A stretch of 39,449 nt of DNA, from positions 1 through 39,449 of the forward strand of contig CAKZSI010000027.1 of NCBI GenBank assembly GCA_937918935.1, read 5' to 3'. This document shows positions 1 through 39,449 of the stretch, piece after piece. Below the pieces are notes generated by a model that saw only the letters and a list, made by a program, of their open reading frames with translations, did not search any database and was not told where the DNA came from. The DNA comes from an uncultured Chloroflexales bacterium (lineage in GTDB: Bacteria > Chloroflexota > Chloroflexia > Chloroflexales > Chloroflexaceae). The position numbers and the translations under genes were made by a program. Each line of letters starts with the position of its first letter. Positions within the stretch are counted from its first letter, which is position 1.

Positions 1-424
1 CGGGCAGGGCGTCGAGTTCGACCAGGAAGGCCTCCAGAATGGCATAGAGGGGCACAGGCTGCCGGGCGTTGAGCAGGTCGAGGGTGGTAGCCAGCGTGCC
101 GGGGGCAGCGTGCTCCACCGCCCCCGCCAGGTAGGTCAGGAGGCGCAGGCCGTCCTGATCCTGCTCATCGAGGGTGAGCCAGACCATGGGAGTCTGCGCT
201 TCAACCGCTGGTCGGGCCGCGCCAATCTCGCCTATCCGACTGAACAGCCACTGTGCCACGAGCGTGGACTTGCCGAAGCCAGCCGGAGCAATAACCTGGA
301 TCACCTGGGCCGTGAATGCGTCGAGGGCCTCAAGCAAACGTTCACGCATCACCCACGTATCCAGGACCTGTGGCGGACTGATCTTGGTTGGCAGCACAAG
401 CTGCACCGGGTGATTGATAACCAT
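1..424 (-). CDS. MalT-like LuxR-family ATP-dependent regulator, N-terminal part (partial)
   Basis: The minus strand is open from an ATG at 424 to the left edge, so only the first ~141 residues are visible and the C-terminus lies outside the window. Residues ~7-20 read LVLPTKISPP, the opening typical of MalT-type regulators. They are followed by RERLLEAL and a Walker A loop, APAGFGKST, and then WLTLDEQDQDGLRLLTYLAGAV, the usual start of the STAND NTPase region. Family members are large (about 800-900 aa): an ATPase with TPR repeats and a C-terminal LuxR helix-turn-helix that controls transcription in response to a ligand. The ligand here cannot be inferred. The HTH is not visible, so another STAND ATPase is possible but less likely. 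The gene reads out of the window, away from everything else described here. Confidence 0.8.
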   Translation of the reverse strand, partial: MVINHPVQLVLPTKISPPQVLDTWVMRERLLEALDAFTAQVIQVIAPAGFGKSTLVAQWLFSRIGEIGAARPAVEAQTPMVWLTLDEQDQDGLRLLTYLAGAVEHAAPGTLATTLDLLNARQPVPLYAILEAFLVELDALP

Positions 425-586
425 GCCTGGGTGACCTGTTTTATTCGGCGACTGCGGAACTAATGCTTCCGCTAATTGCTCGAATAGGGGCTGGCAGGGC
501 CAGTCTCTCCCGGTAATCCGGGTTCGTCATTGCCCCTGTCTGCAAGGGGGCTGGCAGGGTCAGGCCATCTCGGACTGTAACCGGAT

Positions 587-613
587 AGCATAGTTGTCCG
601 TACATGCTGTCAA
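587..613 (-). promoter_or_regulatory. possible sigma70 promoter for the MalT-like gene
   Basis: On the minus strand TTGACA (613-608) is followed after 15 nt by TATGCT (592-587). The spacer is shorter than the usual 16-18 nt, so this is weak. It lies ~165 nt upstream of the ATG at 424, in an unusually AT-rich stretch. Confidence 0.3.
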
Positions 614-761
614 TCGTTACATCAACAGTGTTTATGATGTGAAAATATTACTGAGTCAGTTTTATAGTACCACCTTGCACATATTTTGTCCAGTTTTGGT
701 TCTCAGGATAACATCCGCCTCCGGCGGGGAGGATCTGGGCGGCGTAGCCGCCCGGTACAGT

Positions 762-810
762 CATGTCGGGTTGGTTTTGGCAGTGTAGCCGTCAAAACCA
801 ACCCGACATG
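762..810. repeat. perfect 18-bp inverted repeat (hairpin)
   Basis: CATGTCGGGTTGGTTTTG (762-779) and its exact reverse complement (793-810) flank a 13-nt loop. The arms are not followed by a T-run. It lies just left of the MITE-like element and could be another mobile-element remnant, an operator or a transcription barrier. Confidence 0.75.
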
Positions 811-831
811 CGAAGTTTGGACCCCTAAGAC

Positions 832-1040
832 CAATACTTTTCAAATAAGACAAGGCTTACAGCAAGGCCGCCCTCCCAGCCTCCCCCGCCGGGGGGGAGG
901 AGCGGGGCAGCGTGCGGCGGGGCAGGCGCTCGTGCGCCGTCGGTATGCCTCCGAACCGCTCCAACAGAGAGTGGAGTCGGAAGCTCTCCCCCAACGGGGG
1001 AGGGTTGGGAGGGGGTAACGTGCTTATTTGAAAAGTATTG
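832..1040. mobile_element. MITE-like element with 18-bp perfect terminal inverted repeats
   Basis: CAATACTTTTCAAATAAG at 832-849 is the exact reverse complement of 1023-1040. Inside these ends a second, imperfect complementarity (C-rich CCCTCCCAGCCTCCCCCG on the left, its counterpart near 980-1017) extends the arms to about 50 nt. The element is ~209 bp and has no transposase gene. No target-site duplication is evident: the left flank ends in CTAAGAC and the right begins with CCCCTTG. An ordinary long-arm hairpin cannot be excluded. Confidence 0.55.
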
Positions 1041-1076
1041 CCCCTTGTATGCGCCCTGATAGTCAAAGGCTCACAG

Positions 1077-1517
1077 TTATCCCCGTCGCGCATCGAGCGC
1101 CCGAACCTGATCAATGTACGGTTGCTCCTCGGGCGGACTGCTGGTGGCGAACCAGGCATCCAGGATCTCGCGGGCGAGGTCAACCGTGGTGGTGCGCAGG
1201 CTGAGGGCCAGCACATTCGCGTCATTCCACTTGCGCGCGCCGGCGGCCGTCTGCGCGTCGTGGCAGAGCGCCGCTCGCACCCCGGGCACCTTGTTGGCCG
1301 CGATGCTGACCCCTGTCCCGGTGTAACAGCACACGATCCCCTGTTCGACCTCACCGGAGGCCACGGCCTCACCTACTGCGCGCCCTACTTCGGGCCAGGC
1401 ATCGTTTGTGCCGGCAAGCGGGCCAATCAACACCAGCTCGTGACCGCGGCGGCGAAGATCCTCTACCAGCGCGTCGGTCGTGTAATTGCGCTCATCACTG
1501 CCGACTGCGATTCGCAT
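1077..1517 (-). CDS. rpiB: ribose-5-phosphate isomerase B (RpiB/LacAB family)
   Basis: This 146-aa protein matches the length and pattern of RpiB, which interconverts ribose-5-phosphate and ribulose-5-phosphate in the pentose phosphate and Calvin-type pathways. The N-terminus MRIAVGSDERNY is the sugar-phosphate-binding beta strand and loop. GIVCCYTGTGVSIAANKVPG carries the active-site cysteine and the anion hole, and RAALCHD with KWNDANVLALSLR completes the family signature. The open frame extends nine codons further upstream, but the ATG at 1517 has AGGAGG six bases before it and begins exactly where the family does. LacA/LacB galactose-6-phosphate isomerases are a remote alternative. The gene appears to be transcribed alone. 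Confidence 0.92.
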   Translation of the reverse strand: MRIAVGSDERNYTTDALVEDLRRRGHELVLIGPLAGTNDAWPEVGRAVGEAVASGEVEQGIVCCYTGTGVSIAANKVPGVRAALCHDAQTAAGARKWNDANVLALSLRTTTVDLAREILDAWFATSSPPEEQPYIDQVRALDARRG

Positions 1518-1662
1518 GTGCCGCCTCCTGCTCAAGCGTTGCAATCACCTGTCTCTGTGATTCTACCAGAAAGCGGAGGGGATGCGGCATCCATGTTCGG
1601 GGCGAGTCTGGAAGGGCGCAGCTCTCCCGGGCTTTTCCTGCGCGCCTGCCTGGTGGGAGGAT

Positions 1663-1685
1663 CTGGGAGGGCGCAGCCCTCCCAG
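1663..1685. repeat. dispersed hairpin, family A (GGGAGGGC-GCA-GCCCTCCC)
   Basis: CTGGGAGGGC (1663-1672) pairs perfectly with GCCCTCCCAG (1676-1685) across a GCA triloop. The same sequence, with the preceding GGGAGGAT, recurs at 25965-25997, and variants occur at 728-756, 3095-3124, 5185-5210, 8818-8862 and 29954-29976. It sits in intergenic DNA and may act as a terminator or REP-like element. Confidence 0.7.
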
Positions 1686-1800
1686 GAGGATACGTTTTCA
1701 TGCTCCTCGCTATGCAGTGCAGCCGCGTTCCCCAGAGGCGGAGCAATCTTTCGCAATCAAAGGTTGACCAGAACTTAGCTTGCCGTTAATCCCCTTATCG

Positions 1801-1830
1801 TTGTTTCACAATCTTTGGGGGGCATACTAC
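1801..1830 (+). promoter_or_regulatory. possible promoter for the GT4 glycosyltransferase
   Basis: TTGTTT (1801-1806) and TACTAC (1825-1830) are 18 nt apart; CATACT (1823-1828) at 16 nt is an alternative -10. It lies ~120 nt before the GTG start at 1952. Confidence 0.35.
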
Positions 1831-1951
1831 TGATAAGTGTTTTCGCTCAACTCCATTACTTCGTTCAGGCCTGTGGGATGGGTCGGCCTTCGCCCGACAA
1901 GGTCGAAGCACTGGAGCAGCCAATGCTTCGCAACACGGTCAGGAGCGGTCG

Positions 1952-3085
1952 GTGCGTATCGCCCTCATTACGGAGACCTTTCTGCCGAATGTGAACGGCG
2001 TCGTGACCACCCTCTGCCGCTTGCTGGAGCATCTGCGCAGCCGGGGGCATGAGGCCCTGCTTCTGGCGCCAGAGGGCGCCCCGCCTGCATATGCTGGCGC
2101 GGAGATCGTGCCCATGCGCGGCATGCCCTTGCCGGCCTACCCGGAGTTGCGTATCACCCCGCCGCAGCCGGGTATGACTGCTCGTTTACGACGCTTTCGC
2201 CCCGACCTGGTGCATCTTGCCGGAACCATGGCCCTCGGTGTGGCCGGACGTCACGCCGCGCGCCGCCTTGGCGCGCCGCTGGTCGGCGCGTACCACACCG
2301 ATTTTCCAGCTTACAGCGCCCATTACGGCCTGGGGTTCCTCCGCGACCTTGCCTACACTTACCTGCGCTGGGTCCACAACAGTTGTGTGCTGACCCTCTG
2401 TCCCTCCTCGGCAACCATGGCAGACCTGCGCGCCCGTGGGTTTCGCCGCCTGCGTCTGTGGGGGCGCGGCGTGGATACCGAGCGCTTTCACCCCGGCTGG
2501 CGCAGCGTGGCCTGGCGTGCCGCGGTGGGTGCGCGCCCCAATGAGCGTGTGCTGCTCTACGTGGGGCGCCTGGCTCCGGAGAAGCGCCTCGACTTGCTGG
2601 CCGAAGCCCTGCCGCACCTGGCCAACACGCGCCTGGTGCTGGTCGGCGACGGACCCGCCCGTCCCATCCTTGAACGGCGCCTATCGGGCGCGCCAGCGCA
2701 TTTCACGGGCTACCTGCGCGGCGATGATCTGGCGACTGCCTATGCCAGCGCCGATCTGTTTGTCTTTCCATCCGACACCGAGACCTTCGGCCAGGTGATC
2801 CAGGAGGCGATGGCTTCGGGGTTGCCCGTGGTTGCCGCTCGCGCTGGCGGGGCGATCGATCTGGTGCGCCCCGGCGAAACCGGGGCGCTGTTTACCCCCG
2901 GCAACGTCACTGACCTCTGTGGCCGCGTGCGCGAGGTGCTGGAGGCGCCCGACCGCGTTCGCGCGATGGGCGCCGCGGGCCGCGCCGCCGCCGAACGGCG
3001 CTCCTGGGGCCGGGTGATGGACGAGTTGTTGGGCCACTACGCTCGTATCCTGACCCGCCGCAGGCCACGTATTCGCTGGGTTTGA
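1952..3085 (+). CDS. GT4-family glycosyltransferase (SqdX/MgtA-like)
   Basis: A 377-aa retaining glycosyltransferase with two Rossmann domains (GT-B fold). The N-terminal acceptor domain begins MRIALITETFLPNVNGVV, with the glycine-containing loop typical of GT4 enzymes. The donor-binding C-terminal half shows LYVGRLAPEKRLDLL, LVGDGP, and the E-x7-E signature in DTETFGQVIQEAMASGLPVV. The overall pattern resembles bacterial glycolipid glycosyltransferases such as sulfoquinovosyl-diacylglycerol synthase SqdX and mannosyltransferase MgtA. The donor sugar cannot be decided from sequence, and no sulfolipid partner gene is present nearby. The GTG start at 1952 is preceded by AGGAG (1941-1945) at a six-base spacing. 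No signal peptide is seen, as expected for an enzyme working at the cytoplasmic face of the membrane. Confidence 0.85.
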   Translation: MRIALITETFLPNVNGVVTTLCRLLEHLRSRGHEALLLAPEGAPPAYAGAEIVPMRGMPLPAYPELRITPPQPGMTARLRRFRPDLVHLAGTMALGVAGRHAARRLGAPLVGAYHTDFPAYSAHYGLGFLRDLAYTYLRWVHNSCVLTLCPSSATMADLRARGFRRLRLWGRGVDTERFHPGWRSVAWRAAVGARPNERVLLYVGRLAPEKRLDLLAEALPHLANTRLVLVGDGPARPILERRLSGAPAHFTGYLRGDDLATAYASADLFVFPSDTETFGQVIQEAMASGLPVVAARAGGAIDLVRPGETGALFTPGNVTDLCGRVREVLEAPDRVRAMGAAGRAAAERRSWGRVMDELLGHYARILTRRRPRIRWV

Positions 3086-3094
3086 ACACAAGGG

Positions 3095-3124
3095 GAGGGG
3101 TGGGCAGAGCTTTGCCCTCCCCTC
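3095..3124. terminator. hairpin between convergent genes, probable bidirectional terminator
   Basis: GAGGGG-T-GGGCA (3095-3106) pairs with TGCCC-T-CCCCTC (3113-3124) across a 6-nt loop with one T/T mismatch. It lies between the ends of the glycosyltransferase (3085) and the GH67-like gene (3151), which converge here. There is no clear T-run. It is a variant of the family A dispersed hairpin. Confidence 0.55.
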
Positions 3125-3150
3125 TGGCAAACGTGTGGGGAGTTCAGGGT

Positions 3151-5136
3151 TCATCCCGCCCATTCGGCACACGATGGACCAGCTTCAAAAAAGATCGATG
3201 GCAACAGGAAAAAGCGCCGACTGAGCCAGGGTAAGGCCGCGCGAATAGCCGGGCGACGGAAGGGCGCGGCCAATGCCCCGGCTACCAGGACGCCCGCCAG
3301 CGCCGGCCAGGCGCGCGGGCGTCGCCATATACCGATCGTGACCATAGCCACGATGCCCACGCTCATGGCCCGCAGATGCGAGCCGCTGGGCCAGCCCCTG
3401 GCCAGTTGCCGGGTGATCTGACAGGCCAGCCGGGCCTGCAGCCAGCCTATGGCGGGCGACCGCTGCAACCAGGTCAGGTAAGCCGCGATTTCCTCCAGTT
3501 CCAGCGCCGGATAATCTTCTCGTCCGCCCCAGGTTGCCCGGTGCCGCGCCAGGGTTTCGAGCGTCGCCGGAATGCCGGCCAGGGCCGCGCGCCAGCCTGC
3601 CCTGTCGGCGGCATGCGCGGCGCCGAAGGCCGGCAGCAGCGTCTCGCGCAGAGCCAGCGCCACGAGCAGGCAGTCACGCAAATACCGCACGCTCTCGACC
3701 ACCGTGACCGCCTCGGGGCATCCGTTCGGCGCCAGAGAGAGCAGCCGCCCGTAGTGGTCCTCCAGGCGCGCCAGGGCGCTGCGGCTACGCTCCAGGCATG
3801 CGCTGGTGCTGGGCACGTTCCCCGCCAGGAATGCCCACATCACTGGTGCGCCGGTCGGGCGCATCCACCAGACCCATAGTAACGTGGGCAGCACTACCCC
3901 CCCGATCCGTGGCAACTCGCTTCGCAGCGGCCCGCTGTACCATCCGTCCTCGATTACCTGTTCGGAGTCCAGGTATACTTCCGCGACCGCCTCAGCGAAG
4001 GCGCTCATTTCAGGGGTGTCGCCGTGGCGCGCAAAGCGTGCCACGCACCACGCTCGCGTAAACGCCGCGACGTCGGTGGCGGCGCCCCCCCTGGCGAGGG
4101 TCGCGGTTACGGCGCTGTTCAGTTCCGTCCACAGGCTCCAGCCGTCCTGTCCCAGGGCGGCCCGCCCACCGCCCCATCCCCCGGAACCGTTCCAGACCCA
4201 CGCTCCGGTAATGCCCTCAAGACGGCGCGTCGCTGCCAGCACGTCGCCGTGCAGCTTCGTGACGCCACAAGGGACCATGCCAGAGAGTTCGTACTCGCGC
4301 CGGTTTTGCAGTTCCACAAGCTGTGCCGGCCCCGGCAGACCCAGGGTTGGATTCAACGGCAGGCGCCGGAAGAAGTCCGATGGGCCGTGCTTGATTGACG
4401 TGAGCAGAGGTGGTGATCGGTACCCGGCGAAGACGCTCCGGTAGCGTTCGGGTGACCACAGCAGGTCGCCCAGTTCGCCGATGCCGATGCTCCAGGTGCG
4501 CACGACCAGCAGGCGCCGGTGGCGCTCGCACACGGGAAGGATCGTGTCGATGAGCCAGCGCAGCGTGCTGACGGTGCGATAAAGCATATGGCCAGTGTAC
4601 TCTGTGCCCTGATCGTGGGCGCCGCCGGCCTCACCGATGCGCACGAAGAGACCTGTAACGGCAGGAAAACGTGTGAACAGTTCCTCCAGTGCCCACTGGT
4701 TAGCCGCCGCGAGACGCGGATTGCCCGGCTCGAGCCGTCTAGCGTAGCGGCGCAGGGCGGGAGTGGCCCACTGCATATCACTGGTGACGAAGATCTCCAT
4801 CCCCTGCCGGGCGGCCTGCTCAAAGAGCGGCGCGAAGGCCTCACCGTAGATCAGCGCCCGTTGCCGGCAGGGATCGTTGGGCGTGTAGATCCGCTCCGGA
4901 GTTGCATCGAAGGTAATAACATGAGCCAGATTGTCGAGCACAATACCAGTGTAGCCCTGCGCGGCAACCGTTGCCAGGTAGCGTTCGGCGCGCGCCAGGC
5001 TTCGCTTGAGCCGATCTCGGTCTACGTAGGGCCGTCGCGGCAGGTCAAGCTGGTAGTACGGCAGAGCCGAGCAGTTGCGAAACGGCTGGCCCGGCTCGAA
5101 AAATGGGCCAGCGATATCGGTCAGCAGGCGCTTCAT
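3151..5136 (-). CDS. GH67-like (alpha-glucuronidase-like) protein with C-terminal membrane segments
   Basis: This 661-aa protein shows the core pattern of GH67 alpha-glucuronidases, a TIM-barrel family that removes (methyl)glucuronic acid from xylan oligomers. Residues 160-172 (VTGLFVRIGEAGG) resemble the general-acid region, 248-255 (IKHGPSDF) the KNGPxDF block, and 272-286 (QLVELQNRREYELSG) the LELQxxxEY block. Glu169, Asp254 and Glu275 therefore fall where the catalytic acid and base pair would be expected; this assignment is inferred. GAWVWNGSGGWGGG follows. After residue ~580 there are two hydrophobic stretches and basic linkers instead of the usual soluble end, so the protein may be anchored at its C-terminus. 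No signal peptide is evident. Substrate and cellular side are unknown. It ends convergently with the glycosyltransferase. Confidence 0.6.
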   Translation of the reverse strand: MKRLLTDIAGPFFEPGQPFRNCSALPYYQLDLPRRPYVDRDRLKRSLARAERYLATVAAQGYTGIVLDNLAHVITFDATPERIYTPNDPCRQRALIYGEAFAPLFEQAARQGMEIFVTSDMQWATPALRRYARRLEPGNPRLAAANQWALEELFTRFPAVTGLFVRIGEAGGAHDQGTEYTGHMLYRTVSTLRWLIDTILPVCERHRRLLVVRTWSIGIGELGDLLWSPERYRSVFAGYRSPPLLTSIKHGPSDFFRRLPLNPTLGLPGPAQLVELQNRREYELSGMVPCGVTKLHGDVLAATRRLEGITGAWVWNGSGGWGGGRAALGQDGWSLWTELNSAVTATLARGGAATDVAAFTRAWCVARFARHGDTPEMSAFAEAVAEVYLDSEQVIEDGWYSGPLRSELPRIGGVVLPTLLWVWWMRPTGAPVMWAFLAGNVPSTSACLERSRSALARLEDHYGRLLSLAPNGCPEAVTVVESVRYLRDCLLVALALRETLLPAFGAAHAADRAGWRAALAGIPATLETLARHRATWGGREDYPALELEEIAAYLTWLQRSPAIGWLQARLACQITRQLARGWPSGSHLRAMSVGIVAMVTIGIWRRPRAWPALAGVLVAGALAAPFRRPAIRAALPWLSRRFFLLPSIFFEAGPSCAEWAG

Positions 5137-5245
5137 AGGTGGTCTCTGAAGATGATCGTAACCCCCACCCGAGGGAACCGTCAGGGAGTGTTTTGCCCTC
5201 CCGGAAAAATCTTCTCCGTTGCTGGGCAGCAGTTGAGGAACACAG

Positions 5246-5912
5246 ATGCACTATACCATTGCCGGAGAGATCGCGCAGTTCGCGCGGCTCGAGTCCGCGC
5301 CGAGAACGTCTGGCTGAGCAAAAGCGCGCTGATGGCCTATTCAGACGGCGTGGACTGGCGACCACACGTCCCCGACGGCCTGAGTGGTGCGGTCCAGCGT
5401 ACACTCGCCGGCGAGGGCGCAACCCTGACTTATGCTGAAGCTCAGGGAGCGGGGTAATTCGTACTGATTGTCTCCAATGCTCCCGGGCATATTGCCACGT
5501 GGAGCCTTTCTGATGGGCTGGTGATTGCCACACGCGGCGCGTTTCTTGCTGCCCGGGGCGAGAACCTCGATATTTCGGTGATCATTGCCCGACGCGCGGG
5601 CGTGGCCTTCTTCGGGGGGCGGGCCTGTTCTTGCAGCGTATTGCCGGTCAGGGCGTGGTGCTGCTCCACGGAAGCGGTGATTTCGAACAGTGCGATCTAG
5701 AGCCGGATGAACGGCTGATGGTCAGCACTGGCAACCTTGCTGCCTTCGCCGATGGCGTGGATTACGACATTCAGACAGTTGGCAGCATTGGGCGGTCCCT
5801 GTTCGGCGGCGAAGGCGTGTTTATGACCGGGCTGACCGGTCCGGGGAGGGTGTTGCTGCAACGCCTCAAGCGCGGCGCGGGAACGTCGAGTAGCGGCGCG
5901 AGCGGGGATTAG
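5246..5912 (+). pseudogene. AIM24/TIGR00266-family protein, degraded pseudogene
   Basis: The reading frame begins normally with GAGGA six bases before ATG 5246 (MHYTIAGEIAQFARLE), but needs three corrections to be read as one AIM24-like protein. There is a frameshift near 5295-5305. After it NVWLSKSALMAYSDGVDW continues in a second frame to a TAA at 5455-5457. The homology then resumes without a shift (LIVSNAPGHIATWSLSDG). A second shift near 5618-5630 leads to LFLQRIAGQGVVLLHGSG and the diagnostic ending FADGVDYDIQTVGS, LFGGEGVFMTGLTGPGRV. The full length (~220 aa) is normal for the family, a beta-sandwich protein of uncertain function. Three independent lesions suggest real decay, though clustered sequencing error is possible. 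Confidence 0.8.
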
Positions 5913-6219
5913 AGCACCGACCGGAATGTGTCAGGTCTCACATGCGCTCTCTTTATCAATTGTTTGGTAGCACTTGTGTCACTTTGCCCGTAGCGAGGGT
6001 GCACGGGTCGCAGGCTCCCGAAGATCCTCCCTTCCGGGTGTGGCGCGACCAAGCTGCACCCGGAAGGGGAAAGCCTGGAGAAGAGCAACTTCTCCAAACC
6101 TGTTCGTAGTGGGAGCCGCGGCATGTGACAACGTAGAGCTAGTGAGGATCAGAAGCGGCGCTGCACGGGAGGCCGCGCCTTCTCGCGAGCCTCTTTGCGG
6201 GCCTGCCGCCCGATAGAGA
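5913..6219. other. gene-free region with two hairpins at the end of the auracyanin gene
   Basis: No gene is seen. A 12-bp hairpin at 6029-6068 (CCCTTCCGGGTG-type arms, 16-nt loop) and a 7-bp hairpin GGAGAAG/CTTCTCC at 6077-6095 lie between the end of the pseudogene and the end of the convergent auracyanin gene. They may act as terminators. Neither has a strong T-run. Confidence 0.5.
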
Positions 6220-6723
6220 TTACTGTACGATCAACGTGCCCTGCATCAGCGGGTAGTGCCCGGGCACCGTGCAGATGTACAGATACGTGCCCGCAGCGGG
6301 CGCGGTGAAGGTGATGGACGCCGAGGCCTGCGGTTCAACCACGCCGGTATGGGCGATGATGTTCGACTGGTCCTCCGGCAGATAGTCCTTTTCAAGCCCG
6401 GCCACCAGGCCATCGTTGGCGATCTGCGTCGCCGCCGACTCGCCGCCTTTTACCAGCACCCAGTTGTGCTGCTGGGCCACCGAGTTGTTCTTGAACTCCA
6501 GGGTAACTTGCTGTCCGGTCTTAACGGTCAGTTCCTTCTTGTCGAATGCCAGGTTCTCACCGTCCGAGCCGATCTGGATGGTCACCGGCTCGGGGGCGCC
6601 CGTGGCGCCGCCGGTCTGACCGCCGCCGGTCTGGGCGCCACCGCCGCCTCCGCCGCATGCCGTCAGCAGCAGCCCTATCCCCAGGACGAGCACGAGCGCG
6701 AGCATTCGCATGTTTAGCTTCAT
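6220..6723 (-). CDS. auracyanin-type blue copper lipoprotein
   Basis: A 167-aa small blue copper (cupredoxin) protein, a mobile electron carrier outside the membrane in filamentous anoxygenic phototrophs, thought to link the alternative complex III and the photosynthetic reaction centre. Residues 1-22 form a lipoprotein signal with lipobox LTAC (Cys23), followed by a Gly-rich tether. The copper ligands are all visible: His86 in QQHNW, Cys151 and His156 in CTVPGHYP, and Met160. The wording around them (NNSVAQQHNWVLVKGG, GTYLYICTVPGHYPLMQG) is very close to Chloroflexus auracyanins as I recall them. The start at 6723 has AAGGAAGG upstream. It has its own promoter and appears to be monocistronic. 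This gene is the best marker of lifestyle in the window. Confidence 0.93.
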   Translation of the reverse strand: MKLNMRMLALVLVLGIGLLLTACGGGGGGAQTGGGQTGGATGAPEPVTIQIGSDGENLAFDKKELTVKTGQQVTLEFKNNSVAQQHNWVLVKGGESAATQIANDGLVAGLEKDYLPEDQSNIIAHTGVVEPQASASITFTAPAAGTYLYICTVPGHYPLMQGTLIVQ

Positions 6724-6768
6724 TAGGACCTTCCTTGTACTCGACTACTCCTAGTGCAATGCGTCACA

Positions 6769-6796
6769 AATCTAACACCATTCTGGGAATTGTCAA
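6769..6796 (-). promoter_or_regulatory. sigma70 promoter of the auracyanin gene
   Basis: On the minus strand TTGACA (6796-6791), a 16-nt spacer and TAGATT (6774-6769), predicting a start near 6762 and a ~40-nt leader to the ATG at 6723. Confidence 0.65.
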
Positions 6797-6926
6797 GTTG
6801 GGGAGTGCGGGCAGGGCTACGTCAACGTCGCTCATCGCGCCTGAACCTTACCCCCCAGCTTCTCAGGTGTAGGGTTTTCCGGCATATCCCCGCGTTGCAT
6901 TCGCCATCCGGGGCATTGGGACACCG

Positions 6927-6966
6927 CCCTCACCCTCTCTCCCGCGAGCGGGAGAGAGGGTGAGGG
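6927..6966 (-). terminator. 19-bp hairpin downstream of the pseudouridine synthase gene
   Basis: CCCTCACCCTCTCTCCCGC (6927-6945) and its exact reverse complement (6948-6966) form a very stable hairpin just past the end of the minus-strand gene at 7027. No T-run follows, so it may be a repeat-derived barrier or an mRNA 3' stabiliser. Nothing else is seen in the gene-free stretch 6724-7026 apart from the auracyanin promoter and leader. Confidence 0.6.
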
Positions 6967-7026
6967 GGATGAGGGTCGTAAGCGCATTGGAATGGAGAAA
7001 ACCACTTTTCAGCGAGAAGTCTCGTC

Positions 7027-8412
7027 TCAGGTTTCGTGCTCCGGCAGGCGCGGGCGGGCACGAAACCGTGCCTGCCCGCCTGCACGCCTCCCGAACCGCC
7101 CGCTGCCCCGGCGCGCTCCCGGCGCCGCCTTTGCCGGTCGCCGTTGCTCGGTCACCGGACGCTCGGCGCCAGCCGCCGCTTCGGACGGCGGGCGTTCCTC
7201 CCCGCGTGCGGGTGGTCCCTCCGTCAGCGGTCGGGTCTTGTCGCCTGGCAGACGTTCCTCGTGGCGACGGGGCGGGCGCTCGTCGAAGCGACGTTCCTCG
7301 CGGAAGCCGCCCTCGCGGCGGGGCGAGCGCTCGTCGAAGCGACGCTCCTCGCGGAAGCCGGCCTCGCGGCGGGGCGGGCGTTCGTCGAAGCGACGCTCCT
7401 CGCGGAAGCCGCCTTCGCGACGGGGCGGGCGTTCGTCGAAGCGACGCTCCTCGCGGAAGCCGCCTTCGCGGCGGGGCGGGCGTTCGTCGTAGCGACGCTC
7501 CTCGCGGAAGCCGGCCTCGCGGCGGGGCGGGCGCTCGTCGAAGCGACGCTCCTCGCGGAAGCCGCCCTCGCGACGGGGCGGGCGCTCACCAGCGTGACCA
7601 CGGGCGGCGCGCGCTCCCGCGGCCACGCCGACCCCCGCAGCCAGGCCCGCAGTTCGTCCAGACGCTGTCCCCGCCTCGTCGCGCGGCGCTCGTGCAGGCA
7701 CGTGGCTACGCAGCTTCGTGACCTCCTCCGGCGTCAGTGGGCGCCACTCGCGCAGCGGCAGGTCGCCAAGGGCGATGTCACCCTCACGGACGCGGATCAG
7801 GCGTTGCACCTCGTACCCGAGCAGCTTTGCCACCTCACGGATCTGCCGTTTGCGTCCCTCCCGCAGCACCACCCGGTACCACGGTCCTTCTGGTGCGGTC
7901 TCGATCAACTCGACCCAGGCGGGCGCCGTCAGTTCGTCGTTGAGCAACACCCCGTTGCGCCACTGCCGCAGGGCTTCACTGTCGAGCGGACGATCCAGCA
8001 GCACTCGGTATTCCTTCTCAACCTCAAACTTCGGATGGGTCAGATAGTGGGTCAACTCGCCGTCATCAGTCAGAAGGATCAGCCCTTCGCTGTCCACGTC
8101 GAGTCGCCCGACCGGAAAGACGCGCGTCGGCGCGTCGACCAGATCGAGCACGGTAGGGCGGCCCTGCGGATCATCCACCGTCGAGACATAGCCCATCGGT
8201 TTGTGTAACATAATGTAGGTGCGCTCGACCGGCCGGCGCACCGCCTCCCCATCCACCAGGATGACATCCTGCTCCGGATCAACCCGTAACCCTGGCTCCA
8301 GCACGACCCTGCCATTCACGGTCACCCGGCCCGCCGCGATCAATGCCTTGCAGTCCCGGCGGGAGGCAACACCCGCGCTGGCGAGGACCTTCTGTAGACG
8401 TTCTGCACTCAC
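7027..8412 (-). CDS. RluB/RsuA-family 16S/23S rRNA pseudouridine synthase with a long repeat tail
   Basis: The 461-aa protein has an S4 RNA-binding domain (residues ~2-60: ERLQKVLASAGVASRR) and a pseudouridine synthase domain with the catalytic motif GRLDVDSEG, Asp105 being the nucleophile. YRVVLREGRKRQIREV near 180-195 completes the RsuA/RluB/RluE/RluF pattern. The catalytic unit ends near residue 240; the remaining ~220 residues are an Arg/Glu/Pro-rich extension with six tandem copies of a 17-residue unit (REGGFREERRFDERPPR). Typical RluB proteins are about 290 aa. The GTG at 8412 is chosen because GAGGAAGG lies six bases upstream and the S4 domain starts there; the frame is open another 62 codons upstream. 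The tail is probably disordered and may bind RNA. Whether the target is 23S or 16S cannot be decided. Confidence 0.85.
   Translation of the reverse strand: MSAERLQKVLASAGVASRRDCKALIAAGRVTVNGRVVLEPGLRVDPEQDVILVDGEAVRRPVERTYIMLHKPMGYVSTVDDPQGRPTVLDLVDAPTRVFPVGRLDVDSEGLILLTDDGELTHYLTHPKFEVEKEYRVLLDRPLDSEALRQWRNGVLLNDELTAPAWVELIETAPEGPWYRVVLREGRKRQIREVAKLLGYEVQRLIRVREGDIALGDLPLREWRPLTPEEVTKLRSHVPARAPRDEAGTASGRTAGLAAGVGVAAGARAARGHAGERPPRREGGFREERRFDERPPRREAGFREERRYDERPPRREGGFREERRFDERPPRREGGFREERRFDERPPRREAGFREERRFDERSPRREGGFREERRFDERPPRRHEERLPGDKTRPLTEGPPARGEERPPSEAAAGAERPVTEQRRPAKAAPGARRGSGRFGRRAGGQARFRARPRLPEHET
7266..7586 (-). repeat. 51-bp in-frame tandem repeat encoding the pseudouridine synthase tail
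   Basis: About six copies of a 51-bp unit, near-identical at DNA level, encode REGGFREERRFDERPPR with small variations (A for G, Y for F, S for P). The unit is a multiple of three, so copy number can change without a frameshift, and other frames also stay open. Confidence 0.85.
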
Positions 8413-8995
8413 GTTCAACCTTCCTCTGATGCTTGTGGTGGGTCCCCCGGCAACGGGCGCGATGACACGGAGGCTCATTCTTTCCGCCGCGCTACGCCAC
8501 ACGCTCCCTCTCTTCTCGTTCGCAGGACAGAGCGGAGGTGAAATGGGGAAATTGTTCCAGGGCGCCAATGCCTGACCCACCAGGTACACGCCGGCCATCG
8601 CCGCGGCATCCCGCCGGGGCGCTCAGGCGAGCGTTCTTCAAGGGCCTCTTGCCCACTTCGGTGGTGCAATGGCTGCCAACTGCCGCATATGGTGGACGGC
8701 TGCTCACAACTGTTGGGATACGGCGTCTCAGGGGCACCATCGAGTTTGCTTGCCTTTGAGTATAGCATATTCCCGTGGGTTTCTACTGGCGGAATCACGG
8801 AACCCTGGTTTCTCCGCACCCCTCCCGGCGAGGAGGGTCTGAGCGAACTTCGTTCTCCCAGAAAAATGTTGCTTGCATCTTCCCTGGTCGTTTTTCCAGG
8901 TGGCCCCTGGCCCGCTCACCGATAGCCGTATGCGCGGGGGAAGCCGTATACTGTGCCAGGAACCGAAGTGCAGGCTTCCCGAAGGGAGAAACCCG
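8413..8995. other. 583-nt divergent intergenic region between the pseudouridine synthase and htrA-like genes
   Basis: No credible gene is seen. On the minus strand an extended -10 TGCTATACT (8767-8759) could start a long leader toward 8412. A family A-like hairpin occurs at 8820-8837 (CCCTCC/GGAGGG), followed by a GCGAA-CTT-CGT fold with AAAAAT after it. The plus-strand -10 for the protease gene is at 8947. Confidence 0.45.
8947..8952 (+). promoter_or_regulatory. -10 element, probable promoter of the first protease gene
   Basis: TATACT lies 44 nt before the ATG at 8996, giving a ~37-nt leader. No good -35 hexamer is visible 16-18 nt upstream, so an activator may be needed. Confidence 0.4.
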
Positions 8996-9898
8996 ATGAC
9001 AACCATGAACGCGGCTGAGTTGCTCGGCGCGATTTCCAACCAGATGGCCGACGCGGTAGAGCGGGCCGGTGCGGCGATGGTGCAGGTGCGCGGGCGGGCG
9101 CGCGGGCCGGCCAGCGGCATCGTGCAGGCCGCCGAACGGGTACTCACCGCCGATCATGTGCTGGAACGCGATGACGATCTCAGTGTGGTGACCCCCGATG
9201 GGCGCGAATTGCCCGCCCGCCTGGTCGGACGTGACCCGGCCAGTGATCTGGCCGTGCTACGGGTGGCCGGGCTGGATCTTACCCCGGCGGTCTTCGCCAG
9301 CGCGCCGCCCCGCGTCGGCCAGATTGTGCTCGCCGTCGGTCGCCCCGGCTCGGGGCCGATGGCCTCCTTCGGGGTCATCAGCGCCGTAGGCGGGCCGTTG
9401 CGCACCCGGCGCGGCGCCATGCTCGAGCAGTTCTTCCAGACCGACGCCATCCCCTACCCCGGGTTTTCGGGCGGCGCGCTGGTGGAGGCCTCTGGCCAGA
9501 TTGTCGGTCTGCTGACCACCGGCATCGTGATGGGTATCGCCCTGGGGGTGCCCGCCGCCCTGGCGACCCGCATCGCCGACGCTATTGCCGCCGGCGGCTC
9601 CATGCGCCGCGGCTTCCTCGGCATCAGCAGCCAGCCCGTGGAGATCCCTGAAGGACAGCGGGCCGGTCTGGCGCAGAGCCGCGGCCTGCTGGTGGTGCGT
9701 GTGGAGCCGGGAAGCCCGGCCGCAAAGGGCGGCCTGCTCATCGGCGATGTGCTGACCGCCTTCGACGGCCGCGTGCTTACCGACACCGATGACCTCCAGG
9801 CCCTCCTCACCGGCGAGCGCGTGGGCAGGACCGTGCCGGTCCAGGTGATTCGCGGCGGTAATCTCGTGTCTCTCCAGGTGACCGTGGGACACCGGTAG
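8996..9898 (+). CDS. HtrA-like S1C serine protease with PDZ domain, no signal peptide
   Basis: A 300-aa trypsin-fold protease of the DegP/DegS/HtrA family. The catalytic triad is visible as His54 (TADHVL), Asp84 (SDLAVLRV) and Ser158 (GFSGGAL). The usual GNSGGP around the serine is changed to GFSGGA, so activity is likely but not certain. One PDZ domain follows (residues ~205-295: GFLGISSQPVEIP, SPAAKGGLLIGDVLTAFDG). There is no signal peptide or membrane anchor, unlike classical periplasmic HtrA, which suggests a cytoplasmic role. The start at 8996 is preceded by AAGGGAG; an ORF extension upstream lacks such support. It is the first of three co-directional genes, 58 bp before a second protease. 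Confidence 0.85.
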   Translation: MTTMNAAELLGAISNQMADAVERAGAAMVQVRGRARGPASGIVQAAERVLTADHVLERDDDLSVVTPDGRELPARLVGRDPASDLAVLRVAGLDLTPAVFASAPPRVGQIVLAVGRPGSGPMASFGVISAVGGPLRTRRGAMLEQFFQTDAIPYPGFSGGALVEASGQIVGLLTTGIVMGIALGVPAALATRIADAIAAGGSMRRGFLGISSQPVEIPEGQRAGLAQSRGLLVVRVEPGSPAAKGGLLIGDVLTAFDGRVLTDTDDLQALLTGERVGRTVPVQVIRGGNLVSLQVTVGHR

Positions 9899-9956
9899 GT
9901 GTGGAGGTGTAGAGGTGATTTTTCCACGTCTCCACCCACAACAGGAATGATGCGCT

Positions 9957-10871
9957 ATGACCGCAACACTTGAACCTATGATCTCAGCCGGACTGCTGGG
10001 GTTGGCGACAGCGGAAATCGCGGCGCGGGTGCGCCCCGGCGTGGTCCAGGTGCGCGGGCGCGGGCGCGGCGGTGGTTCGGGCATCGTCTGGGGCGATGGG
10101 GAGAGGGTAATGACCAACTTCCACGTCGTTGCCGGGGTTGGCCCGCGCATCGAGGTGCTCACGGCCGATGATCGCCTCTATCCGGCGCAGTTGATCGCCG
10201 GAAACCCGCGCCTTGACCTGGCCCTGCTCGACGTGGAGGGCGCCAATCTGCCGCCTGCGCCCCTTGGCGACTCGACCCGCCTGCGGGTGGGCGAACTGGT
10301 CTTCGCCGTCGGCAACCCCTGGGGCCAGCGGGGTGTGGTCACGGCGGGCATCGTCAGCGCCGTCGGCGATCTGCCCGCAAGCCCCGATGAGCCGGCGGCC
10401 AGTTACGTGCGCTCCGACGTGCGCCTGGCCCCCGGCAACTCCGGCGGGCCGCTGCTCAACGCCCGTGGTGAAGTGGTCGGGGTCAACGCCATGATTTTCG
10501 GGGGCGACCTGTCGGTCGCTATCCCCAGCCACGTCGCCACGGCCTGGGTGCGGCAACTTCCCCGGCGACCGGTGTTCCTGGGGTTGGCCGTGGCGCCCGT
10601 CGCGCCAGCGCGGGTAGCCGCGGCCAGCCTCGAGGCGACGGGCCTGCTGGTGGCCCAGGTCACGCCGGGAGGACCCGCCGCTCGTGCCGGGCTGCGTCGC
10701 GGCGATCTGCTGCTGGCGCTCGACGGCGCGCCGCTGCGGGCCACGACAACGCTGCTCGAGGCCCTCGATCGCTCACATCCCGGCGATCGCCTGCGCCTCG
10801 ATCTGCTACGCGCCGGCGCGCCGCTCACGCTTGAGGTGACCCTCGGCGGGCGCGTGGAGCGGGCGTTATGA
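9957..10871 (+). CDS. second HtrA-like S1C serine protease with PDZ domain
   Basis: A 304-aa paralogue of the preceding protease with an intact triad: His56 (TNFHVV), Asp87 (RLDLALLDV) and Ser162 in the canonical APGNSGGPLL. A single PDZ domain occupies residues ~205-300 (VFLGLAVAPVAPA, GPAARAGLRRGDLLLALDG). It too lacks an export signal. The tandem arrangement points to duplication followed by divergence; the pair could form mixed oligomers, but this is inference. The stop codon overlaps the start of the downstream regulator in an ATGA arrangement (10868-10871), implying translational coupling. AGGAATG lies upstream of the ATG. Confidence 0.88.
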   Translation: MTATLEPMISAGLLGLATAEIAARVRPGVVQVRGRGRGGGSGIVWGDGERVMTNFHVVAGVGPRIEVLTADDRLYPAQLIAGNPRLDLALLDVEGANLPPAPLGDSTRLRVGELVFAVGNPWGQRGVVTAGIVSAVGDLPASPDEPAASYVRSDVRLAPGNSGGPLLNARGEVVGVNAMIFGGDLSVAIPSHVATAWVRQLPRRPVFLGLAVAPVAPARVAAASLEATGLLVAQVTPGGPAARAGLRRGDLLLALDGAPLRATTTLLEALDRSHPGDRLRLDLLRAGAPLTLEVTLGGRVERAL

Positions 10872-11461
10872 CCACGGTTTTCATTGTCGCGCCAACGCCG
10901 GCGCTACGGGCCGGGCTGCAGGCGATGCTCACCGGCGAGGGTCTGGAGGTCATAGGCATGGCCCCTGCGCCATCGCTCAGCAGCCTGGCCGATGTCGTGC
11001 TGGTCGCCGGCGAGGATCCCGGCGCGGCGGCGCGCGCCATTGCCGGCGAAGAGGGCGCGGCCTTTGTGGCCCTCAGCGACGATGCCCGTCTCCCGGGCCT
11101 GCTGCGGGCTCTGCCGCTCCCCGGCTGGGCCATCGTCGCGCCCGACGCCAGCCCGGAGGAGTTGCGCGCCGCCGTGCAAGCCGCCGCACAGGGCATGGTG
11201 GTCCTCCCGCGGGCCATGCTCGAGCATCTCGCCGGGCCGCGCGCGGCCGCTGAGCCAACGGTCGAACCACTTACTGCCCGTGAGACCGAGGTACTGACCC
11301 TGCTCAGCGAGGGCTTGCCCAACAAACAGATTGCCCTGCGCCTCCAGATCAGTGAACATACGGTGAAGTTCCACATCGCCTCGATCTTTGCCAAGCTCGG
11401 CGCGGCCTCGCGTACCGAGGCCGTCAGCATCGGCGCGCGCCAGGGACTGATTACCTTGTAA
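10868..11461 (+). CDS. LuxR/NarL-type regulator with degenerate receiver domain
   Basis: A 197-aa protein whose C-terminal ~65 residues form a classic LuxR/NarL helix-turn-helix: LTARETEVLTLLSEGLPNKQ, followed by SEHTVKFHIASIFAKL. The N-terminal ~120 residues have receiver-like secondary structure but lack the usual residues: FIVAPTPALRAG has no acidic pair at the end of strand 1, and VVLVAGEDPG replaces the phospho-acceptor strand. It is therefore probably phosphorylation-independent. It overlaps the second protease gene by 4 bp, so the two must be co-expressed. A role in regulating, or being regulated by, the proteases is a reasonable guess without direct evidence. Confidence 0.85.
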   Translation: MTTVFIVAPTPALRAGLQAMLTGEGLEVIGMAPAPSLSSLADVVLVAGEDPGAAARAIAGEEGAAFVALSDDARLPGLLRALPLPGWAIVAPDASPEELRAAVQAAAQGMVVLPRAMLEHLAGPRAAAEPTVEPLTARETEVLTLLSEGLPNKQIALRLQISEHTVKFHIASIFAKLGAASRTEAVSIGARQGLITL

Positions 11462-11477
11462 AGGCGTAGGGATTCTC

Positions 11478-11542
11478 TGTGGAGGTGTGAAGATGTAGCG
11501 GCCTGGCAGATGCTTCGCCTGAAACACCTCCACACCTCCACA
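11478..11542. repeat. inverted repeat TGTGGAGGTGT / ACACCTCCACA
   Basis: The 11-bp arm at 11478-11488 matches two overlapping right arms (11524-11534 and 11532-11542). A related sequence, GTGTGGAGGTGTAGAGGTG paired with a C-rich right arm, lies between the two protease genes (9899-9940). These may be terminator-like or dispersed-repeat hairpins. Confidence 0.6.
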
Positions 11543-11616
11543 CCCATGACCCCGGTCATCCCCCCGGGCCTTTCCCTCGCGCACAATGTCACAACCTGCG
11601 ATTGGCCGGTCGCCAC

Positions 11617-11645
11617 TTGCCTGCCCCGGCGACATTCGCTACGCT
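11617..11645 (+). promoter_or_regulatory. probable promoter of the radical SAM gene
   Basis: TTGCCT (11617-11622), a 17-nt spacer and TACGCT (11640-11645), followed by a ~32-nt leader with GAGG upstream of the ATG at 11685. Confidence 0.5.
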
Positions 11646-11684
11646 AAGGGGTGACTCTACTGGCGCGTTCGGTGAGGTTGAGCG

Positions 11685-13163
11685 ATGAATGTACTGATGG
11701 TTTATCCCCGCTTTCCTGATACGTTCTGGAGCTTCAAACACGCCCTGCGGTTCATCCGCAAAACCGCCGCGCTCCCGCCCCTCGGTCTGGTTACGGTTGC
11801 TGCGATGCTCCCGCCGGAGTGGAACAAACGCCTGGTTGACGTGAACATCCGCGAGTTGACCGATGCCGACCTGGCCTGGGCAGATTACGTCTTCATCAGC
11901 GCGATGATCGTGCAGCGCGAGTCCGCGCGTGAGATCATCGCCCGTTGCAAGCAGGCCGGGCGTCCGGTGGTGGCCGGCGGGCCGATGTTCACCGCCGAGC
12001 CGGAACTGTTCCCCGAGGTTGACCATTTCGTGCTCAACGAGGCCGAGGTCACCCTGCCGCGCTTCCTGGCCGATCTGGCCCGTGGAGCGCCCGAGCGGAT
12101 GTACCGTTCCGACGAGTTTCCCGACATTGAATGCACACCCGCTCCCATGTGGGAACTGCTGGAACTCGACCATTATGCCTCGATGAGCGTCCAGTATTCG
12201 CGCGGCTGTCCCTACAACTGCGACTTCTGCAACATCACCACCCTCTTCGGCCACCGCCCGCGCGTCAAGAGCGCCCAGCAGATGATCAACGAACTCGACG
12301 GGCTGTATCGTCTGGGCTGGCGCGGCCCGATTTTCTTCGTTGACGATAATCTGATCGGCAACAAACGCCGCCTGAAGCAGGAACTGCTCCCCGCACTGAT
12401 TGAATGGCGCCGCGGCAAGGTGAACATGGCCTTCAACACCGAGGCCTCGATCAATCTGGCCGACGATCCCCAGTTGATGGATTTGATGGTCCAGGCCGGG
12501 TTCACCACCGTGTTCATCGGCATCGAAACGCCCGACTCGGAGAGCCTGGCCGAGGCCAACAAGCGCCAGAATACCCGCCGCGACCTGGCCGCCGACATTC
12601 GCCGCATCCAGCGGGCCGGCCTTCAGGTGCAGGGCGGGTTCATTATCGGCTTCGACAACGATACCCCTTCGATCTTCCAGCGGCAGATCGACTTCATCCA
12701 GAAGACTGGCGTGGTCACGGCGATGGTGGGCCTGCTCAACGCCCTGCCAGGCACGCGCCTCTACGAACGCCTGCGCCAGGAAGGTCGCCTGCTCACCCAG
12801 ACCACCGGCGACAACTCCGACGGTACCACCAACATTGTGCCCGTGATGGATCCGGAGGTGTTGCGGGAAGGCTATCGCACCGTCGTGCGCTACATCTACG
12901 CCCCGCGGCCATACTACCAACGCGTCAAGACCTTCCTGCGCGAATACGGTCAACCCGTCAGCAAGGTGCCACTGGATCGTGAGCATCTCATGGCCTTCTT
13001 CCGCGCTGCCTGGCAACTGGGCCTCCTCGGCGCCGAACGCGTGGAGTACTGGCGCCTCCTGATCTGGACCGCCCTGCGTCGCCCTCGCCTGGTGCCCATA
13101 GCGGTCACTCTGGCGATCTATGGCTACCACTTCCGCACCGTCAGCCAGCTCAACGTCAGGTAG
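11685..13163 (+). CDS. B12-binding radical SAM protein with DUF4070-like C-terminus
   Basis: A 492-aa enzyme with an N-terminal cobalamin-binding-like Rossmann domain (~1-140), a radical SAM core and a C-terminal region of the DUF4070 type. The cluster-binding cysteines are Cys175, Cys179 and Cys182 in YSRGCPYNCDFCNITTLFG, followed by HRPRVKSAQQMINEL. Relatives include the hopanoid C-2 methylase HpnP and the chlorosome bacteriochlorophyll methylases BchQ/BchR, and many uncharacterised methyltransferases of lipids or tetrapyrroles. The substrate cannot be fixed from sequence. BchE-type cyclase is less likely. The last eight bases overlap the end of the convergent membrane protein gene. Confidence 0.85.
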   Translation: MNVLMVYPRFPDTFWSFKHALRFIRKTAALPPLGLVTVAAMLPPEWNKRLVDVNIRELTDADLAWADYVFISAMIVQRESAREIIARCKQAGRPVVAGGPMFTAEPELFPEVDHFVLNEAEVTLPRFLADLARGAPERMYRSDEFPDIECTPAPMWELLELDHYASMSVQYSRGCPYNCDFCNITTLFGHRPRVKSAQQMINELDGLYRLGWRGPIFFVDDNLIGNKRRLKQELLPALIEWRRGKVNMAFNTEASINLADDPQLMDLMVQAGFTTVFIGIETPDSESLAEANKRQNTRRDLAADIRRIQRAGLQVQGGFIIGFDNDTPSIFQRQIDFIQKTGVVTAMVGLLNALPGTRLYERLRQEGRLLTQTTGDNSDGTTNIVPVMDPEVLREGYRTVVRYIYAPRPYYQRVKTFLREYGQPVSKVPLDREHLMAFFRAAWQLGLLGAERVEYWRLLIWTALRRPRLVPIAVTLAIYGYHFRTVSQLNVR

Positions 13164-15009
13164 GAGCGCGGGTAAGAAGCCACAGGCCCGTCACCAGGCT
13201 GGTCAGCGCCAGGCCGCACCAGGCTGCCGTAATGCTCCAGATGCTCGCGGGTGGCAGCGTCGAGAGCGGCAGGTAGGCCCACCAGAAATCCCAGACCGGG
13301 ATGCGCCAGTCGCTCAGGTGCCAGCGCAAGACGCCCGGGTGCAACGACACCGGGTCAAGCGGCAAGAGGTCGCCGACCAGGGGGAGCTGTTGCTTGCCCG
13401 CCCTCGCCTCGATCCAACTGATATACACTCCGAGATCCTCGTCCCGGGGAATGCCCACACTGGTGGGCCGCCATGTTGGTGACATAAGGCGCACCTCCGT
13501 CGTCACCGGCGGCAGCGGTACACGGTAGATCCGCCCCGGGCAGGGCCTGTCCGATACGCTGACCTCGCCGATGACCAGCGTCAATGGCGGTGGCCCGGTG
13601 GCGACCAGACACGTGGTGGCTGCCACGGTAAGCGTTACAGGCGTCCCCGATGGTCGCACGCGGATCCGGGCATCACCGGTGGTCCAGCGGGGGAACTGCG
13701 CCTCGTCCGCGCCTTCGCTGGGTGCGAAGCCCCGTAACAGCACCACCCGACCGCGCGCCAGGTGGCGCTCGTAGAGGCGCGTAAGCCCCTCGCCCGTCGC
13801 GCCGAGATGGGCGAACACCTGCGCGGGCGGCAACCGCGCCCCGAACCACTGGTTCATATTCACTCCCAGTGCGCTGGCCTGGACCGCCAGGGTAAAGGCG
13901 GCCAGGATCGTGGTCGGAACGTAGAGCCAGCGCACGCGGGATCGCGGCGTGTTCCAGAGGGCTGCAAGGGGCAGGCAGAGCAGCGGCAGGATCGGGGTGA
14001 GGAAGCGCGGCCCCCAGGCCCCGCCGCCATCCCAGGCGTGCCAGGAAGCATGGAAGACCACCTGGGCGCCTGTCAGCGCCGCGCACACGAGCGTGACTGA
14101 CCGGTCGCGCCGCCAGAGGGCGACCAGGCCGGGTAGCGCAAGAATCGTCAGCGGGTTACTCCATATCAGGCCGCGGTGCAAGCTCCACAACTGCCCGCTA
14201 AAACCTTCCCAGAAGGGGGTGGTAAATCCAGATCGGCCCTCGTCACCGTAGCCTGTCCGTAAGGGGCTGCCAAACAAGGCCGTGTGGTAGAGAGCCAGAG
14301 CCGCCAGTGGCAACGCCACCCCCAGCGCCCAGGCCAGTATGAGGGGCCAGAAGCGACGGGCGCGGTACGCCGACCAGAGGGCGAACAACCCGATGATCGG
14401 CAGGCCGAGTCCGGCCTGGATCTTCACCGCTGGCGCAAGGCCAGCCAGCAACCCTGACATCAGATAGGCCTGCGCCGGTGCGGATGAGTCATCGGGTCGC
14501 CAGATCAGCGCCACTGCCCCCAACCAGAGCAGTGCCTGGAGCGGCTCGGCAAAGAACGTCTGCGTGTACGGCCAGGCCATCGTACCCAGGCCGAAGATAA
14601 GCGCCGCCGCCAGCGCTGGTCCGTGCCTGGCGATCCGTCGCCCGGTATGGTACAGGAGTGCGGCGGTCAGGGCTGTGACCAGCGGGTTGAACCAGAACGT
14701 GATTGCACCGCGGAGCCACGGCCGTCCTTCTGGCGGGATGCCCTGGCTGGCCAGCGTCCCCAGCCAGTAGAGCGGCAACGCCGCGATGGACTGTCCCGGG
14801 CCATACTTGCTGTAGATCGGCGCATCGCCGGTGCCAGGATCGTAGAGCACAAAGGTGCCTCGCTCACCGAGCGCCTCGGTGAGCGAGTACATCTGCACTT
14901 CGTCAATCGCGTAAAAGTGACCGCTCGCGGTCAGCAGGTAGATGCCCAGGAGCAGGAGGGCAATTCCCGGCTCGGCGCGGGCGTGTAAGTGGCGCATGCG
15001 TATGAACAT
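13156..15009 (-). CDS. multi-pass membrane protein, GT-C/PMT-like glycosyltransferase
   Basis: A 617-aa protein with about eleven hydrophobic segments in the first ~400 residues and again at the very C-terminus, and a soluble beta-rich stretch between (~430-580). After the first membrane segment, FYAIDEVQMYSLTEAL places an acidic residue in the first external loop, and YSKYGPGQSIAALPLY follows. Both are typical of GT-C enzymes of the PMT/ArnT type, which transfer sugars from polyprenyl phosphates to proteins or lipids outside the membrane. WGPRFLTPILPLLCLPLAA is also characteristic. Donor and acceptor are unknown. The start at 15009 has no strong ribosome site; ATG 14997 is an alternative. 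It converges on and overlaps the radical SAM gene by 8 bp. Confidence 0.7.
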   Translation of the reverse strand: MFIRMRHLHARAEPGIALLLLGIYLLTASGHFYAIDEVQMYSLTEALGERGTFVLYDPGTGDAPIYSKYGPGQSIAALPLYWLGTLASQGIPPEGRPWLRGAITFWFNPLVTALTAALLYHTGRRIARHGPALAAALIFGLGTMAWPYTQTFFAEPLQALLWLGAVALIWRPDDSSAPAQAYLMSGLLAGLAPAVKIQAGLGLPIIGLFALWSAYRARRFWPLILAWALGVALPLAALALYHTALFGSPLRTGYGDEGRSGFTTPFWEGFSGQLWSLHRGLIWSNPLTILALPGLVALWRRDRSVTLVCAALTGAQVVFHASWHAWDGGGAWGPRFLTPILPLLCLPLAALWNTPRSRVRWLYVPTTILAAFTLAVQASALGVNMNQWFGARLPPAQVFAHLGATGEGLTRLYERHLARGRVVLLRGFAPSEGADEAQFPRWTTGDARIRVRPSGTPVTLTVAATTCLVATGPPPLTLVIGEVSVSDRPCPGRIYRVPLPPVTTEVRLMSPTWRPTSVGIPRDEDLGVYISWIEARAGKQQLPLVGDLLPLDPVSLHPGVLRWHLSDWRIPVWDFWWAYLPLSTLPPASIWSITAAWCGLALTSLVTGLWLLTRAPT

Positions 15010-15212
15010 CCTGAGTTCCAGCAGGGTGCGGCCTTCCTGGGAATACTACTTCATCCTGGAGGCAGGGTCTGAACGACGTTCGTCTCCCGCGGCGCGATCT
15101 GGAGCGGCTGCGCCGCCCCAGGGATTGTTAAAAAAAGCGGGTTTGGGGCTTGCCCGGATGGACGTTGCACGAGCTGATCCCGGAGGCGCACGCTGCGCGC
15201 GCATAACGGACA

Positions 15213-15221
15213 TGCTATAAT
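15213..15221 (+). promoter_or_regulatory. extended -10 promoter of the pseudokinase gene
   Basis: TGCTATAAT matches the extended -10 consensus. No good -35 is visible. The predicted leader is ~52 nt to the ATG at 15280. The rest of 15010-15279 holds a family A-like fold (GGGTCTGAACGACGTTCGTC near 15066) and a GCGGCTGCGCCGC-type hairpin near 15103. Confidence 0.55.
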
Positions 15222-15279
15222 CATCGTATGCAGCGCGGCTTCCGTCAATTCGTAGTTGCCTGGAAGGTGGAAGGCTGAA

Positions 15280-16701
15280 ATGCCCGAAGCCGCCGCCACC
15301 CCGTCTTCCGCTCCCCTGCTCTTCGGGCGCTACCGCGTCTCCGAGCATCGTGGCGATACGCGCCTCGCTTCGATCTATACTGCGGTCGATGAGCGCCTGC
15401 AACGCCGCGTGCTGATCCATCTCCTCCGCAAGGATCTCGTCGGGCAGGCGCAACCCCGTGAACGTTTTGTCGCTCAGATCGGTCAAATGGCTCGGCGCTC
15501 GCACCCGGCGTTGCTGGATGTCTACGACAGCGGCGAAGCCAGTGGGCGGCCCTTCATGGTCACCGAGTTTGTCTCCGGTCGCCCGCTGCGCGGCCTCGGT
15601 CTGCTGACGCCGGAACGGGCCCTGCTCTATCTGCGCCAGGTGACCGGCGCCATCGCGCTTTGCCAGTCGCGGCGCGACGCCGATACGCCCCTCGGCCTGT
15701 ACCACCCGCCGATCAGCAGCAGCAACCTGCTCCTGGTTGACGAGGGGCACGTCAAACTGGTGGATAGCTGGCTCCTGTCCCCTGGCGAGGTCTCGGCGGA
15801 CATTGCCCACTATCGCGCGCCTGAGTTGAGCCAGGGGCAGGAGGCGACCCTGGCGGCCCCGGTCTATGCCCTGGGCCTGTTGTGCTACGAACTGCTCACT
15901 GGAACGCGACCCGTGAGCGGCAGCGATGCCCGTGCCATTGCCCTCGCTCACCTTCACGTGCGTGTTCCACCACTGCACGAGGCCCGGCCCGCGCTTTATC
16001 TGCCCGCTGTCGAACGGCTGGTGGCTCGCGCCACCGCCAGCGCCCCCGAGTTGCGCTTTCCCGACGCCGCCACCTTTGGCGCGGCCCTCGACGCCCTCTG
16101 GCGCGATCTGGGTTCGCCCACGCAACCGCTGGCGCCTCCGCGGGCCCCGGCCGCTCGGTATGCCGGGGCCACCACCGGCCCCCCCACTGCCGTGCCACCA
16201 CTCGCCCCCGCCGCCCCACCTGCGCGCGCCAGCGTCCGCATGCAGCCGATGGACCCCGCGACGGTGCGCCGGAGCAATGTCGCCCGCGGGTTGCTTGGCT
16301 GGGTCGTCCTGGTGGGCCTGGTCATCCTGGTTGCCGCGGCCAGTTTCTTCGCCGTCAACGCCCTGACCGGTGCGCTCAAAGGGGTTACAGCGCCTGGCGT
16401 GCCCTGGTTGCCGCCCCCGCCCACGGGCGATTCCGGCGGCCCCTTCGGCTGGCTCGGCACGCTCTTCGGCGCCGATGAAATCTACATCGTCAATATTGCC
16501 GAGGGGTTGAATCTGCGCCGTGCGCCGGATGCAACCGACCCGGCGAACATTATAACCGTTGTCCCCAATGGAACTCCGGTACGTAAACTGGAGGGGCCAC
16601 GTGTGGGCGGGAACATCCCCTGGTTGCGCGTTCGTGTGACCGTGGAAGGCCAGCAGTTGGAGGGCTGGATGTCCTTGAACTACCTGCGGCGCAAGGAATG
16701 A
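15280..16701 (+). CDS. membrane-anchored Ser/Thr pseudokinase with extracytoplasmic SH3-like domain
   Basis: The first ~275 residues of this 473-aa protein follow the fold of Hanks-type Ser/Thr kinases but have lost the catalytic residues. The ATP-anchoring lysine in the VAIK position is His47 (VLIH). The HRD catalytic loop reads Y-H-P-P (141-144) with no aspartate, although Asn149 remains. DFG reads DSW (162-164), and the Gly-rich loop is gone. The structural APE motif (RAPEL, ~179-183) is kept. A Pro/Ala-rich linker, one transmembrane helix (~338-362) and a bacterial SH3-like domain (~405-470: GLNLRRAPDAT, WLRVRV, GWMSLNYL) follow. The start at 15280 has GGTGGAAGG upstream; the frame is open eight codons further. 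It probably acts as a wall-sensing scaffold, perhaps with the PP2C/FHA cluster 3.3 kb downstream. Confidence 0.8.
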   Translation: MPEAAATPSSAPLLFGRYRVSEHRGDTRLASIYTAVDERLQRRVLIHLLRKDLVGQAQPRERFVAQIGQMARRSHPALLDVYDSGEASGRPFMVTEFVSGRPLRGLGLLTPERALLYLRQVTGAIALCQSRRDADTPLGLYHPPISSSNLLLVDEGHVKLVDSWLLSPGEVSADIAHYRAPELSQGQEATLAAPVYALGLLCYELLTGTRPVSGSDARAIALAHLHVRVPPLHEARPALYLPAVERLVARATASAPELRFPDAATFGAALDALWRDLGSPTQPLAPPRAPAARYAGATTGPPTAVPPLAPAAPPARASVRMQPMDPATVRRSNVARGLLGWVVLVGLVILVAAASFFAVNALTGALKGVTAPGVPWLPPPPTGDSGGPFGWLGTLFGADEIYIVNIAEGLNLRRAPDATDPANIITVVPNGTPVRKLEGPRVGGNIPWLRVRVTVEGQQLEGWMSLNYLRRKE

Positions 16702-16871
16702 GCGCTGCCAGGAGACGTGACGTCGGATGATGGATGCGATGGGAGGGCGAAGTCCGAGCACCAGTGACGGTCCACCCTCGCCCCGTAAGGCCGAAACACC
16801 GGCGCAACCAATGCTTCGGTCTTACACGAACGGCTAGTTGCGTCGGCCCGGCGGTAGCATAAGGGGAAACG

Positions 16872-17495
16872 ATGCATCAGCAGAATGGGACACAGGTGCT
16901 CCATGGGCCGCGCGTCGTGCTGCGGCCATGGTTGCGCAGCGATACCCTTATGCAAGAGCTCTGGCCGCGCTATACCGAACCCTTCAACTCCCTCTGGAAC
17001 ATTCCGCGGACGTCAGGCGCCGACGAGGTCAACGGGCGTACCTGGTCAAATCAGCGCTACGCCTGGGCCATTGATGACGCCCAGCGCCGCCTGATCGGTC
17101 GCATCTCGCTGCGTGAGGTTGATGAGCAGCGGCGCAGCGCCAGGCTCGGCATCTCACTCGCGCAGCCCTATGTGGGGCAGGGTCTGGGCACCGAAGCCTT
17201 GCAGGTCTTTCTCGATCACTATTTCGGTAGCCTGGGCTTTGAGCGGTTGTACCTGGACGTGGCAGCAGTCAATCTGCGCGCGGTGCGTTGTTACGAGCGG
17301 CTGGGCTTCCGCCACCTCGAAAGCGAGTGGCGCAACGCCGGCAGTGATCCCTCCCTTCGCCTGCTCGACAACCCCCGCTACAGCGCCATGCTACGCCATT
17401 TCCGGCGCTCACGCTTCGAAAACCTGGTCGAGTTTTACGAGATGGAGTTGACCCGTGCCGAGTGGGAGGCCCGCCGCGCCAGTTCCGGCCAGTAG
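16872..17495 (+). CDS. GNAT-family N-acetyltransferase (RimJ/RimL-like)
   Basis: A 207-aa acetyltransferase. GPRVVLRPWLRSD is the typical first strand of RimJ/RimL-type enzymes; the acetyl-CoA-binding motif A is LAQPYVGQGLGTEALQVFLD (Q-x-x-G-x-G type). LDVAAVNLRAVRCYERLGF is motif B with the usual N-x-x-A-x-x-x-Y-E-x-x-G-F. Substrates of this subgroup range from ribosomal-protein N-termini to antibiotics and small amines, and nothing here decides between them. AAGGGG precedes the ATG. The 170 nt upstream contain part of the GGCCGAA..CTTCGGTC repeat family near 16790-16812. Confidence 0.87.
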   Translation: MHQQNGTQVLHGPRVVLRPWLRSDTLMQELWPRYTEPFNSLWNIPRTSGADEVNGRTWSNQRYAWAIDDAQRRLIGRISLREVDEQRRSARLGISLAQPYVGQGLGTEALQVFLDHYFGSLGFERLYLDVAAVNLRAVRCYERLGFRHLESEWRNAGSDPSLRLLDNPRYSAMLRHFRRSRFENLVEFYEMELTRAEWEARRASSGQ

Positions 17496-17576
17496 CGGGA
17501 GGGAGACCAGCAGTCCAGAAGTGCCGCGTCAACGTCACGTTTCGTCGTAGTACTAACCCGCGATCCAGAATAAAGA

Positions 17577-18833
17577 TCACTCCCGTGGCTCTATTGCCAC
17601 AGTCTCCTCTTTCACGCTTGTAGAGACGTCCACTGACGTGTCAACTGCGGAGAGGCCCTGTGCTTCGGGCGGGGGCGCCACGCCCGCGGCGCGCAGCCGT
17701 GCCGGCATCTCGCCGGGTGGCCGCGGCGGCTCGCTGAGCCGTCCGTATATATACTGGAACACATCGCGCGACACGGCGCCCATCGGCGCCGAGAGAATGG
17801 CCCCGAGAATGCCGAAGACCTGCGAACATACCACCAGCAGCACCATCAGGATGGCCGGATGCAGCCCGACGCTGTCGCCGACGATCCGCGGCACCAGGAA
17901 GTTGTTCTCCAGTTGCTGGATGCCGACGTAGAGCAACAACACCGCCAGCCCCGTGGTGGGCGAATCGAGGAACCCGAGCAATACTGCCGGCACCGCGCCG
18001 ATAATTGGACCGATAATCGGGATCAACTCGGTCACCCCGGCGATCACCGCCAGCAACAGCACATAGGGTACCTGGAGCCCGAACAGATTCAGCACCGTCA
18101 GTCCGATCCCCGCCGCTGTGCCCACCACCAGCCCCAACAGCAACTGCCCGCGCAGATACCCGCTGAAGTCGGCATCAATGATCGTGATCACCGACCAGAA
18201 ATCGGCCCGCAGCCCCGCCGGCAGCAGCCGGTTGAGGGTGTCCCGACCGGCCTGCTGATCCATCAAGACGTAGAACAGCCAGAAGGGCACCAGGAAGAAC
18301 CCCAGCAGAAAGGCCACCGTACTGGCCACGGAGAGCAGACTGGTGACTAGAAATGTGCCGATCTCCTGTATGTACGACAGGAGATTGGTGCGGATCGTGT
18401 TCAATGCCGAGGTGAGCACCTCCGCAACTGTCTGCTGGACCTCGGTCTGTACGTTGGGGGGCAGGTTGGCGAGGAGTTGTTGATATTCCTCCAGCAGCCG
18501 GTTGGCCCAGCGCTCCAGGGTTGGGAGATCTGGCAAGGCGCGGATCAACTGGCTGATCTGCTCAACCAGGGGCGGGACGAGGAAGGCAAAGAACGTAACG
18601 ATAATCAACAGCACCAGCACATAGACGAGCAAAATCGCCACCCAGCGAGGCATGCGCCGGTCGAAACGGTTGACCAGCGGAAGGAACAGGTAAGCCAGCA
18701 AAGCCCCGATGACAAAGGGCAGCAGCGCGGAGCGCGCCTGCCAGAACAGCCATCCAATGCCGTACAGGGACAGGGCCACCAGTGCCCAGCGCGCAATACG
18801 GCGAAACGGTAGTCCCTCCAACAATGTGGTCAT
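17577..18833 (-). CDS. AI-2E family (UPF0118/PerM-like) membrane permease
   Basis: A 418-aa protein with the family's typical eight hydrophobic segments: two pairs at the N-terminus, a soluble stretch (~105-165), then a C-terminal bundle. Signature stretches are ITELIPIIGPIIGAVPA-like (here VTELIPIIGPIIGAVPAVLL) and GIQQLENNFLVPRIVGDSVG. Members include the quorum-signal exporter TqsA, Na+/H+ antiporters and many of unknown substrate. The last ~50 residues are a polar tail. The frame opens at 18869, but that ATG lies inside a dispersed hairpin and adds 12 unlike residues, so ATG 18833 is preferred. The promoter at 18875-18903 fits this choice. Confidence 0.85.
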   Translation of the reverse strand: MTTLLEGLPFRRIARWALVALSLYGIGWLFWQARSALLPFVIGALLAYLFLPLVNRFDRRMPRWVAILLVYVLVLLIIVTFFAFLVPPLVEQISQLIRALPDLPTLERWANRLLEEYQQLLANLPPNVQTEVQQTVAEVLTSALNTIRTNLLSYIQEIGTFLVTSLLSVASTVAFLLGFFLVPFWLFYVLMDQQAGRDTLNRLLPAGLRADFWSVITIIDADFSGYLRGQLLLGLVVGTAAGIGLTVLNLFGLQVPYVLLLAVIAGVTELIPIIGPIIGAVPAVLLGFLDSPTTGLAVLLLYVGIQQLENNFLVPRIVGDSVGLHPAILMVLLVVCSQVFGILGAILSAPMGAVSRDVFQYIYGRLSEPPRPPGEMPARLRAAGVAPPPEAQGLSAVDTSVDVSTSVKEETVAIEPRE

Positions 18834-18854
18834 GCACCATGCCTGATCCGCCCG

Positions 18855-18895
18855 GTTGGGCCGAAGCATTGGCTATGCTAATGCTTCGGCCCAAC
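18855..18895. repeat. dispersed hairpin, family B (GTTGGGCCGAAGCATT / reverse complement)
   Basis: Perfect 16-bp arms (18855-18870 and 18880-18895) around a 9-nt loop. Shorter copies occur at 21246-21280 (10-bp arms), and fragments near 1885-1930 and 16790-16812. It overlaps the predicted promoter of the AI-2E gene. Confidence 0.8.
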
Positions 18896-18903
18896 GCGTG
18901 CAA
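18875..18903 (-). promoter_or_regulatory. promoter of the AI-2E permease gene, inside a hairpin repeat
   Basis: On the minus strand TTGCAC (18903-18898), a 17-nt spacer and TAGCAT (18880-18875). Start of transcription would be near 18868, giving a ~35-nt leader. The spacer is one arm of the family B hairpin. Confidence 0.5.
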
Positions 18904-19006
18904 CCCCGCAAGGAACCTCGGACGCGGTACTGGTTGTGTAGGCGGGCTATGATGAGAGGCCTGGTTAAGCGCCTGTACGACCCAACCTCCCGGCCCGGTC
19001 AGTGAA

Positions 19007-19552
19007 CTAGCGCTCCTCGCGGCTGTTCAGCGCCGCCACGGTCAACACGATCGCCTGCTCCTCGCCAACGTTTGTCCAGCTATAGGCCACGTCGTCCCGG
19101 TAGAACAGGGTATCGCCAGGCGAGAGTTCGTACTCTTCCTCGCCGAGCGTGTAGTGCAGGCGGCCTTCAAGCACCAGCACCATCTGGCTGCCGCGGTTGG
19201 AAAAGCCCTGCTGGCCACTGCCAGGGCGCGCCTCGATCAACCGCGCCTCCATATCGCTATTTGGCGGCAGGAGCGAAAAAACCTGCACCGGCGTATCATC
19301 GAGACTCAGGCGCACCCGGTCGGTCACTTTGACCACCTGGCCCACCTGTTGATCATCCTCACCCTCAAAAAAGTGGGTCATCTGCACACTGAAAAACTGC
19401 GCCAGCTTGCGCAGATTCGCCACCGAGATGTTGACTTTGTCGCGCTCCAGGCGACTGAGAAACGAAGGCGTCAGCCCGGATCCCTCCGAGACCTCCTGGA
19501 GCGTCAGGCCGCGCTCCTGTCGGAGCCGGCCGATCTTTTGTCCGAGCGACAT
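19007..19552 (-). CDS. XRE-family regulator with cupin domain
   Basis: A 181-aa transcription factor. Residues ~6-60 form a helix-turn-helix of the XRE type (IGRLRQERGLTLQEVSEGSG, LTPSFLSRLERDKVNISVAN). A cupin fold occupies ~100-175 (GSQMVLVLEGRLHYTLGEEE, ELSPGDTLFYRDDVAYSWTN). The same two-domain layout is seen in PuuR-type regulators of amine and amino-acid metabolism, in which the cupin senses a small effector. The cupin metal-binding histidines are poorly conserved here. It has its own strong promoter and is divergent from the PP2C cluster. It may respond to an amine, but the ethanolamine genes are 13 kb away and no link is shown. Confidence 0.88.
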   Translation of the reverse strand: MSLGQKIGRLRQERGLTLQEVSEGSGLTPSFLSRLERDKVNISVANLRKLAQFFSVQMTHFFEGEDDQQVGQVVKVTDRVRLSLDDTPVQVFSLLPPNSDMEARLIEARPGSGQQGFSNRGSQMVLVLEGRLHYTLGEEEYELSPGDTLFYRDDVAYSWTNVGEEQAIVLTVAALNSREER

Positions 19553-19636
19553 ACATCACCGCCTTCTGGGTGAAGCCGGAGCCAGTCACTACACATTTCC
19601 CCTATTTCCAGGTTTGTTGCACACACATCTTATTTT

Positions 19637-19666
19637 ATTATACGCCACAAGGATCATCAATGTCAA
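19637..19666 (-). promoter_or_regulatory. strong sigma70 promoter of the XRE-cupin gene
   Basis: On the minus strand TTGACA (19666-19661), an 18-nt spacer and TATAAT (19642-19637), both perfect hexamers. The leader is ~80 nt. Confidence 0.75.
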
Positions 19667-19812
19667 GGCAATGCACACCCCTGGAAATATCGGGTTTCGG
19701 GCATGTCTAAGGCATTCCGTATGGTTGTGCGGGGGATTGTTGCACAGAGGAAAAGGAGCAAGTCTAGGATTTATAGGCAACGAAGGCCGTTAACCGGCCG
19801 AGGCGGCGCTGT

Positions 19813-19820
19813 GCTATAAT
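19813..19820 (+). promoter_or_regulatory. extended -10 promoter of the PP2C/VWA/FHA cluster
   Basis: GTGCTATAATC contains the extended -10 TGCTATAAT (perfect TATAAT at 19815-19820). The best -35 candidate (TTAACC, 19790-19795) is poor and 19 nt away. With the GTG start at 19985 the leader would be ~158 nt; 19553-19984 otherwise holds no gene. Confidence 0.55.
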
Positions 19821-19984
19821 CGAGGCAGTCTGTGCCGGGTGGATGTGTGGCCCGCTCTCGCATCCCTGACCCGCCGCGGGTCGTCATACCACCAGTGCCC
19901 CGGCGGTCTCGCCAGCGGCGCCCGATGCGCGGCAGTGGTGCGTCGTGGTCCCGTTCGCGCCTGTCCAGCGATGGAGCAAGACGA

Positions 19985-21265
19985 GTGACCCTCCAGGGTT
20001 CGCCGGCATGCCCAATCTGTGGTGCGTCGCTTCCACCGGGCGCCCGTTTCTGCGTCCGCTGTGGTGCGCCTGCCGTTCCCTCGACTGCCAATGCCGATGA
20101 GATCGCGCTTCCCGGGGGGCAGGGTGTCCACCTCAGTGCTGGCGCCCTGAGCCTGCGCGAGTTGCTCGCCGTCGTCGAGTCAGGGGTGTTCTACTGGCGC
20201 CAGCGCCTTGAACGGGCCGATGGCGTCGCCCGTGAGCAGGCGGCCGCGGCGATCAAGGATCTCTCGCAGATCCTGGATAACCTGGCTATCCAGATCGCTC
20301 AGGGCCGTGAGACTATCCGCATCACCGGCCGCTTGCCACCTCAACGGCGCGCGCCGCGCCCTTGCCCGCTCTGTGGCCGCGGCAATCGCCAGGCGGCCCG
20401 GTACTGCATGGCCTGCGGCGCGCCCCTGCATCCCGGCCGGCGCTCCGAGCCACGCCCTCTCCCCCCGCGGCGCCTCGCCGTCGCCGCCCGTACCGACCGC
20501 GGGGTCACCCGCCCCGTTAACGAGGATACGATCTATGCCGGCGAGTTTACCGCCGGCGCCAGCCGCATCGGCACCTTGCTCGTCGTCGCCGATGGGATGG
20601 GTGGCCACCAGGCCGGCGATGTGGCCTCCAGTCTCGCCGTTGCCACACTCAAATACGCTCTCACCGATGCACTCAACGCCAGCTTTCCCGAGGATGACCA
20701 GGCCTGGCACGCGCTGCTCCGCGGGGCAGTGCAGGAAGCCAATCGCCAGGTCTATGCCCATGCCCGGGCCGATGCCGCCAGGCGCGGCATGGGTACGACC
20801 CTCACCATAGCCGTGGTTACTGAGACCCGCGCCCATCTGGCCCACGTTGGCGATAGCCGCGCCTATCTGCTCAATCCCGCCGGCATTACCGGCGAGGGCA
20901 GTATCTGGACCCAGTTGACCCTTGATCATACCCTTGTGGCCCGCCTGGTTGACATTGGCCAGTTGACCCCCGAACAGGCCCGCGTGCATCCCCAGCGCCA
21001 TATGCTGTATCGCTCCCTCGGCACTGATCCCGTCATCGAGGTGGACGCCCTGAGCCAGGCCCTGGCCGCGGGCGATGTGCTGGTGCTCTGTTCCGATGGG
21101 TTGGTCAACCACGTTGATGATAGCGAACTGGCACGCATCGTTCTAGAGATGCCGGACGAGGATCTGGCCTGCGAACGGCTGATTGCCCTGGCAAATGAGC
21201 GCGGCGGCCAGGATAATATCTCTGTGGTCATCGCGCGCGTCAGGAGGGCCGAAGCAGTAGCGTAG
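19985..21265 (+). CDS. PP2C-type Ser/Thr phosphatase with two zinc ribbons
   Basis: A 426-aa protein with an N-terminal zinc ribbon (CPICGASLPPGARFCVRCG), a helical linker (~45-110), a second zinc ribbon (CPLCGRGNRQAARYCMACG) and a C-terminal PP2C phosphatase domain (~170-420). Metal-binding and catalytic motifs are intact: TRPVNEDTIY, VVADGMGGHQAGD, MGTTLTIAVV, HVGDSRAYL, LCSDGLVNH and GGQDNISVVIARV. It should remove phosphate from Ser/Thr in the cytoplasm. The frame is open to 19832, but that stretch is Arg/Pro-rich and non-domain; GTG 19985 has GGAG eight bases upstream and precedes the first ribbon directly. It is the first gene of a four-gene cluster on one strand. Confidence 0.87.
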   Translation: MTLQGSPACPICGASLPPGARFCVRCGAPAVPSTANADEIALPGGQGVHLSAGALSLRELLAVVESGVFYWRQRLERADGVAREQAAAAIKDLSQILDNLAIQIAQGRETIRITGRLPPQRRAPRPCPLCGRGNRQAARYCMACGAPLHPGRRSEPRPLPPRRLAVAARTDRGVTRPVNEDTIYAGEFTAGASRIGTLLVVADGMGGHQAGDVASSLAVATLKYALTDALNASFPEDDQAWHALLRGAVQEANRQVYAHARADAARRGMGTTLTIAVVTETRAHLAHVGDSRAYLLNPAGITGEGSIWTQLTLDHTLVARLVDIGQLTPEQARVHPQRHMLYRSLGTDPVIEVDALSQALAAGDVLVLCSDGLVNHVDDSELARIVLEMPDEDLACERLIALANERGGQDNISVVIARVRRAEAVA

Positions 21266-21280
21266 CCACCGCTTCGGCCC
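21246..21280. repeat. dispersed hairpin, family B, overlapping the 3' end of the first PP2C gene
   Basis: GGGCCGAAGC (21246-21255) and GCTTCGGCCC (21271-21280) flank a 15-nt loop that contains the stop codon (21263-21265). The last codons of the phosphatase gene are thus part of the repeat. Confidence 0.75.
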
Positions 21281-21329
21281 AACAATCGTTGAAACGATGT
21301 GTCGTTGCGGACCTGATAGAGGAACCCCT

Positions 21330-23069
21330 ATGACCATCTGTGCCCTGTGCGGCAGCGACAATACAGCCGGCGCCCGTTTTTGCAGCAACTGCGCCGCGCC
21401 GCTCGCCCGCTATAAGGCCAGCGCGGCTGATTATGAGTGGCTCGCTGCCAGACTCTCCAGCCCGGATCTCTCCGCCGATCCCGCCCGGAGCGGTCCACTG
21501 CGCCATGACCCTCATCCTGGCCCCGAGGAGGAACCTATGGATCAGCCGGCCCCCATCCTGTTCGCCGGGCGCTACGAACTCCCCCCCTCAGCCGCCGATG
21601 GTCCCCTCGTCGTTGTTGATACCATTCCCTGGCGTCGCTGTTGGGCCTGCGGTTCTACCGCGAACGAGCCAGAGGAGGCCTTTTGCATCGATTGCGGTGC
21701 GGCGCTCGAGCCCCGCTCCTATCCCGCGGTGCTGACCTCCGCTGATGCGCCCATCGGCCCGGCCCTCGTGCCAGCCGTTGACGATGAGCACGCCCGCACC
21801 CTCCTCCCCGAGATCTGGGACCAGGTTGAGGAAGGTGGGCGCGTGCTCACTGTGCTCAACGACAGTGGTCGCGCTTCCCTGGCGACACCCCTGGATGAGA
21901 CGTCCGCCCTCGCCGTTGGTCTTGGTCTGGCGCGTCTGCTGGTGAGCCTCCACGCCCGTGGCCTGGCCCTTGGCCCGGTGGCCGCTGCCGATCTCGAGCC
22001 CCTGCCCGGCGGTGGCGCCCGCCTGCGCAATGCTCCTCATCTCCACCTCATCGCCCCCGATGACGCCGCCGCGATCCAGGCCGATCTCCTCGCCCTGGCC
22101 GATGTGCTCGAACGCCTCACCGCTACCCCGCGCACTACTCTGCGGCTCACCGAGGAGGAGGCCGAGGCCGCCGGGCAGGAGATGCCCCTGGTAGCCGTGC
22201 TGCGCCAGGTGCGCACCGGCGCCTTTGCCGACGCCGCCAGTCTCGCCGCCACCCTTGAGCAACTGCTGACCGAACGCACCCGTCCCGTGCCCCTGCGCCA
22301 GGTCGTCGGCGCCCATACCGATACTGGAATCGTACGCGAGCATAATGAAGACAGCCTGTTTACTCTTCAACTTACACTCATCAACAATAACCAGCCCGAA
22401 ATCTGGGGCGTCTATATTGTTGCCGATGGCATGGGCGGCCACGCCGCTGGCGAAGTGGCCAGCGGCCTGGCCGTTCGCGCCGCCGCTGATCTCTTCCTTG
22501 GCGAGTATCTGGCCCGCGCCGTTCAGCCCGATGCGGCCTTTAGCGAAGAAGAGGCCGTCGCCTTCGTGCGGCGCGCCGTGCAACGCGCCAATCAGGCGGT
22601 GATTGCCGAGAGTCGTGACCAGGCCAATGATATGGGAACGACGTTCACCATGGCCCTCGTTGCCGGCGACCGGGCGATCGTTGGCAATGTCGGCGATAGC
22701 CGTACCTACCTCTTCCGTGATGGCAGGCTGCGGCGCATCAGCAAGGACCACTCGCTTGTGCAGCGCCTGGTGGATCTCGGCCAGATCACCGAGGACGATA
22801 TCTACACCCATCCTCAGCGTAATGCTGTGCTCCGCTCCCTCGGCGATCGCAGCGAGATCGAAATAGATGTCTTTTCTGAACGCCTCCGGCCCGGTGACGC
22901 GCTCTTGCTCTGTTCCGACGGCCAGTGGGAGATGACCCGCGATCCCGAAATGGAACGCCTCCTGGCCCGCGAGGAGCCACCCCAGGCTATCTGTCAGGCC
23001 CTCGTTGCCGCCGCGAACCAGGCCGGCGGCGACGATAATATCGCCGTCATCCTGGTGAGGTTCGAGTAA
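21330..23069 (+). CDS. zinc-ribbon / possible pseudokinase-like / PP2C phosphatase multidomain protein
   Basis: A 579-aa protein. It starts with a zinc ribbon (CALCGSDNTAGARFCSNCAAP), has a second ribbon near 105-125 (CWACGSTANEPEEAFCIDCG), then ~200 residues (LLPEIWDQVEEGGRVLTVLN, LARLLVSLHARGLALGPVAA) reminiscent of a strongly degenerate kinase C-lobe lacking catalytic residues. The PP2C domain (~325-575) is complete: VREHNEDSLF, VADGMGGHAAGEVA, MGTTFTMALV, NVGDSRTYLF, KDHSLVQRL, LCSDGQWEMT and GGDDNIAVILV. It is a paralogue of the preceding gene with an added middle region. ATG 21330 has AGAGGAA upstream. The pseudokinase reading of the middle is tentative. It likely opposes a Ser/Thr kinase acting on the FHA partner. 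Confidence 0.83.
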   Translation: MTICALCGSDNTAGARFCSNCAAPLARYKASAADYEWLAARLSSPDLSADPARSGPLRHDPHPGPEEEPMDQPAPILFAGRYELPPSAADGPLVVVDTIPWRRCWACGSTANEPEEAFCIDCGAALEPRSYPAVLTSADAPIGPALVPAVDDEHARTLLPEIWDQVEEGGRVLTVLNDSGRASLATPLDETSALAVGLGLARLLVSLHARGLALGPVAAADLEPLPGGGARLRNAPHLHLIAPDDAAAIQADLLALADVLERLTATPRTTLRLTEEEAEAAGQEMPLVAVLRQVRTGAFADAASLAATLEQLLTERTRPVPLRQVVGAHTDTGIVREHNEDSLFTLQLTLINNNQPEIWGVYIVADGMGGHAAGEVASGLAVRAAADLFLGEYLARAVQPDAAFSEEEAVAFVRRAVQRANQAVIAESRDQANDMGTTFTMALVAGDRAIVGNVGDSRTYLFRDGRLRRISKDHSLVQRLVDLGQITEDDIYTHPQRNAVLRSLGDRSEIEIDVFSERLRPGDALLLCSDGQWEMTRDPEMERLLAREEPPQAICQALVAAANQAGGDDNIAVILVRFE

Positions 23070-23182
23070 AATGCGCCGCCGGGATGAGCACCTGGCGGCC
23101 CTCCGGGTTGTGTCTCCCACGGCAACCATGCCCGTCGCTGCAACGTCCAACCGGTGGCGATTCTATGCTGATGGAGGACCCG

Positions 23183-24427
23183 ATGGCCGATACGCTCACG
23201 CTGACCTGTAGCTGGGGTCGCGCTCCGATCCCGGCGAGCGGCGCCCCGCAACTGGGCTACCTGCTGGTCGAGGCAGCCCCCGCTGCCCCGCCTCCGGCGC
23301 CCGTTCCGCTGAACTTTTGCCTGGTGCTCGATCGCTCTGGTTCGATGCAGGGCGCCAAACTGCAAAGTATGAAGCAGGCCACCCGCCGCCTGATCGAGAG
23401 CCTCACCCCTCAGGATGTGGTGTCAATTGTCATCTTCGACGATACCGTCCAGACCCTTGTGCCTGCTACCTTCGCCACCGATCAGGCAGCCCTCCACGCC
23501 GCCGTTGATCAGATCGTGGAAATGGGCGGCACGGCGATGTCCCTCGGCATGCAGGCGGGTCAGGTGGAACTCCAGAAGTACGCTGGCCCCGATCGCTACA
23601 GCGCCATGCTCATCCTGACCGATGGCCAGACCTGGGGCGATGAAGAGGTCTGCCGCACCCTGGCCCAGAGCCTGGGCCAGGCCGGGGTGCGTATTACCGC
23701 CCTCGGCCTGGGCGCCGAGTGGAACGAGAAGTTGCTCGACGACCTCGCCGAGGCGACCGGCGGCGTCTCCGATTATGTCGCCGATCCCGGCCAGATCCTC
23801 AATTTCTTCCAGCGCGCCGTGCGCAGCGCCCAGGGGACCGCCGCCGTCGAGGCGCGCCTGCTCCTCCGCCTGGTGCGCGAGGCGACCCCCCGTGCCGTCT
23901 ATCGCGTCACGCCCACGATCGCTAATCTCGGCTACCAGCCTGTCGGCGCCAGCGAGGTGGCCGTGAAACTGGGCGATCTGGTCTACGGTCAGGTCAGTAG
24001 CGTCATGATCGAACTCATGCTGCCTCCTCGCCCCCCTGGCCAGTTTCGCATCGCCCAGGCCGAGTTGCACGCGACGCCCGTTGGTGCGCAGCAGGAGCAG
24101 ATTGTCAAGCAGGACGTGCTGCTGACCTTCAGTGCCGATCCCGAGGCTGCCCCGTTCGATCCGCGGGTGATGAACCTGGCCGAGAAGGTGACAGCCTTCA
24201 AGCTCCAAACCCGCGCCCTGGCTGAGGCGGAACTGGGCAATACCGCCGGCGCCACCCAGAAGTTGCGCGCCGCCGCCACCCGTCTGCTCGACCTCGGCGA
24301 ACTGGAACTCGCCGAGCAAACCCGCCAGCAGGCCGAACAACTCGAGCAGGGCGGCGCGATCAGCGCCGAGTCCCAGAAGGCGCTCAAGTACGCTACGCGC
24401 CGGTTGACCCAGAAGCTTGAGGAGTAA
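23183..24427 (+). CDS. VWA-domain protein
   Basis: A 414-aa protein with a von Willebrand factor A domain near the N-terminus (~43-225). The metal-ion-dependent adhesion site is complete: LVLDRSGSM (Asp50, Ser52, Ser54), the Thr in MGGTAMSLG and the Asp in LILTDGQTWGD. A beta-rich middle (~240-340) and a helical, coiled-coil-like C-terminus (~345-414, rich in Ala/Gln/Glu) follow. No signal peptide or membrane segment is present, so it acts in the cytoplasm, where such proteins bridge complexes in a metal-dependent way. ATG 23183 is chosen for GGAGG five bases upstream; the frame opens at 23084 and ATG 23165/23171 are alternatives. It ends five bases before the FHA gene starts. Confidence 0.87.
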   Translation: MADTLTLTCSWGRAPIPASGAPQLGYLLVEAAPAAPPPAPVPLNFCLVLDRSGSMQGAKLQSMKQATRRLIESLTPQDVVSIVIFDDTVQTLVPATFATDQAALHAAVDQIVEMGGTAMSLGMQAGQVELQKYAGPDRYSAMLILTDGQTWGDEEVCRTLAQSLGQAGVRITALGLGAEWNEKLLDDLAEATGGVSDYVADPGQILNFFQRAVRSAQGTAAVEARLLLRLVREATPRAVYRVTPTIANLGYQPVGASEVAVKLGDLVYGQVSSVMIELMLPPRPPGQFRIAQAELHATPVGAQQEQIVKQDVLLTFSADPEAAPFDPRVMNLAEKVTAFKLQTRALAEAELGNTAGATQKLRAAATRLLDLGELELAEQTRQQAEQLEQGGAISAESQKALKYATRRLTQKLEE

Positions 24428-24431
24428 GAGT

Positions 24432-25955
24432 ATGAAGATCTGTCCTTCCTGCGGCGCTCCGAATGACCCGGCTAACCGCTTCTGTGACCAGTGCGGCACA
24501 CGGCTCGAAGAGGTCGCGCCTGTACCTGTTGGGACTCCGGCAGCAACCGCGCCGGTCGGGGCTGTCTGCCCGGCCTGCGGTGCGCCAGTGCTGCCAGGCG
24601 AAGCGTTTTGCGATAACTGCGGCGCCGATCTGACCGCCCTTGCCGTCGCGCCGGTTGCCCCTGCTCCAGCCGCCGTGCCTGTGGCCCCGCCCGCTGGCGC
24701 CTCTGAGGGGCAGGTGGTCTGCGCCATCTGCGGCGCGACTGCGCTGCCCGGTGAGCGTTACTGTGACACTTGCGGCGCTGATCTGTTCGCCCAGATTAAT
24801 GCCGCCGCCCCGGCTCCGGCCGCTCCCTCGCCCGTCATCCCCGACGGCGGGCCGACGCTGGCCAACGGCGCTGAGCTCTCCGCCCCCGAACCGCCAATTG
24901 CCCCGCCGCCGGTCGAGGCGCCCACGGTGGCCGAGGTCCCTGCTGCCCCCGCGCCGGTCGAGGCGCCCACGGTGGCCGAGGTCCCTGCTGCCCCCGCGCC
25001 GGTTGAGGCGCCCACGGTGACCGAGGCCCCTGCTGCCCCCGCGCCGGTTGAGGCGCCGACCGTGCCCGCCGCCGAGGCGCCGACCGTGCCCGCCGCCGTC
25101 GAGGCCCCGGCGCCAGAGGCCCCCGCTGTTTCCGCGCCAGCCGAGGCGCCCACCCCACCCTCCGGGGCGCCGGTGTTCGATCGGGCAGCCTACGAGGCCC
25201 GCCGCGCCGAGCTTAGCGCGACCATCAGCCGCCAGCAGCAGATCATTGCGCAGTTGGAACAGATGCAGGCCACCTTCGGCCCGGCCACGCCCCCGGCGGT
25301 CACCAGCGGTCTGGCCGAGGCTCGCGAGGTCCTGACCCGCGCCGAGGCTGAACTCGCCGCGCTCGAGGCCCTCGCGCCAGCCGTTGATCCCGCCGAGGTG
25401 CGCCGGCTCCAGGATGAGATCGCGCGCCAACAGCAGATCATCGCGCAGTTGGAGCAGATGCAGGCCACCTTCGGCCCGGCCACGCCCCCGGCGGTCACCA
25501 CCGGCCTAGCCGAGGCCCGCGAGGCCCTGGCCCACGCTGAAGCCGCCCTGTCTGCCCTGGGCGTAGCCCCTGCTCCTGCTGCTCCTGCGCCAGCGGTCGC
25601 GGCGCCGCCGCCTCCACCATCCGCCCCTGTTGGCCCGCGCCTGGTCGTCGAAGAGAGCGGCGTGGTGTTGCCCCTGCCCCTCGACAAAACCGAGATCATT
25701 ATCGGCCGCGAGGACCCCGTGAGCAACATCTTTCCCGAAATCGATCTTACCCCTCACGGCGGTGAGTTAGGCGGTGTCAGCCGCCAGCACGCCCGTCTCA
25801 GCCGCGTTAGCGGGCAGTGGACCCTTACCGACCTCAACAGCACCAACTACACCCGGCTCAACGGCGCGCGCCTGGAGCCGAATGTCCCTACTCCGATCAG
25901 CGATGGCGCCCGGGTGCAGTTCGGGCGGGTCGTGGTGATCGTGCATCTCATCTGA
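24432..25955 (+). CDS. zinc-ribbon, Pro/Ala-repeat, coiled-coil FHA-domain protein
   Basis: A 507-aa adaptor. Three zinc ribbons lie in the first ~120 residues (CPSCGAPNDPANRFCDQCG, CPACGAPVLPGEAFCDNCG, CAICGATALPGERYCDTCG). A Pro/Ala/Val-rich stretch follows (~150-250) with 15-residue repeats, then two copies of a coiled-coil unit (RQQQIIAQLEQMQATFGPAT) 65 residues apart. The C-terminal FHA domain (~398-507) shows IIIGREDPVSN, GVSRQHARLS and LTDLNSTNYTRLNG, which should bind phosphothreonine. No membrane segment is seen. The gene follows the VWA gene by four bases, so the two are coupled. It is the probable phospho-reader for the two phosphatases. A family A hairpin lies immediately downstream. 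Confidence 0.87.
   Translation: MKICPSCGAPNDPANRFCDQCGTRLEEVAPVPVGTPAATAPVGAVCPACGAPVLPGEAFCDNCGADLTALAVAPVAPAPAAVPVAPPAGASEGQVVCAICGATALPGERYCDTCGADLFAQINAAAPAPAAPSPVIPDGGPTLANGAELSAPEPPIAPPPVEAPTVAEVPAAPAPVEAPTVAEVPAAPAPVEAPTVTEAPAAPAPVEAPTVPAAEAPTVPAAVEAPAPEAPAVSAPAEAPTPPSGAPVFDRAAYEARRAELSATISRQQQIIAQLEQMQATFGPATPPAVTSGLAEAREVLTRAEAELAALEALAPAVDPAEVRRLQDEIARQQQIIAQLEQMQATFGPATPPAVTTGLAEAREALAHAEAALSALGVAPAPAAPAPAVAAPPPPPSAPVGPRLVVEESGVVLPLPLDKTEIIIGREDPVSNIFPEIDLTPHGGELGGVSRQHARLSRVSGQWTLTDLNSTNYTRLNGARLEPNVPTPISDGARVQFGRVVVIVHLI
24909..25095 (+). repeat. 45-bp in-frame repeats in the FHA gene
   Basis: About three near-identical units encoding APVEAPTVAEVPAAP and then shorter APTVPAA variants. 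The first two copies differ at very few bases, pointing to recent expansion. Confidence 0.8.
25230..25545 (+). repeat. duplicated coiled-coil module in the FHA gene (195-bp offset)
   Basis: The block encoding RQQQIIAQLEQMQATFGPAT and the following LAEARE helix occurs at ~25230-25350 and again at ~25425-25545 with near-identical DNA, separated by 65 codons. Confidence 0.85.
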
Positions 25956-25974
25956 GATATGCCCGCGGGAGGAT

Positions 25975-26049
25975 CTGGGAGGGTGTAGCCCTCCCAGGAA
26001 CTTCCTTTTTTATCACCTGGAGAGGCGTGGGGAAACCTGTTTTCCCCAC
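25975..26049. terminator. two-hairpin dispersed element after the FHA gene, likely terminator
   Basis: A family A hairpin (CTGGGAGGG/CCCTCCCAG, 25975-25997) is followed by AACTTCCTTTTTT and then a second hairpin, GTGGGGAAA/TTTCCCCAC (26027-26049). It lies between convergent genes (FHA end 25955; histidine kinase end 26127). The same two-hairpin layout recurs at 29954-30018, with partial versions near 28380-28480 and 30989-31010. Confidence 0.65.
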
Positions 26050-26126
26050 CCCCCTGCCGAATGGATGGGCGAGGAGGGAGTCACGTGCCTCCCCCCGTGT
26101 GAAACATCTCTTCTGACCTCCACTCC

Positions 26127-27671
26127 TCATCTCCCTTGCAAGGTAAACCACACCGTCGTACCCTGGCCAGGCACGCTGTTTGCCCCGATCTGCCCGCCCA
26201 TCGCCGTAATCAGCGCCCTGGCGATCGACAGACCCAGCCCGGCGTTGCCGCTGGCCCGCCCACGGGCCGGGTCAATCCGGTAGAAACGCTCGAAGATGTG
26301 CGGCAGGTGCTCCGGCGCGATCCCGCATCCCGTGTCGGTCACCCTGAAGCACACCTCGCGGCCCTGGGGTGTCGCCGCGAGCGTAATTCTCCCGCCAGAC
26401 GGCGTATGCCGCAGGGCGTTGTCGATCACAATCAACAGCACCTGCCGCAGCCGGTCCGCGTCGGCGCAAACCGTGCCATTGCCCTCCTCCAGCGTTACCG
26501 TCACACCCCGTTCCGCGCCCAGGCGCGCCACCTGGCGCTGCATCTCGGCCAGAAAGGCCGCTACGTCAACCGGCGCGAGGGTCAGTGGCAACTGGCCGCT
26601 GTCAAGCCGCGACAGTATGAGCAGGTCGTCCACCAGCCGCCGCATATGATCGCTCTCGGCGAGCACGTCGCCGAGCAACTCCCGCTGGTCGGCGTCCTCG
26701 GGTGCGACGTTGCGTAGCGCGACCTCGGCGCTGGCGCGGATCAGCGTCAGCGGCGTGCGCAGTTCGTGGCTCGCGCTGGCGATGAACCGCTGCTGGCGCT
26801 CCCAGGCCGCCTGCGCCGGGCGCAACGCCCGTCCCGCCAACCACCAGCTCGCCCCGCCCAGCAACACCATGCTCAGGCTGCCCAGGACGAGCAAACCCAG
26901 GGCCAGTTGCCACAGTACACGATCCTGGTCACTCAGCACCCGCCCCAGTTGCAGCGCCGCCGGCCCATCGGCCCGCGTCAGGCGGTAGGTCAGCAGGCGC
27001 ACCCGTTGCCCATCGCTCAAACTCACCGTGCGCTGGTCGCTGCCCTGGCTCAATGCCGCCTCCAGGGCCTGCCGATCCGGGCTGAGCGGCGCTGCGGCCG
27101 GGTTGGGGTCGAAGAGCACCGCGCCCGTTGTGTCGAGCGGCAGGACAAAGATCGCTGCCAGTTCGCCGTCATAGGCCAGCGGCGTCATTGTCGCCGGAGG
27201 TGTCGGACGGGGTGCCTCTTCCTCTCGGCGCCGCTTGTCTCCCTTAACGGCAAGGATGGCCCCGCTGGATCGCTCCACGATCACCTCCACCCCATCGGTG
27301 AAGTACACCTCGTATACCTCCTGGCCCCTTTTCTCCTCGCGCTCAATCTCCTTGGGAACACCGCCGCCGCGATGGGCCACCGCTCGCGCTATCGCCTCGG
27401 CTTCTGAAATCGGCCCTGCGGCTCGATAGGGCAACAGACCCGGCTCCTTGCGGATCAGCGACCAGTCCCGGTCCGCCGAGACCAGATCGGCAGGCAGGGG
27501 CGCGTTAAGGGCGTGAAACTCGTGGGCCATTTTGTGCCGCAGGGCCAGATCGGTGACTTGCTGGAAGTAGCGCGCCACCACCAGATAGCTCCCGCCACCC
27601 ACCAGCGCCACCAGCGCCAGCGCCGCCAGAGTGTAGAGCAAGGTCAGTTGGAGCCGTAAACCTCTAAACAT
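26127..27671 (-). CDS. sensor histidine kinase with PepSY-like extracytoplasmic domain
   Basis: A 514-aa membrane kinase. A transmembrane helix near residues 8-30 and another near 255-280 enclose an extracytoplasmic sensor. Part of this sensor matches the PepSY pattern: ISEAEAIARAVAHRGGG, then VYEVYFTDGVEVIVERSSG. The dimerisation helix carries the phospho-accepting His in SASHELRTPLTLIR, and the ATPase domain has the N box (VIDNALRHTPSGG), DTGCGIAPEHL, FERFYRID and GNAGLGLSIA. The start ATGTTTAG overlaps the stop of the response regulator by eight bases. The ORF's extra upstream codons overlap that gene more and are rejected. The signal is unknown; the PepSY link to the divergent PepSY gene suggests both see the same ligand or redox state. 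Confidence 0.87.
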   Translation of the reverse strand: MFRGLRLQLTLLYTLAALALVALVGGGSYLVVARYFQQVTDLALRHKMAHEFHALNAPLPADLVSADRDWSLIRKEPGLLPYRAAGPISEAEAIARAVAHRGGGVPKEIEREEKRGQEVYEVYFTDGVEVIVERSSGAILAVKGDKRRREEEAPRPTPPATMTPLAYDGELAAIFVLPLDTTGAVLFDPNPAAAPLSPDRQALEAALSQGSDQRTVSLSDGQRVRLLTYRLTRADGPAALQLGRVLSDQDRVLWQLALGLLVLGSLSMVLLGGASWWLAGRALRPAQAAWERQQRFIASASHELRTPLTLIRASAEVALRNVAPEDADQRELLGDVLAESDHMRRLVDDLLILSRLDSGQLPLTLAPVDVAAFLAEMQRQVARLGAERGVTVTLEEGNGTVCADADRLRQVLLIVIDNALRHTPSGGRITLAATPQGREVCFRVTDTGCGIAPEHLPHIFERFYRIDPARGRASGNAGLGLSIARALITAMGGQIGANSVPGQGTTVWFTLQGR

Positions 27672-28347
27672 CGGGCGCCTCCAGCCGGTAGCCCACACCG
27701 CGCACCGTCGCGATCGGATCGCGCTCTCCCGGTCCGTTCAACTTTCGTCGCAGATAAGAAATATATACATCAACCATTTGCGGCTGCACATCGTGTTCAT
27801 ACGACCAGACATAATCCAGGATCTGCTGGCGCGTCAGGGTCTGACCCTGGTGACGGATCAAGTACTCTAACAGGTTCCACTCAGTCGGCGTCAGGTCGAG
27901 CACGCGGGTGTTGCGGCGCGCCGTGTGCCCGCGCAGGTCGAGCACGATCGCGCCCGCGCGCACCTCCTGGGAGTCGGCGCCCGGCGGCGCGAAGCGGCGG
28001 CTGAGGGCGCGCACCCGCGCCAGCAACTCCTCAAAGGCGAACGGTTTGACCAGGTAATCGTCCGCCCCGCTGTCCAGACCGGCGACCCTATCCTCGATCT
28101 GGCCGCGGGCCGTTAGCAACAGCAGCGCGGTGGGGCGGCGCGCCTGGCGCGCCGCCCGGCAGATTGAAGGCCCGTCCCGTCCGGGTAGCATCCAGTCAAT
28201 AATCGCCACATCGTAGTTGCCGCGCAGGACAAGATCGAGCCCCGTGTCGCCATCGTGCGCCACATCTACCTGATAGTGGGCCTCCCCCAGCACCCGCGCA
28301 ATCAGCCGGGCCAGGCGTTGATCGTCTTCTATTACCAGCACACGCAT
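27664..28347 (-). CDS. OmpR/PhoB-family response regulator
   Basis: A 227-aa regulator with receiver (residues 1-115) and winged-helix DNA-binding domain (~130-225). The acidic pair is at 7-9 (IEDD), the phospho-acceptor Asp51 lies in AIIDWMLPG, Thr79 in LLTARG and Lys101 in LVKPF. The C-terminal part shows LDLTPTEWNLLEYLIRHQGQ and VDVYISYLRRKL, ending in VRGVGYRL. It is the first gene of a pair with the kinase, with which it overlaps by eight bases. The TTCCAA repeats just upstream (28502-28548) are its probable binding sites, which would make the system autoregulated. Confidence 0.92.
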   Translation of the reverse strand: MRVLVIEDDQRLARLIARVLGEAHYQVDVAHDGDTGLDLVLRGNYDVAIIDWMLPGRDGPSICRAARQARRPTALLLLTARGQIEDRVAGLDSGADDYLVKPFAFEELLARVRALSRRFAPPGADSQEVRAGAIVLDLRGHTARRNTRVLDLTPTEWNLLEYLIRHQGQTLTRQQILDYVWSYEHDVQPQMVDVYISYLRRKLNGPGERDPIATVRGVGYRLEAPDV

Positions 28348-28484
28348 CGCCGTCTTCCAACTTTCCGCCGCGCGCGGGGCTGCCAGGCGCCCTCCCCCGC
28401 GTGAGGTTTAAGGAACATCGCTTCCCCGTGTTTCTGCAACGGGCAGAGGCGTGAGAAAACCTGGTGTTTCCCACCGTTATCGTT

Positions 28485-28565
28485 AGCATACCCCATCAAG
28501 ATTGGAAAAAGATTGGAACATTCGACGGGACTTCCAAGAAAGTTCCAAAACTTATCCCTTACCTT
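28485..28565. promoter_or_regulatory. symmetric divergent promoter and operator with four TTCCAA sites
   Basis: TTGGAA at 28502-28507 and 28513-28518, and TTCCAA at 28532-28537 and 28543-28548. Each pair is a direct repeat with an 11-bp period, and the two pairs are mirror images. Exactly 11 nt outside each outer hexamer lies a -10-like hexamer: TATGCT for the regulator gene (28490-28485, minus) and TACCTT for the PepSY gene (28560-28565, plus). The sites occupy the -35 regions, as expected for activation by an OmpR-type dimer. A GTTACGG/CCGTAAC hairpin (28589-28615) lies in the PepSY leader. Nothing else is seen in 28348-28663 except a partial two-hairpin repeat at 28380-28480. Confidence 0.7.
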
Positions 28566-28663
28566 ACGTCTGACACTTCTCCTTTGATGTTACGGAGGCC
28601 GCAGGTCCCCGTAACTTCTGCCGGGACACTGTGTTGTTGTAGTTCTAAGGAGGAACCCAACCT

Positions 28664-29329
28664 ATGAGCCAGCGTCTTGCCCTGGTCATCGCCGCCGCTA
28701 TTACCGCCTTCATTCTGGTTATTGTGGGAGCACTAAGCGTCTATCTCAGCGGCGCCACCAGCCAGACGGTGAACGCGCCCCCGACGAGCGCGGCCACTGC
28801 GACCCCGGCGCCTGCCGCCGCTGCCATTGACCCCACCGTCGAGGCGTTGCTGCGTGAGCGCGAAGCCGCCTACCAGGCCGCCCTGGCCGAAGCCAATGCG
28901 CGCCTGGAGGCCGCCAACGCCCAGATTGCCAGCGCCAATCAACAACTTGCCAGTGCTGCCCAGGCCCGGGCATCCGGCAGCACGGCGCCGGTCATCGCGC
29001 CAGCGACCGGTGCCGCCATCAGCGAACAACAGGCGATGCCCGTCATCGCCCCGGCGACCGGCGCCGCCATTAGCGAGCAACAGGCGATCGCCGTAGCGCA
29101 AGGCTACTACGGCGGCCGAATTGTCGCTGTCGAACTCGAGACCGAGCACGGCGCAGTGGTCTACGAGGTGAAATTCAGCGACCGCAGCGTTGTCTACGTT
29201 GATGCCGCCACCGGCCAGGTGGTCTATGCCAGGATCGCCGGTGGCGGGGATGACGAAGACAGGGAAGCTACTGACGAGGATGAGGATGACGAGCACCAGC
29301 ATGACAAGCATGACAAGGACGATGACTGA
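28664..29329 (+). CDS. membrane-anchored PepSY-domain protein with acidic His-rich tail
   Basis: A 221-aa protein with one N-terminal transmembrane helix (~7-28) and little before it, so the rest is probably outside. A Thr/Ala/Pro linker, a short coiled coil (~58-102) and a PepSY domain (~137-192: ISEQQAIAVAQGYYGGRIVA, VVYEVKFSDRSVVYVDAATG) follow. Residues 109-141 hold two copies of PVIAPATGAAISEQQA, so the first turn of the domain is duplicated. The last 27 residues are almost all Asp, Glu, His and Lys, which could bind metal. PepSY domains occur in peptidase propeptides and, in other families, in flavin/haem redox proteins. AAGGAGGA lies nine bases before the ATG. It is first in an operon with ApbE and a ferric-reductase-like protein. 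Confidence 0.8.
   Translation: MSQRLALVIAAAITAFILVIVGALSVYLSGATSQTVNAPPTSAATATPAPAAAAIDPTVEALLREREAAYQAALAEANARLEAANAQIASANQQLASAAQARASGSTAPVIAPATGAAISEQQAMPVIAPATGAAISEQQAIAVAQGYYGGRIVAVELETEHGAVVYEVKFSDRSVVYVDAATGQVVYARIAGGGDDEDREATDEDEDDEHQHDKHDKDDD
28988..29089 (+). repeat. 51-bp tandem duplication in the PepSY gene
   Basis: Two adjacent copies of a 17-codon unit (PVIAPATGAAISEQQA plus one residue). The second ISEQQA begins the PepSY domain proper. Third positions differ at several sites, so the duplication is not brand new. Confidence 0.85.
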
Positions 29330-29545
29330 TTATAGCGCAGCCCCGGGGTCTTCTCAGGTGGCCCGCAGCGCGGGGAACTCCAGGTTCCTCGCCTGCCAAC
29401 CCGACCTGGAAGGAGCCTGAGAAAACCTGATTTCCCCGCCGGTCAACCGGCGCCGGAGTGCGGGCCGCTGCGATGGCCCGGGGCAGCAAGCGTCACAGCT
29501 TCTCTAACCTAATTATCGCAACCTGAATCAATCCAGGAGGCTGAA

Positions 29546-29911
29546 ATGATCAAACAACCTGACCTTCCCACAGGCGCTCCTGGTGTCAAGGCGCTGATTA
29601 CCGTCGCCTCGCTCGCTGGCGTTCTGGCAGGCTGGGCCTTCCTGAGCGCCCCGCCGCCGACCGTGGCGCCGTCCCAGGTGTCCGCCGGGGCTGCCGCGCA
29701 TACCGCTCCGCCCCCGGCGTGGCTGCTCAGCGACCCGCAGATACCTACGCTGCCGCCCGTGGCCACGGTGCAATCATTGCCAGCGGCAGCCGCCCCGCCA
29801 CCGGTCGCCTCGAACGCAGCCCCGGCTATCAGCCGGGCGACTTCCGCGGGCCTGCCCGTCGTCTCGCCAGTGCAACCTGCGCCTGTCACCATAACCCGTT
29901 CGTCGCGCTGA
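29546..29911 (+). CDS. small Pro/Ala-rich single-pass membrane protein, unknown function
   Basis: A 121-aa protein not recognised as a known family. A hydrophobic segment near residues 15-33 (KALITVASLAGVLAGWAFLS) is followed by a low-complexity Pro/Ala/Val/Thr tail with no cysteines or histidine pairs. AGGAGG five bases before the ATG supports translation. It lies between the PepSY and ApbE genes on the same strand, so it probably belongs to the same electron-transfer module. I looked for the flavinylation consensus (S/T-G-A-T) used by ApbE substrates and did not find it. The 216-nt gap before it contains hairpin-forming repeats at ~29360-29450. Confidence 0.6.
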   Translation: MIKQPDLPTGAPGVKALITVASLAGVLAGWAFLSAPPPTVAPSQVSAGAAAHTAPPPAWLLSDPQIPTLPPVATVQSLPAAAAPPPVASNAAPAISRATSAGLPVVSPVQPAPVTITRSSR

Positions 29912-29953
29912 TCGTGGCTGCGCCGCGCAGTGACGGGATGAGAAAGGATGTCT

Positions 29954-30018
29954 CTGGGAGGGTTACGCCCTCCCGGACCTTCCCACGGGCAAGGGCATGG
30001 GGGAAACCAGGTTTCCCC
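29954..30018. repeat. two-hairpin dispersed element between the small protein and apbE
   Basis: GGGAGGG-TTACG-CCCTCCC (29956-29974) and GGGGAAAC-CAG-GTTTCCCC (30000-30018). This matches the element at 25975-26049. It separates genes transcribed in the same direction, so it may cause partial termination or mRNA processing. Confidence 0.7.
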
Positions 30019-30043
30019 GTTGGATAGTCTGGGGAGTTACCTG

Positions 30044-30973
30044 ATGGTTACTTACAGCTTCCGTGCCATGGGCAGCCAGATCCTGATCGTGATCGATGCT
30101 CCGGTTGCCATCGCCCGGCCAGCTCTGACGAGCCTCCGCGAGGTTTTCGCGAGCTGGGAGGCGATCCTCAGCCGCTTCCGGCCCGACAGCGAATTGAGCT
30201 GCCTGAACAACTCCCAACGCGAGTGGCTTGCCGTCAGCCCTACACTGGCCGAGGTCCTCGCCCTGGCCCTGCGCGGCGCCGCGATGACCGGCGGCCTGGT
30301 GACGCCCCTGGTGCTGGAGGCGCTGGAGCTTGCCGGCTACGACCGCGATTTTAGCGCCATCGCTGCCGAGCAGTTGCCCGCGACCGCCGCGCCGCCGGTT
30401 CACCCCGCTGCTGACTGGCACTGCATCAGCGTCGATCCGCTCCGCGGCAGCGTGAGTCGCCCGCCCGGCCTGCGTCTCGACCTGGGGGGAGTGGCCAAGG
30501 GGTGGGCCGCCGATCGGGCCGTGGGCCTGATCGCCAGCCACGGGCCGGCCCTGGTTGACGTCGGTGGAGACATCGCCGTCAGCGGCCCGCGCCGCGACGG
30601 CGCCGCCTGGCCCATTGGCGTGCATGACCCCCGTGGCGGCGCCGATCCCCTGGCCGTGCTACTGATGGCCTCCGGCGGCGTGGCAACCTCCGGGCGCGAT
30701 TACCGGCGCTGGCGTCAGGGTGCGGTCGAGCGCCACCACATCATTGATCCGCGCACCGGCGCTCCCGCCGAGACCGACCTGCTCAGCGTGACCGTGGCGG
30801 CCCCGAGCGTTGCCGAAGCCGAGATCGCCGCCAAGGCCGCGCTGATCCTGGGAAGCGCCGCCGGCCTGTCGTGGCTGCAAGCGCGCCCCTGGCTGGCCGG
30901 CCTGCTGGTTCGCGACGATGGCGCCGTGCTGCATACCCCGACGCTTGAAGCGTATGTATCGAAGGGAGAGTAG
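30044..30973 (+). CDS. apbE: FAD:protein FMN transferase (ApbE family)
   Basis: A 309-aa enzyme of the ApbE family, which attaches FMN from FAD covalently to a Thr/Ser of extracytoplasmic redox proteins, using Mg2+. Family motifs are present: FRAMGSQ (the M-G-T/S block), LDLGGVAKGWAADRAV, GPALVDVGGDIAVSG, GGVATSGRDYR and HHIIDPRTGAPAETD. The length is about normal for ApbE, but no clear signal peptide or lipobox is seen at the chosen start, so the enzyme may act in the cytoplasm or be exported by other means. ATG 30044 has GGGGAG seven bases upstream; the longer ORF (29948) starts in repeat sequence. Its partner is probably another protein of this operon or elsewhere, as no FMN-binding domain is visible here. 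Confidence 0.88.
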   Translation: MVTYSFRAMGSQILIVIDAPVAIARPALTSLREVFASWEAILSRFRPDSELSCLNNSQREWLAVSPTLAEVLALALRGAAMTGGLVTPLVLEALELAGYDRDFSAIAAEQLPATAAPPVHPAADWHCISVDPLRGSVSRPPGLRLDLGGVAKGWAADRAVGLIASHGPALVDVGGDIAVSGPRRDGAAWPIGVHDPRGGADPLAVLLMASGGVATSGRDYRRWRQGAVERHHIIDPRTGAPAETDLLSVTVAAPSVAEAEIAAKAALILGSAAGLSWLQARPWLAGLLVRDDGAVLHTPTLEAYVSKGE

Positions 30974-31055
30974 TTGAGGCGCCGGGACGTGGGCAAACCT
31001 GGTTTCCCCATTCCTCTCCGGTCACCTGTTTTCGCATCCGTTCAGGAGAATGATA

Positions 31056-31967
31056 ATGACCAGCGATAAAGCCACCCGCCTTGCCGCCATTCGCGCGGCC
31101 AACGCCACCAGGCGCAACTCAACCTCCGAGGCGCCCGCGACGGCGCAACCACCGGCTACAGCCATCTCTGCAGCCTCTCAGGGAGCCGACGATGCCTTGC
31201 CTCCTGCGATGGCCCTGCCAGCCTTACTCAGCATTCTTGCCGCCGCGATTGCCGGGGCCCTCGGCGCCGTCTTTGTCTTACCATCCTGGCTACCCGCCCT
31301 CAGCGCCTCACTGCTGGGGGAAGCGCCGCACGCCTACTGGTACCTGGCCCGTAGCAGCGCCATCGTCGCCTACGTCCTGCTCTGGCTCAGCATGGTCGCC
31401 GGCCTGCTGATGACCAGCAAACTTGCCCGTCTCTGGCCAGGCGGTCCTGTCGCCTTCGACCTCCACCAGCACACCAGCTTGCTGGGGCTGGCCTTTGCCC
31501 TGTTCCATGCCCTCATCCTGCTCGGTGATCGCTACATCGAGGCCGACCTGCGCCAGATTCTGCTCCCCTTCGCCTACGCCGGCCATCAACCCCTCTGGGT
31601 TGGTCTGGGCCAGATCGGGCTGTACCTCCTGGCTCTGGTTGGTCTCAGCTTCTACGTCAAGTCCTGGATCGGGCGCGGCACCTGGCGGCTTATCCACTTC
31701 TTGAGCTTCGCCCTCTTCATCCTGGCCTTGCTGCACGGCATCTTCAGCGGCAGCGACACTGCCAACCCCTGGATCCAGGGCCTCTACTGGGCCACTGGCG
31801 GGAGTGTACTGTTCCTCCTGTGCTATCGCCTCCTCAGAAGCAGCGCCCCCTTACGGCGCCATCCTGATAGGACGCCGGGCCGAGCGGCCTCGCCGCCATC
31901 CCCGCTTCCGTCCGGCGTGGGCACGCCTTCTGGCGAAGCCGCAACGAGCCTGCCCCGGGCCGAATAA
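31056..31967 (+). CDS. ferric-reductase-like transmembrane haem protein
   Basis: A 303-aa membrane protein. After a ~50-residue Ala/Thr-rich N-terminal tail there are about six to seven transmembrane helices. Two helices carry haem-ligand histidines at the spacing typical of the ferric-reductase/MsrQ fold: His137 and His151 (HQHTSLLGLAFALFHA) and His214 and His227 (IHFLSFALFILALLHG). No FAD/NAD(P)H domain follows, so it resembles MsrQ-like or DUF-type b-haem electron conduits rather than complete ferric reductases. It would pass electrons across the membrane to an extracytoplasmic acceptor. ATG 31056 is preferred to 31050 because AGGAG is seven bases upstream. It ends the operon PepSY-small protein-ApbE-reductase. 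Confidence 0.82.
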   Translation: MTSDKATRLAAIRAANATRRNSTSEAPATAQPPATAISAASQGADDALPPAMALPALLSILAAAIAGALGAVFVLPSWLPALSASLLGEAPHAYWYLARSSAIVAYVLLWLSMVAGLLMTSKLARLWPGGPVAFDLHQHTSLLGLAFALFHALILLGDRYIEADLRQILLPFAYAGHQPLWVGLGQIGLYLLALVGLSFYVKSWIGRGTWRLIHFLSFALFILALLHGIFSGSDTANPWIQGLYWATGGSVLFLLCYRLLRSSAPLRRHPDRTPGRAASPPSPLPSGVGTPSGEAATSLPRAE

Positions 31968-32072
31968 CAGCAATGCTCGCTGAACCCGCTGCGTGCATTA
32001 TTGCCCACCCTCATTAGAATACCTGTACGGCAATCCAAAATCCGACATGGTAGCATTCTTCCCGCCAGACGA

Positions 32073-32146
32073 GGGGATGGGAAAACGCCGCTTCCCCATC
32101 CCCCGTTCACCGGACACTGGCGGCGCAGCGCATAGTGCGCTGCGCC
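32073..32146 (+). terminator. two adjacent hairpins ending the PepSY/ApbE operon
   Basis: GGGGATGGG (32073-32081) pairs with CCCATCCCC (32095-32103), and GGCGCAGCGCA (32122-32132) pairs with TGCGCTGCGCC (32136-32146) across a 3-nt loop, extended by GACAC/GTGTC. No T-run follows. The first hairpin resembles the second arm of the dispersed two-hairpin element. Confidence 0.5.
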
Positions 32147-32207
32147 GTGTCTGCCCAGGGCGCTTCCACCACAGCCTGGCTTGCTTGCCTCACCTTGCAT
32201 CTGTCGC

Positions 32208-32236
32208 TTGACAATCCACCGGCGATCCGATACATT
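32208..32236 (+). promoter_or_regulatory. sigma70 promoter of the ethanolamine permease gene
   Basis: TTGACA (32208-32213), a 17-nt spacer and TACATT (32231-32236). Transcription would begin near 32243, 237 nt before the ATG, an unusually long leader for this window. Confidence 0.65.
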
Positions 32237-32479
32237 TACCCCAAATCCCCTGGTGTGTGCGAAGAGCGACCGCGACACCCCCAGCGCCGGGAGTGGCACA
32301 GTTTTGCCCCGGTCGCATGCTGCGTAACATGCACTGCTGCAAATGTAGCGGTCTCGCAGTATGCCTTCCAGCCTGCGGCTTTCGCCAGCCCACGCGCCGA
32401 TTGCGGCTTGTGGTATGGCGGGGTCCAGATTTGCGTGTCAGGTTCGGTTCGTTTGTTGGATCACGGGAGGAGTCCGGGT

Positions 32480-33976
32480 ATGGCTGACAAGCCACAGGCG
32501 CTTGGTGGAAAGCCACAGGTTGATGTCGGCGGAGCAACATACGAGCAGGTCGGCGAGGAGTATCTGGCCCGGCGCCGTCTGCGTAAAAGCGCCGGCTGGG
32601 TGCTATTGTGGGCCCTTGGCGTTGGTGCGGTTATTTCGGGCGATTTCTTTGGCTGGAACTATAATCTTTCTGCAGGCGGATTTGGCGGTCTGTTGCTTAT
32701 CACATTCGTTGTGGCTGTTATGTATCTGTGCATGGTCTTTTCGATCGCCGAGCTGTCCGCTGCGCTGCCCCATGCTGGCGGTTTCTACTCGTTCACCCGC
32801 AACGCTTTTGGGCCAACCCTCGGGTTCGTTAACGGCATTGCTGATATTATCGAATATGTAATCACTCCCGCAGTGATTGTCACATCCATCGCTGCCTATA
32901 TGCAGACTATTTTCTCCTTCGTTCCGCTCTACGTCTGGTGGGTGGTGTTCTATGCAGTCTTCATCGGCATCAACGTGCTTGGCACTGCCCTCACCCTGCG
33001 GGTCGGCCTGATTGTCACGCTCCTGGCCATCGGCGTTCTGGTGGTCTTCTATATTGGCGCAGTAGTCTCCGGGGCCTTTAGCTGGGATCGGGTATTCAAC
33101 ATTCCGCCCACGTCAGGCAACAGTGTCTTCCTCCCCTTCGGCTGGTACGGCGTCTTTGCGGCTTTGCCATTCGCTATCTGGTTCTATCTGGCAATCGAGC
33201 AACTACCCCTGGCGGCCGAAGAAAGTCACGACGTGGTACGCGATATTCCCAGGGCGCTGATCTGGGGTCTGCTCACCTTACTGGCGCTCTCATTGCTGAC
33301 CCTGGTGCTCAACTCCGGCGTGGGCGGCGGCGCCGCAGAAGTCGGCGAGTCGGCAGCCCCCCTGGAGATAGGCTTCCGCGCTATCTTCGGTTCCGGCGCT
33401 ACGACCATCGTACTGACCCTGGTGGCGCTCACCGGCCTGGTGGCCAGTTTCCACACCATCATCTACGCCTACGGACGTGTCCTCTTCTCCCTCTCGCGCG
33501 CTGGCTACATCCCCCGCTGGATCTCCGTGACCGGCGCGCGTCATACGCCCGCCCGCGCTCTCATCCTTGGCGGGGTGGTCGGTCTGCTGCTGGCGCTGCT
33601 GATCGATCGCCTCGGCAGCGGCAGCAGCGTTGGCGCGGCTCTCCTGACAATGAGCGTTTTCGGCGCAGTGATCTCCTATGCGCTGGTGATGCTCTCATAC
33701 ATTAAGCTGGCTATCACTCGCCCCAACATGCACCGCCCCTACAAAAGCCCCCTCGGGTTGCCCGGCGCCGTGGTCGGCACTGTCTTGGCGGTGCTCTCGC
33801 TCTTCGCCACCATGGCAATCGAGGATAACCGGCCTGGTGTGATCGGGACAGCGATCTTTATGGCCGTGATGGTGGCATACTACTTCTTCTACAGCCGCAA
33901 GCGTCTCGTTGCCCAGGCGCCCGAGGAAGAAGCCGCGTTGATCGCCGACGCTGAACGCGAACTCAAGCACCTGTGA
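32480..33976 (+). CDS. eat: ethanolamine permease (APC superfamily)
   Basis: A 498-aa transporter with about twelve transmembrane helices. The N-terminal region (LRKSAGWVLLWALGVGAVIS, GDFFGWNYNLSAGGFGGLLL, MYLCMVFSIAELSAALPHAG) is close to the ethanolamine permease group of the amino acid-polyamine-organocation superfamily, including the ISGDF-x-GWN motif. The eutBC genes immediately downstream support ethanolamine as the substrate. ATG 32480 has GGGAGGAG seven bases upstream; the open frame extends back to 32135 but lacks protein-like features. It is separated from eutB by 174 nt containing a terminator-like hairpin, so its mRNA may be in excess over that of the lyase. Confidence 0.88.
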   Translation: MADKPQALGGKPQVDVGGATYEQVGEEYLARRRLRKSAGWVLLWALGVGAVISGDFFGWNYNLSAGGFGGLLLITFVVAVMYLCMVFSIAELSAALPHAGGFYSFTRNAFGPTLGFVNGIADIIEYVITPAVIVTSIAAYMQTIFSFVPLYVWWVVFYAVFIGINVLGTALTLRVGLIVTLLAIGVLVVFYIGAVVSGAFSWDRVFNIPPTSGNSVFLPFGWYGVFAALPFAIWFYLAIEQLPLAAEESHDVVRDIPRALIWGLLTLLALSLLTLVLNSGVGGGAAEVGESAAPLEIGFRAIFGSGATTIVLTLVALTGLVASFHTIIYAYGRVLFSLSRAGYIPRWISVTGARHTPARALILGGVVGLLLALLIDRLGSGSSVGAALLTMSVFGAVISYALVMLSYIKLAITRPNMHRPYKSPLGLPGAVVGTVLAVLSLFATMAIEDNRPGVIGTAIFMAVMVAYYFFYSRKRLVAQAPEEEAALIADAERELKHL

Positions 33977-34002
33977 GGTTTTGCCGAAAGCTGGGGCGGA
34001 GT

Positions 34003-34040
34003 GCTTCCGAGAGGACAACGCTCTCTCGGAAGCTCCTTTT
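34003..34040 (+). terminator. terminator-like hairpin between the permease and eutB
   Basis: GCTTCCGAGAG (34003-34013) pairs with CTCTCGGAAGC (34023-34033) across a 9-nt loop and is followed by TCCTTTT. It probably terminates part of the transcripts from the permease promoter. No strong second promoter is seen in 34041-34150. Confidence 0.65.
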
Positions 34041-34150
34041 GAGGCATCTATTGGAAGGCGCCTCTCTCCTTGTCTCTACATCTCGACACTTTCGGCCTGT
34101 AGAGCCGTGGAGGCGCAGCATTGAATGAGATTGTCAGGCGAGTTTGAACT

Positions 34151-35545
34151 ATGATTTACACTCAGACCCTTGGCGGGCGCACCTATCAGTTCCAGGATCT
34201 CAAGACCCTCATGGCCAGAGCCACTCCTGAACGCTCAGGCGATCAGCTTGCCGGCCTCGCCGCCGAGAGCGCTGAGGAGCGGGTTGCCGCCCAGTTGTGC
34301 CTGGCCGATCTCCCGCTGACAACTTTCCTCGAAGAACCGCTGATCCCCTACGAGGAAGATGAAGTCACACGTCTGATCCTCGACACCCATGATCGCGCCG
34401 CCTTCGCTCCCATTAGCAGCTTCACCGTCGGCGCCTTCCGTGAGTGGCTGCTCTCTTATACAACTGATAGCGAGGTCCTGACCGCCCTGGCGCCCGGGAT
34501 CACTCCCGAAATGGCTGCCGCTGTCTCCAAGATTATGCGTAATCAGGATTTGATCGCTGTCAGCCGCAAGTGCCGCGTGGTGACCCGCTTTCGCACCACT
34601 ATTGGCTTGCCAGGCCGCTTCTCGTCACGCATCCAGCCCAACCACCCTGCCGACGATCCCCGCGGTATCGCCGCCTCGATCCTCGACGGTCTGCTCCACG
34701 GCTGTGGCGATGCCGTGATCGGCATCAATCCCGCCACCGACAGCCCCCAGGCCGTCATGGCCCTCCTTGAATTGATTGATGGCCTGCGCCAGCGGTATGC
34801 CATCCCCATCCAGTCGTCGCTGCTGGCCCACGTCACTACCCAGATAGCTGCCATCGAACGCGGCGCTCCGGTGGACCTGGTGTTCCAGTCTATTGCCGGT
34901 ACTGAAGCCGCCAATCGCTCCTTCGGGGTCAATCTCGCCCTGCTGCGTGAGGCCCGCGCCGCCGCGCTGTCGCTGAGGCGCGGCACCATCGGTGACAATG
35001 TGATGTACTTCGAAACCGGTCAGGGCAGCGCCCTCTCGGCCAACGCCCATCACGACGTTGACCAGCAGACCTGCGAGGCTCGAGCCTATGCCGTGGCTCG
35101 CCATTTCGAGCCGCTCCTGGTCAATACCGTGGTGGGCTTTATCGGTCCTGAATATCTCTACGATGGCAAACAAATCACCCGCGCCGCGCTTGAAGACCTC
35201 TTCTGCGGTCGGCTGATGGGCGTGCCAATGGGATGCGACGCATGCTACACTAACCACGCTGAAGCTGACCAGAACGATATTGACAACCTGCTGGTGCTGC
35301 TGGGCGTGGCCGGCTGCGCCTACATTATGGGCGTGCCCGGGGCCGATGATGTGATGCTCAACTACCAGAGCACCTCGTATCACGATGTGCGTTTTGTGCA
35401 GACCACCCTGGGCCTGCGACCCGCTCCGGAGTTCGAGAGCTGGCTGATTGATATGGGAATCATCGAACCTGACGGTCGCCTGGCCTCTCGTGAGCAACCG
35501 CGCTTGTTGCAGGCTGTCGCCCAGCTCGCCGCCGGGTGCGCGTAA
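34151..35545 (+). CDS. eutB: ethanolamine ammonia-lyase large subunit
   Basis: The 464-aa catalytic subunit of the adenosylcobalamin-dependent enzyme that splits ethanolamine into acetaldehyde and ammonia. Length agrees with known EutB (~453 aa). Characteristic stretches are SSRIQPNHPADDPRGIAASI, GDAVIGINPATDS, IPIQSSLLAHVTTQ, YFETGQGSALSANAHHDVDQ and CDACYTNHAEADQNDIDNLL, and the C-terminal ADDVMLNYQSTSYHD block. The start has only a weak ribosome site. It is followed after 37 nt by eutC. No EutA reactivating factor, acetaldehyde dehydrogenase or microcompartment shell gene is present in the window, so downstream metabolism must be encoded elsewhere and the enzyme probably works free in the cytoplasm. 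Confidence 0.95.
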   Translation: MIYTQTLGGRTYQFQDLKTLMARATPERSGDQLAGLAAESAEERVAAQLCLADLPLTTFLEEPLIPYEEDEVTRLILDTHDRAAFAPISSFTVGAFREWLLSYTTDSEVLTALAPGITPEMAAAVSKIMRNQDLIAVSRKCRVVTRFRTTIGLPGRFSSRIQPNHPADDPRGIAASILDGLLHGCGDAVIGINPATDSPQAVMALLELIDGLRQRYAIPIQSSLLAHVTTQIAAIERGAPVDLVFQSIAGTEAANRSFGVNLALLREARAAALSLRRGTIGDNVMYFETGQGSALSANAHHDVDQQTCEARAYAVARHFEPLLVNTVVGFIGPEYLYDGKQITRAALEDLFCGRLMGVPMGCDACYTNHAEADQNDIDNLLVLLGVAGCAYIMGVPGADDVMLNYQSTSYHDVRFVQTTLGLRPAPEFESWLIDMGIIEPDGRLASREQPRLLQAVAQLAAGCA

Positions 35546-35582
35546 AGCACATGCGCCGTGTCCTGTTTAAAGAGACTCGATA

Positions 35583-36371
35583 ATGATAGACGAATCCCTT
35601 CCTTCTGCTGACCCATGGCAGGCACTGCGTCGCTACACCAATGCCCGCATCGCCCTCGGTCGAGCCGGCGACAGTCTGCCTACCGCTCCGCTGCTGGCCT
35701 TTCAATATGATGATCATGCCCGCGCCCGCGACGCGGTGCATCTCCCCTTCGATGCCGAAGGCGTGGCTGCGGCGGCAGGCGCCGCCGGGTTGCCCGTGCT
35801 GATTGTTCACAGCGCCGCTCCTGATCGTCCAGCCTATCTCAAGCGCCCTGACCCTGGCCGCCGCCTGAGCGACAACGCGCGCACAGTGCTATCTGCGCAT
35901 ACACCGCCCGATGATGAGACCTACGACGCCGTCCTGGTCATTGCTGATGGCCTCTCGGCCCTGGCCGTACATCGTCACGCCGCGCCCCTGGTTATCCACA
36001 TAGCCGAAGCGCTCCAGGGGCTGGGCTGGCGCCTGGCGCCCATCGTGGTGGTGCGCCAGGGTCGTGTGGCCGTAGCCGACGAGATTGGCAGCTTGCTTCG
36101 CGCCAGGCAGGCCGCCATACTGATTGGTGAACGTCCGGGTCTGAGCGTCGCTGACAGCCTTGGCATATATCTGACCTACGATCCGCGCCCTGGCCGCACC
36201 GATGCCGAACGCAACTGTATTTCCAATATCCACGTCTATGGCCAGAGCTATGCTGCTGCCACCCAGACGCTGATCTATTTGATGAGTGAAGCGCGACGCC
36301 TGAAATTGAGCGGCGTTGCGCTGAAAGACGAGCGCGCCGAGCGCGCCGGTCCGGCTACGCTGCCCACTTAA
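35583..36371 (+). CDS. eutC: ethanolamine ammonia-lyase small subunit
   Basis: A 262-aa EutC, forming with EutB the alpha6-beta6 cobalamin enzyme; EutC provides part of the B12 site. The N-terminal TNARIALGRAGDSLPTAPLL and the C-terminal signature block ILIGERPGLSVADSLGIYLT, DPRPGRTDAERNCISNIH and LKLSGVALKDE are diagnostic. It is somewhat shorter than enterobacterial EutC (~295 aa), the difference lying in the N-terminal extension, as in other non-enteric versions. It belongs to the same transcript as eutB. Confidence 0.94.
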   Translation: MIDESLPSADPWQALRRYTNARIALGRAGDSLPTAPLLAFQYDDHARARDAVHLPFDAEGVAAAAGAAGLPVLIVHSAAPDRPAYLKRPDPGRRLSDNARTVLSAHTPPDDETYDAVLVIADGLSALAVHRHAAPLVIHIAEALQGLGWRLAPIVVVRQGRVAVADEIGSLLRARQAAILIGERPGLSVADSLGIYLTYDPRPGRTDAERNCISNIHVYGQSYAAATQTLIYLMSEARRLKLSGVALKDERAERAGPATLPT

Positions 36372-36446
36372 CCTGCCTCACCCGCACCCCCGATGACTAC
36401 AATTCAACGGACCACTGCATTAGAGCTACCTGCAGTAGCACCGTGA

Positions 36447-36480
36447 TTGTAATCTTTTTGTAATGCTCCACCCCTTGTAA
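36447..36480 (+). promoter_or_regulatory. TTGTAA direct repeats upstream of the beta-propeller gene
   Basis: TTGTAA occurs at 36447-36452 and 36458-36463 (11-bp period) and again at 36475-36480, 11 nt further on. The geometry (6-N5-6-N11) copies that of the TTCCAA operator at 28502-28548 and is typical of OmpR-family binding sites. No good -10 is visible. The gap 36372-36612 holds nothing else recognisable. Confidence 0.4.
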
Positions 36481-36612
36481 CGCCAGTGGCGCGTAGGGTA
36501 GAACGAGGCCGCGGCAAAAGCCGGCTGCGCGCTGCCCTCGTGGTGACGGCGCGCGGCGCCCCGTGTGCTGGCGCCTGAGCTTATTCCAGCCTACCACGCC
36601 GCGGAGGAGCTT

Positions 36613-38673
36613 ATGCACCGATCTTTGAGGCCCGGCCTGATAACCGCCGCCGTCATCGCCCCTCTGGTTCTCTTCGGAGTCCTCCTACCCTTCCAGCTAA
36701 CAAGCTCTGGTCAGAGGTCAAACGGTCCGATCCTGTTGCCCTTCCTCGCCTCGCCCGGTCTTCCCCCTCCCGATCCCTCTAACCCTTCCACCGAGTGGTC
36801 CCAGCATGCCTTCAATGCCCAGCGTACCAGTTTCTATCCCAATGCTGTGCCCGCCCCCTGGCGCTGGAAGTGGGCCTGGAACGGCCCCGACGCCACCGGC
36901 GCCATCTCTGCCGGCAAGTTTGGCTTGCCACGTAACAGTCAACCCGTGACCGGCGGTGGTCGCGTGTACGTTGCCGCAGGCAATCGCGGCGTCTATGCTC
37001 TCGACAATGCCAACGGTGCGCCGGTCTGGAACCGCAACCCCGGCGGGAATATCAATTCAACTCCTGCCTATGACGCTGAGACCAGGGCGCTGTTCGTTGT
37101 ATCCAGCAACGGCACACTCTATAAACTCGACGCCGCCGATGGCCGGACCCTGGATAGCTTCGCCGCTGCGGGCAGCAGCACCCTGCCCTTGCCTCCCGCC
37201 ATTAGCGGCGACCGCGTGTTCTTCTCGATGGGTACCTCGGTCTATGCAGTGAACAAGACCAGCATGCAGCAGATCTGGCGCTATGATGCCGGCTCGCCCG
37301 TTGATACGCCGCCAGCCTACTCTGCCACCCGCAACCTGGTGGTGGTCGCCTCACGCGATCTCTTTGTCCACGGCATCCGCAACGCCGACGGCGGCCGCGC
37401 ATGGCGCACCAGGACCGCTCAGCATACCCCTGGAAATCCAGCATCGTCCGGTCAGAACGACTTCGCCGCAGTCAATAATGGCTGGCCGGTGATCGCCGAG
37501 CAGAACGGTCTGGTGTTGATCAAACTGCAACTCGACTGGCAAACCCTCTGGACCTGGAGCCCGTGGCCGGGAACCAATGCGGAGATGCGGCGCAACTTGC
37601 AGAACAATCCGCGTGAGCAGGCCTTGCTGGCCCTGCGCCTCGACAATGGTGAAACAGCCTTCGTGCCCAACATCGGCCATGGCGGCTTCGGTGATGGCGA
37701 TTATATGCCGATGGGGCCACAGCCCGTTATCAGTCGCCTGAGTGATGGTTCAGAACTGGCCTATGTTGTTATGCGCGGTTCACCGTGCAAAGGAACCCCG
37801 TGTGATGGCCGATGGGACTCGCATCTGGGTGAGATGATGCTGAACGATGCCACTGTACCGGGTTACAGCGCCGGAGAGGTGCGGTTTATGGAGGGAGCAT
37901 TCTTTCCCACCGACGAACAGCCCTACCTGGCAATGGCCGGCGATCAGATCTTCGCCGCCCACTGGGAGGCAGGGATGGCTCATACGATCGCCGACCGTTC
38001 ACCAAGCCGTGGCGCCAATACCAATCCCATCCGGGTCACCAACCTGCCGCACATTGCTACGTCGCAAGACACCGACACCTGTGGAACAGGTTTCAACACT
38101 GCTCACTACTGTGACCGCAGTCTCTACAATACCCGTCTGTGGCCCTCCGGCTTCTACATCTACTGGCGACAGGGCGCCGTTTACGACCGGTACTGGAGTG
38201 AATATGCCGGCTGGGTCATCAGTAACAATACGCTGTACTTCGTGAGTACCGATGGAGCGGTTGTGGCGCTTGAACCCGGTCAGCCACGGGGTGTCAACGT
38301 TTCGGGCGCAGCGGCTCAGGACGCGACCGTCGCGGAGGCGCGCGTCTCACAAGAGGTTATTGACCATACCATGGCCCGTGCCTATGCCAGCCGTACCGTG
38401 ACTGTCGAGGGCATTCTGCGTGATGTCTTCAACAACGGTAAAGCGGTCTACCTCGGCTACCACGCGCCGCACCGCGGTTATTTCCTGGTGCGCATCCTGA
38501 AGGAGGACTGGCCCAACTTCGAGCGATCCCCCGAGCAACTCTATGCGCCGGGGCAGCGTGTGCAGGTCACGGGGAGAATTGAGTGGTATCAGGGTGACCC
38601 GGTGATCTATGTACGTAACCCGGCGCAGATCCGCGTCGTTGTTGCCCCCAGCGCCGCCGCGCCGCGCCCGTAG
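36613..38673 (+). CDS. exported PQQ-like beta-propeller protein with C-terminal OB-like domain
   Basis: A 686-aa protein with an N-terminal signal anchor (~9-30: ITAAVIAPLVLFGVLLPF) and a large beta-propeller of PQQ/quinoprotein type. Its blades include GRVYVAAGNRGVYALDNANG, LFVVSSNGTLYKLDAADGRT, RVFFSMGTSVYAVNKTSMQQ and LYFVSTDGAVVALEPGQPRG. In the third quarter there are four to five Cys residues in short-range pairs (SPCKGTPCDG, CGTGFNTAHYCDRS) that could form disulfides, which would fit an extracytoplasmic location. The last ~110 residues (TVEGILRDVFNNGKAVYLGY, GQRVQVTGRIEWYQGDPVIY) resemble an OB-fold. Function is unknown; it may be a structural or sensing protein rather than a dehydrogenase. 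GGAGGAG precedes ATG 36613. The frame opens at 36565 without support. Confidence 0.75.
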   Translation: MHRSLRPGLITAAVIAPLVLFGVLLPFQLTSSGQRSNGPILLPFLASPGLPPPDPSNPSTEWSQHAFNAQRTSFYPNAVPAPWRWKWAWNGPDATGAISAGKFGLPRNSQPVTGGGRVYVAAGNRGVYALDNANGAPVWNRNPGGNINSTPAYDAETRALFVVSSNGTLYKLDAADGRTLDSFAAAGSSTLPLPPAISGDRVFFSMGTSVYAVNKTSMQQIWRYDAGSPVDTPPAYSATRNLVVVASRDLFVHGIRNADGGRAWRTRTAQHTPGNPASSGQNDFAAVNNGWPVIAEQNGLVLIKLQLDWQTLWTWSPWPGTNAEMRRNLQNNPREQALLALRLDNGETAFVPNIGHGGFGDGDYMPMGPQPVISRLSDGSELAYVVMRGSPCKGTPCDGRWDSHLGEMMLNDATVPGYSAGEVRFMEGAFFPTDEQPYLAMAGDQIFAAHWEAGMAHTIADRSPSRGANTNPIRVTNLPHIATSQDTDTCGTGFNTAHYCDRSLYNTRLWPSGFYIYWRQGAVYDRYWSEYAGWVISNNTLYFVSTDGAVVALEPGQPRGVNVSGAAAQDATVAEARVSQEVIDHTMARAYASRTVTVEGILRDVFNNGKAVYLGYHAPHRGYFLVRILKEDWPNFERSPEQLYAPGQRVQVTGRIEWYQGDPVIYVRNPAQIRVVVAPSAAAPRP

Positions 38674-38693
38674 CCTGGTTTGCTGCGTCCACA

Positions 38694-38731
38694 GGCAGAC
38701 GCGGAGGGGCCAGAGCCCCTCCGCGTCTGCC
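38694..38731 (+). terminator. 17-bp hairpin after the beta-propeller gene
   Basis: Perfect arms (38694-38710 and 38715-38731, GGCAGACGCGGAGGGGC and its reverse complement) around the CAGA loop. No T-run follows. 38732-38830 holds nothing recognisable. Confidence 0.7.
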
Positions 38732-38830
38732 CATTGTTAGCCATAGGTTCGCTGTGTAGCCCTTTATGTGCCGTGGGAAAACCCCGCTTGCATCAATTTG
38801 GGACTCCAACGACTCGCTAACACAAAGATC

Positions 38831-38859
38831 TTGACAACCCGCTCGCGGCCGCGTATACT
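38831..38859 (+). promoter_or_regulatory. rRNA promoter P1
   Basis: TTGACA (38831-38836), a 17-nt spacer and TATACT (38854-38859), close to perfect sigma70 consensus. It is 490 nt upstream of the 16S gene. Confidence 0.85.
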
Positions 38860-38865
38860 AATTAA

Positions 38866-38993
38866 TGTTCACGGTCTCACTCCTGTGGAGGCAGACACAA
38901 ACAACTCAAGCACTCAGGAGCGACAAGCGAATCTCTTCAGGGAAACCTGGAGGTCGCGCCAGGATGGAGGGACAACCCGCCACCTGGTTTTTT
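38866..38993 (+). ncRNA. first copy of duplicated rRNA leader ending in an intrinsic terminator
   Basis: From the P1 start the ~128-nt transcript contains GGTCTCACTCC-NNN-GGAGGCAGAC, GACAAGCGAA, a hairpin CAGG-GAAA-CCTG (GNRA loop), and then a hairpin (CCAGG-A-TGG-A-GGG with CCC-G-CCA-CCTGG) directly followed by TTTTTT (38959-38993). The second copy at 39090-39215 shares the same blocks in the same order. It may be an rRNA leader with attenuation or a stand-alone small RNA. Confidence 0.6.
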
Positions 38994-39054
38994 GTGGGTC
39001 CGATAGGCTCCAACGCACCTGTGATGCAATACTGGTGAAAATCGGCATGACCTC

Positions 39055-39083
39055 TTGACAAACCCTGAGGTTCGTGCTATACT
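39055..39083 (+). promoter_or_regulatory. rRNA promoter P2
   Basis: TTGACA (39055-39060), a 17-nt spacer and TATACT (39078-39083) preceded by TGC (extended -10). It lies 224 nt after P1. Confidence 0.85.
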
Positions 39084-39089
39084 ACCGGA

Positions 39090-39215
39090 GTTGAAGGTCT
39101 CACTCCAACGGAGGCAGACCCAGACAACTGAGACCCTTGCGACCGACAAGCGAACCGCGCCGGGTAATCCGGAGACGGCGCCAGGATGGAGGGGAAACCC
39201 GCCGCCTGGTTTTTT
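39090..39215 (+). ncRNA. second copy of duplicated rRNA leader ending in an intrinsic terminator
   Basis: The leader repeats the P1 blocks (GGTCTCACTCC-NNN-GGAGGCAGAC, GACAAGCGAA). The middle hairpin is changed to CCGG-GTAAT-CCGG, with a compensatory base-pair change relative to copy 1. The terminator hairpin and TTTTTT are at 39181-39215. In this copy GGTCTCA/TGAGACC also pairs, and CCGACAA before GCGAA is complementary to TTGTCGG overlapping the T-run, which could act as an antiterminator. The 16S gene starts ~105 nt later. Confidence 0.6.
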
Positions 39216-39319
39216 GTCGGCCAGGTCTCGGGCCTGCACCTGAACAACTGAACAGTGACAGTTTTACATAGCCTACGTCAACAACGGATGGTGAGGGCGC
39301 CGAAAGGGGCACTTCACGA

Positions 39320-39449
39320 TCCCACGCAGAGTTTGATCCTGGCTCAGGACGAACGCTGGCGGCGTGCCTAATGCATGCAAGTCGAACGCAGGGCGCTTGC
39401 GCCGCTGCGTGGCGCACGGCTGAGGAACACGTGGGTATCTGCCCCGGAG
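39320..39449 (+). rRNA. 16S ribosomal RNA, 5' end (partial)
   Basis: The universal 5' sequence AGAGTTTGATCCTGGCTCAG begins at 39328, followed by GACGAACGCTGGCGGCGTGC and CTAATGCATGCAAGTCGAAC, then GCGCACGGCTGAGGAACACG. The mature end is estimated ~8 nt before the AGAGTTT block. The remainder of the gene lies outside the window. The pattern GTGCCTAATGCATGCAAGTC with GGCTGAGGAACACGTGGGT is consistent with Chloroflexia. A GTGA..TCAC-type stem (about 39290-39320) just upstream may be part of the processing stalk. Confidence 0.93.

Follow-up and report, generated by a model that had tools for sequence, protein, structure and literature searches.

What purpose could a terminator-like hairpin serve between a promoter and a 16S rRNA gene? 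The question is raised by the window, i.e. the whole 39,449-nt stretch analysed (contig CAKZSI010000027.1 of an uncultured Chloroflexales bacterium), near the right end of which two similar units (77% identity) lie in tandem ahead of the 16S gene (Table 1). The features on which a first-pass annotation had based its description were found in the sequence. Promoters of the form TTGACA-N17-TATACT, P1 and P2, precede the two units, each matching 11 of 12 consensus positions with a 17-nt spacer (the promoter scan found 3 such sites in 9450 bases, with 2.2 expected by chance); the distance from TTGACA to the T-run is nearly equal, 157 nt in copy 1 and 155 nt in copy 2; the blocks GGTCTCACTCC, GGAGGCAGAC and GACAAGCGAA are common to both copies; and the middle hairpin differs between copies by a compensatory change, from a paired A-U to C-G. 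The pairing proposed for copy 2, CCGACAA with TTGTCGG, is possible as claimed, and a second one, GAGACC with GGTCTC, could form around it; the closing partners in copy 1 are different (GGAGC/GCTCC and ACAA/TTGT).

Table 1. Features of the two leader copies and the adjoining 16S rRNA gene in the window
Feature	Position	Strand	Basis
Promoter P1, TTGACA-N17-TATACT (TTGACA 38831-38836, TATACT 38854-38859)	38831-38859	+	sequence, promoter scan
H1 hairpin, copy 1, GUCU..AGAC with CA/GC internal loop	38874-38896	+	sequence; H1 pattern in 62/71 terminator-bearing leaders
Putative closing helix, 5' strand, copy 1, GGAGC	38917-38921	+	pairs with GCTCC 39007-39011; sequence, class-level strand-swap test
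H2 hairpin, copy 1	38927-38957	+	sequence, folding, alignment
Terminator-like hairpin (38959-38987) and T6 (38988-38993), copy 1	38959-38993	+	sequence, folding, covariance-model match 38872-39022
Putative closing helix, 3' strand, copy 1, GCTCC	39007-39011	+	sequence
Promoter P2, TTGACA-N17-TATACT (TTGACA 39055-39060, TATACT 39078-39083)	39055-39083	+	sequence, promoter scan
H1 hairpin, copy 2, then AGACAACTGAG	39096-39120	+	sequence, folding, H1 pattern counts
Putative closing helix, 5' strand, copy 2 (GAGACC 39130-39135, CCGACAA 39143-39149)	39130-39149	+	sequence, strand-swap test
H2 hairpin, copy 2	39150-39181	+	sequence, folding, alignment, RNAalifold
Terminator-like hairpin (39181-39209, -18.0 kcal/mol) and T6 (39210-39215), copy 2	39181-39215	+	ViennaRNA, strict test
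Putative closing helix, 3' strand, copy 2 (TTGTCGG 39214-39220, GGTCTC 39224-39229)	39214-39229	+	sequence, strand-swap test
boxA-like element GCACCTGAACAACTGAACAG	39236-39255	+	boxA-like site 3' of T-run in 70/71 leaders
16S rRNA gene, 5' part, start near 39321-39328; contig ends inside gene	39321-39449	+	Rfam RF00177

The name boxA is our assumption, from the resemblance of the element to rRNA boxA. Folding of the single units (132–133 nt) is moderately better than that of shuffled sequences (z -2.7, with 3 of 200 shuffles as good, and z -2.1, with 6 of 200). A generic terminator scan of the window, which found 7 candidates with 6.1 expected, did not list the two leader hairpins, presumably because both contain internal mismatches. 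That the leader element is more than a chance occurrence rests on comparative tests, namely a strict hairpin test, a strand-swap test, outgroups and promoter position. Between the upstream ORF and P1 lies a long GC-rich inverted repeat (38692-38737), part of which (38701-38737) has an 89% copy at G000:C48:14798-14833 and may be a dispersed palindrome.

Since BLASTN with the leader reached only 16 of 61 relatives, the DNA 5' of 16S genes was collected by means of an exact 16S anchor, which was present in 45 of the 82 Chloroflexales genomes searched and in at least 127 of 221 genomes of the phylum; for the latter, 60 places were fetched by region among the matches listed, in addition to the loci given. 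After removal of L051, L089 and L183 (less than 150 nt upstream) and of leaders identical in the last 100 nt, the set comprised 79 leaders from the order and another 79 from other Chloroflexota. A loose terminator scan gave 73/79 and 53/79 hits, respectively, many of them plainly spurious, and was replaced by a strict test demanding a hairpin of at most 48 nt with at least 5 pairs and -9 kcal/mol or better, ending 0–1 nt ahead of TTTT, and 6 or more T among 9 positions. It was applied to positions -260 to -45 from the 16S gene, with -800 to -585 as control stretch.

A stable compact hairpin directly before a T-rich tract, as expected of an intrinsic terminator, was found in 72 of the 79 leaders of the order; no upstream control (0 of 76) and 1.4% of dinucleotide shuffles had one. 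Copy 2 of the window is such a case (-18.0 kcal/mol by ViennaRNA; of the two copies, the stretch scored takes in this one). Since the match in L062 (at -58) sits 3' of boxA and was not counted, the correctly placed element is present in 71/79 leaders, all 71 of which have a d-score above 0, and is absent from its place in L059, L060, L062, L084, L099, L112, L114 and L115. Among the other Chloroflexota, 14/79 leaders passed the test (control, 1/79; shuffles, 2.4%). The Herpetosiphon-type families (Herpetosiphon-like f3, and f2), missed by the first anchor, passed in 13 of 16 cases in a wider stretch (-320 to -45), the remaining 3 having T6 behind a hairpin that by eye is weaker. None of 13 leaders from Pseudomonadota, Actinomycetota, Bacillota, Bacteroidota and Fusobacteriota, including E. 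coli rrnB, carried the strict terminator (a 14th, L255, was left out for having 61 nt upstream).

The hairpins at this position differ in sequence (CCAGG.., CTAGGGTCAC.., TCCGCTCC.., CGGCGCAG.. and others), and CTAG-type stems vary by paired changes, e.g. T-A, C-G and T-G at position 7, position 5 being mostly a mismatch. The proposal that selection maintains a structured rRNA leader, and that a terminator-like element precedes the gene, is supported for Chloroflexota; the hairpins are kept upstream of rRNA genes in relatives, where a lack of conservation would have spoken against it. The leader is confirmed as real and general in Chloroflexales. That the layout is an artefact of assembly or annotation at the ends of rRNA contigs, as might be suspected because the window ends within the 16S gene at a contig end, is hardly credible, since the same layout recurs in the single-contig genomes G031, G034, G042 and G061 and in many assemblies, with controls near zero.

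The leaders fall into two main types, which coexist even within one genome (in that of the window, type I at contigs C27 and C45 and type II at C69). Type I has H2 and CCAGG..CCTGG before TTTTTT or TTTTGTTTT, and type II has CTAGGGTCAC..GTGACGCTAG before TTTTTT; the hairpins of Herpetosiphon, f2 and 23S leaders are different ones. The H1 pattern [CT]CUCAC..GYAGA occurs in 62 of 71 terminator-bearing leaders (it is missing in 9) versus 1 of 8 terminator-less ones (Fisher p 3e-5, kinship ignored), as well as in 7/79 leaders of other Chloroflexota and 7/76 upstream control stretches (some of these perhaps being leader copies that lie upstream). ACAA follows within 10 nt 3' of H1 in 47 of the 62, versus 3.7% of control windows. 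In these 47 leaders it is ACAA and not a full boxA that comes after H1; the full boxA sits 3' of the terminator, a boxA-like site being recognised by pattern behind the T-run in 70/71 leaders at a median distance of 21 nt (range 8–45). Among the distances counted in the leaders, the largest value (L101) is an artefact of a short record.

The stretch 3' of H1 can pair with that between the T-run and boxA, so that a closing helix would enclose the terminator. From a MAFFT alignment RNAalifold recovered no more than the pairs of H2, the base of the terminator and, as an alternative, a small GCG..CGC hairpin, and an alignment-free strand-swap test was therefore used. In 16 leaders whose hairpin begins with CC (called "type I" in this test) the native value was -17.1 versus -11.1 (sd 0.76), with 0 of 20000 permutations reaching it; in 15 leaders, comprising all others, it was -9.6 versus -8.2 (sd 0.64), and 250 of 20000 permutations reached the native mean. 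The leaders are not independent, the 62 with a recognised H1 forming 31 groups at 80% similarity. Co-variation of the putative closing helix is well supported for type I, and for the other leaders such a helix is suggested.

Where 500 nt or more of upstream sequence was present (69 leaders), a promoter with 11–12 matches stands 5' of the terminator in 56, and the distance from the -10 box to the T-run has a median of 130 nt (65 leaders). Between the T-run and the 16S gene no good promoter was found in 69 leaders, the best matches being 5–9 (mean about 6.9), slightly above the 3–10 (mean about 6.2) of the control region. Transcripts of the rRNA must therefore run through the terminator, barring the use of a promoter of a different type. 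The duplication itself, although real in the window, is not essential, since a single TTGACA promoter within 600 nt is the rule (56/71). Two full leader copies on one contig were found in 5 genomes, that of the window, G001 (copies 91% alike), G004, G009 and G016. Copy 1 of the window resembles copy 1 of G004 (84%) more than it does copy 2 beside it (77%), and the duplication therefore appears to be older than the split (window 38872-39022 and 39095-39247 compared with L006, L007, L008 and L010). In L009, L014 and L016, extra upstream promoters are followed by H1 without a terminator.

A terminator might also insulate tandem promoters or block upstream transcription, the rRNA start then lying further downstream. 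A terminator-like hairpin ahead of a second promoter is seen in copy 1 of the window, where it precedes P2, and in f9, a family of another class of the phylum (L120-L131) with the order P1, H1-like hairpin, terminator-like hairpin, P2, boxA and 16S. In f9 the H1-like hairpin is followed by boxA-like ATTGAMAACTGAG in 10 of 12 loci, and a GCCGATG..CATCGG hairpin with a T-rich tail, placed between the two promoters, passes the strict test in 9 of 12. As an account of the Chloroflexales leaders, however, insulation is very unlikely, given that 56 of 71 have their single TTGACA promoter 5' of the terminator and that no good promoter was found downstream of it.

Unlinked rRNA genes allowed the terminator to be separated from boxA. 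Three Chloroflexus-like single-contig genomes (G031, G034 and G061) each have one linked operon and two unlinked 23S genes; unlinked 16S genes number two each in G031 and G034, and one was found in G061. The loci of the unlinked 16S and 23S genes beside the linked operon are L264, L272, L276 and L279 in G031, with a like arrangement in G034 and G061, and an unlinked 16S gene has its own strong terminator directly 3' of the gene (L264:1988). The unlinked 23S leaders of these genomes comprise a promoter, hairpins, a terminator (-12.8 kcal/mol, T7) and boxA, while the linked 16S-23S spacer has boxA and the same 3' sequence without the terminator. In a wider 23S panel that includes these loci, the terminator was present in 10 of 16 unlinked versus 0 of 9 linked places (kinship ignored). 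From the 31 places with which the panel began, L291 (without an anchor), L292, L293 and L307 (boxA-like site absent from the right place) and L295 and L297 (too short) were left out; L298 shows T6 behind a hairpin when inspected by eye, but it does not pass the strict test and was scored as a miss, and L306 was classed as unlinked from 359 nt. Since the unlinked genes carry the terminator and the spacers lack it despite sharing boxA, it belongs to the promoter module and not to rRNA maturation. Because 8/79 16S leaders are without the element and 6/16 unlinked 23S leaders fail the strict test, some lineages do without it.

These data bear on the view that the hairpin with its U-tract does not stop transcription in the cell, but forms a pause site, or a fold that aids folding of the leader, cleavage of RNase III type within the closing helix, or loading of the boxA complex. 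In favour of this view, type I leaders in every case enclose the terminator in a further helix, boxA follows it closely, and the E. coli leader structure tL is reported to aid antitermination (PMC3639268). On the other hand, a strong hairpin with a T-tract has been kept although the sequences differ, and the spacers, having the same boxA and following sequence, lack the hairpin in all nine cases, so that neither 23S maturation nor boxA needs it. We consider a non-terminating role rather unlikely, if still worth weighing.

The leader belongs to no named RNA family, as had been supposed: no Rfam family matched it, nor did it match anything in the plasmid collection searched. A covariance model built from 26 related units, including both copies of the window, which it consequently matches by construction (38872-39022 and 39095-39247), found matches in 43 of 82 genomes of the order. 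Of 151 genomes drawn from the phylum 11 had a match, 9 of them of the order and 2 marginal (E about 0.008). Chloroflexales-type leaders also occur on contigs L032 and L041, whose titles name Fimbriimonadales and Gracilibacteria MAGs; these titles or bins may be wrong.

The first-pass annotation had held that a terminator before an rRNA gene makes sense only with antitermination or attenuation, or if the leader is a small RNA made twice. A strong promoter and a strong hairpin would indeed yield an RNA of about 120 nt, and copy 1 has a promoter and terminator of its own. A functional small RNA is nevertheless improbable: all 8 covariance-model matches in the four single-contig genomes (G031, G034, G042 and G061) lie in front of 16S genes, with no free-standing copy (35 candidates per genome were scored in the first pass), and the body between H1 and the terminator differs between leader types. 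A trans-acting RNA, for which free-standing copies or a conserved body were sought, found no support in this search. The attenuator is the better of the two readings.

A stop signal between an rRNA promoter and its gene implies that the cell probably needs a way for polymerase to pass it. We think it probable that most autonomous rRNA units of the order contain a promoter-proximal attenuator that is passed by antitermination, with H1 as the likely loading site. The module would consist of i) the promoter, ii) H1, often with ACAA, iii) a helix enclosing the intrinsic terminator, and H2 in one type, and iv) boxA. Polymerase would reach the terminator about 130 nt past the -10 box, and one failing to pass would release a short RNA; the terminator would thus act as an attenuator or checkpoint, rRNA being made by polymerase in a terminator-resistant state. 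This state would most likely arise from an antitermination complex or a polymerase contact for which H1, together with its 3' flank, serves as nucleation site, H1 being the best candidate because it accompanies the terminator in both types. Termination in the cell, aided read-through and the factors responsible are what we infer from the leaders' sequences. One NusB and one NusG gene each were present in 4 of 4 genomes searched, in which no second NusG-type gene was found, and no conserved antiterminator pairing of the riboswitch or T-box type was noticed by eye in the leader alignment. More tentatively, the order may use a promoter-borne RNA antitermination system, in which H1 and the ACAA flanking it (together with H2 in type I leaders) would make polymerase terminator-proof and the terminator before boxA would discard unconverted polymerases, whether the unit is 16S, 23S or a full rRNA unit.

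What is known of the control of rRNA synthesis concerns mainly initiation. If polymerases must pass a conserved stop, elongation licensing would be a built-in step of rRNA synthesis in a bacterial order, a control point on ribosome production which in this form is without earlier description in the literature searched; that search, mostly without subscription journals, gave no report of an rRNA-leader terminator in Chloroflexota. The difference between unlinked 23S genes, with terminator, and spacers, without, also lets the purpose of rRNA antitermination be addressed cleanly.

Among known systems, the E. coli rrn leader (boxB-boxA-boxC, with Nus factors, SuhB and S4) is similar in having a hairpin and a boxA-like element in the leader and boxA also in the 16S-23S spacer (PMC10250234, PMC6614801), and its complex with SuhB is described in the latter as suppressing an intrinsic terminator in vitro. 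A boxA-like element likewise stands between promoter and 16S gene, by pattern, in 70/71 terminator-bearing Chloroflexales leaders. Unlike in these, where the terminator precedes boxA and is tied to the promoter, the E. coli rrnB leader lacks a strict hairpin-T terminator. Attenuation in the rrnB leader and the tL structure were reportedly described by Kingston and Chamberlin (1981) and by Zacharias and Wagner (1987). Pausing or attenuation, with a terminator-like structure in an rRNA leader, would be a shared feature. The E. coli tL is weak and lies 3' of boxA, whereas the Chloroflexales have a strong hairpin and T6 before boxA, across most of the order. Mycobacterial rrn promoter regions, with repeated promoters and CL1/CL2 leader motifs, resemble the present leaders in their tandem promoters and a conserved leader motif containing boxA, but the available part of the source mentions no terminator (PMC10218544). 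The rimP leader (Naville and Gautheret 2010) is a conserved leader terminator without visible antiterminator, proposed to depend on a protein such as NusA (PMC2965389). It differs from the Chloroflexales leader in belonging to a protein-coding operon, in sequence and in the phyla concerned. In HK022 put, EAR and LoaP-dependent elements, a promoter-near RNA could make polymerase resist terminators. With these processive antitermination RNAs (PMC7819879) the Chloroflexales leaders share the idea of a promoter-near RNA, no sequence relation being claimed. Those elements serve phages or capsule and antibiotic operons, whereas in Chloroflexales it is the rRNA units that carry the module.
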